Below the pieces are notes generated by a model. It had not been told where the DNA came from. It saw only the letters and a program-made list of their open reading frames with translations, and ran no database searches. A stretch of 42,874 bases of DNA from a virus. Of the stretch, positions 1-42,874 are shown piece by piece (positions within the stretch are counted from its first letter, which is position 1; every line of letters begins with the position of its first letter). Location of the stretch: positions 1 through 42,874 of IMG/VR virus record IMGVR_UViG_3300042691_036017; one strand, given 5' to 3'. Position numbers and translations under genes: made by a program.

Positions 1-1
1 T

Positions 2-208
2 GGGGGATATTTGAATTTACATGAAACACAAATTCAATCCTTACCGGATAATCTTTATGTTGGGGGATATCTAAATTTAGATAAAACACCAATTCAATCC
101 TTGCCGGATAATCTTGATGTTAAAGGGGTAATTTATATTCGTGGAACACCATTAAAAGATAATGATGAATTGGTTGCGAAATATAGGAAAAAATATAGGA
201 TTTTATAG
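2..208 (+). CDS. Leucine-rich-repeat-like protein, C-terminal part (cut by window edge)
   Basis: The reading frame is open from the first bases, so the gene starts outside the window; the only in-frame starts seen are internal. What remains is about two and a half copies of a 20-residue repeat of the form SLPDNLxVxGxLxLxxTxIQ followed by a charged tail ending KYRKKYRIL. The repeat resembles short bacterial leucine-rich repeats of the YopM/IpaH length class, which form curved solenoids. The next gene is a paralogue with the same repeats and the same kind of tail (AEYRNKHKIEG). Function is unknown; protein-protein contact is only an inference from the fold. Confidence 0.75.
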   Translation, partial: GGYLNLHETQIQSLPDNLYVGGYLNLDKTPIQSLPDNLDVKGVIYIRGTPLKDNDELVAKYRKKYRIL

Positions 209-220
209 AACTTTTTAATT

Positions 221-700
221 ATGAAAAAGATTAAATTAACAGAATCCGACCTTTATAATATTATAGAGCGAGTTCTTCTTGAGCAAGAGGAAAATAATAA
301 ACGTGTTTGGAATACAACTCCAGAACGTTTTATTATGGTTCTTAATAATGTTTTTAATGGAAATTCTGAAATGTTCAGAAAAATTCTTAATAAAAAATAT
401 GATAACATTATTATTAATGAAGATTTGGATTTGAGTGAATCACGAATTAAAACCTTACCTGATAATCTTAAAGTTAAAGGTTATCTTAATTTAAATTATA
501 CAAAAATAGAATCCTTACCGGATAATCTTCATGTTGAGGGGAATTTGTATTTAGCTTTTACACGAATTTATTCTTTACCGGATAATCTTCGTGTTGGAGG
601 TAAAATCTATATTCATGGAACACTATTAGTTAGAAATAGTGATTTAGTTGCGGAATATAGAAACAAACATAAAATTGAAGGATATTTTTGGTCATCATGA
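221..700 (+). CDS. Tagged leucine-rich-repeat-like phage protein
   Basis: 159 residues. Residues 1-22 (MKKIKLTESDLYNIIERVLL) form a basic amphipathic tag followed by E-QEE; nearly the same tag opens the genes at 26728 (minus) and 42465 (plus). Residues 30-70 are a helical linker shared with those paralogues (RFIMVLNNVF, NKKYDNIIIN), and residues 72-135 hold three LPDNLxVxGxL repeats. The tag ends in L-L-E, which fits the L/I-x-E cleavage consensus known for T4-type prohead proteases, so delivery into the capsid is a reasonable hypothesis. The start is MKKIKL, 12 bases after the previous stop, and the stop overlaps the next start in ATGA. Confidence 0.8.
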   Translation: MKKIKLTESDLYNIIERVLLEQEENNKRVWNTTPERFIMVLNNVFNGNSEMFRKILNKKYDNIIINEDLDLSESRIKTLPDNLKVKGYLNLNYTKIESLPDNLHVEGNLYLAFTRIYSLPDNLRVGGKIYIHGTLLVRNSDLVAEYRNKHKIEGYFWSS

Positions 701-1092
701 TATCAATAATAATTTTCATATTAATCGCATTATTTGCAAATAGAGAATCTTCTTTTGATTTTACCAAAATAAAAAATCATGAGAAAATTAATCACATTCA
801 ATCATGGATATATCGAGCAACTTTTGTTATATTTATAATACTGCTTACGAACCTTTCAATCTTCAATAAAATAATTTTATCGATAGGTTCAGCATTTTTA
901 TTTTCATCAATATTCAGAGCAAGATTAAATCACAGAAGAAAAAAAGATTTAACATATATAAGCAATAGTAATTATTATGATTCATTTTTTATAAAACTTT
1001 TCCCAAAAAAACATGGTATGATGATATATGTTGTTGAAATCATTATCTTTGTAACCCCAACAATAATCTATATAGTAACAAACAATGGATAA
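697..1092 (+). CDS. Small membrane protein
   Basis: 131 residues from the ATG that overlaps the upstream stop codon as ATGA, a sign of translational coupling; an in-frame TTG nine bases earlier is less likely. Hydrophobic segments lie at about residues 1-17, 45-65, 68-82 and 112-130, with a basic stretch RARLNHRRKKD between, so three or four membrane spans are likely. No family was recognised. The last eight bases overlap the thioredoxin gene, so the three genes from 221 form one coupled operon. Confidence 0.65.
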   Translation: MISIIIFILIALFANRESSFDFTKIKNHEKINHIQSWIYRATFVIFIILLTNLSIFNKIILSIGSAFLFSSIFRARLNHRRKKDLTYISNSNYYDSFFIKLFPKKHGMMIYVVEIIIFVTPTIIYIVTNNG

Positions 1093-1336
1093 AAAAATAT
1101 TATACTTTACAGCAGCATGGTGTGGACCATGTAGAGCAATGGCTCCAGCAATTGAAGAACTTTCATCGACTCTGAATATTGAAAAAATTGATGTTGACTC
1201 AAAGGATGGTAGAATCTTTGATTATAAAATCAAAGCGGTCCCCTCTTTTGTGTTAGTTGACCAACAAAATAATGAATTAAAAAGAGTTGTCGGACTTCAA
1301 TCAAAAGATACATTAAGAAATTTGTTTAACGATTAA
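1085..1336 (+). CDS. Thioredoxin-like protein
   Basis: 83 residues, a compact thioredoxin fold. The active-site motif WCGPC is at residues 12-16 after a beta strand (KILYFTAA), and the conserved cis-proline is in the KAVPSF segment near residue 54. Standard thioredoxins have about 105 residues; this one lacks the first strand and helix, as in many phage thioredoxins and glutaredoxin-sized proteins. It would reduce disulfides in the host cytosol, in phages often to support ribonucleotide reductase, but no such gene is in the window. The start overlaps the membrane-protein gene by eight bases. Confidence 0.88.
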   Translation: MDKKILYFTAAWCGPCRAMAPAIEELSSTLNIEKIDVDSKDGRIFDYKIKAVPSFVLVDQQNNELKRVVGLQSKDTLRNLFND

Positions 1337-1339
1337 AAA

Positions 1340-1516
1340 ATGTGGGTTATAGTTAAATTTATTAAAAATAAAGATGGAAAAGAACTTCCAGTAATTATTT
1401 TGGACTCTCAAGAAGAAATATTAGAATTTGAGAATGATGAGGACGCACAAAAACAAAAAAATTTGTTTTTGATTAATTCGGATTCTGGATATAGATATGA
1501 AGTAAAGAAAATTTAA
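1340..1516 (+). CDS. Small acidic hypothetical protein
   Basis: 58 residues, starting MWVIVKFIKNKDGKELPVII and ending RYEVKKI. The ATG lies three bases after the thioredoxin stop within an A-rich stretch typical of Bacteroidetes starts. The central part is acidic (EEILEFENDEDAQ) and predicted helix between two strands. No family was recognised. Its tight spacing between two same-strand genes supports it as real. Confidence 0.55.
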   Translation: MWVIVKFIKNKDGKELPVIILDSQEEILEFENDEDAQKQKNLFLINSDSGYRYEVKKI

Positions 1517-1522
1517 CTTCAT

Positions 1523-1717
1523 ATGGATGAATTAAAGAAAAAAATTAAAGAAAGTCACTATAGAAAATTTTTGGGTGTTGCACCTGAAGGTTTTATTATC
1601 ATTCCTGAAGTGACATTTGAAAAATTAAAAGATTTTGATTTTTGGAAGGAATGGAAAAATAATCCTGAATATTTGAGGGAAGAAGCAATTAAAGACACTA
1701 AAGAAAATTTTTTTTAG
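1523..1717 (+). CDS. Small hypothetical protein
   Basis: 64 residues, charged and aromatic-rich, with segments ESHYRKFLGVAPEGFIIIP and FDFWKEWKNNPEYLREEA. It ends just before the first tRNA promoter and is the last gene of the rightward operon that begins at 221. No domain was recognised; it appears soluble and partly helical. Confidence 0.55.
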   Translation: MDELKKKIKESHYRKFLGVAPEGFIIIPEVTFEKLKDFDFWKEWKNNPEYLREEAIKDTKENFF

Positions 1718-1723
1718 AAAACA

Positions 1724-1755
1724 TTTGGAAGTTTGAAAAGAAGTATCTATCTTTG
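1724..1755 (+). promoter_or_regulatory. Host-type promoter for tRNA-Ile and tRNA-Met
   Basis: TTTGG at 1724-1728 and TATCTTTG at 1748-1755, with 20 bases after the TTG. This matches the Bacteroidetes sigma-A consensus (TTTG around -33, TANNTTTG around -7). The stretch TTTGGAAGTTTGAAA is repeated exactly in the promoter at 3096, so these look like copies of one stable-RNA promoter. Confidence 0.75.
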
Positions 1756-1767
1756 TGTTGTTAAAAT

Positions 1768-1843
1768 GCTCCTATAGCTCAGTTGGTCAGAGCGCCAAGC
1801 TTATACCTTGGGTCTGTCACAGGTTCAAGTCCTGTTAGGAGTA
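1768..1843 (+). tRNA. tRNA-Ile(UAU)
   Basis: Full cloverleaf: acceptor GCTCCTA/TAGGAGT with a G-U first pair, D-stem GCTC/GAGC, anticodon stem CCAAG/CTTGG around loop CTTATAC, and T-arm ACAGG-TTCAAGT-CCTGT. The anticodon TAT reads AUA, a common codon in this AT-rich genome. CCA is not encoded. Confidence 0.85.
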
Positions 1844-1851
1844 CGAAATAT

Positions 1852-1925
1852 TGTGGGGTGGAGCAGATGGTTAGCTCGGAGGTCTCATAAATCTCAGGTC
1901 GCTGGTTCAAGTCCAGCCCCCGCAA
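1852..1925 (+). tRNA. tRNA-Met(CAU), initiator-like body
   Basis: Acceptor TGTGGGG/CCCCGCA, anticodon stem GAGGT/ATCTC with loop CTCATAA, T-arm GCTGG-TTCAAGT-CCAGC. The D-arm (GGAGCAG...TTAGCTCG) and T-arm follow Bacteroidetes initiator tRNA, but the three G-C pairs that mark initiators in the anticodon stem are missing and the first pair is U-A. It could also be a CAU tRNA modified to read AUA. Confidence 0.8.
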
Positions 1926-1930
1926 CAAAA

Positions 1931-2020
1931 TGTTGATTAGTAGTTTAGTGGTTGAACTAAAAAGAAAATCTGACGCTCAGTAGCAATAAATACCACCAGT
2001 CAGCTTCGTTCTAATTAACA
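1931..2020 (+). ncRNA. tRNA-sized structured element, not a canonical tRNA
   Basis: Ten-base terminal stem TGTTGATTAG (1931-1940) with CTAATTAACA (2011-2020), one G-U pair. Inside are a 5-bp hairpin TAGTT/AACTA, a CTGAC/GTCAG stem and a GTGGT/ACCAC complementarity that would make a pseudoknot with the first hairpin loop. A D-arm-like part is present but no TTCRANY T-loop and no convincing anticodon arm, so it is either a decayed tRNA or a different small RNA co-transcribed with the tRNAs. Confidence 0.4.
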
Positions 2021-2033
2021 TTTTATTTTTATT

Positions 2034-2048
2034 GTTCTTTGACATATT
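2034..2048 (+). promoter_or_regulatory. boxA-like element
   Basis: GTTCTTTGACATATT resembles the boxA antitermination element of Bacteroidetes rRNA leaders. Similar copies lie near other stable RNA genes in this window (3348, 18013, 41735). The last bases overlap an ATATTT promoter-like string that could serve the next gene. Confidence 0.4.
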
Positions 2049-2066
2049 TATCTTAAAAAAATTAAT

Positions 2067-2270
2067 ATGCAAAAAATATCTTTTATTAAATTTAATTTTA
2101 AAAATGGATTAATTCATTTATTGACATTATTTTTTGGTAGTTTAATATTATTACCAATAACAGGTAATGAGATTTTTGAATTTAAAATTTGGTTCATTAT
2201 TTTATTGTTTCTTAGTATCTTTATGACGTACTTCAATTATCGTGTTTGGAAAAAATTAAAAATTAAATAA
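2067..2270 (+). CDS. Small membrane protein
   Basis: 67 residues with two strongly hydrophobic segments at about 15-33 and 41-57 and a basic C-terminus (RVWKKLKIK), so a two-span inner-membrane protein with cytosolic ends is likely. No family was recognised. The end overlaps the convergent endonuclease gene by eight bases. Confidence 0.55.
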   Translation: MQKISFIKFNFKNGLIHLLTLFFGSLILLPITGNEIFEFKIWFIILLFLSIFMTYFNYRVWKKLKIK

Positions 2271-2934
2271 TAATTCTTTGATTTATTATGTTTGTGATAA
2301 TATCAAGATATTTTTGAGAGGTAATCTCTTTAAAATATTTTTGTGCTGATGTATCAATAACACAAAAATCAATTTTTGCGTCATGACATGCTTTTGACTT
2401 TGATTTATCATTTTCTTGAATTTGATTTAATTTTTTAATGCCATAAATTGGTTCATAGTGAAAAATTCCATTAAGTTCAAATGCAATATTTAATGATGGA
2501 ATATAAATATCTAATTCTGAGTTAATAGCTAATTTATCATTAAATTTGATATCTAGGTTTGGGTATAAAAATTCTAACTGCGATTGAATCCAAATTTCAA
2601 GTTTTGATTTTCTGTTGCCGTGTTTTTTATTTTTATTGTTATATGTTGCGGCACAAGATTTCGAACAAAAATGATTTATAGATCTAGAAATTTGATTATT
2701 TGCTTTGATAAATTTTTTATCACAATTAGTACATGTAACCTCTTTTCTTTTTTTTGCTGACAAACCATTACATTGTATTGAACAAAAACGTAATTGATTT
2801 TTTTGTTTTTCAATATTATATTTAATATGTCTTTTTTCAATATAGAAAAAATTATCACAATATTCACATATTAATCTTAACTTATCAAAATGTTTTGCAT
2901 TATAATAATCAAATTCTGAATACGCTTTTTTCAT
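2263..2934 (-). CDS. Free-standing endonuclease, zinc fingers plus Vsr/EDxHD-like nuclease
   Basis: 223 residues. The first half has three cysteine pairs that fit treble-clef or ribbon fingers: CEYC near residue 24, CSIQC near 51, CTNC near 68 and CSKSC near 90. The second half carries a very-short-patch-repair-like nuclease core: SELDIYIPSLNIAFELNG around residues 140-158, with catalytic acidic residues in D-I-Y and F-E-L-N-G, followed by HYEPIYG and a QENDKSKSKAC helix. This is the layout of phage-borne homing endonucleases of the EDxHD type, which cut at conserved genes and promote their own spread. It lies between two tRNA groups, on the opposite strand, which suggests insertion as a mobile gene. 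Confidence 0.75.
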   Translation of the reverse strand: MKKAYSEFDYYNAKHFDKLRLICEYCDNFFYIEKRHIKYNIEKQKNQLRFCSIQCNGLSAKKRKEVTCTNCDKKFIKANNQISRSINHFCSKSCAATYNNKNKKHGNRKSKLEIWIQSQLEFLYPNLDIKFNDKLAINSELDIYIPSLNIAFELNGIFHYEPIYGIKKLNQIQENDKSKSKACHDAKIDFCVIDTSAQKYFKEITSQKYLDIITNIINQRIII

Positions 2935-2951
2935 TTATACATATATTTATA

Positions 2952-2960
2952 TATAAATAT
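2952..2960 (-). promoter_or_regulatory. ATATTTATA promoter-like motif
   Basis: ATATTTATA on the minus strand, 18 bases upstream of the endonuclease start. The same motif precedes many structural and tagged genes in the window, so it is inferred to be a phage (late) promoter element. Confidence 0.45.
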
Positions 2961-3000
2961 ATTAAATTTAATTTTCGAATCTGAAGTACTTTGAAATTAT

Positions 3001-3085
3001 GGAGGATCCCACTGGCGCGGTACGTAGTCTTGAAAACTATGAGGTCGGTAATACCGATGTGAAGGTTCGAGTCCATCATCCTCCG
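3001..3085 (+). tRNA. tRNA-Ser(UGA)
   Basis: Acceptor GGAGGAT/ATCCTCC with discriminator G, anticodon stem GTAGT/ACTAT with loop CTTGAAA, and a long variable arm with stem GGTCGGT/ACCGAT-type pairing, as expected for class II serine tRNA. The T-stem GAAGG/CCATC has one mismatch around a normal TTCGAGT loop. Confidence 0.88.
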
Positions 3086-3095
3086 CTAGATAAAA

Positions 3096-3127
3096 TTTGG
3101 AAGTTTGAAATTTTAGTTGTATCTTTG
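3096..3127 (+). promoter_or_regulatory. Host-type promoter for the ncRNA/tRNA-Thr/tRNA-Gly transcript
   Basis: TTTGG at 3096-3100 and TATCTTTG at 3120-3127 with 20 bases after TTG. The upstream part TTTGGAAGTTTGAAA is identical to that of the promoter at 1724. Predicted start is near 3134. Confidence 0.75.
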
Positions 3128-3133
3128 TAGAGC

Positions 3134-3262
3134 GTGTGAAGCATGTGAGCTAAGTTATCGAGGTGCTTGGTACGATTCGCGGTCGTGTTGCGCTGGAAAC
3201 CATCAAAGGTTAAAAGACGTGAAACCAAGTTAAATGGTAAAATCTGACACATTCAGCCTTAA
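3134..3262 (+). ncRNA. Structured RNA upstream of tRNA-Thr
   Basis: About 130 nt between promoter and tRNA-Thr without a plausible ORF. It can form a long-range stem CTTGGT (3166-3171)/ACCAAG (3224-3229), a tRNA-anticodon-like hairpin TACGA-TTCGCGG-TCGTG (3171-3187) and alternative ACCAT/ATGGT pairing. There is no T-arm consensus. It may be the 5' domain of a larger RNA that continues after tRNA-Thr. Confidence 0.4.
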
Positions 3263-3268
3263 ATTTAC

Positions 3269-3344
3269 GCCACTGTAGCTCAATTGGCAGAGCACTAGTT
3301 TTGTAAACTAGCGGTTAGCGGTTCGACTCCGCTCAGTGGCTCCA
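3269..3344 (+). tRNA. tRNA-Thr(UGU), CCA encoded
   Basis: Acceptor GCCACTG/CAGTGGC, D-stem GCTC/GAGC, anticodon stem CTAGT/ACTAG with loop TTTGTAA, normal T-arm with TTCGACT. Discriminator T is followed by an encoded CCA (3342-3344). Confidence 0.93.
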
Positions 3345-3347
3345 AGA

Positions 3348-3358
3348 GTTCTTTGAAA
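3348..3358 (+). promoter_or_regulatory. boxA-like element
   Basis: GTTCTTTGAAA just after tRNA-Thr and before the large structured RNA; it matches the GTTCTTTGA core seen in the tmRNA leader and at 2034. Confidence 0.35.
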
Positions 3359-3836
3359 AAGTTTGAGAAAAAGCGGAAGTACGAAAGTACGGGAAGATTG
3401 TGATAAAAAGAACAAGGAAATAGTCCCTCCCATTGCAGTCACAAGCATAATTGGGTAGAGTGGAAAGGTGAGTCCACGAACCGCTTTTTCTCATTTTACA
3501 TGAAAATATAAAATTAGTGAGCAAAGAGAAAGTGACTTCACCAGTCAGCGTAGTATACAACGGAAGCACGGGCAAGAAAGTAGCATGGTAGCTACCTGAA
3601 ATAAAAATCGATTGCTGGGACAAAACTGAAAACGTTTAATTGGATACCCTTAAAATGAAGATATACCTCACTAACTTTATATTAAAAATTTGTGGTCAGT
3701 ACGGATTGACGTACCTAGTAAGCTGGTAAATTACATTACGAAGAAACGCTGAAGCGACTAAGAAATGTACTAATATGTAATTATTAGTGGGTTGTTGTTA
3801 AGTCTTAGTATGTTAGTTTTTAACACCACAAAAAAA
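3359..3836 (+). ncRNA. Large structured non-coding RNA between tRNA-Thr and tRNA-Gly
   Basis: About 480 nt with no credible coding frame but several strong helices. A 13-bp perfect stem pairs 3364-3376 (TGAGAAAAAGCGG) with 3481-3493. Inside it are GTAC-GAAA-GTAC, a GNRA-capped hairpin at 3379-3390, TTGTGA (3398)/TCACAA (3439), and GTGGA (3460)/TCCAC (3473). The 3' half has ACTAATA (3769)/TATTAGT (3782) and GTGG..TGTTAA (3787-3801)/TTAACA.CCAC (3820-3829). Size, phage origin and position inside a tRNA group resemble the ornate GOLLD and ROOL RNA classes, but I could not match a consensus, so the class is open. Confidence 0.5.
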
Positions 3837-3910
3837 GCGAGTGTAGCTTAGTTGATTAAAGCGCCGTCCTTCCAAGTCGGAGATCGTCAGTTTGAGTCTG
3901 ACCACTCGCT
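3837..3910 (+). tRNA. tRNA-Gly(UCC)
   Basis: Acceptor GCGAGTG/CACTCGC, D-stem GCTT/AAGC, T-arm GTCAG-TTTGAGT-CTGAC. The anticodon loop CTTCCAA gives UCC; the anticodon stem CCGTC/GTCGG has one U-U mismatch. Confidence 0.85.
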
Positions 3911-3969
3911 CACTAATCCCCTCTAACCTCTGAAGAAATTCAAGTTATTGGGTAAAACAGTTTCTTTTC

Positions 3970-3978
3970 ATATTTATA
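3970..3978 (+). promoter_or_regulatory. ATATTTATA promoter-like motif
   Basis: ATATTTATA 18 bases upstream of the start of the 1451-residue exported protein; same motif and spacing class as in front of other late-type genes. Confidence 0.5.
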
Positions 3979-3996
3979 GAATAAACATCTATCAAT

Positions 3997-6900
3997 ATGA
4001 TTAAGAAAATATTTTTATCATTAGCAATACTTGCTTCAATTTTAAGCAATGCTGCAACATATTATGTTTCACCAAACGGAAATGATTCAAATAATGGGAC
4101 TTCAATAACCACTCCGTGGAAAACAATAAGTAAAGTTAACACCAGACAATTAGTAGCTGGGGACCAAATTTTATTTGAACGAAATGGAACATACAGAGGT
4201 AATTTAACAATTAACTATTCGGGTACCGATGTCAACCCAATTCTAATTTCCACTTATGGTAGTGGAAATAACCCCATATTACTTGGTTCACAATTAATTT
4301 CAAACTGGATATTACATCAAGGAAATATTTGGAAGACTCAAGTAAATGCAACACAAGTTGTTCATTTGTTCTTCAATGACAGTTTAATGCCAATTGCAAG
4401 ATATCCAAATAATGGTTGGTTAAGAAATATACAAGGAACAAATTCTCAAATAACAGATAATCAATTAACACAACCAGCGAATTATTGGAATGGTAGTACA
4501 ATGGTTATTCGTAGTTCTTCTTGGAGTTATGATACAAGTAGAGTTTTATCATATAGTCCGGGGGTTATTAACTTTAGACCTATTAGTTATAACTTAGGAA
4601 ACAGTACGTGGGGTTATTTTATCCGAAATAAATTTCAAGAATTAGATGCCCCCGGTGAATGGTTTTTTGATAAGACCATCAACACATTATATTTTTACTC
4701 CCCAACAGGAAACCCAAATTTAAACGCGATTGAAATAATAACAGCCAATCAATCAACAAATGGTGTAGGAATAAGGGTTACTTGGCAAAGAAATAATATT
4801 ATTATTGAAAATCTTACAATTAATAAGTATGGTTATGCTGGTGTTAGCACAAGCGGTACATCTAATATAACTGTAAGAAATTGTAATATTAGTCAATGTG
4901 ATCATGGTATGTGGTTATATGGTAATAATCAAATTATTAGAAATAATTTCATCACAAAATGTCCCCAAATGGGTTTAAATGCTGTTTCTGGTGGAAGCCC
5001 AATTAGTTATGGAAACAACAATACATTTGAAGATAATACCATCCAAAATTGTGCATTATATCCCGGTCTTGGAAAAAGCTCATGGGGTTATTTCGGAATG
5101 ACCGTCACTGGTTCCAATAATATAATAAGAAAAAATAATATTACAAATATTGGTTATATTGCATTATCTTTCGAATCAAACCCATTAATTGAAAATAACT
5201 TTATAAGTAATGCATGTTCAATTTTAAATGATGGTTCTGGTATTGCATTTGATAGAACAAATGGTGCTGTTATTAGAAATAACATTGTTTTAAATACAAT
5301 TGGTAATATTGAAAGTTGTGCAACAAATACAACCAACTGTGACCCAAAAGGTAAAGGAATATATTTTGGAAATGTTAGCAATAAAAATAATTTAGTTGAT
5401 GGTAATACTGTCGCATATTGTAACGGTGCTGGTATTTGGTTTGATCATACTATGCTATCAGAAGGTAATCAAATTATTAATAATACCTTATTTGGGAACA
5501 ATTTATATCAATTAGGTATTTCAGATTTTTCAAACTATAATAGTCCCGGAGCAATTGCTCCTTATGCAGTTCCGGTGTATAGTAACCAACTTGTTAGAAA
5601 TAATATTTTTTATTCAAATAACCAACAACAGAAAACCATGTACCACATAAATAAGTGGTATTCTGGTGTTGATTTTGCAAATTTTAATGAAAATAAATAT
5701 ATTAACCCTTGGGATACTGTTAGTATTCAAGTTTTTGATATAGCAAATAATGGTAATTCTTTAAATTATTCATTAAATCAATGGAAAAATGTTAGAGGTG
5801 ATGACTCTTTATCTACAAACCAACCTTATCTCCCTCAATCCGAATCATCTGATCATATTTTGGTTTATAATAATCAAATAACAGAACAATCAATTAGTTT
5901 ACCAAGTGGTACTTGGTCAGATTTAAACGGTAATTTATATAATTCTTCAATTAATATACCAGCATTTGAATCAAAACCTTTATTTAATTCATTATTACTT
6001 CCTCCACCACCCTCAACCCCAAGCACTATTGTTTCTTTATTGGTTCAAGCTAGTGTTAATTCAACAACACCATCAATTACACTTTCATGGATTAGTTATT
6101 CCACTGCAACAGGTTATTCTGTGTTCAGAAAATTAAAAAATGCAACATCTTGGGGAAGCGCAATAGCTACCTTAGGGGGTAGTGCAACTCAGTATGTTGA
6201 TAATAACGTTTCTTTAAATACATATTATGAATATCGTGTTGTTAGAAACGCTTCTGTTGGTACTGCATATGGTTATGTTGCAACAGGTATTAATCTCAAT
6301 ACAATTGATTATAGAGGTAAGCTAATATTAGTTGTTGATAATACATTTACAAGTAGTTTATCTTCACAACTAACTCAATTACAAAATGATCTAAAATTAG
6401 ATGGTTGGAATGTTATTAGAGTTGATGTTTCAAGAACAACAACACCAGCGTCAGTAAAATCTCAAATACAGACAATTTACAATACTGATCCAACTAATGT
6501 AAAATCAGTTTTATTATTTGGGCATGTTCCGGTTTATCGTTCTGGTAATATTGCACCAGATGGACATAGTTTAATTCCTTGGGCATGTGATTCCTATTAT
6601 GGTGATATGAATGGTTCTTGGACAACACCTCCCACAGCATTACCTTCAGATTTGGAGTTACAAGTGGGGAGGATTGATTTATTTAATTTACCCGCGTTTG
6701 GACAAACAGAACAACAATTATTGTCAAATTATTTAACTAAATTACATCAATTTAAAACAAAACAATTTACTCCTCAAAACAGAATGTTAATTCAGGATAA
6801 TTTAACTTGGGTTAATAATCCACTAGCTGAAACTTCTTATAGAACTGGTGGTCCTTTAGTTGGTGAAGCAAATATTACAACAATACCAGCAAATAATCAA

Positions 6901-8352
6901 CCAAATTTTGTATCAAGAATGTCTGATGGTTGGTTATGGGGTTATTTTTCTGGTGGTGGAACATACAATTCCGCTGCTGGGATTGGTAATACATCAAATT
7001 TCGCAACAACACAAAATAATGTAGTTTTCAATATGAGTTTGGGTAGTTATTTTGGTAATTGGGATTCTAGTACACCAGTTCCGGATTGGAATAATAACAA
7101 TAATAATTTATTAAGAGCGGTATTAGCTAGCGGTCAAGCACTTACAAACGTTTGGGCGGGTTTACCAAATTGGTTTTTCCACCACATGGGAATGGGAGAT
7201 CCTATTGGTTATTCAACAATGTTAACCATTAATAATAGAACATCAAACGCATTATATCAATTACAAAATGGTGGTTGGCAAGGACAAGGATTAACAACAG
7301 TACATCTTGGTTTAATGGGTGATCCGTCATTAAGAATGAATTATGTTGCACCTCCAAGTAATTTAACAATAATTAATAATGGAAATTCGTTAACATTTAA
7401 CTGGACAGCATCAGCAGAGCAGGTTGATGGGTATTATTTATATGAAATTGTTTCTGGTGTACCAACAAGAATAACACCAAATCTAATTACAACAAATACA
7501 TTAACTGGGAATTTTAACTTAACCACTGGTACAGAATATATGGTTAGAGCGGTTAAATTGGTTAATAATTTTAGTGGTAGTTATTATAATTTATCATTAG
7601 GTTCGGCAAATACGGTACCACAATCGGTAGCACCAACATTAATAGCAAAAGTTTTTCTAGGTGGTGCGTATGATAATGGTTTAATGTATGATTCATTACG
7701 TGTTAAAAATTTAATACCACTTTCTGATCCTTATCCCGCTTTAGGTTATACACATGTAATAGGTGGTGGACAAACGACAACGCAATCCGTTTTAACAGTT
7801 TCAGGAAATTCAGCAATTGTTGATTGGGTGGTTATTGAATTAAGGAATGCAACCACACCATCAACCAGAGTATACACAAGAAGTGCTTTAATCCAAAGAG
7901 ACGGTGATATTGTTGATATGGATGGTGTATCACCGGTTAGTTTACAAATAACTAGTGGTCAGTATTATGTTGCAATTAAACATCGAAATCACTTGGGCGT
8001 TATGACAGCGCAACCTATTTCTTTGCAGAACAACACAATAATTAATTTTACAACAATTGCAACATTTGGAACCGAAGCTCAAAAAACAATTGGTTCTGTA
8101 AAAGTAATGTGGGATGGTAATTCTAATTTTGATGACATAATCAAATATACCGGTCAAAATAATGATAGGGATTTTATCTTATCTAGAATTGGTGGTGTAA
8201 TTCCAACTAATGTTGTAACAGGATATTATTCAGAAGATTTAAATATGGATGGTTTTGTTAAATACACCGGTCAAAATAATGATAGAGATATTATCTTATT
8301 TAATATTGGTGGTACAACACCTACAAATACAAAAGTTCAACAGATTCCTTGA
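3997..8352 (+). CDS. Exported multidomain protein: beta-helix, Fn3, gingipain-like pseudopeptidase
   Basis: 1451 residues. A signal peptide (MIKKIFLSLAILASILSNA) is followed by a right-handed parallel beta-helix at about 20-640, starting YYVSPNGNDSNNG and rich in NN-ladder turns. A fibronectin-III-like domain spans about 668-765. Residues 770-1115 resemble peptidase C25 (gingipain-like) proteins, with VGRIDL, WGYFSGGG and NMSLGSYFGNWD segments, but the usual His and catalytic Cys positions are not His or Cys, so it looks catalytically inactive. A second Fn3 (about 1117-1205) and a C-terminal module with two KYTGQNNDRDxIL calcium-loop-like repeats follow. The modules are typical of exported Bacteroidetes proteins, so capture from a host is likely. 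Role unknown: surface modification, polysaccharide binding or a tail-spike-like function are options. Confidence 0.8.
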   Translation: MIKKIFLSLAILASILSNAATYYVSPNGNDSNNGTSITTPWKTISKVNTRQLVAGDQILFERNGTYRGNLTINYSGTDVNPILISTYGSGNNPILLGSQLISNWILHQGNIWKTQVNATQVVHLFFNDSLMPIARYPNNGWLRNIQGTNSQITDNQLTQPANYWNGSTMVIRSSSWSYDTSRVLSYSPGVINFRPISYNLGNSTWGYFIRNKFQELDAPGEWFFDKTINTLYFYSPTGNPNLNAIEIITANQSTNGVGIRVTWQRNNIIIENLTINKYGYAGVSTSGTSNITVRNCNISQCDHGMWLYGNNQIIRNNFITKCPQMGLNAVSGGSPISYGNNNTFEDNTIQNCALYPGLGKSSWGYFGMTVTGSNNIIRKNNITNIGYIALSFESNPLIENNFISNACSILNDGSGIAFDRTNGAVIRNNIVLNTIGNIESCATNTTNCDPKGKGIYFGNVSNKNNLVDGNTVAYCNGAGIWFDHTMLSEGNQIINNTLFGNNLYQLGISDFSNYNSPGAIAPYAVPVYSNQLVRNNIFYSNNQQQKTMYHINKWYSGVDFANFNENKYINPWDTVSIQVFDIANNGNSLNYSLNQWKNVRGDDSLSTNQPYLPQSESSDHILVYNNQITEQSISLPSGTWSDLNGNLYNSSINIPAFESKPLFNSLLLPPPPSTPSTIVSLLVQASVNSTTPSITLSWISYSTATGYSVFRKLKNATSWGSAIATLGGSATQYVDNNVSLNTYYEYRVVRNASVGTAYGYVATGINLNTIDYRGKLILVVDNTFTSSLSSQLTQLQNDLKLDGWNVIRVDVSRTTTPASVKSQIQTIYNTDPTNVKSVLLFGHVPVYRSGNIAPDGHSLIPWACDSYYGDMNGSWTTPPTALPSDLELQVGRIDLFNLPAFGQTEQQLLSNYLTKLHQFKTKQFTPQNRMLIQDNLTWVNNPLAETSYRTGGPLVGEANITTIPANNQPNFVSRMSDGWLWGYFSGGGTYNSAAGIGNTSNFATTQNNVVFNMSLGSYFGNWDSSTPVPDWNNNNNNLLRAVLASGQALTNVWAGLPNWFFHHMGMGDPIGYSTMLTINNRTSNALYQLQNGGWQGQGLTTVHLGLMGDPSLRMNYVAPPSNLTIINNGNSLTFNWTASAEQVDGYYLYEIVSGVPTRITPNLITTNTLTGNFNLTTGTEYMVRAVKLVNNFSGSYYNLSLGSANTVPQSVAPTLIAKVFLGGAYDNGLMYDSLRVKNLIPLSDPYPALGYTHVIGGGQTTTQSVLTVSGNSAIVDWVVIELRNATTPSTRVYTRSALIQRDGDIVDMDGVSPVSLQITSGQYYVAIKHRNHLGVMTAQPISLQNNTIINFTTIATFGTEAQKTIGSVKVMWDGNSNFDDIIKYTGQNNDRDFILSRIGGVIPTNVVTGYYSEDLNMDGFVKYTGQNNDRDIILFNIGGTTPTNTKVQQIP

Positions 8353-8392
8353 CGAAATAAAGATAATATTTTAAATTTAAAAAACCTAAAAC

Positions 8393-8668
8393 ATGTCGCA
8401 CATATTTTTTGATTCTCCCACATATATTAATATAACTAATTTCTTAAACAAAGAAGAAGGTACACCTATTTCTTGGAATGAAATAATGGAAGCATATTTT
8501 AAAATTTATCAAATTGAGTTGGAAAAAGTTAAAAGTCTTAAAGAATTGGAGATTTTTCACGCTCAATTAGCGGTAAAAAAACTAAATGGTTCCCATAATT
8601 TTGAAATTTGGGCGAACACAATCGATAAGTTTTGCGAATCTTGGTTAAAATCAGCGGTTCTTCAATAA
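8393..8668 (+). CDS. Hypothetical protein
   Basis: 91 residues, mostly helical, beginning MSHIFFDSPTYINITNFLN and containing SWNEIMEAYFKIYQIELEKV. It has no signal peptide or membrane span. It follows the large exported protein by 40 bases and its end overlaps the convergent gene at 8651 by 18 bases. No family was recognised. Confidence 0.55.
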   Translation: MSHIFFDSPTYINITNFLNKEEGTPISWNEIMEAYFKIYQIELEKVKSLKELEIFHAQLAVKKLNGSHNFEIWANTIDKFCESWLKSAVLQ

Positions 8669-9178
8669 TTCCAAAATGTCTTTTTTACTTAACTGAGAAA
8701 AATGTTCTTTTATTTTTTGCTCAGGACTAATTGGTTTTGGTTTTATTATTTCCTTAATTGTTGATTTTTGCTTTGGTTTAGGTACAACAGGTTTTACCGT
8801 TTCTTTAACAACTGGTTTTTGTTCTTGTTTAGCAACCTCAACTGTAATTTTTGGTTTGTCGTCAATTTGCTCCTGAACGATAACCGCAACCTTTTTATTT
8901 GTTTCTACAATATATTCCGAACTCCAAGGTTGGAAAAATACGTCATCAGCAATAACTTCTAATTTAACAATACCTGTTGATTTTTCAGGTAAAAAGTTTT
9001 TTGTTTTCGGTATTGTAACTTCACAGTTACCTCCTTCATAAATAATACCATCAAACATATAATTAATTCCCTCAGATTCAACAACTAATCTGACTTTTGA
9101 ATTAGCTAATGATGTACCATCAACTTGAACGGTACAGCTAAACTTATTGACTTTATCTGTATATAATTTATAGCTCAT
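8651..9178 (-). CDS. Conserved phage protein, Ig-like domain with charged tail
   Basis: 175 residues. Residues 1-95 look like an all-beta Ig-type domain (FSCTVQVDGTSLANSKVRLV, FFQPWSSEYIVET). Residues 96-150 are a Lys/Pro/Glu-rich linker (KPVVKETVKPVVPKPKQK), and the end KKDILELLKNR is a short helix. From memory, proteins with this N-terminal domain occur next to structural genes of large marine myoviruses, and a head-assembly or scaffold role is possible but not proven. It forms an operon with the gene at 9181, two bases away. Confidence 0.6.
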   Translation of the reverse strand: MSYKLYTDKVNKFSCTVQVDGTSLANSKVRLVVESEGINYMFDGIIYEGGNCEVTIPKTKNFLPEKSTGIVKLEVIADDVFFQPWSSEYIVETNKKVAVIVQEQIDDKPKITVEVAKQEQKPVVKETVKPVVPKPKQKSTIKEIIKPKPISPEQKIKEHFSQLSKKDILELLKNR

Positions 9179-9180
9179 TT

Positions 9181-9516
9181 TTATTTCTGTTCATTTATAA
9201 ATATCCCAACTTTTATATTTTTCACTTCAGAAATAAAATTAGCCACGTCTTTTATTGTTACTTTAACGTTTTTATTCTTTTGTTTATTTACTCTTTTTTG
9301 AAAATTAACGTCTTGAGCGTGAATTTGAACAAATAATTCAATAAGTACTTTTTTTTCCTCTTTAGATAATTTTTCTAATTTTTTTCTTATTTGAGATGGC
9401 GGACCAGAACCAACCGTCTCAACCACCTTTTTTATAATACAGAAAAACGCCCAAGTTAGCTCAACGGTATTCCATTGAACATCAGCATCATTCCATTTAT
9501 AACAAAAAACACTCAT
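9181..9516 (-). CDS. Conserved hypothetical phage protein
   Basis: 111 residues. The N-terminus is tryptophan-rich (MSVFCYKWNDADVQWNTVELTW), followed by a charged helical part (QIRKKLEKLSKEEKKVLIEL) and a C-terminal segment VKVTIKDVANFISEV. It is transcribed together with the Ig-like gene. The layout is that of small virion or assembly proteins, but no function can be assigned. Confidence 0.5.
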   Translation of the reverse strand: MSVFCYKWNDADVQWNTVELTWAFFCIIKKVVETVGSGPPSQIRKKLEKLSKEEKKVLIELFVQIHAQDVNFQKRVNKQKNKNVKVTIKDVANFISEVKNIKVGIFINEQK

Positions 9517-9575
9517 TTATTTATTTTGTATTTAAAAAGACTAAATTTAAAACTAATAAAGTTAAACATAGGTGT

Positions 9576-9584
9576 ATATTTATA
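9576..9584 (+). promoter_or_regulatory. ATATTTATA promoter-like motif for the fibre module
   Basis: ATATTTATA 29 bases before the first fibre gene. The divergent interval 9517-9613 contains no ORF and would also hold the promoter of the leftward gene pair. Confidence 0.5.
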
Positions 9585-9613
9585 ATAAATACACAAATAT
9601 TGAATAGTAAATA

Positions 9614-10327
9614 ATGTCAGATATATCGAATCTTCTTGTTAAAGATACATATGACTATGTTCTTCAATCTGACATTGTTACAGGTGTAGTATATAGAATT
9701 GGTGGTGCGGTACCCGTAAATCCTATATTTTCATCTGGTGCTACCTTTTTACAATCTTTAAGATATTCTGACGGAACAGAACAAAGTGGTTATGTTTTAA
9801 CTTCAGATGTTAATGGTAATGCGTTTTGGGGTCCGGTATCTGGGGCAAGTTCAGGTAATTTTTTAAATCTAAGTGGCGGTACTGTAAGTGGATTAACAAT
9901 ATTCCAAAGCGGATTAACAACAAATTCATTTACAGCAACAACATTTACTTTTAATAATGGAAATCAACAAAATGGCTATATTTTAACATCAGATATTAAT
10001 GGCAATTCTGATTGGAAACCTAGTGGTGCAATAACCGGTATTACTTTATCAGGTAATACATTATTAATATATAATAATTCAGGTCAAACTATAAGTACTA
10101 ATGGGTTTATACAAAAATTTGCAATAGATATTGGTGATAGCTCCGCAAATACAATAACAATAAATCATAATTTTAATAGTCGAGATATACAAGTTGAGGT
10201 TTATAGAAATACTAGTCCTTGGGATACAGTATTTTGTGATATTACTCGTTTAACCGTGAATTCGGTTAATTTAACTTTTGCAAATCCTCCGGGTATAAAT
10301 GAATATAGAGTTGTTATAATTAGTTAA
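9614..10327 (+). CDS. Tail-fibre-type protein
   Basis: 237 residues, rich in Ser, Thr, Gly and Asn. Two copies of a segment of the form LRYSDGTEQSGYVLTSDVNG (near residues 50 and 113) are typical of phage and bacterial trimeric fibre shafts. The last 70 residues (IGDSSANTITINHNF ... NEYRVVIIS) form a module repeated in the next gene. It is the first gene of the rightward fibre module and shares its promoter with the genes to 14286. Confidence 0.75.
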   Translation: MSDISNLLVKDTYDYVLQSDIVTGVVYRIGGAVPVNPIFSSGATFLQSLRYSDGTEQSGYVLTSDVNGNAFWGPVSGASSGNFLNLSGGTVSGLTIFQSGLTTNSFTATTFTFNNGNQQNGYILTSDINGNSDWKPSGAITGITLSGNTLLIYNNSGQTISTNGFIQKFAIDIGDSSANTITINHNFNSRDIQVEVYRNTSPWDTVFCDITRLTVNSVNLTFANPPGINEYRVVIIS

Positions 10328-10338
10328 TATATATTAAT

Positions 10339-10776
10339 ATGGCAACAACAGAACTTAAAATAGGTAATCTTGGTGATATTCAAATACAAACCGGAAAAGG
10401 TAATCCGAATCATAGTTCATACCCCGGAACGGTTTATTTAGATAAAACTACTGGATTCTTATATAAAGGAATTAGTGGTACGACTTGGCAATATATTGGT
10501 TCCACATATTCTTATTTAATTTATGATTTTTCTGGTGCAACAACAAGTGGTGGTACAGTAAATAAATATGTACAAAATATTGGTGATAATATATCTACAA
10601 CAATAAATGTAAATCACGGATTAAATTCAGAAGATGTTTTGGTTGAGGTTTATAGAAATGGAGTACCTAAGGACACAATTTTTTGTGATATAGAAAGAGT
10701 TGATGCAAACAATATTCAATTACTTTTTGCAAACCCCCCAACAACAAATGAATATCGTGTGATAATTATATCATAA
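10339..10776 (+). CDS. Tail-fibre-type protein, paralogue of preceding gene
   Basis: 145 residues. The N-terminal part (NPNHSSYPGTVYLDKTTGFLY) is a short beta-rich head typical of fibre shaft proteins, and residues 80-145 (IGDNISTTINVNHGLNS ... NEYRVIIIS) are clearly homologous to the C-terminal module of the upstream gene, including VEVYRN and FCDI. It begins 11 bases after that gene. Probably another subunit of the same fibre or baseplate spike. Confidence 0.75.
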   Translation: MATTELKIGNLGDIQIQTGKGNPNHSSYPGTVYLDKTTGFLYKGISGTTWQYIGSTYSYLIYDFSGATTSGGTVNKYVQNIGDNISTTINVNHGLNSEDVLVEVYRNGVPKDTIFCDIERVDANNIQLLFANPPTTNEYRVIIIS

Positions 10777-10786
10777 TACATAATAT

Positions 10787-13141
10787 ATGCCAAAATTTTT
10801 AAAAGAAATAACATTTAGTGGTCAATCAACACCATCAATACCAGATCCCGGTTATGGTTCATTATATATTGATGGATTAACTAATTTATTATATTATATT
10901 GATGATGCTGGTGTTACATATAACTTAACGTCAGGTGGAACAGATACTTATGCTACAGGTTTTACATACAATAATGCAAATACGTTAACAATTCAACAAA
11001 ATAACGCTCAACCTGATTTAACCGCATCAATAAACGTAATGACCGGATTAACAGTTAATGGTAACTTATCAGCAACAACAATTGACACTGAATATATTGA
11101 TTTCTTACCACTAACCGCTAGACCAGCACATTCAGAAGCAAGAATTTATTGGTATGATGATGAAAATACCCTTGAACTTCAAACAGAAAATAATGATTTT
11201 AATATTGAAGTTGGTCATCAAACCGTTGTTAGAGTTAGAAATACAACCGGTGGTCCCTTAACAAAAGGGAGACTTGTCTACATTAATGGTGGTTCAGGAA
11301 ATAATCCGACAGTAACTTTAGCAAGTTATGAAAATGATTTAAATAGTGCAAGAACATTAGGTTTTCTTGGTACAAATATAAATGATAATCAATTTGGATA
11401 CGTAATTACAAATGGTATGTTACGTAATGTGAATACCTCAGCTTATTCTACTGGTACACAGTTATATCTATGGTCTGCTGGTACATATTCAAATCAAATT
11501 CCCGAAGCACCATTACACGAAGTAAGAGTTGGTATCGTAATTAGACAAAGTGCAACTGTTGGTATTATTTTCGTTGCAATAATGAATGGTTATGAGTTAG
11601 GTGAACTTCACGATGTTTTAATTTCTGGTTTAACAAATAACGATTTATTACATTATAATTCCTCATTAAGTGCTTGGACTAATACACAAAATATACAAAT
11701 AAATTCTATTTCAGCAACAACTTATCAGAATTTACCAACTGATATTAGAGTAACTGGTGGAACATATTCTGATGGTTCTGCAACATTTACAAATAATACT
11801 GGGGGAACATTTACTGTTAGTGGATTCCAAAATTGGAAATGGTATGCTGAAAATACAACTGCACCAATTGTTCCCCCACAAGCAAACGGAAGTGGTTCAA
11901 TTGCATTAGGTGATAATGCTTGTGCTAGAGGTGATAATATGTTTGTTTATGGTAACTGTGCTGGTATTGGTTCAGTTGTTACAGATAATTCAAATTTCTT
12001 AGGTCATAATGCAGGAACAAATTCAGCATATGGATTTAGTTCAAATTTCTTTGGTTGTAAAGCTGGTAAAGATGCTACATTAGCTAATAATTCAAATTTC
12101 TTAGGAGAAAATGCAGGTAATTTAGCAACAAATGCTGATAATTCAAATTTCTTAGGTACAAACTCAGGTTATTTAGCTACATCAGCTTGTCATTCTAACT
12201 TTATTGGTCGTAATGCTGGTTGTAACGCAAAAGGTGCAAATAATTCTAACTTTATTGGTGAAAATGCTGGACGTGAAGCTGATTTTGCAACTTATTCAAA
12301 TTTATTTGGATATAATGCTGGTGCAACATTTGGTTCTAATGTTATTAAAGAAAATAATATTATTATTGGTACAAATATTTCATTACCAAATGGTGCAATA
12401 AATTCATTAAATATTGGTGCTACAATATTTGGTACTGATTTATATGGTAATACAATTGGAGACCCCTCTATTACAGTTCAATCTTCAGGTAGAATCGGTA
12501 TTGGTGTTCTTAATCCAACAACCACATTACACATATCAGGAGCAACCAATCCTTTAAGGATTGAGGGTTTATTAACATCGGCAAATACTGAATATCTTAC
12601 AATCAGTCCAACAGGTGTTGTAACAAAAACATCCGGTGCAACTGGGGTTGATACATTTACAACGGGATTTACTTATTCAAGTAACACGTTCTCAATTTTT
12701 AGAAATCAGGGACTCCCAAATCTAACTGCAACAATTAATTCTGTTACCGGATTAACATCTACAGGAACAATTTCATCAAGTATTATTTCAGCAACAACTT
12801 ATCAGAATTTACCATATGGTTTAGCTGGGATTAATAATCAAACAGTTACAGCATATACGTTTACTTTATTGGATTCTGGTTATTTAGTAACATTTAGTTC
12901 ATCAACCTCTGTCCTAGCAACTATACCAACAAATATATCAGCACCGTTAGCAATTGGATCTCAAATTATGCTATCCCAACTTGGCTCCGGACAATTAAGA
13001 ATTACTGGTGATACGGGTGTTACTTTATATTCTTACGGAAATGCATATAATTTAGTCGGACAATATTCTACAGCATTTTTAACTAAACAAGGAACAAATA
13101 CTTGGATTTTAGATGGAAATTTAACAACTTTAAATTTATAA
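10787..13141 (+). CDS. Large tail-fibre protein with 17-residue repeats
   Basis: 784 residues. The N-terminal segment resembles the head of the previous gene (PDPGYGSLYIDGLTNLLYYI). Residues 130-280 form a beta-rich domain, residues 401-519 carry seven tandem 17-residue repeats of the form NSNFLGxNAGxxAxxAx, and a second shaft part follows. The last 110 residues (GYLVTFSSSTSV, QLGSGQLRITGDTGVTLYSY) match a module common at fibre C-termini, ending in a GTNTWILDG signature. The repeats are probably a left-handed beta-roll like YadA heads. It likely forms the shaft carrying the glycine-rich adhesin encoded next. Confidence 0.8.
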   Translation: MPKFLKEITFSGQSTPSIPDPGYGSLYIDGLTNLLYYIDDAGVTYNLTSGGTDTYATGFTYNNANTLTIQQNNAQPDLTASINVMTGLTVNGNLSATTIDTEYIDFLPLTARPAHSEARIYWYDDENTLELQTENNDFNIEVGHQTVVRVRNTTGGPLTKGRLVYINGGSGNNPTVTLASYENDLNSARTLGFLGTNINDNQFGYVITNGMLRNVNTSAYSTGTQLYLWSAGTYSNQIPEAPLHEVRVGIVIRQSATVGIIFVAIMNGYELGELHDVLISGLTNNDLLHYNSSLSAWTNTQNIQINSISATTYQNLPTDIRVTGGTYSDGSATFTNNTGGTFTVSGFQNWKWYAENTTAPIVPPQANGSGSIALGDNACARGDNMFVYGNCAGIGSVVTDNSNFLGHNAGTNSAYGFSSNFFGCKAGKDATLANNSNFLGENAGNLATNADNSNFLGTNSGYLATSACHSNFIGRNAGCNAKGANNSNFIGENAGREADFATYSNLFGYNAGATFGSNVIKENNIIIGTNISLPNGAINSLNIGATIFGTDLYGNTIGDPSITVQSSGRIGIGVLNPTTTLHISGATNPLRIEGLLTSANTEYLTISPTGVVTKTSGATGVDTFTTGFTYSSNTFSIFRNQGLPNLTATINSVTGLTSTGTISSSIISATTYQNLPYGLAGINNQTVTAYTFTLLDSGYLVTFSSSTSVLATIPTNISAPLAIGSQIMLSQLGSGQLRITGDTGVTLYSYGNAYNLVGQYSTAFLTKQGTNTWILDGNLTTLNL
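11987..12343 (+). repeat. Seven tandem 51-bp coding repeats
   Basis: Within the large fibre gene, seven units of exactly 17 codons share the core SNF-[LIF]-G-x-[NK]-[AS]-G. DNA identity between units is partial, so the array is old, but copy number could still vary by recombination. Confidence 0.85.
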
Positions 13142-13144
13142 ATA

Positions 13145-14068
13145 ATGTCAATATTTAGTTACGGAAATAGATATGCAAACATACCTCTTACAATAATAAG
13201 GGAGTATACTGGAGATACTACTTGGAATAAACCAGATGGGATTAAAGAAATTTTGGTTATATGTGTTGGCGCTGGTGGTGGTGGAGGCGGAGCCGGTCAG
13301 CGGAACGGTGCTGCTACTGGAGCATCAGGTGGTGGCGGAGGAATGGTCGGATGGCTTCGCATTGACGCTACTAGCCTTGGATTAACAGAAACCATTGTAA
13401 TCGGAGCGGGTGGAAATGGCGGTAGTGGAGGCACTGGAGCAGCAAGTGCTGGTGCAAATGGTGGTGCTGGTGGTACAACGTCATTCGGGTCATTTATCAG
13501 CGCAGGTGGTGGTTCAGGAGGATTGCGTGGTGAATCAACAGGTACTATTGCTGGTGGTGCTGGTGGAACTATTGCAAGTGTTCGATTTTTTCTTCCGGGT
13601 GCTGCTGGTGGACAAGCAATAACCAACAATATCGGCTCACCCGGATTGAGTGGTTGGGGACAATTAACATCAGGTGCTGGTGGAGGTGGTGGTGGTGCGT
13701 GTTCAAGCGTTACTCCGTTTGCTTGGGCTGCTGGTGCTGGTGGTGGAGTTTTTGATTGGAATGGGTCAGCATGGACTCTTATTTCAGGCCCTTCCGGACC
13801 TGCTGCAAGCGCAGGTGCTGGTGGCAATGGTGTGAATGACCAATGCTTGTATCTTCTCCAGTCATTCTCACAGATTCCTACCATTGGACTTGGTACGGGA
13901 GGTGCTGGTGGATCCGGTCAGAATGGCACAGGATCAGCTACTGGCAACGCTGGCGGCAATGGAGGACGTGCGGCTGGTGGAGGAGGCGGCGGCGCTGTGC
14001 GATTTGGAACAGGCGGTAATGGAGGAAACGGAGGAAATGGTCTTTGTATTGTAGTTGAATACTATTAA
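13145..14068 (+). CDS. Glycine-rich phage adhesin
   Basis: 307 residues. After a short N-terminal domain (TTWNKPDGIKEILVICVG), nearly all of residues 45-307 are glycine-rich loops such as GAGGGGGGAGQ and AGGNGGSGG. This is the organisation of polyglycine-II sandwich adhesins such as the gp38-type tips of T-even-like phages, which bind the host receptor and fix host range. The gene follows the fibre by three bases. Its base composition is visibly richer in G and C and it uses codons such as CAG, CGG and CGC that neighbours avoid, which suggests recent replacement of the receptor-binding module. Dense GG runs also create long false frames on both strands. Confidence 0.8.
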   Translation: MSIFSYGNRYANIPLTIIREYTGDTTWNKPDGIKEILVICVGAGGGGGGAGQRNGAATGASGGGGGMVGWLRIDATSLGLTETIVIGAGGNGGSGGTGAASAGANGGAGGTTSFGSFISAGGGSGGLRGESTGTIAGGAGGTIASVRFFLPGAAGGQAITNNIGSPGLSGWGQLTSGAGGGGGGACSSVTPFAWAAGAGGGVFDWNGSAWTLISGPSGPAASAGAGGNGVNDQCLYLLQSFSQIPTIGLGTGGAGGSGQNGTGSATGNAGGNGGRAAGGGGGGAVRFGTGGNGGNGGNGLCIVVEYY

Positions 14069-14085
14069 ATAATAAAATAAAAAAA

Positions 14086-14286
14086 ATGATTTACTCACTT
14101 ATTATAAGAAATAATATTGTAATAAATAAGACGATAGGAAATGAATTGTTAACAACATACCCATTTCCTTATGATTTAATAATTCAAGATGTAAATGAAA
14201 ATGTTTTAATTGATTCAACATACAATCCAGTGAATGGAACATTTACATTAATTGGTGCTCCGTATAACAATGAAAATGGAAATTAA
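14086..14286 (+). CDS. Small fibre-module protein
   Basis: 66 residues beginning MIYSLIIRNNIVINKTIGNE, beta-rich, no signal peptide. It lies 17 bases after the adhesin gene. Fibre modules often end with a small chaperone or tip protein, but nothing in this sequence identifies it as one. Confidence 0.5.
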   Translation: MIYSLIIRNNIVINKTIGNELLTTYPFPYDLIIQDVNENVLIDSTYNPVNGTFTLIGAPYNNENGN

Positions 14287-14305
14287 TAATTTAATAGAAA
14301 AAAAC

Positions 14306-14360
14306 CTTATAGATTTGTAAAACAAATAAAAAACTTATAAATTTGTAAAAAAAATAAAAA
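14306..14360 (+). repeat. Two tandem copies of a 27-base AT-rich unit
   Basis: Two units beginning CTTATAGATTTGTAAAAC and CTTATAAATTTGTAAAAA stand directly before the next start codon. Each contains a TANATTTG string resembling the -7 element, so the duplication may double a promoter or leader. Confidence 0.6.
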
Positions 14361-14536
14361 TGGCGTTTTATAGAGAAAATTTTTCAGATTACGAAGATTT
14401 TAATCATGATTTTTCTTCAAGAAAAGGAAAGAAAAATTTTAAAAAAAGAAAAGGAGAAGATTTTGAAAGAGGTTTTGGTAATAATAAGAAAAAAAATAAA
14501 CCAAAACGAGGTAATAGAGATTATGATGATTATTAA
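14360..14536 (+). CDS. Small highly charged protein
   Basis: 58 residues, beginning MAFYRENFSDYEDFNHDFSS and continuing with basic blocks (KKNFKKRKGE, KKKNKPKRGN) to DYDDY. Low complexity, probably disordered, could bind nucleic acid. It uses the duplicated AT-rich leader. No family was recognised. Confidence 0.5.
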   Translation: MAFYRENFSDYEDFNHDFSSRKGKKNFKKRKGEDFERGFGNNKKKNKPKRGNRDYDDY

Positions 14537-14608
14537 TACTTTATTTATATTTTATTAAAAAAATAAGACATTTTTTATTTTTCTTTTTATGAATACGTAA
14601 TCATCACG

Positions 14609-14617
14609 ATATTTATA
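14609..14617 (+). promoter_or_regulatory. ATATTTATA promoter-like motif
   Basis: ATATTTATA, followed by TAAAAAG, 15 bases upstream of the exported protein gene at 14633. Confidence 0.5.
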
Positions 14618-14632
14618 TAAAAAGAAAAATAA

Positions 14633-15379
14633 ATGATAAAAAAATACATTATACTATTTTTAAGTTTTTTTATACATTTAAAAATAAATGCACAAAATAG
14701 TAATTGTTCATTAGCAATACCATTTATTGATAATGATTGTATATTATTTTCGCCCCCAACAGCAGGACCGATAACAAGATGTTATTCTTTCTATTTAGTG
14801 GATGATTCTGTTGATTTTAATTTTGTTTCATTTGCACCACTAAATACTTGTACTGATGCTATTGCTTGGTATACGTTATATGATTCAAATTGTGATACAA
14901 TTACCACAAATTTAGACGGTAATTTTCAAAATCTAATAGAAAATTCTAATTATACTATTTGCTATACAATACAATGTCCAACAAATGGTGTAATTAATTT
15001 ATTATGTACATATGAATTAATTGTTTTACCAATAGAGTTATTATATTTTAATGCTCGTATTGAATATAACAACATAAGATTAATATGGGAAACAACTACC
15101 GAAACAAATAATTGTTGTTTTACACTATACCACTCAACTGATTTTGTAAATTGGTTGAGTATCGGTAGAGTAGACGGTGCTGGTAATTCAATAACACCGC
15201 TATCATATAGTTTTATTTTTAATAATCCAAGTAATGGTGTAAATTATTTTAAATTAATTCAAGAAGATTTTGATGGTAAACGCACTGAGTTTAATATTTT
15301 AGCGATTCCTTTTATAAAAAAAACCAAACCAAACGATATATTTCAAAAATACAATATATTAGGTCAACAAATTAAATAA
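14633..15379 (+). CDS. Exported Bacteroidetes-type protein
   Basis: 248 residues. Signal peptide MIKKYIILFLSFFIHLKINA, then a cysteine-rich beta domain (residues 25-130), then a segment starting LPIELLYFNARIEYNNIRL at about 135 and continuing with a TDFVNWLSIGRVDGAGNS stretch. The latter is the Fn3-like module that in Bacteroidetes immediately precedes T9SS sorting domains. The end, FQKYNILGQQIK, looks like the beginning of a type A sorting domain cut short. It is probably host-derived and exported; the target compartment and role are unknown. The next gene is also exported and lies 15 bases downstream. Confidence 0.7.
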   Translation: MIKKYIILFLSFFIHLKINAQNSNCSLAIPFIDNDCILFSPPTAGPITRCYSFYLVDDSVDFNFVSFAPLNTCTDAIAWYTLYDSNCDTITTNLDGNFQNLIENSNYTICYTIQCPTNGVINLLCTYELIVLPIELLYFNARIEYNNIRLIWETTTETNNCCFTLYHSTDFVNWLSIGRVDGAGNSITPLSYSFIFNNPSNGVNYFKLIQEDFDGKRTEFNILAIPFIKKTKPNDIFQKYNILGQQIK

Positions 15380-15394
15380 TAAAAACCACCAACC

Positions 15395-16012
15395 ATGAAC
15401 AAAGTTTTATTAATATTTTTAATGTTATTATCAGTCAATGTTTTTTCACAAAATATTGTTAATGCTAAAATAACACAAATAACATCATCATATATTGATG
15501 TTACGTTATATCCCTCAATTTATGAAACTTCTGTATTATCCAATGTTGTATTTACTCTAAAATGGGAAAATAAACAAAATATATCTTTTGGTGAGCCGCA
15601 ATTAGATAATTCATTAATTGTTAAAAAATCAGGACCGGTTTTAACAAATGACACTTGGAAATATCAAATATTTTGCGGATTTAGTTTTGTTATTACAAAT
15701 ATTGGTCAACCAATTATAATTCGCATACCAAAATCCGGAAACGCTAATTTAATAGTAGCAACAGATGAATTTGTTAAAAATATTATGGTAAATGGTGATT
15801 ATTATGTCTCAATTGGTGGACAAGATGTTACGGGTGAAATTTTGGAAGGAAAGTCCATTGAGTTTGAAGAAACTAATCAACATAAAATGTATTTCGACCA
15901 GAGATTTAATAGATTTTTATTTGAGGTAAATGGTGTTTTTTTAACAACTTTAGGTCAGTACATTGATGTTCAAGATAAAACAAATTTAATTTTAGTTAAA
16001 AAAGTTAACTAG
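15395..16012 (+). CDS. Exported beta-rich protein
   Basis: 205 residues. Signal peptide MNKVLLIFLMLLSVNVFSQ, then a cohesin-like or Ig-like beta sandwich (residues 20-150, ending DYYVSIGGQDVTGEI) of the kind found in secreted Bacteroidetes proteins. The last 40 residues (MYFDQRFNRFLFEVNGVFL) form a separate beta segment. It forms an operon with the exported protein at 14633. Function unknown. Confidence 0.65.
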   Translation: MNKVLLIFLMLLSVNVFSQNIVNAKITQITSSYIDVTLYPSIYETSVLSNVVFTLKWENKQNISFGEPQLDNSLIVKKSGPVLTNDTWKYQIFCGFSFVITNIGQPIIIRIPKSGNANLIVATDEFVKNIMVNGDYYVSIGGQDVTGEILEGKSIEFEETNQHKMYFDQRFNRFLFEVNGVFLTTLGQYIDVQDKTNLILVKKVN

Positions 16013-16015
16013 TAT

Positions 16016-16046
16016 TTGTAGCAATCACTTTTTTGTATTATCTTCG
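16016..16046 (+). promoter_or_regulatory. Host-type promoter for the PspC-like gene
   Basis: TTG at 16016-16018, 20 bases, then TATCTTCG at 16039-16046; one mismatch to TANNTTTG. The gene begins 16 bases later. Confidence 0.5.
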
Positions 16047-16061
16047 CACAAAATAAAAACA

Positions 16062-16244
16062 ATGAAAGATAAACTTTATAGAACAGATAATTGTATAGTT
16101 GGTGGTGTTTGTAGTGGATTGGGTGAATACTTTAATATCGATGAAAATATTATCAGGGTTGCATTTTTCTTAGCAATCTTCACACCCTTTCCAATCATTA
16201 TCACATACCTTTTTATGTGGATGCTAGTTCCAAATCAAAGATAA
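16062..16244 (+). CDS. PspC-domain membrane protein
   Basis: 60 residues, a minimal PspC domain: MKDKLYRTDNCIVGGVCSGL, GEYFNIDENIIR and a transmembrane helix ending YLFMWMLVPNQR. In bacteria PspC relates to membrane stress responses and can bind the PspA or toxin partners; here it is a single stand-alone domain. The phage may use it to support membrane integrity during infection. It has its own host-type promoter. The end overlaps the convergent gene by ten bases. Confidence 0.8.
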   Translation: MKDKLYRTDNCIVGGVCSGLGEYFNIDENIIRVAFFLAIFTPFPIIITYLFMWMLVPNQR

Positions 16245-16855
16245 GTTAATAAACTTTGAGCTTCTTTTTGTAATTTAACTTTAAAGTCTTCTTTAAAGTT
16301 ATCATTTTCACTTAATTCTACCGGTACTTCGGTAAATGACCAATCTAAAGCTAGTGTTGCAACTAGATTCTTATCTTTATCAAAGATTGGAACAACAGCA
16401 TGTGAATTTGTACCATGAGAACGAATAACTGATTTGGTTGCTAAATCATTAACATCATCATAGACCGAATAAAAAAATCCATTATTCTCAAGGGCTTGGT
16501 GATAATACCAAGAAAAATTACTAACTAAAATATTCTGATATTTTTGTGCTATTGGTTCAAGACCATCGGTCATTCTTTCATATGTCATAGATGATTTTTG
16601 CATTGAGGAGTTTGTGTAAAAATTACCACCGTTATGAAATTGCGTTATTGTAATTCTATCAGCATCATAATTTCTTTTAATTTCTTTTAAAGAGAAGTGA
16701 ATAATTTCGTCTTTTGCAAATTGTTCGGTTAAATCTTTTTTAGATTTTCTTTCTTTCCGCAAATCCATAATTTTTTTAAAATAACCAGCGGTTATTAATG
16801 CAACTGATATTGAAGTAAAAGCTGTTATTAATGATGTAATTATAGTCGTTCCCAT
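16235..16855 (-). CDS. Membrane-anchored GAF-like protein
   Basis: 206 residues. A single N-terminal transmembrane helix (residues 4-25, ITSLITAFTSISVALITAGY) is followed by a basic coiled stretch (KKIMDLRKERKSKKDL), and a cytosolic GAF/PAS-like domain from about 60 with DADRITITQFHNGGNFY and SHAVVPIFDKDKNLVATLAL. From memory such proteins recur in large myoviruses as unassigned membrane sensors. No ligand can be inferred. An ATATTTATA motif precedes the start. Confidence 0.65.
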   Translation of the reverse strand: MGTTIITSLITAFTSISVALITAGYFKKIMDLRKERKSKKDLTEQFAKDEIIHFSLKEIKRNYDADRITITQFHNGGNFYTNSSMQKSSMTYERMTDGLEPIAQKYQNILVSNFSWYYHQALENNGFFYSVYDDVNDLATKSVIRSHGTNSHAVVPIFDKDKNLVATLALDWSFTEVPVELSENDNFKEDFKVKLQKEAQSLLTYL

Positions 16856-16870
16856 TCACAAATCTTTTAA

Positions 16871-16879
16871 TATAAATAT
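16871..16879 (-). promoter_or_regulatory. ATATTTATA promoter-like motif
   Basis: Minus-strand ATATTTATA 16 bases before the GAF-like gene. Confidence 0.45.
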
Positions 16880-16903
16880 ATTAAAAATGTAAATAGAAAA
16901 AAA

Positions 16904-16926
16904 AAATACCATCGAATGATGGTATT
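16904..16926 (-). terminator. Rho-independent terminator after the lipoprotein gene
   Basis: Perfect stem AAATACCATC/GATGGTATTT with a 4-base loop, followed on the minus strand by a run of T residues; it lies 22 bases after the lipoprotein stop codon. Confidence 0.8.
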
Positions 16927-16947
16927 TATAAAACTTTTTTATTTAAT

Positions 16948-17121
16948 TTAGTTTTTTGTTGTGTCTACCGCTGTTGTGTCAACAGAAACCATTGTGGTAT
17001 CAGCAACCATAGCAGAATCAACAGAAACCGCAGTAGTGTCTACAGTAGCGGTTTCTTCTGTTGTTACAGGAGTTCCGCATGATGCTAAAACTACTAAAGA
17101 ACCAAGAACAATTTTTTTCAT
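16948..17121 (-). CDS. Small Thr/Val-rich lipoprotein
   Basis: 57 residues. Signal peptide with lipobox LASC (MKKIVLGSLVVLASCGTPVT, lipidated Cys at 15), then a low-complexity mature part of VDTTAVSVD and ADTTMVSVDTT type repeats. The mature chain is only 42 residues and lacks a folded domain, similar to short host lipoproteins. It has its own promoter and terminator, so it is a separate unit. A phage lipoprotein could act in superinfection exclusion at the envelope, but nothing here proves that. Confidence 0.75.
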   Translation of the reverse strand: MKKIVLGSLVVLASCGTPVTTEETATVDTTAVSVDSAMVADTTMVSVDTTAVDTTKN

Positions 17122-17149
17122 TTTTTGTTTTTTTATATGTTTATTTGTA

Positions 17150-17180
17150 CAATAATTATCAAAAAAGATGAAAAAGTCAA
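17150..17180 (-). promoter_or_regulatory. Host-type promoter for the lipoprotein gene
   Basis: Minus strand: TTG at 17180-17178, 19 bases, then TAATTATTG ending at 17150. A weaker match to TANNTTTG than others in the window. Confidence 0.4.
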
Positions 17181-17208
17181 ATATTTTAAAAATTTTATTT
17201 TATTTGTG

Positions 17209-17217
17209 ATATTTATA
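17209..17217 (+). promoter_or_regulatory. ATATTTATA promoter-like motif
   Basis: ATATTTATA followed by GTAAAA, 15 bases before the tagged protein gene at 17233. Confidence 0.5.
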
Positions 17218-17232
17218 GTAAAATAATTCATT

Positions 17233-17565
17233 ATGAGTAAAATTGTTAAACTTAAAGAAAGAGATTTAACTGAGATAGTTAAACGTGCTTTAATCGGTAA
17301 AATGTTTATAGAAGAACAAAAAAAGGAAAAGATTGAAATACCGCAAAATTGTTTTGGCGGTCCAAAAACAGGTTTAGGTGGTTTAATTTTATTTACAACA
17401 ATGTTGCAAAAAGAAGCGGATAATGGCGATATGAATAGTGAAAAATTAATTGCTGATATGAAAACCTTTTTAAAAGGTATGAATAGAGCAAACCCCGAAA
17501 TGATTGCAACGTTATTAAAAAAATATAATAAAGAAAAGTACCTGCCTTGGGTGGGTTGTTTTTAA
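17233..17565 (+). CDS. Tagged small phage protein
   Basis: 110 residues. The N-terminus MSKIVKLKERDLTEIVKRAL is a basic amphipathic helix of the tag family, ending IGKMFIEE-QKK with an I-x-E site before the mature part. The remainder is helical (GLGGLILFTTMLQKEAD, NPEMIATLLKKYNKEKYLPW). By analogy with T4 internal proteins it may be packaged in the head and trimmed by the prohead protease. The gene stands alone between an ATATTTATA motif and a strong terminator. Confidence 0.65.
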   Translation: MSKIVKLKERDLTEIVKRALIGKMFIEEQKKEKIEIPQNCFGGPKTGLGGLILFTTMLQKEADNGDMNSEKLIADMKTFLKGMNRANPEMIATLLKKYNKEKYLPWVGCF

Positions 17566-17601
17566 TATTCTAATCCCGTCGAATTCGAGGGGTTTAAAAG
17601 C

Positions 17602-17629
17602 AAAAAGGGTTCACAAAGGAACCCTTTTT
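17602..17629. terminator. Bidirectional terminator between tagged gene and tmRNA
   Basis: Eleven-bp perfect stem AAAAAGGGTTC/GAACCCTTTTT with loop ACAAAG. It has T runs on both strands, so it can end the rightward gene and the leftward tmRNA transcript, whose 3' end is four bases away. Confidence 0.9.
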
Positions 17630-17632
17630 AAT

Positions 17633-18007
17633 TGGTGGAGATGGAGGGTTTCGAAACCCTCGTCTTCCGCTGTCAACCTAAAGAGACTACACGCTTAGAA
17701 CAACATTAGTTCTTAATGTTTCGAAATATCAAGTTTCACTATATACCAACTTGCAAAGGTTTTCTTTGGTTAATTTTAAGTATCAACCACACTTTTTTTG
17801 GAATTTCTGTTGCTAGGTAAATTCCCAAATTACCCCTTGTAGGTGTTAGCCTTAGGCTACAGCTACTTCTTCAGTCTTGATGAGACCCAAAACTGACATC
17901 TTGTCTAAAACGTTGCCGTTTACTTGTTTGAACCATTTTAACAAGGTTGATTCACCCTTGACGTGCCTATTTAACCTAATCATCGGAATCAAATCCAACT
18001 CATCCCC
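17633..18007 (-). ncRNA. ssrA: Transfer-messenger RNA (tmRNA)
   Basis: 375 nt including an encoded CCA. The tRNA-like ends pair as GGGGATG/CATCTCC with the third base pair G-U, the alanine identity element, and discriminator A. The 5' part has the conserved TTGGATTTGATT, and the T-arm is GAGGG-TTTCGAAA-CCCTC. The message part begins after GTAAAC and probably encodes GNVLDKMSVLGLIKTEEVAV followed by A, stop TAA (17917-17852). The tag is longer than usual and ends VAVA instead of ALAA. It rescues stalled ribosomes and marks products for proteolysis. It has its own promoter and terminator and lies next to a peptidase and a Clp-type unfoldase. Confidence 0.88.
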
Positions 18008-18012
18008 ATATA

Positions 18013-18024
18013 TTTTCAAAGAAC
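18013..18024 (-). promoter_or_regulatory. boxA-like element in tmRNA leader
   Basis: Minus-strand GTTCTTTGAAAA five bases before the mature tmRNA 5' end, same core as the elements at 2034 and 3348. Confidence 0.45.
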
Positions 18025-18028
18025 AATG

Positions 18029-18058
18029 CAAAGATAAGAACAAATTTTAAACTGACAA
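18029..18058 (-). promoter_or_regulatory. Host-type promoter for tmRNA
   Basis: Minus strand: CTTG, then TCAGTTTAAAA, and TATCTTTG at 18036-18029; 19-20 bases after TTG. The AGTTTRAA part also occurs in the tRNA promoters at 1724, 3096 and 41755. Confidence 0.75.
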
Positions 18059-18080
18059 GTACCAACCTAAAAATAAATAT

Positions 18081-18111
18081 TTGCATAATAACAAAAGACT
18101 TTGTATATTTG
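18081..18111 (+). promoter_or_regulatory. Host-type promoter for the M20-type peptidase gene
   Basis: TTG at 18081-18083, 20 bases, TATATTTG at 18104-18111; start codon 22 bases later. Confidence 0.65.
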
Positions 18112-18132
18112 TGGTATAAAATATAAAAAAAA

Positions 18133-18954
18133 ATGAATAATTTTGAATTTTTAAAGGAAGTACTATCGGTACCAAGTTCTTCATATAAAGAACATTTAAT
18201 GATTGAGTTTTTGGAAAAATGGTTGACTGAAAATAATATCCCCCATTATACGGATGATTTTGGAAATGTATATGCAACAAAAAAAACGAACTTAAAGGAA
18301 GGTGAGTTTTTTCCTTGCGTAGTGTCACACACCGATACCGTACATGATATTAGTAATATTAATATTTTAGAAAAGCAACTTCCGGATTCAGATAATATTA
18401 TTAAATTAGCTCTAACGTCTGTAAATGATGATGGAATACCTAACGGTATTGGTGGTGATGATAAATGTGGTGTTTATATTTGTCTTAGACTTTTAAAAGA
18501 TTTACCGAATGTAAAAGCGGCGTTTTTTGTTAGTGAAGAAATTGGTTGTAGGGGTTCATTAAATGCTGACCCAAATTTCTTTAAAGATGTTGGTTATGCG
18601 ATTCAGTTTGATGCACCAGAAAACTGGATGGTTACATATACGTGTATGGGCGTGGAATTATTTGATATGAAATCAGAATTTTTTGATAAATGTCATAATG
18701 TTCTTACCGAAAACTTTAACCATAAAAAAGATTATCTTAAACATCCATATACAGATGTTTACGCATTAAGAAAGAAATTTGACTTTGCTTGCATTAATAT
18801 TTCATGTGGATATTACAATTATCACAGACCAAATGAATATGTTGTAGTTGATGATGTTGAGAACGCATATGATGTTGGAGTAAAGATGATTAGTGATTTG
18901 GGATGTTGTAGTTATATTTTTAATAAATCAAAAAAAACAAAATTTATGTTATAA
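18133..18954 (+). CDS. M20-family metallopeptidase (peptidase T-like)
   Basis: 273 residues. Dizinc aminopeptidase signatures in order: VVSHTDTVHD (metal-binding His and the Asp two residues later, about 66), GIGGDDKCGVY (bridging Asp, about 113), VSEEIGCRGS (catalytic Glu pair, about 140), FDAP (about 162) and a final His in YNYHRPNEYVVVDD (about 238). Family members have about 350-410 residues with an inserted dimerisation domain; here the central part is very short, so it is likely a monomeric compact form. It would release amino acids from small peptides in the cytosol. It has a host-type promoter and is convergent with the Clp gene, sharing a terminator. Confidence 0.85.
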   Translation: MNNFEFLKEVLSVPSSSYKEHLMIEFLEKWLTENNIPHYTDDFGNVYATKKTNLKEGEFFPCVVSHTDTVHDISNINILEKQLPDSDNIIKLALTSVNDDGIPNGIGGDDKCGVYICLRLLKDLPNVKAAFFVSEEIGCRGSLNADPNFFKDVGYAIQFDAPENWMVTYTCMGVELFDMKSEFFDKCHNVLTENFNHKKDYLKHPYTDVYALRKKFDFACINISCGYYNYHRPNEYVVVDDVENAYDVGVKMISDLGCCSYIFNKSKKTKFML

Positions 18955-18956
18955 AG

Positions 18957-18983
18957 AAAAGGGGGAAACTTATTTCCCCTTTT
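18957..18983. terminator. Bidirectional terminator between peptidase and Clp genes
   Basis: Stem AAAAGGGG-AAA/TTT-CCCCTTTT with a short loop, overlapping the last codons of the Clp gene. A-run and T-run flanks allow termination in both directions. Confidence 0.8.
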
Positions 18984-21156
18984 CAATTTTAACCTTATCT
19001 TTTACGAATTTTAATTTATACTTTTTCATCTCAATCATCTCACCCTTTAGAATTTCCTCGGATATAAAATCTTCCACATATTCTTGTATTGCTCGTTTTA
19101 ATGGTCTTGCACCAAACTGAGGGTCAAATCCAACTTTAGCGATGTGCTCGACCAATGAATTATCATATTTGATAAAATATTTTAATTTATTTAATCTTTC
19201 TACCAATCTATCCAATTCAATCTTAACAATTTCCTTGACATCATCTTCTTTTAATGTATTAAAGACAACAACCTCATCAATTCTATTTAAGAATTCTGGA
19301 GCAAAGAAATTCTTCATTTCTTTTTGAATTATATCTCGTTTAGCTTCTTCATTAGCAAATGAGTTTTTACCGAAGCCAATTCCAGAACCAAAATCTTGTA
19401 TTTTTTTAACACCAAGATTTGATGTTAAAATAATTAATGAGTTTCTAAAGTTTATTTTTCTACCTAAACTATCAGTTATAAAACCTTCGTCTAAAACCCT
19501 CAATAAGATTGAGAATATTTCTTTATTTGCTTTTTCAACCTCATCAAATAAAATAACCGAATATGGTTTGTTTTTTACTTGTTCGGTTAATTGACCACCT
19601 TTATCATAACCAACATAACCGGGGGGAGCACCAACCAATCTAGATACGCTATGTTTTTCTTGATATTCTGACATATCAATTCTAATTAAGTTATCTTCGC
19701 TACCAAAGATTTCTTTCGCCATCTGTTTAGCTAAATGAGTTTTACCAACACCACTATTACCAAGCAATATGAACGCACCAATCGGTCTATTTGGGTCTCT
19801 AATACCTAATCTATTTCTGCGAATAGCTTTCGCCATTTTTGTAATTGCTTCTTGTTGACCAACAACTTTTTCACCCACATTCTTTTCCAAATTCAATAAA
19901 TTCTTTGTATCGTCAGTGTTTAATTTGTTAATTGGTATTTTTGTCATTGTTGATACAACATCATAAACCAATTCAGTTGTAACTTCTTTTCTTTTGGTTA
20001 AAAGAGTTTCTTCAAATTTCTTTTTTTCTTCATTAAGTTTATCGACAATCTTTTTTTCTTTATCCCTTAATTCCGCAGCTTTCTCATAATCCTGTTGTTT
20101 TACAACGATTAATTTTTCTTCCTTAATTTTATGTGCTTCATCTTTAAGGTGGTTAATAATTTCCGGTAATTCAATATCTACTTGACTTCTAGCACCAACT
20201 TCATCAATAATGTCAAATGCTTTATCGGGAAATTCTCTGTCAGTTATATATCTATCAGCAAGGTTTACACATAAATCTAAAACCTCATCATTGTAACTTA
20301 CTCGATGATAAAATTCATATTTATCTTTAACGTTTTTTAAAATTTCTAATGTTTCTTCTTTTGAGGGTGAATCAACAACAACTTTTTGAAATCTTCGTTC
20401 TAATGCACCATCTTTTTCAAAATTTTCACGATATTCATCTAGCGTTGTTGCACCGATACATTGAATTTCTCCTCTTGCTAATGCTGGTTTAAAGATGTTT
20501 GACGCATCTAATGACCCAGATGAATTACCAGCACCAACTAATGTATGAATTTCATCAATAAAGACAATTATATCGGGGTTATTTTGTAATTCTTCAAGAA
20601 TAACTTTAAGACGTTCTTCAAATTGACCTCTATATTTTGTCCCAGCAACAATAGATGTTAAATCAAGTAGTACAATTCTTTTATTTTCAAGGTTTCTTGG
20701 ACATTCACCTAGATAAATTTTCATAGCAAGACCTTCAACTATGGCAGTTTTACCACAATTATGTGAAGATATGCCATTTGTTAAATATTTTCTTTCCTCA
20801 TCTAATACTTCTAAATCAAAAGTATCGTGAACCCCAATATATTCTTTTTCAATAACATCATGTAATTGATTATCGTCATACCAAACTAAATCTCCAATAT
20901 TAATATTCTTTAATGATAACCAATATGTGTTATTCTGTTCTTCAACTAAATTATTTGCACAATCAAAAGATGTCTCAACTAAATGGGATTCTGAACCAGA
21001 AAGCTCAACGTTATTTGATAATGTTATTTTATAACACTCTTTTTTTGTTTTTTTAAACAAATTACCAATTAATTTGTAACCAGATGGGGTCTTTACTTTA
21101 TAAGTTCCCCCGTTTTTTTCAACATCGTTAAAAAAATCTTCAATTTTTATTTTCAT
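18970..21156 (-). CDS. C-terminal intein half fused to ClpC-like unfoldase body
   Basis: 728 residues. Residues 1-133 are the C-terminal intein fragment (see 20758-21156), ending NGISSHN; Cys134 is the +1 extein residue and starts CGKTAIVEGLA, the rest of the D1 Walker A motif. The body follows ClpC: Walker B VFIDEIHTL, a middle domain with a UVR-like QQDYEKAAELRDKE, D2 Walker A GNSGVGKTHL, Walker B VILFDEVEKA, and an IGF loop (GSGIGFG) of the type that docks ClpP. It lacks the start of D1, which is encoded by the preceding gene. ATP-driven unfolding would require trans-splicing. ATG follows the upstream stop by six bases in the same frame. Stop overlaps a terminator. Confidence 0.88.
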   Translation of the reverse strand: MKIKIEDFFNDVEKNGGTYKVKTPSGYKLIGNLFKKTKKECYKITLSNNVELSGSESHLVETSFDCANNLVEEQNNTYWLSLKNINIGDLVWYDDNQLHDVIEKEYIGVHDTFDLEVLDEERKYLTNGISSHNCGKTAIVEGLAMKIYLGECPRNLENKRIVLLDLTSIVAGTKYRGQFEERLKVILEELQNNPDIIVFIDEIHTLVGAGNSSGSLDASNIFKPALARGEIQCIGATTLDEYRENFEKDGALERRFQKVVVDSPSKEETLEILKNVKDKYEFYHRVSYNDEVLDLCVNLADRYITDREFPDKAFDIIDEVGARSQVDIELPEIINHLKDEAHKIKEEKLIVVKQQDYEKAAELRDKEKKIVDKLNEEKKKFEETLLTKRKEVTTELVYDVVSTMTKIPINKLNTDDTKNLLNLEKNVGEKVVGQQEAITKMAKAIRRNRLGIRDPNRPIGAFILLGNSGVGKTHLAKQMAKEIFGSEDNLIRIDMSEYQEKHSVSRLVGAPPGYVGYDKGGQLTEQVKNKPYSVILFDEVEKANKEIFSILLRVLDEGFITDSLGRKINFRNSLIILTSNLGVKKIQDFGSGIGFGKNSFANEEAKRDIIQKEMKNFFAPEFLNRIDEVVVFNTLKEDDVKEIVKIELDRLVERLNKLKYFIKYDNSLVEHIAKVGFDPQFGARPLKRAIQEYVEDFISEEILKGEMIEMKKYKLKFVKDKVKIEKGK
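20758..21156 (-). other. Split mini-intein, C-terminal fragment
   Basis: 133 residues. It begins MKIKIEDFFNDVEKNGG, contains a block-B-like NNVELSGSESHLVET with the conserved His, and ends with blocks F and G (GVHDTFDLEV, YLTNGISSHN followed by Cys). The penultimate His, final Asn and Cys+1 needed for splicing are all present. No homing endonuclease domain is inserted. Confidence 0.85.
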
Positions 21157-21162
21157 TTTAAA

Positions 21163-21456
21163 TTATAATATTTCAATATTATGCGTATTAACATCAGAAA
21201 TTTTTTCAACCTCTATGTACGTATCACCAAGTACACACCCCGGTTCACCAATTATAATTGGATTATTTTTCTTTCTTCTAGATAAGATTTGAGCAATTCT
21301 GTTAATTTCATTTTCTCTACCAATAACAGGGTCAAGTTTTCCTTGTTCTGCCATTTTTATCAAATCTTTACTAAAATTATCTAAAACCGGTGTTGAACCA
21401 TCTTTTGTTTTTTCGGAACCAGATTTTTGGTTGCTATTTTCTTCAAATTCTATCAT
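21163..21456 (-). CDS. ClpC-like D1 N-terminal segment fused to N-terminal intein half
   Basis: 97 residues. Residues 1-73 are the start of a ClpC/ClpB D1 module: [30 protein letters not shown], then [15 protein letters not shown], the first part of Walker A. Residues 74-97 are an intein N-terminus, [10 protein letters not shown]..., with the nucleophilic Cys and GDT block A. The frame stops at TAA. The usual Clp N-terminal substrate-binding domain (about 150 residues) is absent and the upstream bases offer no alternative start for it. Joined to the next gene the extein reads GEPG-CGKT. Confidence 0.88.
21166..21237 (-). other. Split mini-intein, N-terminal fragment
   Basis: 24 residues from [10 protein letters not shown] to the stop codon. 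The length is close to the roughly 25-residue N-fragments of atypical split inteins such as AceL-TerL. The six bases after the stop are in frame with the C-terminal fragment, so the split can be explained by one nonsense codon plus reinitiation. Confidence 0.82.
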
Positions 21457-21544
21457 GATTTTATTTTAAAAATAAAATGTGGTTATTTAAAATAAATAGT
21501 TCAGAAAAAACTAAAAAGTTTTCATCTCTATTGAAAAAATTTGT

Positions 21545-21552
21545 TATATTTG
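21545..21552 (+). promoter_or_regulatory. Probable -7 element for the CAP-domain gene
   Basis: TATATTTG 20 bases before the start codon; the -33 region (TTTTCA) is a weak match. Confidence 0.4.
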
Positions 21553-21572
21553 CAGAATAAAACAAAACAACC

Positions 21573-22133
21573 ATGAAAAAGTTAATCATTATTCTAAGTT
21601 TATTTCCGAGTATTGTTTGTTCTCAAACAAGATTGGATACGCTCATTTTAAATGAGGTGAATAAATATCGAGCGGAAAATGGTTTAAATCTTTTAACGTT
21701 CACTGCGCAAGGTCAATGTGTTGCTGAAAACCAAAAAGACTATATGTTGCTAACTGGTTGTGTTAATCATGAACAAATTGAGGATGTTGATGATTTTGAT
21801 GTTGAACCAGATTTTGCAAAAAGAAATTTTAAGTGTGGAATTGATACATTGGATACCAAAACAGTTTACATGGAAGTTCTTGTTGCTGTGTTGGACACAA
21901 CAAATGCTTCATTAGAGGATATTGCAATTAAAGCTGTAAATGGTTGGAAAAGTTCAGAGGGACATAACTTCGCAATCTTATTACCAATGATTAACTATGT
22001 TGGTGTTTCTAGCGGTACTAACCATAAACTAGTTGAATACTACGAAGACCTTTACACGGGTGAACTTACTATGGTTGTTACAGAACAAAAATATTGGTTT
22101 GTATCTTTAAATGCTTATAATATTTATTATTAA
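21573..22133 (+). CDS. Exported CAP/SCP-domain protein
   Basis: 186 residues. Signal peptide MKKLIIILSLFPSIVCS, then a CAP (SCP/PR1-like) domain: ILNEVNKYRAENGLNLLTF at about 27, CVNHEQ near 67 and the AVNGWKSSEGHNFAIL motif near 131. CAP proteins are secreted and in some bacteria act as peptidases, toxins or sterol-binding proteins; the metal-like His residues (NHEQ, SEGHN) are present. It could act on the cell envelope or outside the cell. It is followed by a lipoprotein gene with a separate promoter. Confidence 0.75.
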   Translation: MKKLIIILSLFPSIVCSQTRLDTLILNEVNKYRAENGLNLLTFTAQGQCVAENQKDYMLLTGCVNHEQIEDVDDFDVEPDFAKRNFKCGIDTLDTKTVYMEVLVAVLDTTNASLEDIAIKAVNGWKSSEGHNFAILLPMINYVGVSSGTNHKLVEYYEDLYTGELTMVVTEQKYWFVSLNAYNIYY

Positions 22134-22150
22134 GAAAATATCATAAAAAC

Positions 22151-22181
22151 TTGCACAAGGATTTTTTTATATGTATCTTTG
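22151..22181 (+). promoter_or_regulatory. Host-type promoter for the lipoprotein gene
   Basis: TTG at 22151-22153, 20 bases, TATCTTTG at 22174-22181; start codon 36 bases later. Confidence 0.7.
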
Positions 22182-22217
22182 TGATGTTCTTAAATTAATA
22201 ATTAAAAACAAAACAAA

Positions 22218-22493
22218 ATGAAAAAAACATTTTTTTCCGTGTCAGTAATTATTGGTCTTATGACATCGTGTAATAATCAGAATAATCGGCAAGAAATCCA
22301 ACAAACTGAACCGATTGTTGGGGTAAAGGAAATTAGAGCCGATACTTCATTTACTATTAATGAAGAAACTGGTGAACCAATGATGGTAATTGAGGAAAAA
22401 GTCGTAATTGTAAAGCGAGATACTTTCCATAGTATGGACGAAAAAACCGGATTTTTTAATATGGTTGTTGTTGAAACAATAATTTCTGAATAA
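22218..22493 (+). CDS. Small lipoprotein
   Basis: 91 residues. Lipobox in MKKTFFSVSVIIGLMTSCNN with Cys at 18, followed by a polar Asn/Gln linker and two related segments, INEETGEPMMVIEEKVVIVK and MDEKTGFFNMVVVETII, which look like an internal duplication. No family was recognised. It ends exactly where the convergent tagged gene ends (adjacent stop codons). Confidence 0.7.
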   Translation: MKKTFFSVSVIIGLMTSCNNQNNRQEIQQTEPIVGVKEIRADTSFTINEETGEPMMVIEEKVVIVKRDTFHSMDEKTGFFNMVVVETIISE

Positions 22494-23054
22494 TTACTTT
22501 CTCTGATAAATGGGTTTTATGGTACCCGGTGTAGGTTCTATTGGTTTAGTATGTGTGGCTTTAACTTTTGATTCCTTAAAACTAAAAACTTTTAACATGT
22601 AATCTAAATACGCATCAACCGTATTTGTACCTAAGTTACCATCAACAAAATCTCTTTCTTGACCAGAACTATCTTTAAATTTTAAAGGTAAACCAGCAAG
22701 TTTCACTAAATCAGACTGAAGCGATTTAATTGCTTCTACGGAAACTCCCGATTTTTTTGCCATTTCAGTTAATTGATTCATATTATATTTCCTCAATTCA
22801 ACTTTTGCTTTTTTTATTTCATTTTCTCTTTCCAATCGTCTTTCATCTGGCGATAAAGATGAAAATGGTACAGAAGAATATTTTCCTATTTTAAATAATT
22901 TATTAATAAACTCAATAGCAGGTGAACTTTCCTGACTCATAGATAGGGATATACTTTTCTGTTGTTCATCCAAATATTGTTGGTAAATAGCTGTTTTGTG
23001 CATTTCCAATATTCTGGATTTTTCATTTTGGTCTATTGTGAATATTTTTTTCAT
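22494..23054 (-). CDS. Tagged phage protein, probably virion-associated
   Basis: 186 residues. The N-terminus MKKIFTIDQNEKSRILEMHK belongs to a second type of phage tag (x-I-x-x-x-E-x-x-R-I), with I-L-E and L-D-E sites. The remainder is helical and charged (PDERRLERENEIKKAKVEL) with a C-terminal region DAYLDYMLKVFSF. It has an ATATTTATA motif upstream and belongs to the leftward block of tagged genes to 28872. Function unknown. Confidence 0.65.
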   Translation of the reverse strand: MKKIFTIDQNEKSRILEMHKTAIYQQYLDEQQKSISLSMSQESSPAIEFINKLFKIGKYSSVPFSSLSPDERRLERENEIKKAKVELRKYNMNQLTEMAKKSGVSVEAIKSLQSDLVKLAGLPLKFKDSSGQERDFVDGNLGTNTVDAYLDYMLKVFSFKESKVKATHTKPIEPTPGTIKPIYQRK

Positions 23055-23066
23055 TTTCCCTTTTTA

Positions 23067-23075
23067 TATAAATAT
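23067..23075 (-). promoter_or_regulatory. ATATTTATA promoter-like motif
   Basis: Minus-strand ATATTTATATAAAAAG, 13 bases before the tagged gene at 23054. Confidence 0.5.
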
Positions 23076-23095
23076 TTGTATTATACAAAAACAAC

Positions 23096-23127
23096 AATCC
23101 CCCACCATTTAATTTTGATAGGGGATT
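23096..23127 (-). terminator. Probable terminator after the 720-residue protein gene
   Basis: AATCCCC (23096-23102) pairs with GGGGATT (23121-23127) around an AT-rich loop; on the minus strand a TTGTTGTTTTTG tract follows. Confidence 0.6.
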
Positions 23128-23151
23128 ATTTATGTTGTGTATGTCGGAATT

Positions 23152-25314
23152 TTAAGAACCCATTAAGTTTTGTTTCAATTGTCCTGTTACGTCAGAGAAC
23201 TTAGAACTAACTTTTGATAATTGGGGACAAACAAAACTCAATAATTTATCTTCAACTACCTTAACTAATTCAGATTTATCTCTAAATAAGAGGTCAGAAA
23301 TTGAGTTTCTAATGAGATCTTCAATGTAGTTTGTTTCACCAGTTTTACTCATTTTCTTTCTAAAAACTGTGTTTACAATTGTTTCAGCAATCCATTTAAC
23401 TAATGTATTACAATCACCAGATAGTATTTTACCAATATTATCTAAATCGAAGCTAGCAAATCCGGTAATTAATAGATTTGATAAATAACTATCTTTTGGT
23501 ACATTTAATTTCTCTAATATCCAAGCCATTAATCTTTCTTGTAAAGTATCCGCAAAACCACCAAAACCTAATTTACCTAAGAAATTAAACCAGTTTTCTT
23601 GAATTAAATTTTCATTAAATCCTTGTTCCTTTAAGAAATTAGCTTCACTAATTAAAGATTCAAATAATTGATTGTAATCTGATTGAGTTTTTAAACCATT
23701 AGATGCTTCAACCAAAACGTATAATCTGTTTTTGATTATTTTGTTTTCTTTAATAAGTCTTTGTTTCTTCGTTTTTTCAACTATTAAGTTTTCTTTAATC
23801 ATATTTTTTAAATTTTTCGTTGATTCCATTTTTAATTTTCTACCTTCTTTTCCGAGTTTTTTACATGATTCGGTTACATCGGCAAAAGGTATTCTATATT
23901 CACCAGCACTTGCTGATCTTAGGTCAACAATTATTCTATCAGCACTTTTTTCTTGTGGTGTTCTAAACATTCTCTTGAAACGTGTCTCATCTTTATTAAT
24001 CAACTTACATTGATTATTGCAAGCCATAAGAAACTTTTTAGTTCGTTCTGTTGAACTTTGGTCGATTGGTTTTTTACCTAAGAAATTTTTATACCATTGA
24101 AATAATGCTGTTAAACATTTTTCATCATTAATGTCTTCTATTTTTGTACTTATAGTAGAAGTGTCTATACCAGATTTAACGCTGGGCCAAATATACACAA
24201 GAATGCTTTCAGAAGTATTCCCTTGGGGGAATGATTGTATTAATTCTTTTAATGGAATTTGTTTGAAGCTACTTCTTTGTGATGTGGGATCATTTAATTG
24301 GTCTATTGAATTATCCTTACCTATTTCATCAATTGGATAGTTAATGAAATTATCAGATTTGACCATAGATGTTATTGTATTTGGGTCAAGATCGGTATAC
24401 TTATCTGGATAAGTTTGTTTTAAAAGTTTAAGACCTTCTTTAAAGGTATAAAAAGCGTTTGATTGATAACCATTTTTAAGGGCGCTTAAAATTCCTTTAT
24501 AAATAGAATTTATTCTATTTTCATCGGGCGGATTATCAAGAATTCCGAGATTCCTAAGAAATTGATTGTTAGTCTGTGTACCAGCTTGTTGTTGTGTGGT
24601 TGTTGTTTGTGTACCTGCTTGTTGTGTACCTGTTGGTGTGGCGGCTTGTTGTTGTGTGGTTACCGCTTGTTTTTTTCTTGATGTAATAATTTGTTCCACC
24701 ATTTCTTTTTTTTCTGGTTGAGTGTTTGTTTCATCAGGTATAAAATCTGCAAGTTCATATGTTCCGCGATCAGTTTCCGCATTATTAACATATTTTCTCC
24801 AAGTATTATTTTTAAAGAAATAATAAAATCCTTGCCCAATCGGTTCGGAATCACCATCAATTAAATTCGCAGCTTTTTTATAAGCAAGTTGACCAGTTTT
24901 AGCTTTTATTAATGAACCACCACTAAATGTACCATTTTTTATATTTTCTTCAAACCATTTTTGTTCTTCGGATTTTTCTTCCGTTTTTGTTTTTTCGGGT
25001 TCGGGGGTACTAAGTTTAGTTCCAGATTTTTTATATTCTTCACCATAAGAATTCCAAGCTGCGGTTGTTTTTGGACCAAATCTTCCATAACCACCGGCTT
25101 TGTTTAAAACACCGTTTGGATAACCTGTTGCCCAACCCGGATGAGTTTTATCCAACCAATCTTGGAATTTTTTAACACCATCAACATTACCTAAAAATTC
25201 AGGAATTGATGACGGTCTTGGTGTTTGAGTTGTTCCAGTTCCGGTTCCACTTGCGCGAGGTGGTTTGCCACTAGGTGTTGGCGGTTTACCTTCTTTAATT
25301 ATTATAGGTTTCAT
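23152..25314 (-). CDS. Large virion-type protein with peptidoglycan-binding-like module
   Basis: 720 residues. It begins MKPIIIKEGKPPTPSG, a short tag with an I-K-E site, then a low-complexity linker. Residues 45-92 (VKKFQDWLDKTHPGW ... YGRFGPKTTAAWNSYG) look like a peptidoglycan-binding-1 type module. A Gln/Thr-rich linker lies at about 217-248. The middle part (250-500) is globular and of unknown type. Residues 500-545 hold repeated KNLKNMIKENLIVE and RLIKENKIIKNRL segments resembling a second internal tag. The last 170 residues are helical. Head-internal or ejected protein with wall-binding ability is the best guess. Start codon overlaps the upstream stop as TAATG. Confidence 0.65.
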   Translation of the reverse strand: MKPIIIKEGKPPTPSGKPPRASGTGTGTTQTPRPSSIPEFLGNVDGVKKFQDWLDKTHPGWATGYPNGVLNKAGGYGRFGPKTTAAWNSYGEEYKKSGTKLSTPEPEKTKTEEKSEEQKWFEENIKNGTFSGGSLIKAKTGQLAYKKAANLIDGDSEPIGQGFYYFFKNNTWRKYVNNAETDRGTYELADFIPDETNTQPEKKEMVEQIITSRKKQAVTTQQQAATPTGTQQAGTQTTTTQQQAGTQTNNQFLRNLGILDNPPDENRINSIYKGILSALKNGYQSNAFYTFKEGLKLLKQTYPDKYTDLDPNTITSMVKSDNFINYPIDEIGKDNSIDQLNDPTSQRSSFKQIPLKELIQSFPQGNTSESILVYIWPSVKSGIDTSTISTKIEDINDEKCLTALFQWYKNFLGKKPIDQSSTERTKKFLMACNNQCKLINKDETRFKRMFRTPQEKSADRIIVDLRSASAGEYRIPFADVTESCKKLGKEGRKLKMESTKNLKNMIKENLIVEKTKKQRLIKENKIIKNRLYVLVEASNGLKTQSDYNQLFESLISEANFLKEQGFNENLIQENWFNFLGKLGFGGFADTLQERLMAWILEKLNVPKDSYLSNLLITGFASFDLDNIGKILSGDCNTLVKWIAETIVNTVFRKKMSKTGETNYIEDLIRNSISDLLFRDKSELVKVVEDKLLSFVCPQLSKVSSKFSDVTGQLKQNLMGS

Positions 25315-25994
25315 TATTGTACGAATATAAATTTATTTCCTTCAAGTTTATAATTAAATCTAGCTTTATTCTCATCAATTACATAATATAAGTCACCTTC
25401 AATACCAAAGACTTCATTACCTTTAAAATCATTTGCCCAATCATTTTTAACAAATGTTTTAAATAATTCAAAGTTGTTATTATTTGTTTGTTGTGGTGGA
25501 TTATTTGTTTGTTGTGGCGAATTATCATATTTGTCTTTAAGATTTGAAAAGACATCAACAAAATTAATCCATTCATCGTCATAATCAATATCATCATCAA
25601 TCCACGTAAAAAAATTATCGCCTTGACCATATCGTGTTTCAAAAAATGCATTAACCGCACATAAATCACCAAAAGTCCCTACTGATAATTTATCTAACCC
25701 CTCTTTTACTTTATCTAAATCTGTTCCAGTTGGAATTCCAAGAGTAGCCCTTGAAAATGCATCATAAAAAGTACGTGCAATAATTTTAATCTCTTCATCA
25801 GTAAATGTTTTAGTTTTTAATACTTCTGTTGTGCAAGCATCTAAAATTTTTTCAACATCTTCGGGATGACCTTCATTTAAAAGACCTTTTATTTTTTCCT
25901 CATTTTCAGTTAACGTCATATCATTTTTATATGACATAAGGAGTTTAACTCTATTAAGAGATTCCAAACCCTCATCTAATTTATATTTTTCCAT
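25314..25994 (-). CDS. Tagged phage protein
   Basis: 226 residues from MEKYKLDEGLESLNRVKLLM; this ATG is preferred because an ATATTTATA motif lies 17 bases upstream and the longer frame would start inside the next gene. The tag ends with MTLTENEEKI, giving an L-T-E site. The rest has a helical domain (DVEKILDACTTEVLKTKTF), a Gln/Asn spacer with duplicated PQQTNN and a C-terminal domain (GNEVFGIEGDLYYVIDENKA). Stop and next start overlap in TAATG, so it is coupled to the 720-residue protein. Function unknown. Confidence 0.65.
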   Translation of the reverse strand: MEKYKLDEGLESLNRVKLLMSYKNDMTLTENEEKIKGLLNEGHPEDVEKILDACTTEVLKTKTFTDEEIKIIARTFYDAFSRATLGIPTGTDLDKVKEGLDKLSVGTFGDLCAVNAFFETRYGQGDNFFTWIDDDIDYDDEWINFVDVFSNLKDKYDNSPQQTNNPPQQTNNNNFELFKTFVKNDWANDFKGNEVFGIEGDLYYVIDENKARFNYKLEGNKFIFVQ

Positions 25995-26011
25995 AATTAA
26001 AAAGTTTTTTA

Positions 26012-26020
26012 TATAAATAT
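26012..26020 (-). promoter_or_regulatory. ATATTTATA promoter-like motif
   Basis: Minus-strand ATATTTATATAAAAAAC, 17 bases before the gene starting at 25994. Confidence 0.5.
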
Positions 26021-26026
26021 ATCGAC

Positions 26027-26728
26027 TTATAATAAAGTATTTGCTTTTCCGCGAGTTAAATCTGTTGACCATTTATTTTTTTGGTCAATTGTATTTGCTT
26101 TACCTCTTTTTATTGGATAAGTTTCAGACCATTTTTGTTTTGGATTAGTCGGATTTGCCGGTCCTCTTTTTACACCGCTATCCCATTTTGTTACCGCAGG
26201 ATATGCTGGGTTTTCACCACTTGTTGGTTCTTGTTCTTTTAATTCACTGCTTTTTTTTAAAATTTTTCCTATTATACTACCGCCAATTTTAATCCCATCT
26301 GGTAAATTTTTTATTTTTGTCCCACCAATTCTCAAATCACCACTAACATTAAGATCGTTAGGTAAAAATTTAATTCCAGTACCAGATAAATCTAAATTAC
26401 CTATAACATTAAGATTTTTTGGTAAAGCAATTAATTGTTCACAACCATATAAAATAAAAGACCCATTTATGGTAAGATTATCTGGTAAAAATTCAATATC
26501 CCCAAAGATGAATTGAATTCCTCCATTAATAATAACCTTATCATATTGTTGATTAAAAACCCTTGTTAATTTCTCAGAATCATTTCTAAATACATTTTTA
26601 AGAATCATTTTAAAATATTCTGGATTCTTATTAAAAATTCTTCTGTTATTTTTTTCTTCTTCTTGCTCAAGAAGGACCTTTCTAACAATCCTATATAAAT
26701 CTGATTCTGTTAATTTTATCTTTTTCAT
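26027..26728 (-). CDS. Tagged leucine-rich-repeat-like protein with C-terminal W/RG repeats
   Basis: 233 residues from MKKIKL; an ATG six bases earlier is possible but lies in the promoter-like TATTTATGG. The tag KIKLTESDLYRIVRKVLLE matches those at 221 and 42465. Residues 30-75 are the shared linker, and residues 76-160 hold four degenerate LPDNLxVxGxLxL repeats. Residues 180-233 carry three copies of a roughly 18-residue unit, KWDSGVKRGPANPT, KWSETYPIKRGKANT, KWSTDLTRGKANT. The C-terminal repeats are absent from the paralogues. Probably packaged; function unknown. Confidence 0.72.
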   Translation of the reverse strand: MKKIKLTESDLYRIVRKVLLEQEEEKNNRRIFNKNPEYFKMILKNVFRNDSEKLTRVFNQQYDKVIINGGIQFIFGDIEFLPDNLTINGSFILYGCEQLIALPKNLNVIGNLDLSGTGIKFLPNDLNVSGDLRIGGTKIKNLPDGIKIGGSIIGKILKKSSELKEQEPTSGENPAYPAVTKWDSGVKRGPANPTNPKQKWSETYPIKRGKANTIDQKNKWSTDLTRGKANTLL

Positions 26729-26764
26729 AACCATAAATAGTTTGGTTTATGAAAAATATGAATT

Positions 26765-27127
26765 TTAAAATATAACAGCGGTAGGAATCTTATCCGGATT
26801 ATCCAAATAAAATTCATTTATAAATGTCTTTAAATCTTCTTCTTGAATATCGTATATGTTTGTATCATTATCATAATGTGAGTCGTCCATATCCTCATCA
26901 CTATATTCGTTGTTTACTTCCTCAAAAATATCATAATCATCAGAAAAAACGTTAAACCCATATTCTTCAATTAATGAAATATCAAAAGTGTCTTCTCTTA
27001 TTTCAGAATCAGAATCTGTAGCAAATCTAAATTGCACTTCAATTGTTTTCGAAGATTCAATTATGTACTGCGAAACAATTTCTTTAACTTCCATATCAAT
27101 ACTTCTTAATTCGATTGAACATTTCAA
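26765..27127 (-). CDS. Acidic hypothetical protein
   Basis: 120 residues if the first ATG is used; a second start at residue 12 (MEVKEIVSQY) would avoid most of the overlap with the upstream gene. The central part is very acidic (EEVNNEYSDEDMDDSHYDND), and the end KTFINEFYLDNPDKIPTAVIF is compact. No family was recognised. DNA-mimic proteins are similarly acidic, but that is only a possibility. Confidence 0.55.
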   Translation of the reverse strand: MKCSIELRSIDMEVKEIVSQYIIESSKTIEVQFRFATDSDSEIREDTFDISLIEEYGFNVFSDDYDIFEEVNNEYSDEDMDDSHYDNDTNIYDIQEEDLKTFINEFYLDNPDKIPTAVIF

Positions 27128-27527
27128 TGATTAAATTTCTTTGAGTGTTGAAACTTTCTTTAAGGTCTTCATCAATCTCTTCAAAGGTTTCAGCTTCACA
27201 CTGCTCACAAACCTCATCTTCCTCAACATAATCAAATTTATCACCAAGTTCCGCTGTTTTATAGTTACATTCACAAACTTCTTCATTTAACCCGCATTGT
27301 TCACAAACCTTAACCTTTTCTTCATTTATTCCGAAGTTTTTGTATGTACTAACATTACCTTTATTACTTAAAGTAATACCTCCCTTATCTTTTGCTAAAT
27401 CTTCAATTGTTAAAGGTTGTGAGTTTGATGTTTTGCTTAAAGTGACATAACCATCATAAAGAGTCTTATGTTGATTTTTAATTGCGTCTCTTTCTTCGTT
27501 TGAGATGTTAAAAAAGTATGCGTTCAT
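27096..27527 (-). CDS. Tagged protein with cysteine-pair motifs
   Basis: 143 residues. N-terminus MNAYFFNISNEERDAIKNQH is the second tag type (F-x-I-x-x-x-E-R-x-x-I), also seen at 23054. Two zinc-ribbon-like pairs follow: CEQCGLNEEVCEC near 75 and CEQC near 108, surrounded by acidic residues. The C-terminus is a helix (NLIIEMFNRIKKY). Possibly a small metal-binding virion or regulatory protein. It overlaps the acidic gene by 32 bases. Confidence 0.6.
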   Translation of the reverse strand: MNAYFFNISNEERDAIKNQHKTLYDGYVTLSKTSNSQPLTIEDLAKDKGGITLSNKGNVSTYKNFGINEEKVKVCEQCGLNEEVCECNYKTAELGDKFDYVEEDEVCEQCEAETFEEIDEDLKESFNTQRNLIIEMFNRIKKY

Positions 27528-27569
27528 GGTAATAAATTTAATAATAAATATGCGTTAATTAGAAAAAAA

Positions 27570-27839
27570 TTATTCCAAAATTTTAATAATAAGTTCGGAC
27601 GTTCCTTTTATTACTCGATGAAACATTTCTTTAGGAATAAAGATTTTTTCATTTTTAGCCAAACATTTTGGTAATTCATTATCCAATTGGAGTTTCCAAT
27701 CGTTTTCATTTAATGCAATTACAGTCCTATCCTTTTTATCACGATGCCATTTTAACTCAATAGGGTCAATATCATCGGAAAATTTCCGAATCATAACATC
27801 ATTTTCTATTATTTGTGAATAAGGTCTTTCCATTACCAA
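27570..27839 (-). CDS. Cupin-like small protein
   Basis: 89 residues. Segments IELKWHRDKKDRTVIAL, WKLQLDNELPKCLAKNEKIF and IPKEMFHRVIKGTSELIIKI correspond to the two beta motifs of a small single-domain cupin, with His in KWHRD and MFHRV as possible metal ligands. Proteins of this size and pattern occur in large phages; the ligand is unknown. The start overlaps the upstream gene, so it is part of the leftward operon from 28872. Confidence 0.55.
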   Translation of the reverse strand: MVMERPYSQIIENDVMIRKFSDDIDPIELKWHRDKKDRTVIALNENDWKLQLDNELPKCLAKNEKIFIPKEMFHRVIKGTSELIIKILE

Positions 27840-28390
27840 TAACCCGGATATGTTTTACCTCCCCACAAGTGACCATAACGATTTACTCTGCAAGCCCAAT
27901 ATCCTGCGGTCATTCTATCTTTTTTATCTTTGCATCGATGTCTTGATGCGAATCTTTTTCTAGCTTCAGGATTTGAAACTTTCGCACTTAATCCTGTTGT
28001 ATCACCAAAACTAATTTTTTTAACTTTTCCAGTTTTTGGGTTTTTAACGTATACATAATATTTTTTTGAACCCCCACGCATAGGATATCCAATCCTAACG
28101 TCTTTTCCTTGGTACTCAGCTTCGATTAAAAATTCAATTTCCTCTATTGGAAGATCCAAAGGAACAATGTTTCCTTCATATTCATCCCACATACCGATAT
28201 CGGTACTTTCATATAGCTCTCTGTCAACACCATTTAATTCAATTTCTTCAGAATCATAAAGATTTCTTACTTCGGTTATTAAATTAAAATATGATTCAGA
28301 ACCATGTCTGAAAACATTCTCGGTTATTTGAATATCATTTTCTAAATGATAATTTAAGTTTTCGGAAATTATTGTTTTTTTCATTTTCAT
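27833..28390 (-). CDS. Phage protein with DUF5872-like C-terminal domain
   Basis: 185 residues. The first part is acidic and variable, with a possible tag (MKKTIISENLNYHLE). The last 85 residues (KKYYVYVKNPKTGKVKKISF, then ARKRFASRHRC, CKDKKDRMTAGYWACRVNRY) match from memory a small basic domain found in marine myoviruses and algal viruses, rich in Lys, Arg and with two cysteines. It probably binds nucleic acid or is a virion component. Start codons at 28390 and 28384 are both possible; the first overlaps the upstream gene. Confidence 0.6.
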   Translation of the reverse strand: MKMKKTIISENLNYHLENDIQITENVFRHGSESYFNLITEVRNLYDSEEIELNGVDRELYESTDIGMWDEYEGNIVPLDLPIEEIEFLIEAEYQGKDVRIGYPMRGGSKKYYVYVKNPKTGKVKKISFGDTTGLSAKVSNPEARKRFASRHRCKDKKDRMTAGYWACRVNRYGHLWGGKTYPGYW

Positions 28391-28872
28391 TCTATATTTG
28401 TTGATTCGATATCTGAACTATCAGAATCTTCTTGAATAAGGTCGCCATCCCAAGCATCGGTAGTACCCTGATTAATATCAAAGATTAGTGCCTCTCTAGC
28501 ATGATTATAATCATACGCTTGAAATGTGTGTCTATATGTTCTAGTCCAGACTTCGGTTGTTGTTTGTGTGACATCAAAACTAAAATCTTTTAATTCAGGA
28601 ATAAAAATCGTTTCTTCGTTAAGTTTATTTTCTTTTATTAAATCAATGTTTTCTAGCACCAATAATGTATAAAATGATAATTCATCCAAATCATAATGGT
28701 CAATGCTTAACGCACTTGATGCTTTTTCTAATAAATCAAGCCATTCACCGGGAACATTAAAATCAAGATTTTCCAATTCATCCATTGGTATATTTCTTTT
28801 TAGGCTTACATTATAGAGTGCTTTAGCTATCTTTACTAAGGTTTGTTTGTCGCGTTCTCTTCCTTTCTTCAT
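28387..28872 (-). CDS. Hypothetical protein
   Basis: 161 residues. A basic N-terminus (MKKGRERDKQTLVKIAKALY) is followed by an acidic helical middle (LENLDFNVPGEWLDLLEKA) and a beta-rich segment FSFDVTQTTTEVWTRTYRHT. The first gene of a leftward operon of four, with overlapping ends. No family was recognised. Confidence 0.55.
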   Translation of the reverse strand: MKKGRERDKQTLVKIAKALYNVSLKRNIPMDELENLDFNVPGEWLDLLEKASSALSIDHYDLDELSFYTLLVLENIDLIKENKLNEETIFIPELKDFSFDVTQTTTEVWTRTYRHTFQAYDYNHAREALIFDINQGTTDAWDGDLIQEDSDSSDIESTNIE

Positions 28873-28885
28873 TTGTTTTTTTACA

Positions 28886-28901
28886 TATAAATATATTTAT
28901 A
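28886..28901. promoter_or_regulatory. Divergent ATATTTATA promoter-like palindrome
   Basis: TATAAATATATTTATA gives the motif on both strands; the leftward copy is 13 bases before the start at 28872. The rightward copy is only three bases before the start at 28905, so the rightward gene would have almost no leader. Confidence 0.45.
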
Positions 28902-28904
28902 AAT

Positions 28905-29315
28905 ATGAATCTATCAAAAATTTTAAATAAAGAAACATTATCTGAAATTGTTAACTTTCTAAAAGAAAGAGGTTTAGATAATGATGAAATACGTTTTGGT
29001 ATTAATAATGCAACAAATCTTCTTAAAGACGTACCAAAAAAATTTAAAATATATCGAATTATTTATTTAAATAATCCATCTGAATTAGATAAAGAAAAAT
29101 TAGGCGCTCATTGGACCTTAAATAAGGAAAACCTACTTGAGTCGTACCGTATAATGGATGAAAAAAATTATTGCTTAGTCACAGCAAATGTAAGTGAAGA
29201 AAGAGTTATTCTTAGAAGAACATTTGAATTAAATGCTGAATATCCAAATGAGATGGAAATATTAATTGATAATGATGGGAAAAATTTAGATGTTGTTAGT
29301 ATTGAATGTTTTTAA
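28905..29315 (+). CDS. Possible ADP-ribosyltransferase-like protein
   Basis: 136 residues. A helical start (MNLSKILNKETLSEIVNFLK) is followed by KKFKIYRIIYLNN, KLGAHWTLNKENL and NEMEILIDND. The order Arg in a strand, a W-T segment and an E-x-E near the end is that of small R-S-E type ADP-ribosyltransferases, which phages use to modify host proteins, but the S-T-S motif is not clear. Without structural comparison this stays a suggestion. It stands alone on the plus strand. Confidence 0.4.
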   Translation: MNLSKILNKETLSEIVNFLKERGLDNDEIRFGINNATNLLKDVPKKFKIYRIIYLNNPSELDKEKLGAHWTLNKENLLESYRIMDEKNYCLVTANVSEERVILRRTFELNAEYPNEMEILIDNDGKNLDVVSIECF

Positions 29316-29548
29316 TCGGGTTTAATCGTTTTCCAATTTGTTATTTTACCAGAAGGTAATTTTTCTGCTAACCAAATACAAATTTCTTGTTTTTTACCAG
29401 TCAATTTACAAATACGATATAGATATGGTATTTTATATCGTTCACCCTTTTTTTGAGGTAATTCAAAAGTAATTTTATGACGAATATAATATTCCCAAAT
29501 GTGAATGTTCAATTTGTCCATAAGAATGGCAAAAAGGGAACGTTTCAT
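29312..29548 (-). CDS. Small basic hypothetical protein
   Basis: 78 residues, basic, with IWEYYIRHKITFELPQKKGE and CKLTGKKQEICIWLAEKLPS. The stop overlaps that of the convergent gene by four bases. Probably soluble; no family was recognised. Confidence 0.5.
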   Translation of the reverse strand: MKRSLFAILMDKLNIHIWEYYIRHKITFELPQKKGERYKIPYLYRICKLTGKKQEICIWLAEKLPSGKITNWKTIKPD

Positions 29549-29598
29549 GACAACTGGGAATCATTTTATTATTGGTTTAGTTTTTTTTAATAAATATA

Positions 29599-30282
29599 CT
29601 AATCTCTATTAAAATCATTCGTCTCAATATCAAAATCTTTTTCAAGAACACAATGTTGTATTGTCTTTACAGTAAAATGCATCATACCGTCAGTTGGGTC
29701 ATAATCACAGTTAATAGCATCTTTTAATTCCATATCACTTGGAAGTTCGGTATAACCACCAAAAGGGTTAAATCTTTTAATGATTCCCTTATGTGCTTTG
29801 CGAATATCAAATGCTTGAATACCATACGACGAATCGGCACCCCAAACACAACCAGCAACAAAAATGATTGGTAGATATTTTGTTTTTTCAATATCTTCTT
29901 TTTTTATTCCTTTTACTTCTTGATCACCAAGATAAACTTCATACCTAGAATCTTCAGCACGTTTAATCTTATGAACTTTTGGTTGGTAATAATGAACAGG
30001 ACAAAACCCATATTCATTATATTCTTCACCACCGATATCCTCACATGAAGGAAGTTTCATAATACGAGTCATAACATATTTTGGTGAAAATAAAGCGTAC
30101 CAATTACCATCTTCACCAACAAAAGGAATAAATGTTGTATTACCTCCGGTTGGATAATTTCTGGTATATTCACCAATTTTTTTCTTTTTATCAAAAACTT
30201 CAACTAACTGATGATTCCAATAACCGGTTTCTTCTCGATTAATGACTTTAGCTTCGACCCTGTATTCGTGTTTTGTTGCCAT
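29599..30282 (-). CDS. Conserved hypothetical protein
   Basis: 227 residues, beta-rich. It contains a NYPTGGNTTFIPF segment near 42, FSPKYVMTRIMKLPSCEDIGG near 65, and FVAGCVWGADSSYGIQAFDI near 141. The last of these recurs, as far as I recall, in uncharacterised bacterial proteins. No catalytic signature is evident. It is followed by the gene at 30288 with an eight-base gap on the opposite side and is read leftward. Confidence 0.55.
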   Translation of the reverse strand: MATKHEYRVEAKVINREETGYWNHQLVEVFDKKKKIGEYTRNYPTGGNTTFIPFVGEDGNWYALFSPKYVMTRIMKLPSCEDIGGEEYNEYGFCPVHYYQPKVHKIKRAEDSRYEVYLGDQEVKGIKKEDIEKTKYLPIIFVAGCVWGADSSYGIQAFDIRKAHKGIIKRFNPFGGYTELPSDMELKDAINCDYDPTDGMMHFTVKTIQHCVLEKDFDIETNDFNRD

Positions 30283-30287
30283 ATTAA

Positions 30288-30602
30288 TTAATAATTTATT
30301 TCTTTTTCAATTGACGTTTCAATAAAAACATCATAACGACTGCAAATATACATAAAAAAACCATGCTTATCCACTGAAACTTTTCTAATGAAAGAATTTT
30401 TAAATTCCAAACCATTAACTTTAAAATTATAATCACCATCATCAATATGTTTTTCGGAATAAAAAACAAATTCTGGTAAGTCATCACCATAATCATTATT
30501 GAGTTTTAAAAACTTATTTATTTTTCTTTTTTTTGAAAGTAATACGTTTTTAACTTCTTCAGCGTTATGATTTGTTGTTACAATTTTAAGATTTTTTGTC
30601 AT
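30288..30602 (-). CDS. Hypothetical protein
   Basis: 104 residues from MTKNLKIVTTNHNAEEVKNV; a longer frame would run through tRNA-Val and is rejected. Segments KKRKINKFLKLNNDYGDDLP and DKHGFFMYICSRYDVFIETS suggest an alpha-beta fold. It begins 16 bases after the tRNA-Val 3' end, so it may share the tRNA transcript. Confidence 0.55.
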   Translation of the reverse strand: MTKNLKIVTTNHNAEEVKNVLLSKKRKINKFLKLNNDYGDDLPEFVFYSEKHIDDGDYNFKVNGLEFKNSFIRKVSVDKHGFFMYICSRYDVFIETSIEKEINY

Positions 30603-30617
30603 GTTTATTATTTCTTG

Positions 30618-30692
30618 TAGTTCCTTTCGGACTCGAACCGAAAACCTTTTCCACGTCAAGGAAACGCTCTGAACCAATTGAGCTAAGGAACT
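30618..30692 (-). tRNA. tRNA-Val(GAC)
   Basis: Acceptor AGTTCCT/AGGAACT, D-stem GCTC/GAGC, anticodon stem TTTCC/GGAAA with loop TTGACGT, T-arm TTCGG-TTCGAGT-CCGAA. Its acceptor stem is identical to that of tRNA-Val(UAC) at 35650, indicating duplication and anticodon change. Confidence 0.93.
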
Positions 30693-30731
30693 GTTAACAA
30701 AGGGGGTTAATGATAACCCCATTTGTTTTCT

Positions 30732-30798
30732 ACCAACCTAAATCTTTCGAAACTTTGCCATGTCACCTGTAAATAGTGACACTTATTCAGAAGTTGGT
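30732..30798 (-). ncRNA. tRNA-sized structured element
   Basis: Terminal stem ACCAAC (30732-30737)/GTTGGT (30793-30798) with an internal hairpin GTCAC-CTGTAAATA-GTGAC (30762-30780) and a TTTCGAAA string at T-loop position on the minus strand. The D-arm is missing, so it is not a normal tRNA; a decayed tRNA is the simplest reading. Confidence 0.35.
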
Positions 30799-30821
30799 GG
30801 ACCCGGTGAGGCTCTTTTTTG

Positions 30822-30891
30822 TACTCCGTGAGAGATTCGAACTCTCAGCCTTCTCGTTAGGAGTGAGATGCTCATCCAGTTGAGACGGGGC
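30822..30891 (-). tRNA. tRNA-Arg(CCU), slightly degenerate
   Basis: Minus strand: acceptor GCCCCGT/ACGGAGT with one C-A mismatch, a shortened D-arm containing AACTGGAT, anticodon stem TCTCA/CGAGA with one mismatch and loop CTCCTAA (CCU), and a normal T-arm GAGAG-TTCGAAT-CTCTC. Seventy nt. It may be functional or decaying. Confidence 0.7.
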
Positions 30892-30896
30892 ATGAA

Positions 30897-31400
30897 CTAT
30901 CTATATCTGTTCTCCACGTACCAATATATGGCTTTATTTTTCACCTCAACACGTTCCTTGACTATACCACGAACTCCAGATGAAGTAGCATATTTTCTTG
31001 ATAGAGACTTGTCAGACAATATAAGTTGTATTACATATCCACTCCACACACTATCATAGAGTCCGTCCGACTCCACAACTTCTTCCTCTTGTGTTGTTAT
31101 TGGAGAGAATTCTGGAAGTCTACGAAACTCTTTCTCTGTTCCATCTTCCGCGTAGAAGCGGAAACCATCACTCTCGGCAATAATGGTCAAATCACCTTCC
31201 ATAAGATCTATCAGACAAGATTGTATACCAACCCTGACCTTGTATAATCCAGATTCAAAATGCTTAGTGATTTCTCCTTTTCCATATTCAACTTCTTTCA
31301 ATTGATGATCTATTACAACAATTCTTAGATCTTCACTAGGAGCTTTCACGCGCAACTCATACTCGACAATGGTTTTAGTTGGTATTGTGGTCACTCTCAT
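30897..31400 (-). CDS. Hypothetical protein of foreign composition in SPFH operon
   Basis: 167 residues. The first 70 residues (YELRVKAPSEDLRIVVIDHQ, HFESGLYKVRVGIQSCLIDL) resemble a small beta domain that in bacteria precedes signalling or caspase-like effector regions, but no effector part follows; the chain ends IYWYVENRYR six bases before tRNA-Arg. The DNA is visibly richer in G and C than its neighbours and uses other codons. It could be a truncated acquired gene or a stand-alone adaptor. Start overlaps the upstream micro-ORF in ATGA. Confidence 0.6.
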   Translation of the reverse strand: MRVTTIPTKTIVEYELRVKAPSEDLRIVVIDHQLKEVEYGKGEITKHFESGLYKVRVGIQSCLIDLMEGDLTIIAESDGFRFYAEDGTEKEFRRLPEFSPITTQEEEVVESDGLYDSVWSGYVIQLILSDKSLSRKYATSSGVRGIVKERVEVKNKAIYWYVENRYR

Positions 31401-31468
31401 TTGGCAGCGTCTTTTATGATGTGCTTGACCTCTTCGCTGGAGAAGCCCATTATGTGCTTGAGTATCAT
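31397..31468 (-). CDS. Micro-ORF between SPFH protein and downstream gene
   Basis: 23 codons, MILKHIMGFSSEEVKHIIKD followed by AAK. Its start overlaps the SPFH stop (ATGA) and its stop overlaps the next start (ATGA), a perfect coupling chain. Composition matches the downstream gene rather than the SPFH gene. It may be a real small protein or only a coupling device. Confidence 0.5.
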   Translation of the reverse strand: MILKHIMGFSSEEVKHIIKDAAK

Positions 31469-32658
31469 TTTTGTTTCAAATCTAAGTTAAGATCTTTAGC
31501 CGATTTCATCATCATAATTTCCATGAAATTTGCCGCCGCATTGCTAGAACCACTTGAGTTACCACTCATATATTGAGGAACAACATTTCCTTGATATTTC
31601 GAGAAGGCGTTTGCCCAATATTCTTGTGATTTAAGCCAAGCATCCAACTTTTGCTCAAGAGCGCCATTAGCAGACATTACAAGACGTTTCTTTTCAGCTT
31701 CACCTTGACCTTCAAGAATTTGTTTTTCTTTATTAAGTCTAGCAGTTTCAACATCAAGTTCAGCAACTCGTTTACGCGATTCAGCCTCAGTCACTTGTTT
31801 TGCTTTAATAACCTCTTGATCCCACTTAGCTTTAGCTGCTTCAGCTTCACCTTGTTTTGCGATGGTAATAGCATCTTGTTCGGCTTTTTTAGAATTTGCA
31901 ATTGCCAATTGTACACTCATTAATGCTTGTTGTTGATTTTGAATTTGCTTTTCAACGGTCGCATCATATGTAATACCATTAATTGAAATATTATAGAGTC
32001 TAATTCCATATCCAGCAATTGGTGATTCTTCTTGTCGAATTGGTTGACCGGGAGTCTTTTCAACAATCTCAACTTTGGTTACTAATTTTTCCTCACCAGT
32101 CAATGGATCAGCTTCTTTAACCTCAACTTGTTTAGTTTTATATACACCTCTAGAAGCTTGATCTTCAATATAGAAAATCAAATCATTTCTTTTTTCCGCA
32201 TACGACTCTTTAGATGTCATAAGCGGTCCAGTCATGTAAACTGATTTTTCAATGTTAGTTTTAATTAACTGATTCTCCAACGCTTCTTGCGAACCAAATG
32301 TTGAGTGTAATTTAATAATTTGTTCAGAAGATAAGGGAAGATCATAACGAACCGATCCTGAAATTGTTGCATGTCCACCATCATTCCATTTTACGGCAAT
32401 TGATTTATCTGTTTCACCCTCCTCTTTTGGAGAAGAAAACCAAAATTGATTTGATTTACGATAATGTGTTGCCCTACCAAATAATTGCCAAACCCAACCC
32501 GGTTCAGTATATGTATGAAGATTACCATCAAATGGGTCTTGAATAACAACAACTTCTCCAGCATCAACATCTTCCCAAATAAGGGGAACAAAGATTAGAC
32601 CAAGAACAATAAATACGCCAATAACAATTGCACTAATAGATTTTTTAAAGTTTTCCAT
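31465..32658 (-). CDS. SPFH/band 7 (prohibitin-like) membrane protein
   Basis: 397 residues. An N-terminal transmembrane helix (residues 8-28, SAIVIGVFIVLGLIFVPL) is followed by a band 7 domain: AGEVVVIQDPFDGNLHTY, then WPWNDGG-type strands up to about 230. A long coiled coil (240-340, AIANSKKAEQDAITIAKQGE, then EAEAAKAKWDQEV) and a Gly/Ser/Asn tail follow. Such proteins form large cage-like rings on membranes and regulate membrane proteases or microdomains; large ph­ages sometimes encode them. It is the second gene of a leftward operon, directly after a small membrane coiled-coil protein. Confidence 0.8.
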   Translation of the reverse strand: MENFKKSISAIVIGVFIVLGLIFVPLIWEDVDAGEVVVIQDPFDGNLHTYTEPGWVWQLFGRATHYRKSNQFWFSSPKEEGETDKSIAVKWNDGGHATISGSVRYDLPLSSEQIIKLHSTFGSQEALENQLIKTNIEKSVYMTGPLMTSKESYAEKRNDLIFYIEDQASRGVYKTKQVEVKEADPLTGEEKLVTKVEIVEKTPGQPIRQEESPIAGYGIRLYNISINGITYDATVEKQIQNQQQALMSVQLAIANSKKAEQDAITIAKQGEAEAAKAKWDQEVIKAKQVTEAESRKRVAELDVETARLNKEKQILEGQGEAEKKRLVMSANGALEQKLDAWLKSQEYWANAFSKYQGNVVPQYMSGNSSGSSNAAANFMEIMMMKSAKDLNLDLKQK

Positions 32659-32664
32659 GTTTTT

Positions 32665-32931
32665 TTAAATTTTTGTTTTGTTTTTAATTTTATTAATTTT
32701 ATTTACAGTTTGATTAACTTCATCATTCACCACATTATACTTCTCAACCGCCTTATCAACTTTTTCTTCCAGTTCATCTATCGTTGATGAGTGTTGGATT
32801 TTTTCTTTATTTTTCTTTTTAAGAAACCAAAAAAATTCTAATTTGGGAATAAAAAGAGGTAGAATTATTTGTGTTATAATTGTTAGTATGCTTATAACTG
32901 TTAATAAAAATATTATAATTATTTTAGCCAT
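32665..32931 (-). CDS. Small membrane protein with coiled coil
   Basis: 88 residues: one long hydrophobic N-terminal segment (residues 3-30, IIIIFLLTVISILTIITQII), then a charged helix with heptad pattern (STIDELEEKVDKAVEKYNVV, NKINKIKNK). It precedes the SPFH gene by six bases, so the two products probably act together at the membrane. Confidence 0.6.
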   Translation of the reverse strand: MAKIIIIFLLTVISILTIITQIILPLFIPKLEFFWFLKKKNKEKIQHSSTIDELEEKVDKAVEKYNVVNDEVNQTVNKINKIKNKTKI

Positions 32932-33124
32932 TTTGGTTTTTAAATTTAAAAATTATATCATTTATATCATTTCTTATTGATTCCATATCATCTATGTCAA
33001 GATAAAATGAAAATGAATCATCACCTTGACTACAGGTTAACCATATTTCATCATCACCACCTTGAATAAAAAATTCCAAGTCTTTATCTCCTTGTGAAAA
33101 TTTATATGTTTTTATTGTTTTCAT
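32924..33124 (-). CDS. Small acidic hypothetical protein
   Basis: 66 residues from MKTIKTYKFSQGDKDLEFFI; an upstream TTG frame would begin inside the promoter and is rejected. Beta strands with Trp and Asp (GGDDEIWLTCSQGDDSFSFY) suggest a small sandwich. It overlaps the next gene by eight bases and has a host-type promoter, so it begins the SPFH operon. Confidence 0.6.
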   Translation of the reverse strand: MKTIKTYKFSQGDKDLEFFIQGGDDEIWLTCSQGDDSFSFYLDIDDMESIRNDINDIIFKFKNQNG

Positions 33125-33132
33125 TTTATAGT

Positions 33133-33163
33133 ACAAATATAGTATATGTTTTTAACATAAACA
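33133..33163 (-). promoter_or_regulatory. Host-type promoter for the SPFH operon
   Basis: Minus strand: TTG at 33163-33161, 20 bases, TATATTTG at 33140-33133, nine bases before the start codon. Confidence 0.6.
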
Positions 33164-33165
33164 AA

Positions 33166-33351
33166 TCAAATGAAAATTTCACCAAATAAGGAAATATATT
33201 CATTTTTTGGTATTTTACAATAAACATCACCAACCCAAAAAAATACATCGTCACCAATTTCATTCGGTTCGGTGATATTCCATTTTTTAACAATATTGAC
33301 AGGTATTTTGTCGTAATCTAAATTAGGGAAAGCAACATGTACGTAGTCCAT
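33166..33351 (-). CDS. Small hypothetical protein
   Basis: 61 residues: MDYVHVAFPNLDYDKIPVNI, VKKWNITEPNEIGDDVFFWV, GDVYCKIPKNEYISLFGEIF. Compact, acidic, probably soluble. It has its own host-type promoter 17 bases upstream. No family was recognised. Confidence 0.55.
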   Translation of the reverse strand: MDYVHVAFPNLDYDKIPVNIVKKWNITEPNEIGDDVFFWVGDVYCKIPKNEYISLFGEIFI

Positions 33352-33367
33352 TTTTTTTTAGTTTACA

Positions 33368-33398
33368 CAAAGATAATAACAAATATTTAAATTTCCAA
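33368..33398 (-). promoter_or_regulatory. Host-type promoter for the gene at 33351
   Basis: Minus strand: TTGG at 33398-33395, then TATCTTTG at 33375-33368, 20 bases after TTG. Confidence 0.7.
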
Positions 33399-33430
33399 TA
33401 ACTGATAATATTTATTTTAAAAGTTGGTAT

Positions 33431-34216
33431 ATGAGAAATCTAATCAAAAAAGTTTTGCGTGAATTTGTATTAAAAGAAGCGGAAGAGACAGACCACGCAA
33501 AATGTCGTTATGTTAATAGAGTTGCGAATGAAAGAAATCATAAAACAACAAATGTTAAGGACAAAATTGGTAAAGAAGGAATTGAAAACATTAAATTTAT
33601 CATCGAACTTGTTAAAAAAATAGATTTTCCAAAAAATATCGATATTGCAATTAATTTAGCTTATTCACCATCAAGAGATGTTAACAATCCAGAAGGTTTT
33701 GAAAACGCAAAAGGATTTTATTTTAATGACCCTAATGATAATTGTACTAAAAAAGAAAATATTGAACCTAGCTGGGGACATTATTTGTGGTTAATAATAA
33801 GAGATAATTCTATCACAACAATAATGATTCATAGAACCAAACCAAAAGATTTAAGAGAGGTTAATATAGATAGATTAATAAATAATTTAAATAACTATTT
33901 TGGACTTAATATTAAAGAAAAAGAACTTTCGTCGGCTGAAAATTTAAAACAAATAGATTTAACAAATGAGAGACTTTTCTTTAAGATGATTAGTAAACCA
34001 GAAAAAAAATCTGAGGAATCTCCTTTAAAAAATGAAGAAATACTTCTTGTTAAACAAAAAAAATATGTTATTGATAAAATTAAAAAAACAATTCATCCAA
34101 AAAATAAACCAAAAGAAATACAGAAAATAGAAGAATTTATCAATTTAATTTTAAATTTAGAACCTTTTACCCCTGAAGATGAGAAAGCTATTGAATACTT
34201 AATTTCTTTGATTTGA
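33431..34216 (+). CDS. Tagged phage protein
   Basis: 261 residues. N-terminus MRNLIKKVLREFVLKEAEET is a basic amphipathic tag with an L-K-E-A site, close to the I-A-E-A site of T4 internal protein tags. The body begins DHAKCRYVNRVANERN, has an alpha-beta domain (IDIAINLAYSPSRD, HYLWLIIRDNSITTIMIHRT) and a lysine-rich helical tail. The body resembles unassigned phage proteins with a possible nuclease or hydrolase fold, but I could not identify catalytic residues. An ATATTTATTTTA string precedes it. Confidence 0.65.
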   Translation: MRNLIKKVLREFVLKEAEETDHAKCRYVNRVANERNHKTTNVKDKIGKEGIENIKFIIELVKKIDFPKNIDIAINLAYSPSRDVNNPEGFENAKGFYFNDPNDNCTKKENIEPSWGHYLWLIIRDNSITTIMIHRTKPKDLREVNIDRLINNLNNYFGLNIKEKELSSAENLKQIDLTNERLFFKMISKPEKKSEESPLKNEEILLVKQKKYVIDKIKKTIHPKNKPKEIQKIEEFINLILNLEPFTPEDEKAIEYLISLI

Positions 34217-34498
34217 TTTTATAATTAATCTGTCATAATGCGTGAAATAACCCCGTTTATTAGCCTCATCTAATATTTCATCAGTTGTTGGTCTTGGTTG
34301 TTTTTCCAAATAATATTTGATATTTTTTTCATCCATATATTCTCTAATGGTTTCTTCAACATTACTAAATAAGCGATAAATATTATCAGCTAAAATATCA
34401 GCATCAACCAATCCGGTTACATTTTCCATCATATCATCAAAAACAAAATTTGATGATTCATCCTTTTTAATAATCAAGATATAATAGTCGTATTTCAT
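34199..34498 (-). CDS. Hypothetical protein
   Basis: 99 residues from MKYDYYILIIKKDESSNFVF; the ATG overlaps the stop of the upstream RNase H-like gene. Helical middle (NVEETIREYMDEKNIKYYLE) and C-terminal DEANKRGYFTHYDRLIIKS. It overlaps the convergent tagged gene by 18 bases. No family was recognised. Confidence 0.55.
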   Translation of the reverse strand: MKYDYYILIIKKDESSNFVFDDMMENVTGLVDADILADNIYRLFSNVEETIREYMDEKNIKYYLEKQPRPTTDEILDEANKRGYFTHYDRLIIKSNQRN

Positions 34499-34950
34499 CT
34501 GCAATGATAATCCGCCGCTTTAGTTGCGATTTGAATATTTGGTTTTACATTAACTTGATACCCCAATGAATTCGCCCACCCCTTTGTTGCACTGATTAAT
34601 TGATTACTTTTATAAAATTCATCCTCATTATAATCCATATCTAATTCAAGTTTTAGACTGACATTAACTTTGTTTTTAAACCATTCCGCAATTTCAATCG
34701 TGCTTTCAGCTTCCTTCCAAAGTCTAGTCCATAAATCATTAATTCTATTGATTCTTTCTTTTGTGAAAATATAATGGACACCCCTAGTACCATAACGATA
34801 GGCGATAACGGAAACATAAACGGTTTCATTTGACACGTTTTGTGAATCAGTACCGATATGGATTTTTACATCAGGATTTTCCCTGATAACCTCAAGAGTA
34901 TGTTTTACAACATCTACTGGAGTTCCATCTAATTTTCTAAACACTTTCAT
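34495..34950 (-). CDS. RNase H-like protein of the DUF458/YkuK type
   Basis: 151 residues. IHIGTDSQNVSNETVYVSVI at about 30 carries the first catalytic-type Asp of an RNase H fold; LELDMDYNEDEFYKSNQLI near 100 has further acidic residues, and the end PNIQIATKAADYHC carries the last Asp and His. This follows the YkuK-like family, a predicted RNase H-fold nuclease of unknown substrate. The gene is coupled with its downstream neighbour and is read leftward with the gene at 35319. Confidence 0.75.
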   Translation of the reverse strand: MKVFRKLDGTPVDVVKHTLEVIRENPDVKIHIGTDSQNVSNETVYVSVIAYRYGTRGVHYIFTKERINRINDLWTRLWKEAESTIEIAEWFKNKVNVSLKLELDMDYNEDEFYKSNQLISATKGWANSLGYQVNVKPNIQIATKAADYHCR

Positions 34951-34962
34951 TTTATAGTTATT

Positions 34963-35319
34963 TTATTCGTCTACACTGATGAGGGGGAATTCAATTTTAA
35001 GTCTATAATGAATAAAATCATTCATATCTTCCACTAAATCAAAATATTTTCTATAAGACTCACCATTTGACATTTTTATTTTTAAAAATGGTTTGTAATA
35101 AACAACATAATCCTCAATATATAAGTTTTTGTTTTTAAGAATCTCTTCTTCTGTTATAAAAAAAGTTCCATTGTAATACCAATCAGCGTAATAAAATCCT
35201 TCTTTTCTTTCTTTACAAAATAAACTTTTTTTTCTGCGATTTTGCCAAACAAATTTATCATTTTCTATTTTTTCAAATTTTCTAATACTACAAATTTGTT
35301 TGATATTAATTTCTTCCAT
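34963..35319 (-). CDS. Hypothetical protein
   Basis: 118 residues, beta-rich and aromatic, e.g. CKERKEGFYYADWYYNGTFF and YIEDYVVYYKPFLKIKMSNG. A TATCTTTG element about 15 bases upstream may be its -7 region, although the -33 part is weak. No family was recognised. Confidence 0.55.
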   Translation of the reverse strand: MEEINIKQICSIRKFEKIENDKFVWQNRRKKSLFCKERKEGFYYADWYYNGTFFITEEEILKNKNLYIEDYVVYYKPFLKIKMSNGESYRKYFDLVEDMNDFIHYRLKIEFPLISVDE

Positions 35320-35464
35320 TTTTAAAAGTTTGGTACAAAGATATGAAAAGTTTTATGAAAAAAAAAATTGCAACGATTTTAGCCTACGTTAATATTTTGT
35401 GGGAAGAGCTTATCGTTATTAAGTTTCGCTTATTATACCAACACAATTTTTAATTCATAATACA

Positions 35465-35540
35465 TGGTGGACCGGAAGGGATTCGAACCCTCATCCTCCT
35501 GAGTGCAAATCAGGTGCTCATCCAGTTGAGCTACCAGCCC
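35465..35540 (-). tRNA. tRNA-Ala(UGC), CCA encoded
   Basis: Minus strand: acceptor GGGCTGG/CCGGTCC, D-stem GCTC/GAGC, anticodon stem CCTGA/TCAGG with loop TTTGCAC, T-loop TTCGAAT, discriminator A and encoded CCA. The acceptor has the G-U pair at position 3 expected for alanine identity. Confidence 0.92.
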
Positions 35541-35543
35541 ATG

Positions 35544-35638
35544 TTCCCGTTTTTCTTCATCATTTAGTTCACCACCCAGATGAACAAGTGGTGGATTTTG
35601 CTTTTGGAAGTCTGCATTACAGACCGTCACCACGGGAA
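35544..35638 (-). ncRNA. tRNA-sized structured element
   Basis: Seven-bp terminal stem TTCCCGT (35544-35550)/ACGGGAA (35632-35638) enclosing two hairpins: CACCAC/GTGGTG (35570-35593) and GTCTG-CATTA-CAGAC (35610-35624). No T-loop consensus. Located between tRNA-Ala and tRNA-Val. Either a decayed tRNA or another class of small RNA. Confidence 0.45.
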
Positions 35639-35649
35639 AACCAACGCAG

Positions 35650-35724
35650 TAGTTCCTGTGTGACTTGAACACACGCCCTTTCGAATGTAAATCGAACGCT
35701 CTAAACCAACTGAGCTAAGGAACT
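35650..35724 (-). tRNA. tRNA-Val(UAC)
   Basis: Minus strand: acceptor AGTTCCT/AGGAACT, anticodon stem TTCGA/TCGAA with loop TTTACAT, T-arm GTGTG-TTCAAGT-CACAC. Paralogue of the tRNA-Val(GAC) at 30618. Confidence 0.93.
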
Positions 35725-35732
35725 ATATTTCG

Positions 35733-35804
35733 CACCCCCTGAAGAATTCGAATCCTCACCAACGATGTTGGAGATCGTTACTCTACCAATTGAGCTAAAG
35801 GGGT
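35733..35804 (-). tRNA. tRNA-Trp(CCA)
   Basis: Minus strand: acceptor ACCCCTT/AGGGGGT, anticodon stem ACGAT/ATCGT with loop CTCCAAC, T-loop TTCGAAT, discriminator G as expected for tryptophan. Confidence 0.9.
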
Positions 35805-35814
35805 ATGTATTTTG

Positions 35815-35890
35815 GGTGAATAACGAGACTCGAACTCGCAAAAATCCGGGACCACAATCCGGAGTGTATACCAATTCCACCATATTCACC
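35815..35890 (-). tRNA. tRNA-His(GUG)
   Basis: Minus strand: eight-bp acceptor GGTGAATA/TATTCACC in which an extra 5' G pairs with C73, the histidine identity feature. Anticodon loop TTGTGGT gives GUG; stem CCGGA/CCCGG has one mismatch. T-arm GCGAG-TTCGAGT-CTCGT. Confidence 0.88.
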
Positions 35891-35898
35891 ATAATTCG

Positions 35899-35977
35899 TA
35901 CTCCCGGTGAGAATCGAACTCACACCCTTTCGGATCTGTTCCTAAAACAGACGCGGCTACCGTTACGCCACAGGAGT
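35899..35977 (-). tRNA. tRNA-Leu(UAG)
   Basis: Minus strand: acceptor ACTCCTG/CGGGAGT, anticodon stem TCTGT/ACAGA with loop TTTAGGA, short extra arm TCCGAAAGGGT, T-arm GTGAG-TTCGATT-CTCAC. Confidence 0.85.
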
Positions 35978-35988
35978 GTTTAACATCA

Positions 35989-36019
35989 CAAAGATATAAC
36001 TTTATTTTCTTATCTCCAA
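35989..36019 (-). promoter_or_regulatory. Host-type promoter for the Leu-His-Trp-Val-Ala tRNA array
   Basis: Minus strand: TTTGG with TTG at 36019-36017, 20 bases, TATCTTTG at 35996-35989, 12 bases before tRNA-Leu. Confidence 0.75.
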
Positions 36020-36028
36020 ATTAAACTG

Positions 36029-36100
36029 AGGTCGAAGTGAGAATCGAACTCACGTAAGAAGTTTTGCAGACTTCCGCCTAAACCACTCGACCATTCGACC
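36029..36100 (-). tRNA. tRNA-Cys(GCA)
   Basis: Minus strand: acceptor GGTCGAA/TTCGACC, discriminator U typical of cysteine, anticodon stem GAAGT/ACTTC with loop CTGCAAA, T-arm GTGAG-TTCGATT-CTCAC. Confidence 0.92.
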
Positions 36101-36286
36101 TTACTTTTCACCTAATTTTCTAATAATACCTCCCTTAGCTTCATACCAAGTACCCTGATAATTAAATTCAAATCCGGTATCTCTCATACAAATACCCATA
36201 AATTCACCGTCTCTTGTTTTTAAACCAACCCCTGAAAAAACATCTTCAAGAATTATTTCACCGTTTTCATCTGTTGTTAATTTCAT
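36101..36286 (-). CDS. Small hypothetical protein
   Basis: 61 residues from MKLTTDENGEIILEDVFSGV; a longer frame would include tRNA-Arg. Beta-rich, ending GTWYEAKGGIIRKLGEK. Its stop touches the 5' end of tRNA-Cys, so it is packed between two tRNA genes on one transcript. No family was recognised. Confidence 0.6.
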   Translation of the reverse strand: MKLTTDENGEIILEDVFSGVGLKTRDGEFMGICMRDTGFEFNYQGTWYEAKGGIIRKLGEK

Positions 36287-36303
36287 AATTTTAATTTTTT
36301 TTG

Positions 36304-36375
36304 TATCCCCCGAAGGATTCGAACCCTCACCAACTGAGTCGAAATCAGGTATGCTATCCATTACACTAGAGGGAC
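36304..36375 (-). tRNA. tRNA-Arg(UCG)
   Basis: Minus strand: acceptor GTCCCTC/GGGGGAT with wobble pairs, anticodon loop TTTCGAC (UCG), anticodon stem CTGA/TCAG plus one mismatch, T-loop TTCGAAT. Its 5' end overlaps the last codons of the membrane protein gene upstream. Confidence 0.88.
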
Positions 36376-36635
36376 TTTTTCTCTTTTCTTTTTTTCCATT
36401 CTACAGCAAGTGCTGCTCCAATAAAAGCGCCTAACATTGCAGCACCAAATAAACGTGTATCATTTACATAATTTACAGTGGTGAAAGCACCAAATAAAAC
36501 AATTAATGCTGACCATATTCCGGATGCGATAGTTTTTCTTTCCTCCACTTTAATAAAATATAAAGTCCATGCAATATCAGCTAAAATCATGGAAAACATA
36601 ACCAGCAAAAATTTTAATTCAAAGGGTATATTCAT
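36366..36635 (-). CDS. Small membrane protein
   Basis: 89 residues with three hydrophobic segments (about 8-26, 37-55 and 62-80) and a basic end (EWKKRKEKKSL). The segment ILADIAWTLYFIKVEERKTI resembles a small phage membrane family, function unknown. Its TAG stop lies inside the 5' end of tRNA-Arg, an unusual ten-base overlap of a coding and a tRNA gene; processing of the tRNA would cut the mRNA end. Confidence 0.65.
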   Translation of the reverse strand: MNIPFELKFLLVMFSMILADIAWTLYFIKVEERKTIASGIWSALIVLFGAFTTVNYVNDTRLFGAAMLGAFIGAALAVEWKKRKEKKSL

Positions 36636-37069
36636 CTTTTTAATAATTTATCACATTTATTTTTCCAATTTGATGAGAGACATGAAATTGGTGTTACTTT
36701 TGTAAGTTGATTAATTAATCTAATTTCTTGTGGATTATCATCCAAATGAAATACAAAATCATTTCCATTCTTTTTAAACCACCAAGCCTTTGGGTCGTGG
36801 TTTGTAAAAATCACTCGTTCCCTTGGGATTCCTAAATCTTTCGCCACCAAAAACAAATCTTCTTCATTTGACCACCAAAGAACATCATCGTCTCTTTTAA
36901 AAGTTTCATCATCAGGATATTTCTTTCTGAAAAATTCTTTTGGATTTTCCGGTCTTGAGGTAACAATCCATACCTCAATGTTGGAATCTTCAATTAATTC
37001 CTTACAATAATTTTGTATGAACAGCGAATGACCAAGACAATCATCAAAATCAAAACTTACTTTTTTCAT
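36632..37069 (-). CDS. HAD-superfamily phosphatase-like protein
   Basis: 145 residues from MKKVSFDFDDCLG; this ATG overlaps the upstream stop in ATGA. Motif I DFDDC (Asp nucleophile and general acid) is at residues 6-10, motif II Thr/Ser in WIVTSRPEN near 37, and a downstream acidic FHLDDNP near 108 as motif IV. The small size fits capless HAD phosphatases, including 5'(3')-nucleotidases. Substrate unknown; nucleotide metabolism is plausible for a phage. Confidence 0.7.
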   Translation of the reverse strand: MKKVSFDFDDCLGHSLFIQNYCKELIEDSNIEVWIVTSRPENPKEFFRKKYPDDETFKRDDDVLWWSNEEDLFLVAKDLGIPRERVIFTNHDPKAWWFKKNGNDFVFHLDDNPQEIRLINQLTKVTPISCLSSNWKNKCDKLLKR

Positions 37070-37368
37070 GCTAACCAACGAATTAAATATTTTGCTTGCA
37101 TTTGAGATGTAAAATCAGCCTCACCCATATCTGTAACAGGAATTTCAAAACTTATCACTTCAGTATCCTCACCACCATCTCCCAAAAATAATGAATAATA
37201 AGCAACACCGAGTCTGATTTTATCAAAAAACGCTATTGGATTGTTTTTATATAGCATTTTTTTAATTTCGTTTTTTCTTATTGTATTTAATTTTTTATCC
37301 ATTTTATCTAAAGTTATTTTATCAACGCTATCCATTGCTTCTTTATATAATTCTTCGTCTGTCTTCAT
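37066..37368 (-). CDS. Hypothetical protein
   Basis: 100 residues. A charged helical start (MKTDEELYKEAMDSVDKITL) followed by a compact domain with FFDKIRLGVAYYSLFLGDGG. It is coupled at both ends: start overlaps the T9SS-type gene stop and stop overlaps the HAD gene start. No family was recognised. Confidence 0.55.
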   Translation of the reverse strand: MKTDEELYKEAMDSVDKITLDKMDKKLNTIRKNEIKKMLYKNNPIAFFDKIRLGVAYYSLFLGDGGEDTEVISFEIPVTDMGEADFTSQMQAKYLIRWLA

Positions 37369-38882
37369 CGTATTAAATTAATATTACCAATTTTATTAAT
37401 TAAGTTATTAGCTATAATTCCGCTAAATTTATAAACATAAACACCATTCTGACAATTAAGCCCATCCCATGATTCGTTTTGATTGGTAAATTCATAAATT
37501 TTCTCACCCCAACTATTATAAATTTGCATTTTAAAATTTTCAATTTTTGAAATTGTTGTTACTTTAAATGAATCATTTATATTATCATAATCGGGTGAAA
37601 ATGTGTTAGGAATATAAATATCTCCACAAATTTCTGAATAAATTTCTAATGTTGTTAAATCGCCAAAACAACCAAATTCATTTATCTCATAAACACTTAA
37701 TATGTTTTCAAAATTAGAAATGTTTGGTAAATTTATTGTTATAGTATTTTGTGTCAAATTTAATGTATCTTGATTTAAAATCCAAATATATGAAGAATTT
37801 ATATTACCAGTTGTTAAAAATTGTAAAGTTCTATCGAATTCTGAGCAATTTACAAAACTATTTTCACCGATAATAATAACATCTTCAGGATTTGGATTCA
37901 CAACAACTAATATCGAATCGTTGTTTCTACAACCAAAAGAATCAATAAATGTATATTCAACCCAATTTGTTCCAAATTGTGGTAAATAATTAGGACCAAT
38001 ATTCCAAGTACCACCAATAGGGAATGCTTGCATTTGAACCGGTGAATCATTAAAACATAGTGTGTCAACAGGATTAATTAATACTACAGGTAATTGATTT
38101 ACGTTTACAGTAAAAATAGTTGTATCTATACAATTATTAATTGTTTCTTCAATAATACTAATTTGTTGAGTCCCTATATTATTCCAAATATTTATTTGGG
38201 GATTACCTGTATAAAAAATTGAGTTATTTGTTGGATTTGCTAATTCATGAATTGTCGTATCCCCAAGACATACGGTTTGGACCAATGGGGTTATTGGATT
38301 ACTTTCAAAGTCTAAAGGAATATTGGTACCATTAAATAAATTAAATGGTGATAGATTACAGTTATTATTTCCCCAAGATCCCCAAGTACCGTCAGCACCA
38401 GCGGTTATTTGAATTATAATGTCCTCAGAGGAACATGTCTCAACAACTGTGGTTGTAAAACAAAAATTCCATGTACAATTTCCAAAATCACCCCAATCAT
38501 TACCGGGATTTCCATCAATAACACCACCTTGATTTGTTTCAAAAAACCAACCCGGTCCAGCAGAAATACCCGTTGATGATGATGTTACCGTACCAGAAAT
38601 CCAAACCCAATTACCAGAACCACCATTACAATTGGTAGGTGATGCTTGCGGAATAGGGGGTGTTAAAGAAGGACTTAGATTAATTTCAAATCCCTCAACC
38701 CAATTTGAACTAACGTTCAAACCGTTCCAACCATTCATTGTATAACACACATTTAAAACAGTTCCACTAGCGTATTGACCATTAATTGGGGTTGGGTTTA
38801 TTGAAAAACTTTCAATCCCATTACATTGATTAAACGCTAAATTACTAATTAAAGTAAAAATTATTAATAATACTTTTTTCAT
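37365..38882 (-). CDS. Exported protein with T9SS type B sorting domain
   Basis: 505 residues. Signal peptide MKKVLLIIFTLISNLAFNQ, then Trp/Gly/Asn-rich domains (20-190), then about two Ig/PKD-like domains (200-330 with CLGDTT and CRNNDSILVVVNPNP, and 335-415). The last 85 residues start IYIPNTFSPDYDNINDSFKV and continue with MQIYNSWGEKIYE and ESWDGLNCQNGVYVYKFSG, the gliding-motility-associated CHU_C/type B sorting domain recognised by the type IX secretion system. Such a domain directs export across the outer membrane of Bacteroidetes. In a phage it implies use of host T9SS. The upstream 52-residue gene overlaps its start. Confidence 0.82.
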   Translation of the reverse strand: MKKVLLIIFTLISNLAFNQCNGIESFSINPTPINGQYASGTVLNVCYTMNGWNGLNVSSNWVEGFEINLSPSLTPPIPQASPTNCNGGSGNWVWISGTVTSSSTGISAGPGWFFETNQGGVIDGNPGNDWGDFGNCTWNFCFTTTVVETCSSEDIIIQITAGADGTWGSWGNNNCNLSPFNLFNGTNIPLDFESNPITPLVQTVCLGDTTIHELANPTNNSIFYTGNPQINIWNNIGTQQISIIEETINNCIDTTIFTVNVNQLPVVLINPVDTLCFNDSPVQMQAFPIGGTWNIGPNYLPQFGTNWVEYTFIDSFGCRNNDSILVVVNPNPEDVIIIGENSFVNCSEFDRTLQFLTTGNINSSYIWILNQDTLNLTQNTITINLPNISNFENILSVYEINEFGCFGDLTTLEIYSEICGDIYIPNTFSPDYDNINDSFKVTTISKIENFKMQIYNSWGEKIYEFTNQNESWDGLNCQNGVYVYKFSGIIANNLINKIGNINLIR

Positions 38883-39037
38883 TTTTTATAAAAAATTAAG
38901 AGTTTAAACCACCACTTCCACCACATGAATTTTAATGTTAAAAGACCTTCTGGGTCATGGTAGTATATGATTGTTGGAATTAAAGGTTTATGGTCCTCGA
39001 TAATAAATCGCTTTGACCTATCTGTTCTAATTTTCAT
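38879..39037 (-). CDS. Small basic aromatic hypothetical protein
   Basis: 52 residues: MKIRTDRSKRFIIEDHKPLI, then a tryptophan-rich end KFMWWKWWFKLLIFYKK that could associate with membranes. Its stop overlaps the start of the T9SS-type gene (ATGA), which supports translation. No family was recognised. Confidence 0.5.
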   Translation of the reverse strand: MKIRTDRSKRFIIEDHKPLIPTIIYYHDPEGLLTLKFMWWKWWFKLLIFYKK

Positions 39038-39048
39038 GTTTGTTAATT

Positions 39049-39321
39049 TTATCGTTTACAATAATTCCATATTTCTTCCGCTGTATTCCATTCCGAACCA
39101 ACGTTTAACATACCGATTGGGTCTTCTTTAAACCACATTCGTTCTTTCCATTCACCAGTACCATTTAATCTAAAATAACTTATAATTGAGAGTGAGATAT
39201 TACTTGGTTCTAGTTCATTTGGGTCATTTGCGGAATTACCAATCCAATGGTCGATAAATCCATCTTTACAATAAATTCGTCGAAATTTAACCCACCCTTC
39301 TTGTAGTTTTTCGGTTTTCAT
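39049..39321 (-). CDS. Hypothetical protein
   Basis: 90 residues with many Trp and Gly (GWVKFRRIYCKDGFIDHWIG, GEWKERMWFKEDPIGML) and a helical end EWNTAEEIWNYCKR. Coupled to the upstream gene (four-base overlap). No family was recognised. Confidence 0.5.
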   Translation of the reverse strand: MKTEKLQEGWVKFRRIYCKDGFIDHWIGNSANDPNELEPSNISLSIISYFRLNGTGEWKERMWFKEDPIGMLNVGSEWNTAEEIWNYCKR

Positions 39322-39575
39322 ATAATTTCTAATGATATTAAACTCATAAATCTATCATGTGAGTCTAAAGAATAATAAATTCTAACTTTTTGACCTTGTT
39401 CACTTATTAATTCTTTAAAATGTTTATGAATTAAAATTTTAACATCTTTATTTATCACCATAAATAAATGATTTTCTTTAAAATCAAGTTCAGATGGAAT
39501 TTCTGTGTAATAAACATTTTTAATAATCAACTCAATAAAAGGGAATTTGTTTGTGTATGATGTTTCAATATTCAT
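39318..39575 (-). CDS. Hypothetical protein
   Basis: 85 residues, beta-rich, MNIETSYTNKFPFIELIIKN and VKILIHKHFKELISEQGQKV. It starts 16 bases after the 3' end of tRNA-Ile and is probably on the same leftward transcript. No family was recognised. Confidence 0.5.
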   Translation of the reverse strand: MNIETSYTNKFPFIELIIKNVYYTEIPSELDFKENHLFMVINKDVKILIHKHFKELISEQGQKVRIYYSLDSHDRFMSLISLEII

Positions 39576-39590
39576 TATTATTAATTTTTA

Positions 39591-39666
39591 GTTGTCCCAC
39601 TCTGACTCGAACAGAGAACCTCCACATTATCAGTGTGACGATCTAACCAATTGATCTATGAGACAA
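39591..39666 (-). tRNA. tRNA-Ile(GAU)
   Basis: Minus strand: acceptor TTGTCTC/GGGACAA, D-arm with AATTGGTTA, anticodon stem TCACA/TGTGG with loop CTGATAA (GAU), T-arm CTCTG-TTCGAGT-CAGAG. Discriminator appears to be C rather than the usual A. Confidence 0.85.
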
Positions 39667-39671
39667 TAAGT

Positions 39672-39726
39672 GGTTATTTTATCGCTTTTATCCCTTGATC
39701 AGAGGGGAAGTGCTCGTAAAATAACC
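39672..39726 (-). ncRNA. Hairpin element after tRNA array
   Basis: Perfect ten-bp stem GGTTATTTTA (39672-39681)/TAAAATAACC (39717-39726) with an inner CCCT/AGGG hairpin. It lies between tRNA-Ile and the preceding small genes; too short for a tRNA and without a T tract for termination. Confidence 0.4.
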
Positions 39727-39737
39727 AAAACCAAACT

Positions 39738-39905
39738 TCAAATATCATTATATGTTCTATATAAAATTCGACAAAAGATAAACCCTAAAAAGCAACAAAT
39801 CAAATTTATAATGGTAACATCATAAGATTGGGGATATAATATTTGTGTATATACACCAGCTAGGAATAAGGTAATGTAAGATAATACTTTAAGTACGTGT
39901 TTCAT
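39738..39905 (-). CDS. Small membrane protein
   Basis: 55 residues: MKHVLKVLSYITLFLAGVYT and TIINLICCFLGFIFCRILYR form two hydrophobic spans. It starts two bases before the gene at 39908 ends, i.e. directly downstream of it on the same strand. No family was recognised. Confidence 0.5.
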   Translation of the reverse strand: MKHVLKVLSYITLFLAGVYTQILYPQSYDVTIINLICCFLGFIFCRILYRTYNDI

Positions 39906-39907
39906 TT

Positions 39908-40156
39908 TTATATAAAATAAGGTCCGTAGATAACACCCCCTGACTCAACAACACCCTTTTCCATTTCCCAAGCTTTTTTTAATGCTTCTTTAAGGGTATA
40001 TACAGGACTAGCACCATTACCCCTAATTAACATGTGTGCGTGTTTGAAAACTCTTTTCTTTGAGATTTCTTTGGGAAAAATGATTAAGCTATTATCGCTA
40101 TTTTTTTGATTTAAATAACGAGTTAACATTCCTTTTTTTGGTTCCATATCATTCAT
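39908..40156 (-). CDS. Hypothetical protein
   Basis: 82 residues, basic, with NSDNSLIIFPKEISKKRVFK and SPVYTLKEALKKAWEMEKG. The N-terminal ATG overlaps the end of the upstream small gene. No family was recognised; soluble. Confidence 0.5.
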   Translation of the reverse strand: MNDMEPKKGMLTRYLNQKNSDNSLIIFPKEISKKRVFKHAHMLIRGNGASPVYTLKEALKKAWEMEKGVVESGGVIYGPYFI

Positions 40157-40286
40157 TGTTTTTTTCTTTATCTTTAATTTCTTCTATACGTCTGATGGTT
40201 GAGGGTTTAGTACATCTTCCACCGTAACCACAAAGATACGAAAGATTTCTGGTTTTTCTACGCACAATTTTACCTTGTTTACTCAT
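40149..40286 (-). CDS. Small basic protein
   Basis: 45 residues, MSKQGKIVRRKTRNLSYLCG and YGGRCTKPSTIRRIEEIKDK, with two cysteines seven residues apart. Strongly basic, so nucleic-acid binding is conceivable. It starts 17 bases after the tRNA-Asp 3' end. Confidence 0.5.
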   Translation of the reverse strand: MSKQGKIVRRKTRNLSYLCGYGGRCTKPSTIRRIEEIKDKEKNNE

Positions 40287-40303
40287 TTTGATTTTTTTAT
40301 ATG

Positions 40304-40375
40304 CGGTCTATGACGGGTTCGATCCGTCTACTCTACCGTGACAGGGTAGGATGATAGCCATTTCACCAATAGACC
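40304..40375 (-). tRNA. tRNA-Asp(GUC)
   Basis: Minus strand: acceptor GGTCTAT/ATAGACC, discriminator G, anticodon stem CTACC/GGTAG with loop CTGTCAC, T-arm GACGG-ATCGAAC-CCGTC with A instead of T at the first loop position. Confidence 0.9.
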
Positions 40376-40386
40376 AAAAGAAATTG

Positions 40387-40458
40387 AGGACTCGGAGAAT
40401 TACGATATCTCGACCTAAAAGTTAACAGCTTTTTGCTCTGCCCCTGAGCTACGAGTCC
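40387..40458 (-). tRNA. tRNA-Asn(GUU)
   Basis: Minus strand: acceptor GGACTCG/CGAGTCC, D-stem GCTC/GAGC, anticodon stem AAAAG/CTTTT with loop CTGTTAA. The T-arm is unusual (GAGAT-ATCGTAA-TTCTC, one mismatch, A at loop position 1) and the discriminator is U. Confidence 0.8.
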
Positions 40459-40464
40459 TTATTG

Positions 40465-40537
40465 TGGTACTTCGTGGTTCCGAGCCACGCTCCTCCCGTC
40501 TTCAGCGGGATGCTTTCACCAGATTAGCTTAAGTACC
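40465..40537 (-). tRNA. tRNA-Phe(GAA)
   Basis: Minus strand: acceptor GGTACTT/AAGTACC, anticodon stem TCCCG/CGGGA with loop CTGAAGA, T-arm CGTGG-CTCGGAA-CCACG where the loop starts with C instead of T, discriminator A. Confidence 0.88.
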
Positions 40538-40592
40538 GTTATCAGTTACAAAACCTCTCAAATTAGGAACTTCACCGATGTAGTTTTTTTAG

Positions 40593-40676
40593 TGGAAGTA
40601 GTAAGACTCGAACTTACGAACCCCTTTCGGAGAAGTGATTTACAGTCACTTGGAATTGCCGCTATCCGATACTTCC
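40593..40676 (-). tRNA. tRNA-Tyr(GUA)
   Basis: Minus strand: acceptor GGAAGTA/TACTTCC, anticodon stem AGTGA/TCACT with loop CTGTAAA, a class II variable arm (TCTCCGAAAGGGGTT) and T-arm GTAAG-TTCGAGT-CTTAC, discriminator A. Confidence 0.92.
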
Positions 40677-40698
40677 ATTTGCTGTCTCTCCATGCTGT

Positions 40699-40739
40699 CA
40701 ATGCGGATGTTTTATCATGAATTTAGGTACCTCGCATTG
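40699..40739 (-). ncRNA. Short stem-closed element between tRNA genes
   Basis: Seven-bp perfect stem CAATGCG (40699-40705)/CGCATTG (40733-40739) enclosing 27 bases with a GGTACC palindrome. It lies between tRNA-Tyr and tRNA-Glu, where a tRNA would be expected. Confidence 0.35.
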
Positions 40740-40750
40740 CTCCCATATTG

Positions 40751-40822
40751 TAGTCCCGACGAGAATCGAACTCGCATTACCGGAGTGAAAATCCGGGTTC
40801 CGAACCATTAGAAGACGGGACC
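40751..40822 (-). tRNA. tRNA-Glu(UUC)
   Basis: Minus strand: acceptor GGTCCCG/CGGGACT, anticodon stem CCGGA/TCCGG with loop TTTTCAC, T-arm GCGAG-TTCGATT-CTCGT, discriminator A. Confidence 0.92.
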
Positions 40823-40846
40823 ATTTAAAATTTTAATGAACTAAAG

Positions 40847-40920
40847 CTGTCCCGGAAGGGGTCGAACCTTCAAACTTCCCCTTCAAAGGGGGATGACTTT
40901 GCCAATTTGTCTACAGGACA
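40847..40920 (-). tRNA. tRNA-Gln(UUG)
   Basis: Minus strand: acceptor TGTCCTG/CGGGACA, discriminator G, anticodon stem TCCCC/GGGGA with loop CTTTGAA, T-arm GAAGG-TTCGACC-CCTTC. Confidence 0.9.
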
Positions 40921-40925
40921 ATAAG

Positions 40926-41059
40926 CGGGGGAGGTTGGATTCGCACCAACAATCGTTACATTTCAGAGTAATTGCTTTACTGTTTCGAAGTATCTCATAT
41001 TCTCACCACTCGGACGAGGGAAAATGAAATGAGTTTTTCTTTTTATTAGCTTCTCCCCC
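40926..41059 (-). tRNA. Oversized serine-like tRNA with insertion
   Basis: 134 nt. Acceptor GGGGGAG/CTCCCCC is perfect, discriminator G, T-arm GTTGG-TGCGAAT-CCAAC. A serine-type D-arm (TCGTCCGAGTGGTGAG) is present, followed by a TACT-TCGAAAC-AGTA hairpin that may be the anticodon arm and a long variable arm. About 30 AT-rich bases are inserted between acceptor and D-arm. Function and anticodon (CGA or GAA) are uncertain. Confidence 0.5.
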
Positions 41060-41071
41060 AAGAAATTATAG

Positions 41072-41154
41072 TGGATGTTGACGGAATCGAACCGCGTTTC
41101 CAAACAGCACCCCCAACCTCATCATGAACGGTCGGTCAAGGTTTAGCAACACCC
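41072..41154 (-). tRNA. tRNA-like gene, anticodon uncertain (possibly CAU)
   Basis: Minus strand: acceptor GGGTGTT/AACATCC, discriminator A, a T-arm region with TTCGATT and a four-bp stem. A CCGACC/GGTTGG stem carries an 11-base loop containing CAT. The D-arm is not recognisable. Probably degenerate or an unusual methionine-type tRNA. Confidence 0.4.
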
Positions 41155-41165
41155 AAAAAAGTTAG

Positions 41166-41239
41166 TTCTCCCAGCGAGACTCGAACTCACAACTCCCATA
41201 TTAAAAGTATGGTACTCTAACCAATTGAGTTACAGGAGA
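41166..41239 (-). tRNA. tRNA-Lys(UUU)
   Basis: Minus strand: acceptor TCTCCTG/TGGGAGA, anticodon stem CCATA/TATGG with loop CTTTTAA, T-loop TTCGAGT, discriminator A. Confidence 0.92.
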
Positions 41240-41244
41240 TTATG

Positions 41245-41378
41245 TGATGAGTGATGGATTCGAACCACCATAAGCTGCTTCGTTTAGGATATCCTCTAAG
41301 CAACAGCGGGATATGTATAGTGTTGGGTAACTATATCACTAATATCCACCGCAACCCGTTCCCTTGGGCTATCTCATC
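41245..41378 (-). tRNA. Oversized tRNA-like gene, isotype undetermined
   Basis: 134 nt. Acceptor GATGAGA/ACTCATC (last pair mismatched), discriminator A, T-arm GGTGG-TTCGAAT-CCATC and a D-arm-like GCCC/GGGT. Between them is a long composite hairpin (GGATAT/ATATCC with TAGTG/CACTA inside) and a second GCTTAG/CTAAAC-type hairpin. No clear anticodon arm, so an insertion inside the anticodon region is the likely reading. Confidence 0.45.
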
Positions 41379-41410
41379 AAATTGAGAGGACACCGATACC
41401 TCCTCTCTGG

Positions 41411-41497
41411 GTGGGTCTAATTTCGAATTCTTTTATGACTTGTTCTGAAAGTCGCCAACATACTCATCATTTCTGATTTAGTCATTGCACGTCCCAC
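41411..41497 (-). ncRNA. tRNA-sized structured element
   Basis: Terminal stem GTGGGAC/GACCCAC (six of seven pairs) enclosing a perfect GACTT-TCAGAAC-AAGTC five-bp, seven-base-loop arm and a TTCGAAA string. No T-stem and no U at position 33. A short ORF of 22 codons also lies here but has no support. Confidence 0.4.
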
Positions 41498-41536
41498 TTA
41501 ACTTTAAACGCGGTCGGTTTTAAGGTATGTATTGTG

Positions 41537-41612
41537 TCGAGGTGAGAGGATTTGAACCTCCATGATATCTTCGCCCCAAACGAAGAGACTTAGCCAATTA
41601 GTCCACACCTCG
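41537..41612 (-). tRNA. tRNA-Pro(UGG)
   Basis: Minus strand: acceptor CGAGGTG/CACCTCG, discriminator A, anticodon stem CTTCG/CGAAG with loop TTTGGGG, T-loop TTCAAAT. It is the first tRNA of the long leftward array driven from 41755. Confidence 0.92.
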
Positions 41613-41750
41613 ATAATTAATCGTCTCTCCGATCTGTCACACTTATTCATTGTTACGTCGATTGACACTAAGTGTTTAAATTCAATCGAACATGATAATA
41701 ATCAAATTATTATTATCTAAATTTCTTGGTATTACAATATGTCAACGAAC
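41613..41750 (-). promoter_or_regulatory. rRNA-like leader of the long tRNA array (boxA plus two hairpins)
   Basis: Minus strand: GTTCGTTGACATATTG (41750-41735), one base from the Bacteroidetes-type boxA, right at the predicted transcript start. Two hairpins follow: GATAATAAT/ATTATTATC, and TCGATTG/CAATCGA enclosing ACAC/GTGT. The arrangement resembles rRNA operon leaders that load antitermination factors. Confidence 0.5.
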
Positions 41751-41754
41751 GTCA

Positions 41755-41785
41755 CAAAGTTATGTCTTATTCTTCAAACTACCAA
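41755..41785 (-). promoter_or_regulatory. Host-type promoter for the long tRNA array
   Basis: Minus strand: TTGG at 41785-41782, then TAACTTTG at 41762-41755, 20 bases after TTG. The part TTGGTAGTTTGAA matches the promoters at 1724 and 3096 in all but one base. Confidence 0.75.
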
Positions 41786-41808
41786 AACTTTTTTGGTATA
41801 AAATTTAA

Positions 41809-41833
41809 AACCCCGGATTTTTTGTCCGGGGTT
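41809..41833. terminator. Strong hairpin terminator
   Basis: AACCCCGGA (41809-41817)/TCCGGGGTT (41825-41833) with a T-rich loop. It follows the 32-codon leftward gene and insulates the tRNA promoter from upstream transcription. Confidence 0.75.
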
Positions 41834-41854
41834 ACATTTTCTTTGTGTTAAAAA

Positions 41855-41953
41855 TTATTTCACAAAAACCCCGGAATACATAATGGGAGCATAAAACCAA
41901 TCACACTGATTTGGTTTTACTACCTCAAGATTATGTTTACGTAGATTGTTCAT
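41855..41953 (-). CDS. Very small hypothetical protein
   Basis: 32 codons, MNNLRKHNLEVVKPNQCDWF then YAPIMYSGVFVK. It is followed by the hairpin terminator and preceded by an A-rich stretch. Weakly supported; no family was recognised. Confidence 0.35.
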   Translation of the reverse strand: MNNLRKHNLEVVKPNQCDWFYAPIMYSGVFVK

Positions 41954-42000
41954 TTAAAATAATTTTCAATAAATATATACAAGTTTTGAAAAAAGTCAAA

Positions 42001-42405
42001 TCATTCTAATTTTTTTTCTAAATTTAAATAATCGATTGCTTTTTGTAATAATTTTACATCATCATTAAATCTACCCAAACCCAAGTTGCAGTTGTTGCAT
42101 ATATAACCCCTAAACGTATCAGTAAAATGACAATGATCTAAAACCCATGATGTTGTATGTTTATCACATATTGGACAATTTCCGGATGGTGGTGGTGAAT
42201 ACTTAATTTTTAAATGTTTTCTTATTTCAGCTAATTTTTGATTGCAACTTTTGCATGTATTTTTTCTTCCAGCATCGATTGTTGAGAAGAATGGAAATTC
42301 GTCAATTTGTTTTTCAATATTGCAATTTCTGCATGTTTTTGTTTCTCCTGAAATAACTGGTTTTATGTTTTCTTCAGGTTCAAATAAATTTAATTGATTC
42401 ATCAA
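42001..42405 (-). CDS. Endonuclease VII-like HNH nuclease
   Basis: 134 residues. An N-terminal zinc-ribbon part (CRNCNIEKQIDEFPFFS, CKSC) precedes an endonuclease VII fold: CPICDKHTTSWVLDHCHFTD with the DHCH catalytic motif at about residues 96-99, then GYICNNCNLGLGRFNDDVKL and AIDYL. This is the architecture of the recombination endonuclease VII family, which includes the T4 gp49 resolvase and many free-standing phage homing-type nucleases. Stand-alone position beside a tRNA array favours the mobile type. Zinc ligands C-x2-C twice are present. Confidence 0.8.
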   Translation of the reverse strand: MMNQLNLFEPEENIKPVISGETKTCRNCNIEKQIDEFPFFSTIDAGRKNTCKSCNQKLAEIRKHLKIKYSPPPSGNCPICDKHTTSWVLDHCHFTDTFRGYICNNCNLGLGRFNDDVKLLQKAIDYLNLEKKLE

Positions 42406-42464
42406 ATTTTATTTGAACATAATGAGGTTCTGTGTTAAAGTAAACTATTCATATATTTATGGTT

Positions 42465-42874
42465 ATGAAAAAGATTAAATTAACAGAATCGGATTTATAT
42501 AGAATTGTTAGAAAGGTTCTTCTTGAGCAAGATGAAAAAAAGAAAAGTTTTACATTTTCTCCGGGTTCATTTGAATCTCTTATAACATCATCATCAGGTG
42601 AAAGATTTGTTAAACATCTTAATAACAAATATGATAGGGTTATTGTTAATGAAGAGTTGGATTTAAGTGAAACACCAATTCAATCCTTGCCGGATAATCT
42701 TCATGTTGAGGGAAATTTGGATTTAGAAGGAACGCAAATTCAATCCTTACCGGATAATCTTCATGTTGGGGGGAATTTGTTTTTATATGGATGCAAAAAT
42801 CTTAAATCCTTACCGGATAATCTTTATGTTGGGGGAAATTTGGAGTTAGATGGAATACCAATTCAATACTTAGG
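42465..42874 (+). CDS. Tagged leucine-rich-repeat-like protein (cut by window edge)
   Basis: The frame is open to the last base (136 codons). MKKIKLTESDLYRIVRKVLL is the shared tag, followed by E-QDEKKKS; linker residues 25-65 (FESLITSSSGERFVKHLNNK, YDRVIVNEELDLSE) and then four SLPDNLxVxGxL repeats. Upstream is TATATTTATGGTTATG, almost the same string as before the gene at 26728. The ATG six bases earlier is possible. Paralogue of the genes at 2, 221 and 26027. Confidence 0.8.
   Translation, partial: MKKIKLTESDLYRIVRKVLLEQDEKKKSFTFSPGSFESLITSSSGERFVKHLNNKYDRVIVNEELDLSETPIQSLPDNLHVEGNLDLEGTQIQSLPDNLHVGGNLFLYGCKNLKSLPDNLYVGGNLELDGIPIQYL

Follow-up and report, generated by a model that had tools for sequence, protein, structure and literature searches.

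A candidate modular structured RNA led by a boxA-like sequence in the tRNA region of a T4-like phage

Between the tRNA-Thr and tRNA-Gly genes of a T4-like phage lies a segment of ca. 490 nt (positions 3345 to 3836) that we are somewhat inclined to read as an orphan modular structured RNA, produced through the host's rRNA and tRNA transcription and processing route and having its own function rather than being a mere linker. The window analyzed here is the whole record of the virus IMGVR_UViG_3300042691_036017 (42,874 bases); the same virus is also represented, with an offset of 414 bases, by a 256-kb contig (IMGVR_UViG_3300027816_000052) that encodes a T4-like Gp23 major capsid protein, of which there are hundreds of relatives in IMG/VR. 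Given the TTTG/TAnnTTTG promoters and the host-type boxA, the host is probably a member of the Bacteroidota. We counted in favor of our reading the helices beyond those of shuffled sequences, the folding z score of the first domain, the enrichment of boxA, the boxA-led GOLLD RNAs, a structured module found in related phages (beta) and a second helix-closed spacer, and against it the lack of a homologue, the modest overall folding energy, the weakness of domains 2 and 3 and the finding of significant long helices at only 2 of 16 boxA sites.

The initial annotation had described some 600 nt without coding potential behind a host-type promoter, and both statements held. The Bacteroidota consensus TTTG-N20-TATCTTTG is present at 3096 to 3127 on the plus strand (one of nine regex matches in the window), and no convincing open reading frame (ORF) was found in 3131 to 3836. 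The longest one (96 amino acids, minus strand, 3333 to 3623) runs antisense into tRNA-Thr and had no PHROG or Pfam match, and the other ORFs tested had no protein-family match either. The tRNA-Thr (anticodon TGT) reported inside this stretch was recovered at 3269 to 3344 on the plus strand by both ARAGORN and Rfam (70.8 bits), and no other tRNA, hidden or split, was detected in 3131 to 3836. The 138-nt leader of the transcript (3131 to 3268, plus strand) has no homologue and folds no better than shuffled sequences (z of ca. +0.3). Thus, the claim of a large structured noncoding RNA in a phage tRNA region stands for 3345 to 3836 only, and since the part 5' of tRNA-Thr carries no structural signal, the arrangement is better described as a tRNA, then a boxA and then the structured RNA than as a tRNA embedded in an RNA.

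The structured segment fills the space between the two tRNA genes. Three consecutive domains, all on the plus strand, span it from 3364, 6 nt past the boxA, to 3832, 4 nt short of tRNA-Gly (anticodon TCC; 3837 to 3911, plus strand; ARAGORN and Rfam). Domain 1 (3364 to 3493) is closed by the 13-bp perfect long-range helix noted earlier (3364 to 3376 with 3481 to 3493), a length reached in none of 300 dinucleotide shuffles, and contains four hairpins, one of them the GNRA-capped hairpin GUAC-GAAA-GUAC, which was confirmed together with the further stems. Domain 2 (3505 to 3683) has a 16-bp closing helix with one mismatch (3505 to 3521 with 3667 to 3683), which none of 300 dinucleotide shuffles attained either, while domain 3 (3689 to 3832), the weakest of the three, is closed by 8 bp (3689 to 3696 with 3825 to 3832). 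When inverted repeats were scanned across the 42.9-kb window (loop of ≥60, span of ≤260), no perfect repeat of ≥13 bp turned up other than the domain 1 helix, and no one-mismatch repeat of ≥15 bp other than the domain 2 helix. Domain 1 also folds better than expected by chance (z of −4.46, with none of 200 shuffles as good), and the values for domain 2 as a whole and for domain 3 were just −1.48 and −1.90. The full-length z score of −3.75 includes the tRNA; for the 3' part alone, the values were −2.1 to −2.4, and control windows elsewhere reached −3.2. Because the 3' part lies within the range of the controls, the structural evidence resides in the long-range helices and in domain 1, not in the overall energy, and on these grounds a folded RNA at 3345 to 3836 is supported. 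Within domain 1 (3397 to 3445), a kissing interaction is possible between the large loop (UUGUGA) and a hairpin loop of 8 nt (AGUCACAA).

Immediately behind tRNA-Thr, the boxA-like sequence GTTCTTTGAA (3348 to 3357, plus strand) contains the 9-mer GTTCTTTGA (3348 to 3356), which has the sequence of an rrn-type boxA. Same-strand flanks of tRNA or tmRNA genes, which make up 4% of the strand positions in 43 nonredundant loci (window included), contained this 9-mer 27 times, and the remaining positions contained it 12 times. For 400 shuffled 9-mers, the mean counts were 0.27 and 6.7, respectively, and the maxima were 14 and 37. A longer form, GTTCTTTGACATATTGG, is present in several related phages; of 80 genome hits sampled, mostly from Bacteroidota, at least 40 place it 35 to 305 nt ahead of a 23S rRNA, so that the core of the phage boxA is identical to the sequence preceding the 23S rRNA in this phylum. 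In Escherichia coli, boxA recruits an antitermination complex, one copy of it precedes the 23S rRNA, and the rRNAs are flanked by long leader-trailer helices (PMC10250234). The same tRNA region of the window holds a second helix-closed spacer directly 3' of tRNA-Met (1927 to 2024, plus strand; 13 bp with one mismatch; z of −3.2 for 1927 to 2033), behind which is another boxA-like sequence, GTTCTTTGAC (2034 to 2043, plus strand). The generalization that a long helix follows every boxA had to be rejected, as a significant one was found at 2 of 16 boxA sites; the layout is therefore recurrent, not universal. Farther along the window, the phage tmRNA gene (17633 to 18007, minus strand) is immediately preceded by a boxA and a promoter of its own.

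The association of boxA with noncoding RNAs extends to GOLLD, which was detected in 21 of 50 related records (two weak matches in relatives, which fell inside a repetitive ORF, were discarded). A boxA was present at the 5' end of each of the 20 GOLLD loci examined (L165 to L184; 14 distinct), 411 to 519 nt before the Rfam start; among the 14 distinct loci, 13 had an exact copy, and most copies came shortly past a promoter-like TAnnTTTG. No earlier report of GOLLD with a boxA was found in a narrow literature search, which is not proof of absence. The presence of boxA 5' of every GOLLD examined and beside other structured RNAs and tRNAs suggests that the host rRNA antitermination and processing route makes these transcripts.

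Some spacers in the tRNA arrays of related phages are composed of a promoter, a G-rich hairpin, a boxA and structured modules. One of these, module beta, is an RNA of ca. 140 nt with a long closing helix, often boxA led (examples are locus L149, 10147 to 10285; locus L105, 15546 to 15683; and loci L327 to L403), that was modeled from four sequences and then found in 78 loci, corresponding to 56 distinct sequences. The covariation score over these 56 was 0.337, compared with 0.142 ± 0.007 in shuffles, in an alignment fitted to the model, which favors it, and with related sequences inflating the shuffle test; with the helices slid, the score was at most 0.078. Compensatory changes affected 18 of the 28 pairs, including 5 of the 8 closing-helix pairs, and 10 of the 28 were already compensated in the first four-sequence alignment, which was independent of the model. 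Beta has no Rfam match and is an undescribed structured RNA family whose fold is strongly supported by covariation. Of 55 distinct cases, 42 had a tRNA within 200 nt downstream, at a distance of 1 to 8 nt in 34 of the 42, with tRNA-Phe the commonest (28), and a boxA was located upstream in 24 of the 55. A second conserved module, alpha (AAATCACGGGTGGCTCCCTTAATAGTTAAGG...GGGGGCGAAAGTGATTT), is present in several related phages (L105, 15432 to 15533; L141, about 14639 to 14720; L164, from 11931 and cut by the end of the locus). The beta model (R2) had no match in the window between 1700 and 4000. We nevertheless take the window RNA to be this virus's own modular RNA, because relatives have beta and alpha in the same layout as well as boxA-led GOLLD. 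Helix-closed spacers of ca. 200 nt were also seen beside tRNAs at L149 (14668 to 14869) and L113 (2409 to 2612), the former containing the freshwater-1 RNA (RF02979).

According to the mechanism that we propose, NusB and S10 of the host would bind the boxA, and RNA polymerase would then read through the untranslated RNA without Rho termination. Every domain would fold during transcription, the closing helix playing the part of a pre-rRNA leader-trailer stem, and an RNase P cut at tRNA-Gly together with 3' processing of tRNA-Thr would release the RNA of ca. 490 nt, which would be stable and have its own function. The main rival, which we regard as rather unlikely, is that the domains are cis elements only, that is, folded spacers that insulate tRNA-Thr from tRNA-Gly and mark the cleavage sites, being degraded afterwards. 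The exact tiling of the spacer by the domains, with tRNA-Gly 4 nt behind domain 3, would be expected of such elements, as would the position of beta, which mostly ends 1 to 8 nt ahead of a tRNA, and the lack of sequence conservation among viruses. However, spacers of just 4 to 10 nt separate many of the tRNA pairs in these arrays, and the conserved single-stranded stretches carried by beta exceed what an insulator needs.

Homologues of the window RNA were sought by blastn against 50,697 phage records, by exact patterns in viral contigs, through the neighboring proteins and in the records of relatives, and with covariance models of domains 1 and 3; none was found outside its own virus. A BLAST match of domain 2 in locus L385 was rejected because the matched stretch extends in antisense into a tRNA and an equally good match was given by 2 of 60 shuffles. 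To judge from these searches, the RNA appears to be an orphan restricted to one virus. The suggestion of a new class is thus plausible, but the RNA is known from a single virus and the relatives repeat its layout, not its sequence. The same results, with the modest overall z score, are what a nonfunctional stretch drifting in a tRNA array would give, its helices being remnants or products of chance. We consider this improbable given that two helices each exceed 300 shuffles and are unique in 42.9 kb, that a boxA is in place and that the domains tile the spacer exactly.

GOLLD and ROOL occur near phage tRNAs, and the window RNA, phage encoded and near tRNA genes, has a GOLLD-type setting; RNA nanocage formation is a further criterion for GOLLD. 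The initial annotation had raised the possibility of a divergent member of either family, and phages of this group commonly carry a boxA-led GOLLD, while this virus seems to lack a recognizable copy: none was found in its 256-kb contig, for which 21 of 36 first-look candidates were scored. This proposal is not supported and, in our view, is very improbable. At an E value of ≤10, Rfam returned only tRNAs and subthreshold chance matches in the region, and between 2940 and 4000, neither the conserved 3' domain of GOLLD (RF02032 covariance model) nor ROOL (RF03087) was matched. A profile built from 14 GOLLDs of related phages did not match the window either, and the RNA has about half the length. 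A whole-record search for ROOL had no match anywhere, controls included, and hence carries little weight. Least credible of all is an intron or a coding region, since the homing-endonuclease-like ORF nearby (2263 to 2934, minus strand) is offset by the absence of any intron-family match in 2940 to 4000 at an E value of ≤10 and by the intactness of both flanking tRNAs, and the tested ORFs resemble no protein family.

Other features of these genomes were recorded along the way. The large gaps in L126, L132 and L140 were discarded as candidates, as they have a tmRNA inside; in L126 (3667 to 4251, minus strand) and L140 (9220 to 9805, minus strand), a group I intron match adjoins the tmRNA match with an 8-nt overlap. 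On the minus strand of the window, three tRNA-like sequences missed by ARAGORN (41154 to 41072, 41059 to 40926 and about 41378, or 41468, to 41245) have acceptor and T arms and odd or enlarged middles. Locus L113 has tRNA-Leu-like genes at 611 to 703, 1260 to 1441, 3818 to 3903 and 4029 to 4192, with common acceptor, D and T arms and differing, sometimes long middles. An intein sits at the Walker A motif of the window's Clp-type ATPase (21163 to 21456 and 18970 to 21156, minus strand). It has the look of a naturally split intein whose N part is very short, the second ORF reading MKIKIEDFF...GISSHN/CGKTAIVEGLAM.

Returning to the modular RNA favored here, a broader and quite tentative idea is that this group of T4-like phages of Bacteroidota possesses, in the tRNA operons, a system of boxA-led, helix-closed RNAs that copies the organization of rRNA operons, in which this RNA, beta and alpha would be interchangeable modules, GOLLD would be a member and the products would act in trans during infection. 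In practical terms, a boxA beside phage tRNAs provides a sequence handle for finding more RNAs, which here led to beta. With GOLLD (RF02032), the window RNA has in common that it is a large phage noncoding RNA near tRNA genes and that it shares the boxA with which GOLLD begins, downstream of a Bacteroidota-type promoter, in related phages, although GOLLD measures ca. 900 nt rather than ca. 490 nt and neither its model nor its profile matches. ROOL (RF03087) is likewise a large and ornate RNA of phages that often lies close to tRNA islands (PMC12286853), but its model has no match in the window region at an E value of ≤10. Despite having no sequence or structure homology with it, the window RNA resembles beta in layout, both having a long closing helix and, in beta usually, a tRNA within 8 nt of it (in the window, domain 3 ends at 3832 and tRNA-Gly starts at 3837). 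Finally, while the window RNA is phage encoded and has no rRNA inside, and antitermination is in its case a prediction, its order of tRNA, boxA and a domain closed by a long helix is also that of the bacterial rrn operon leader.
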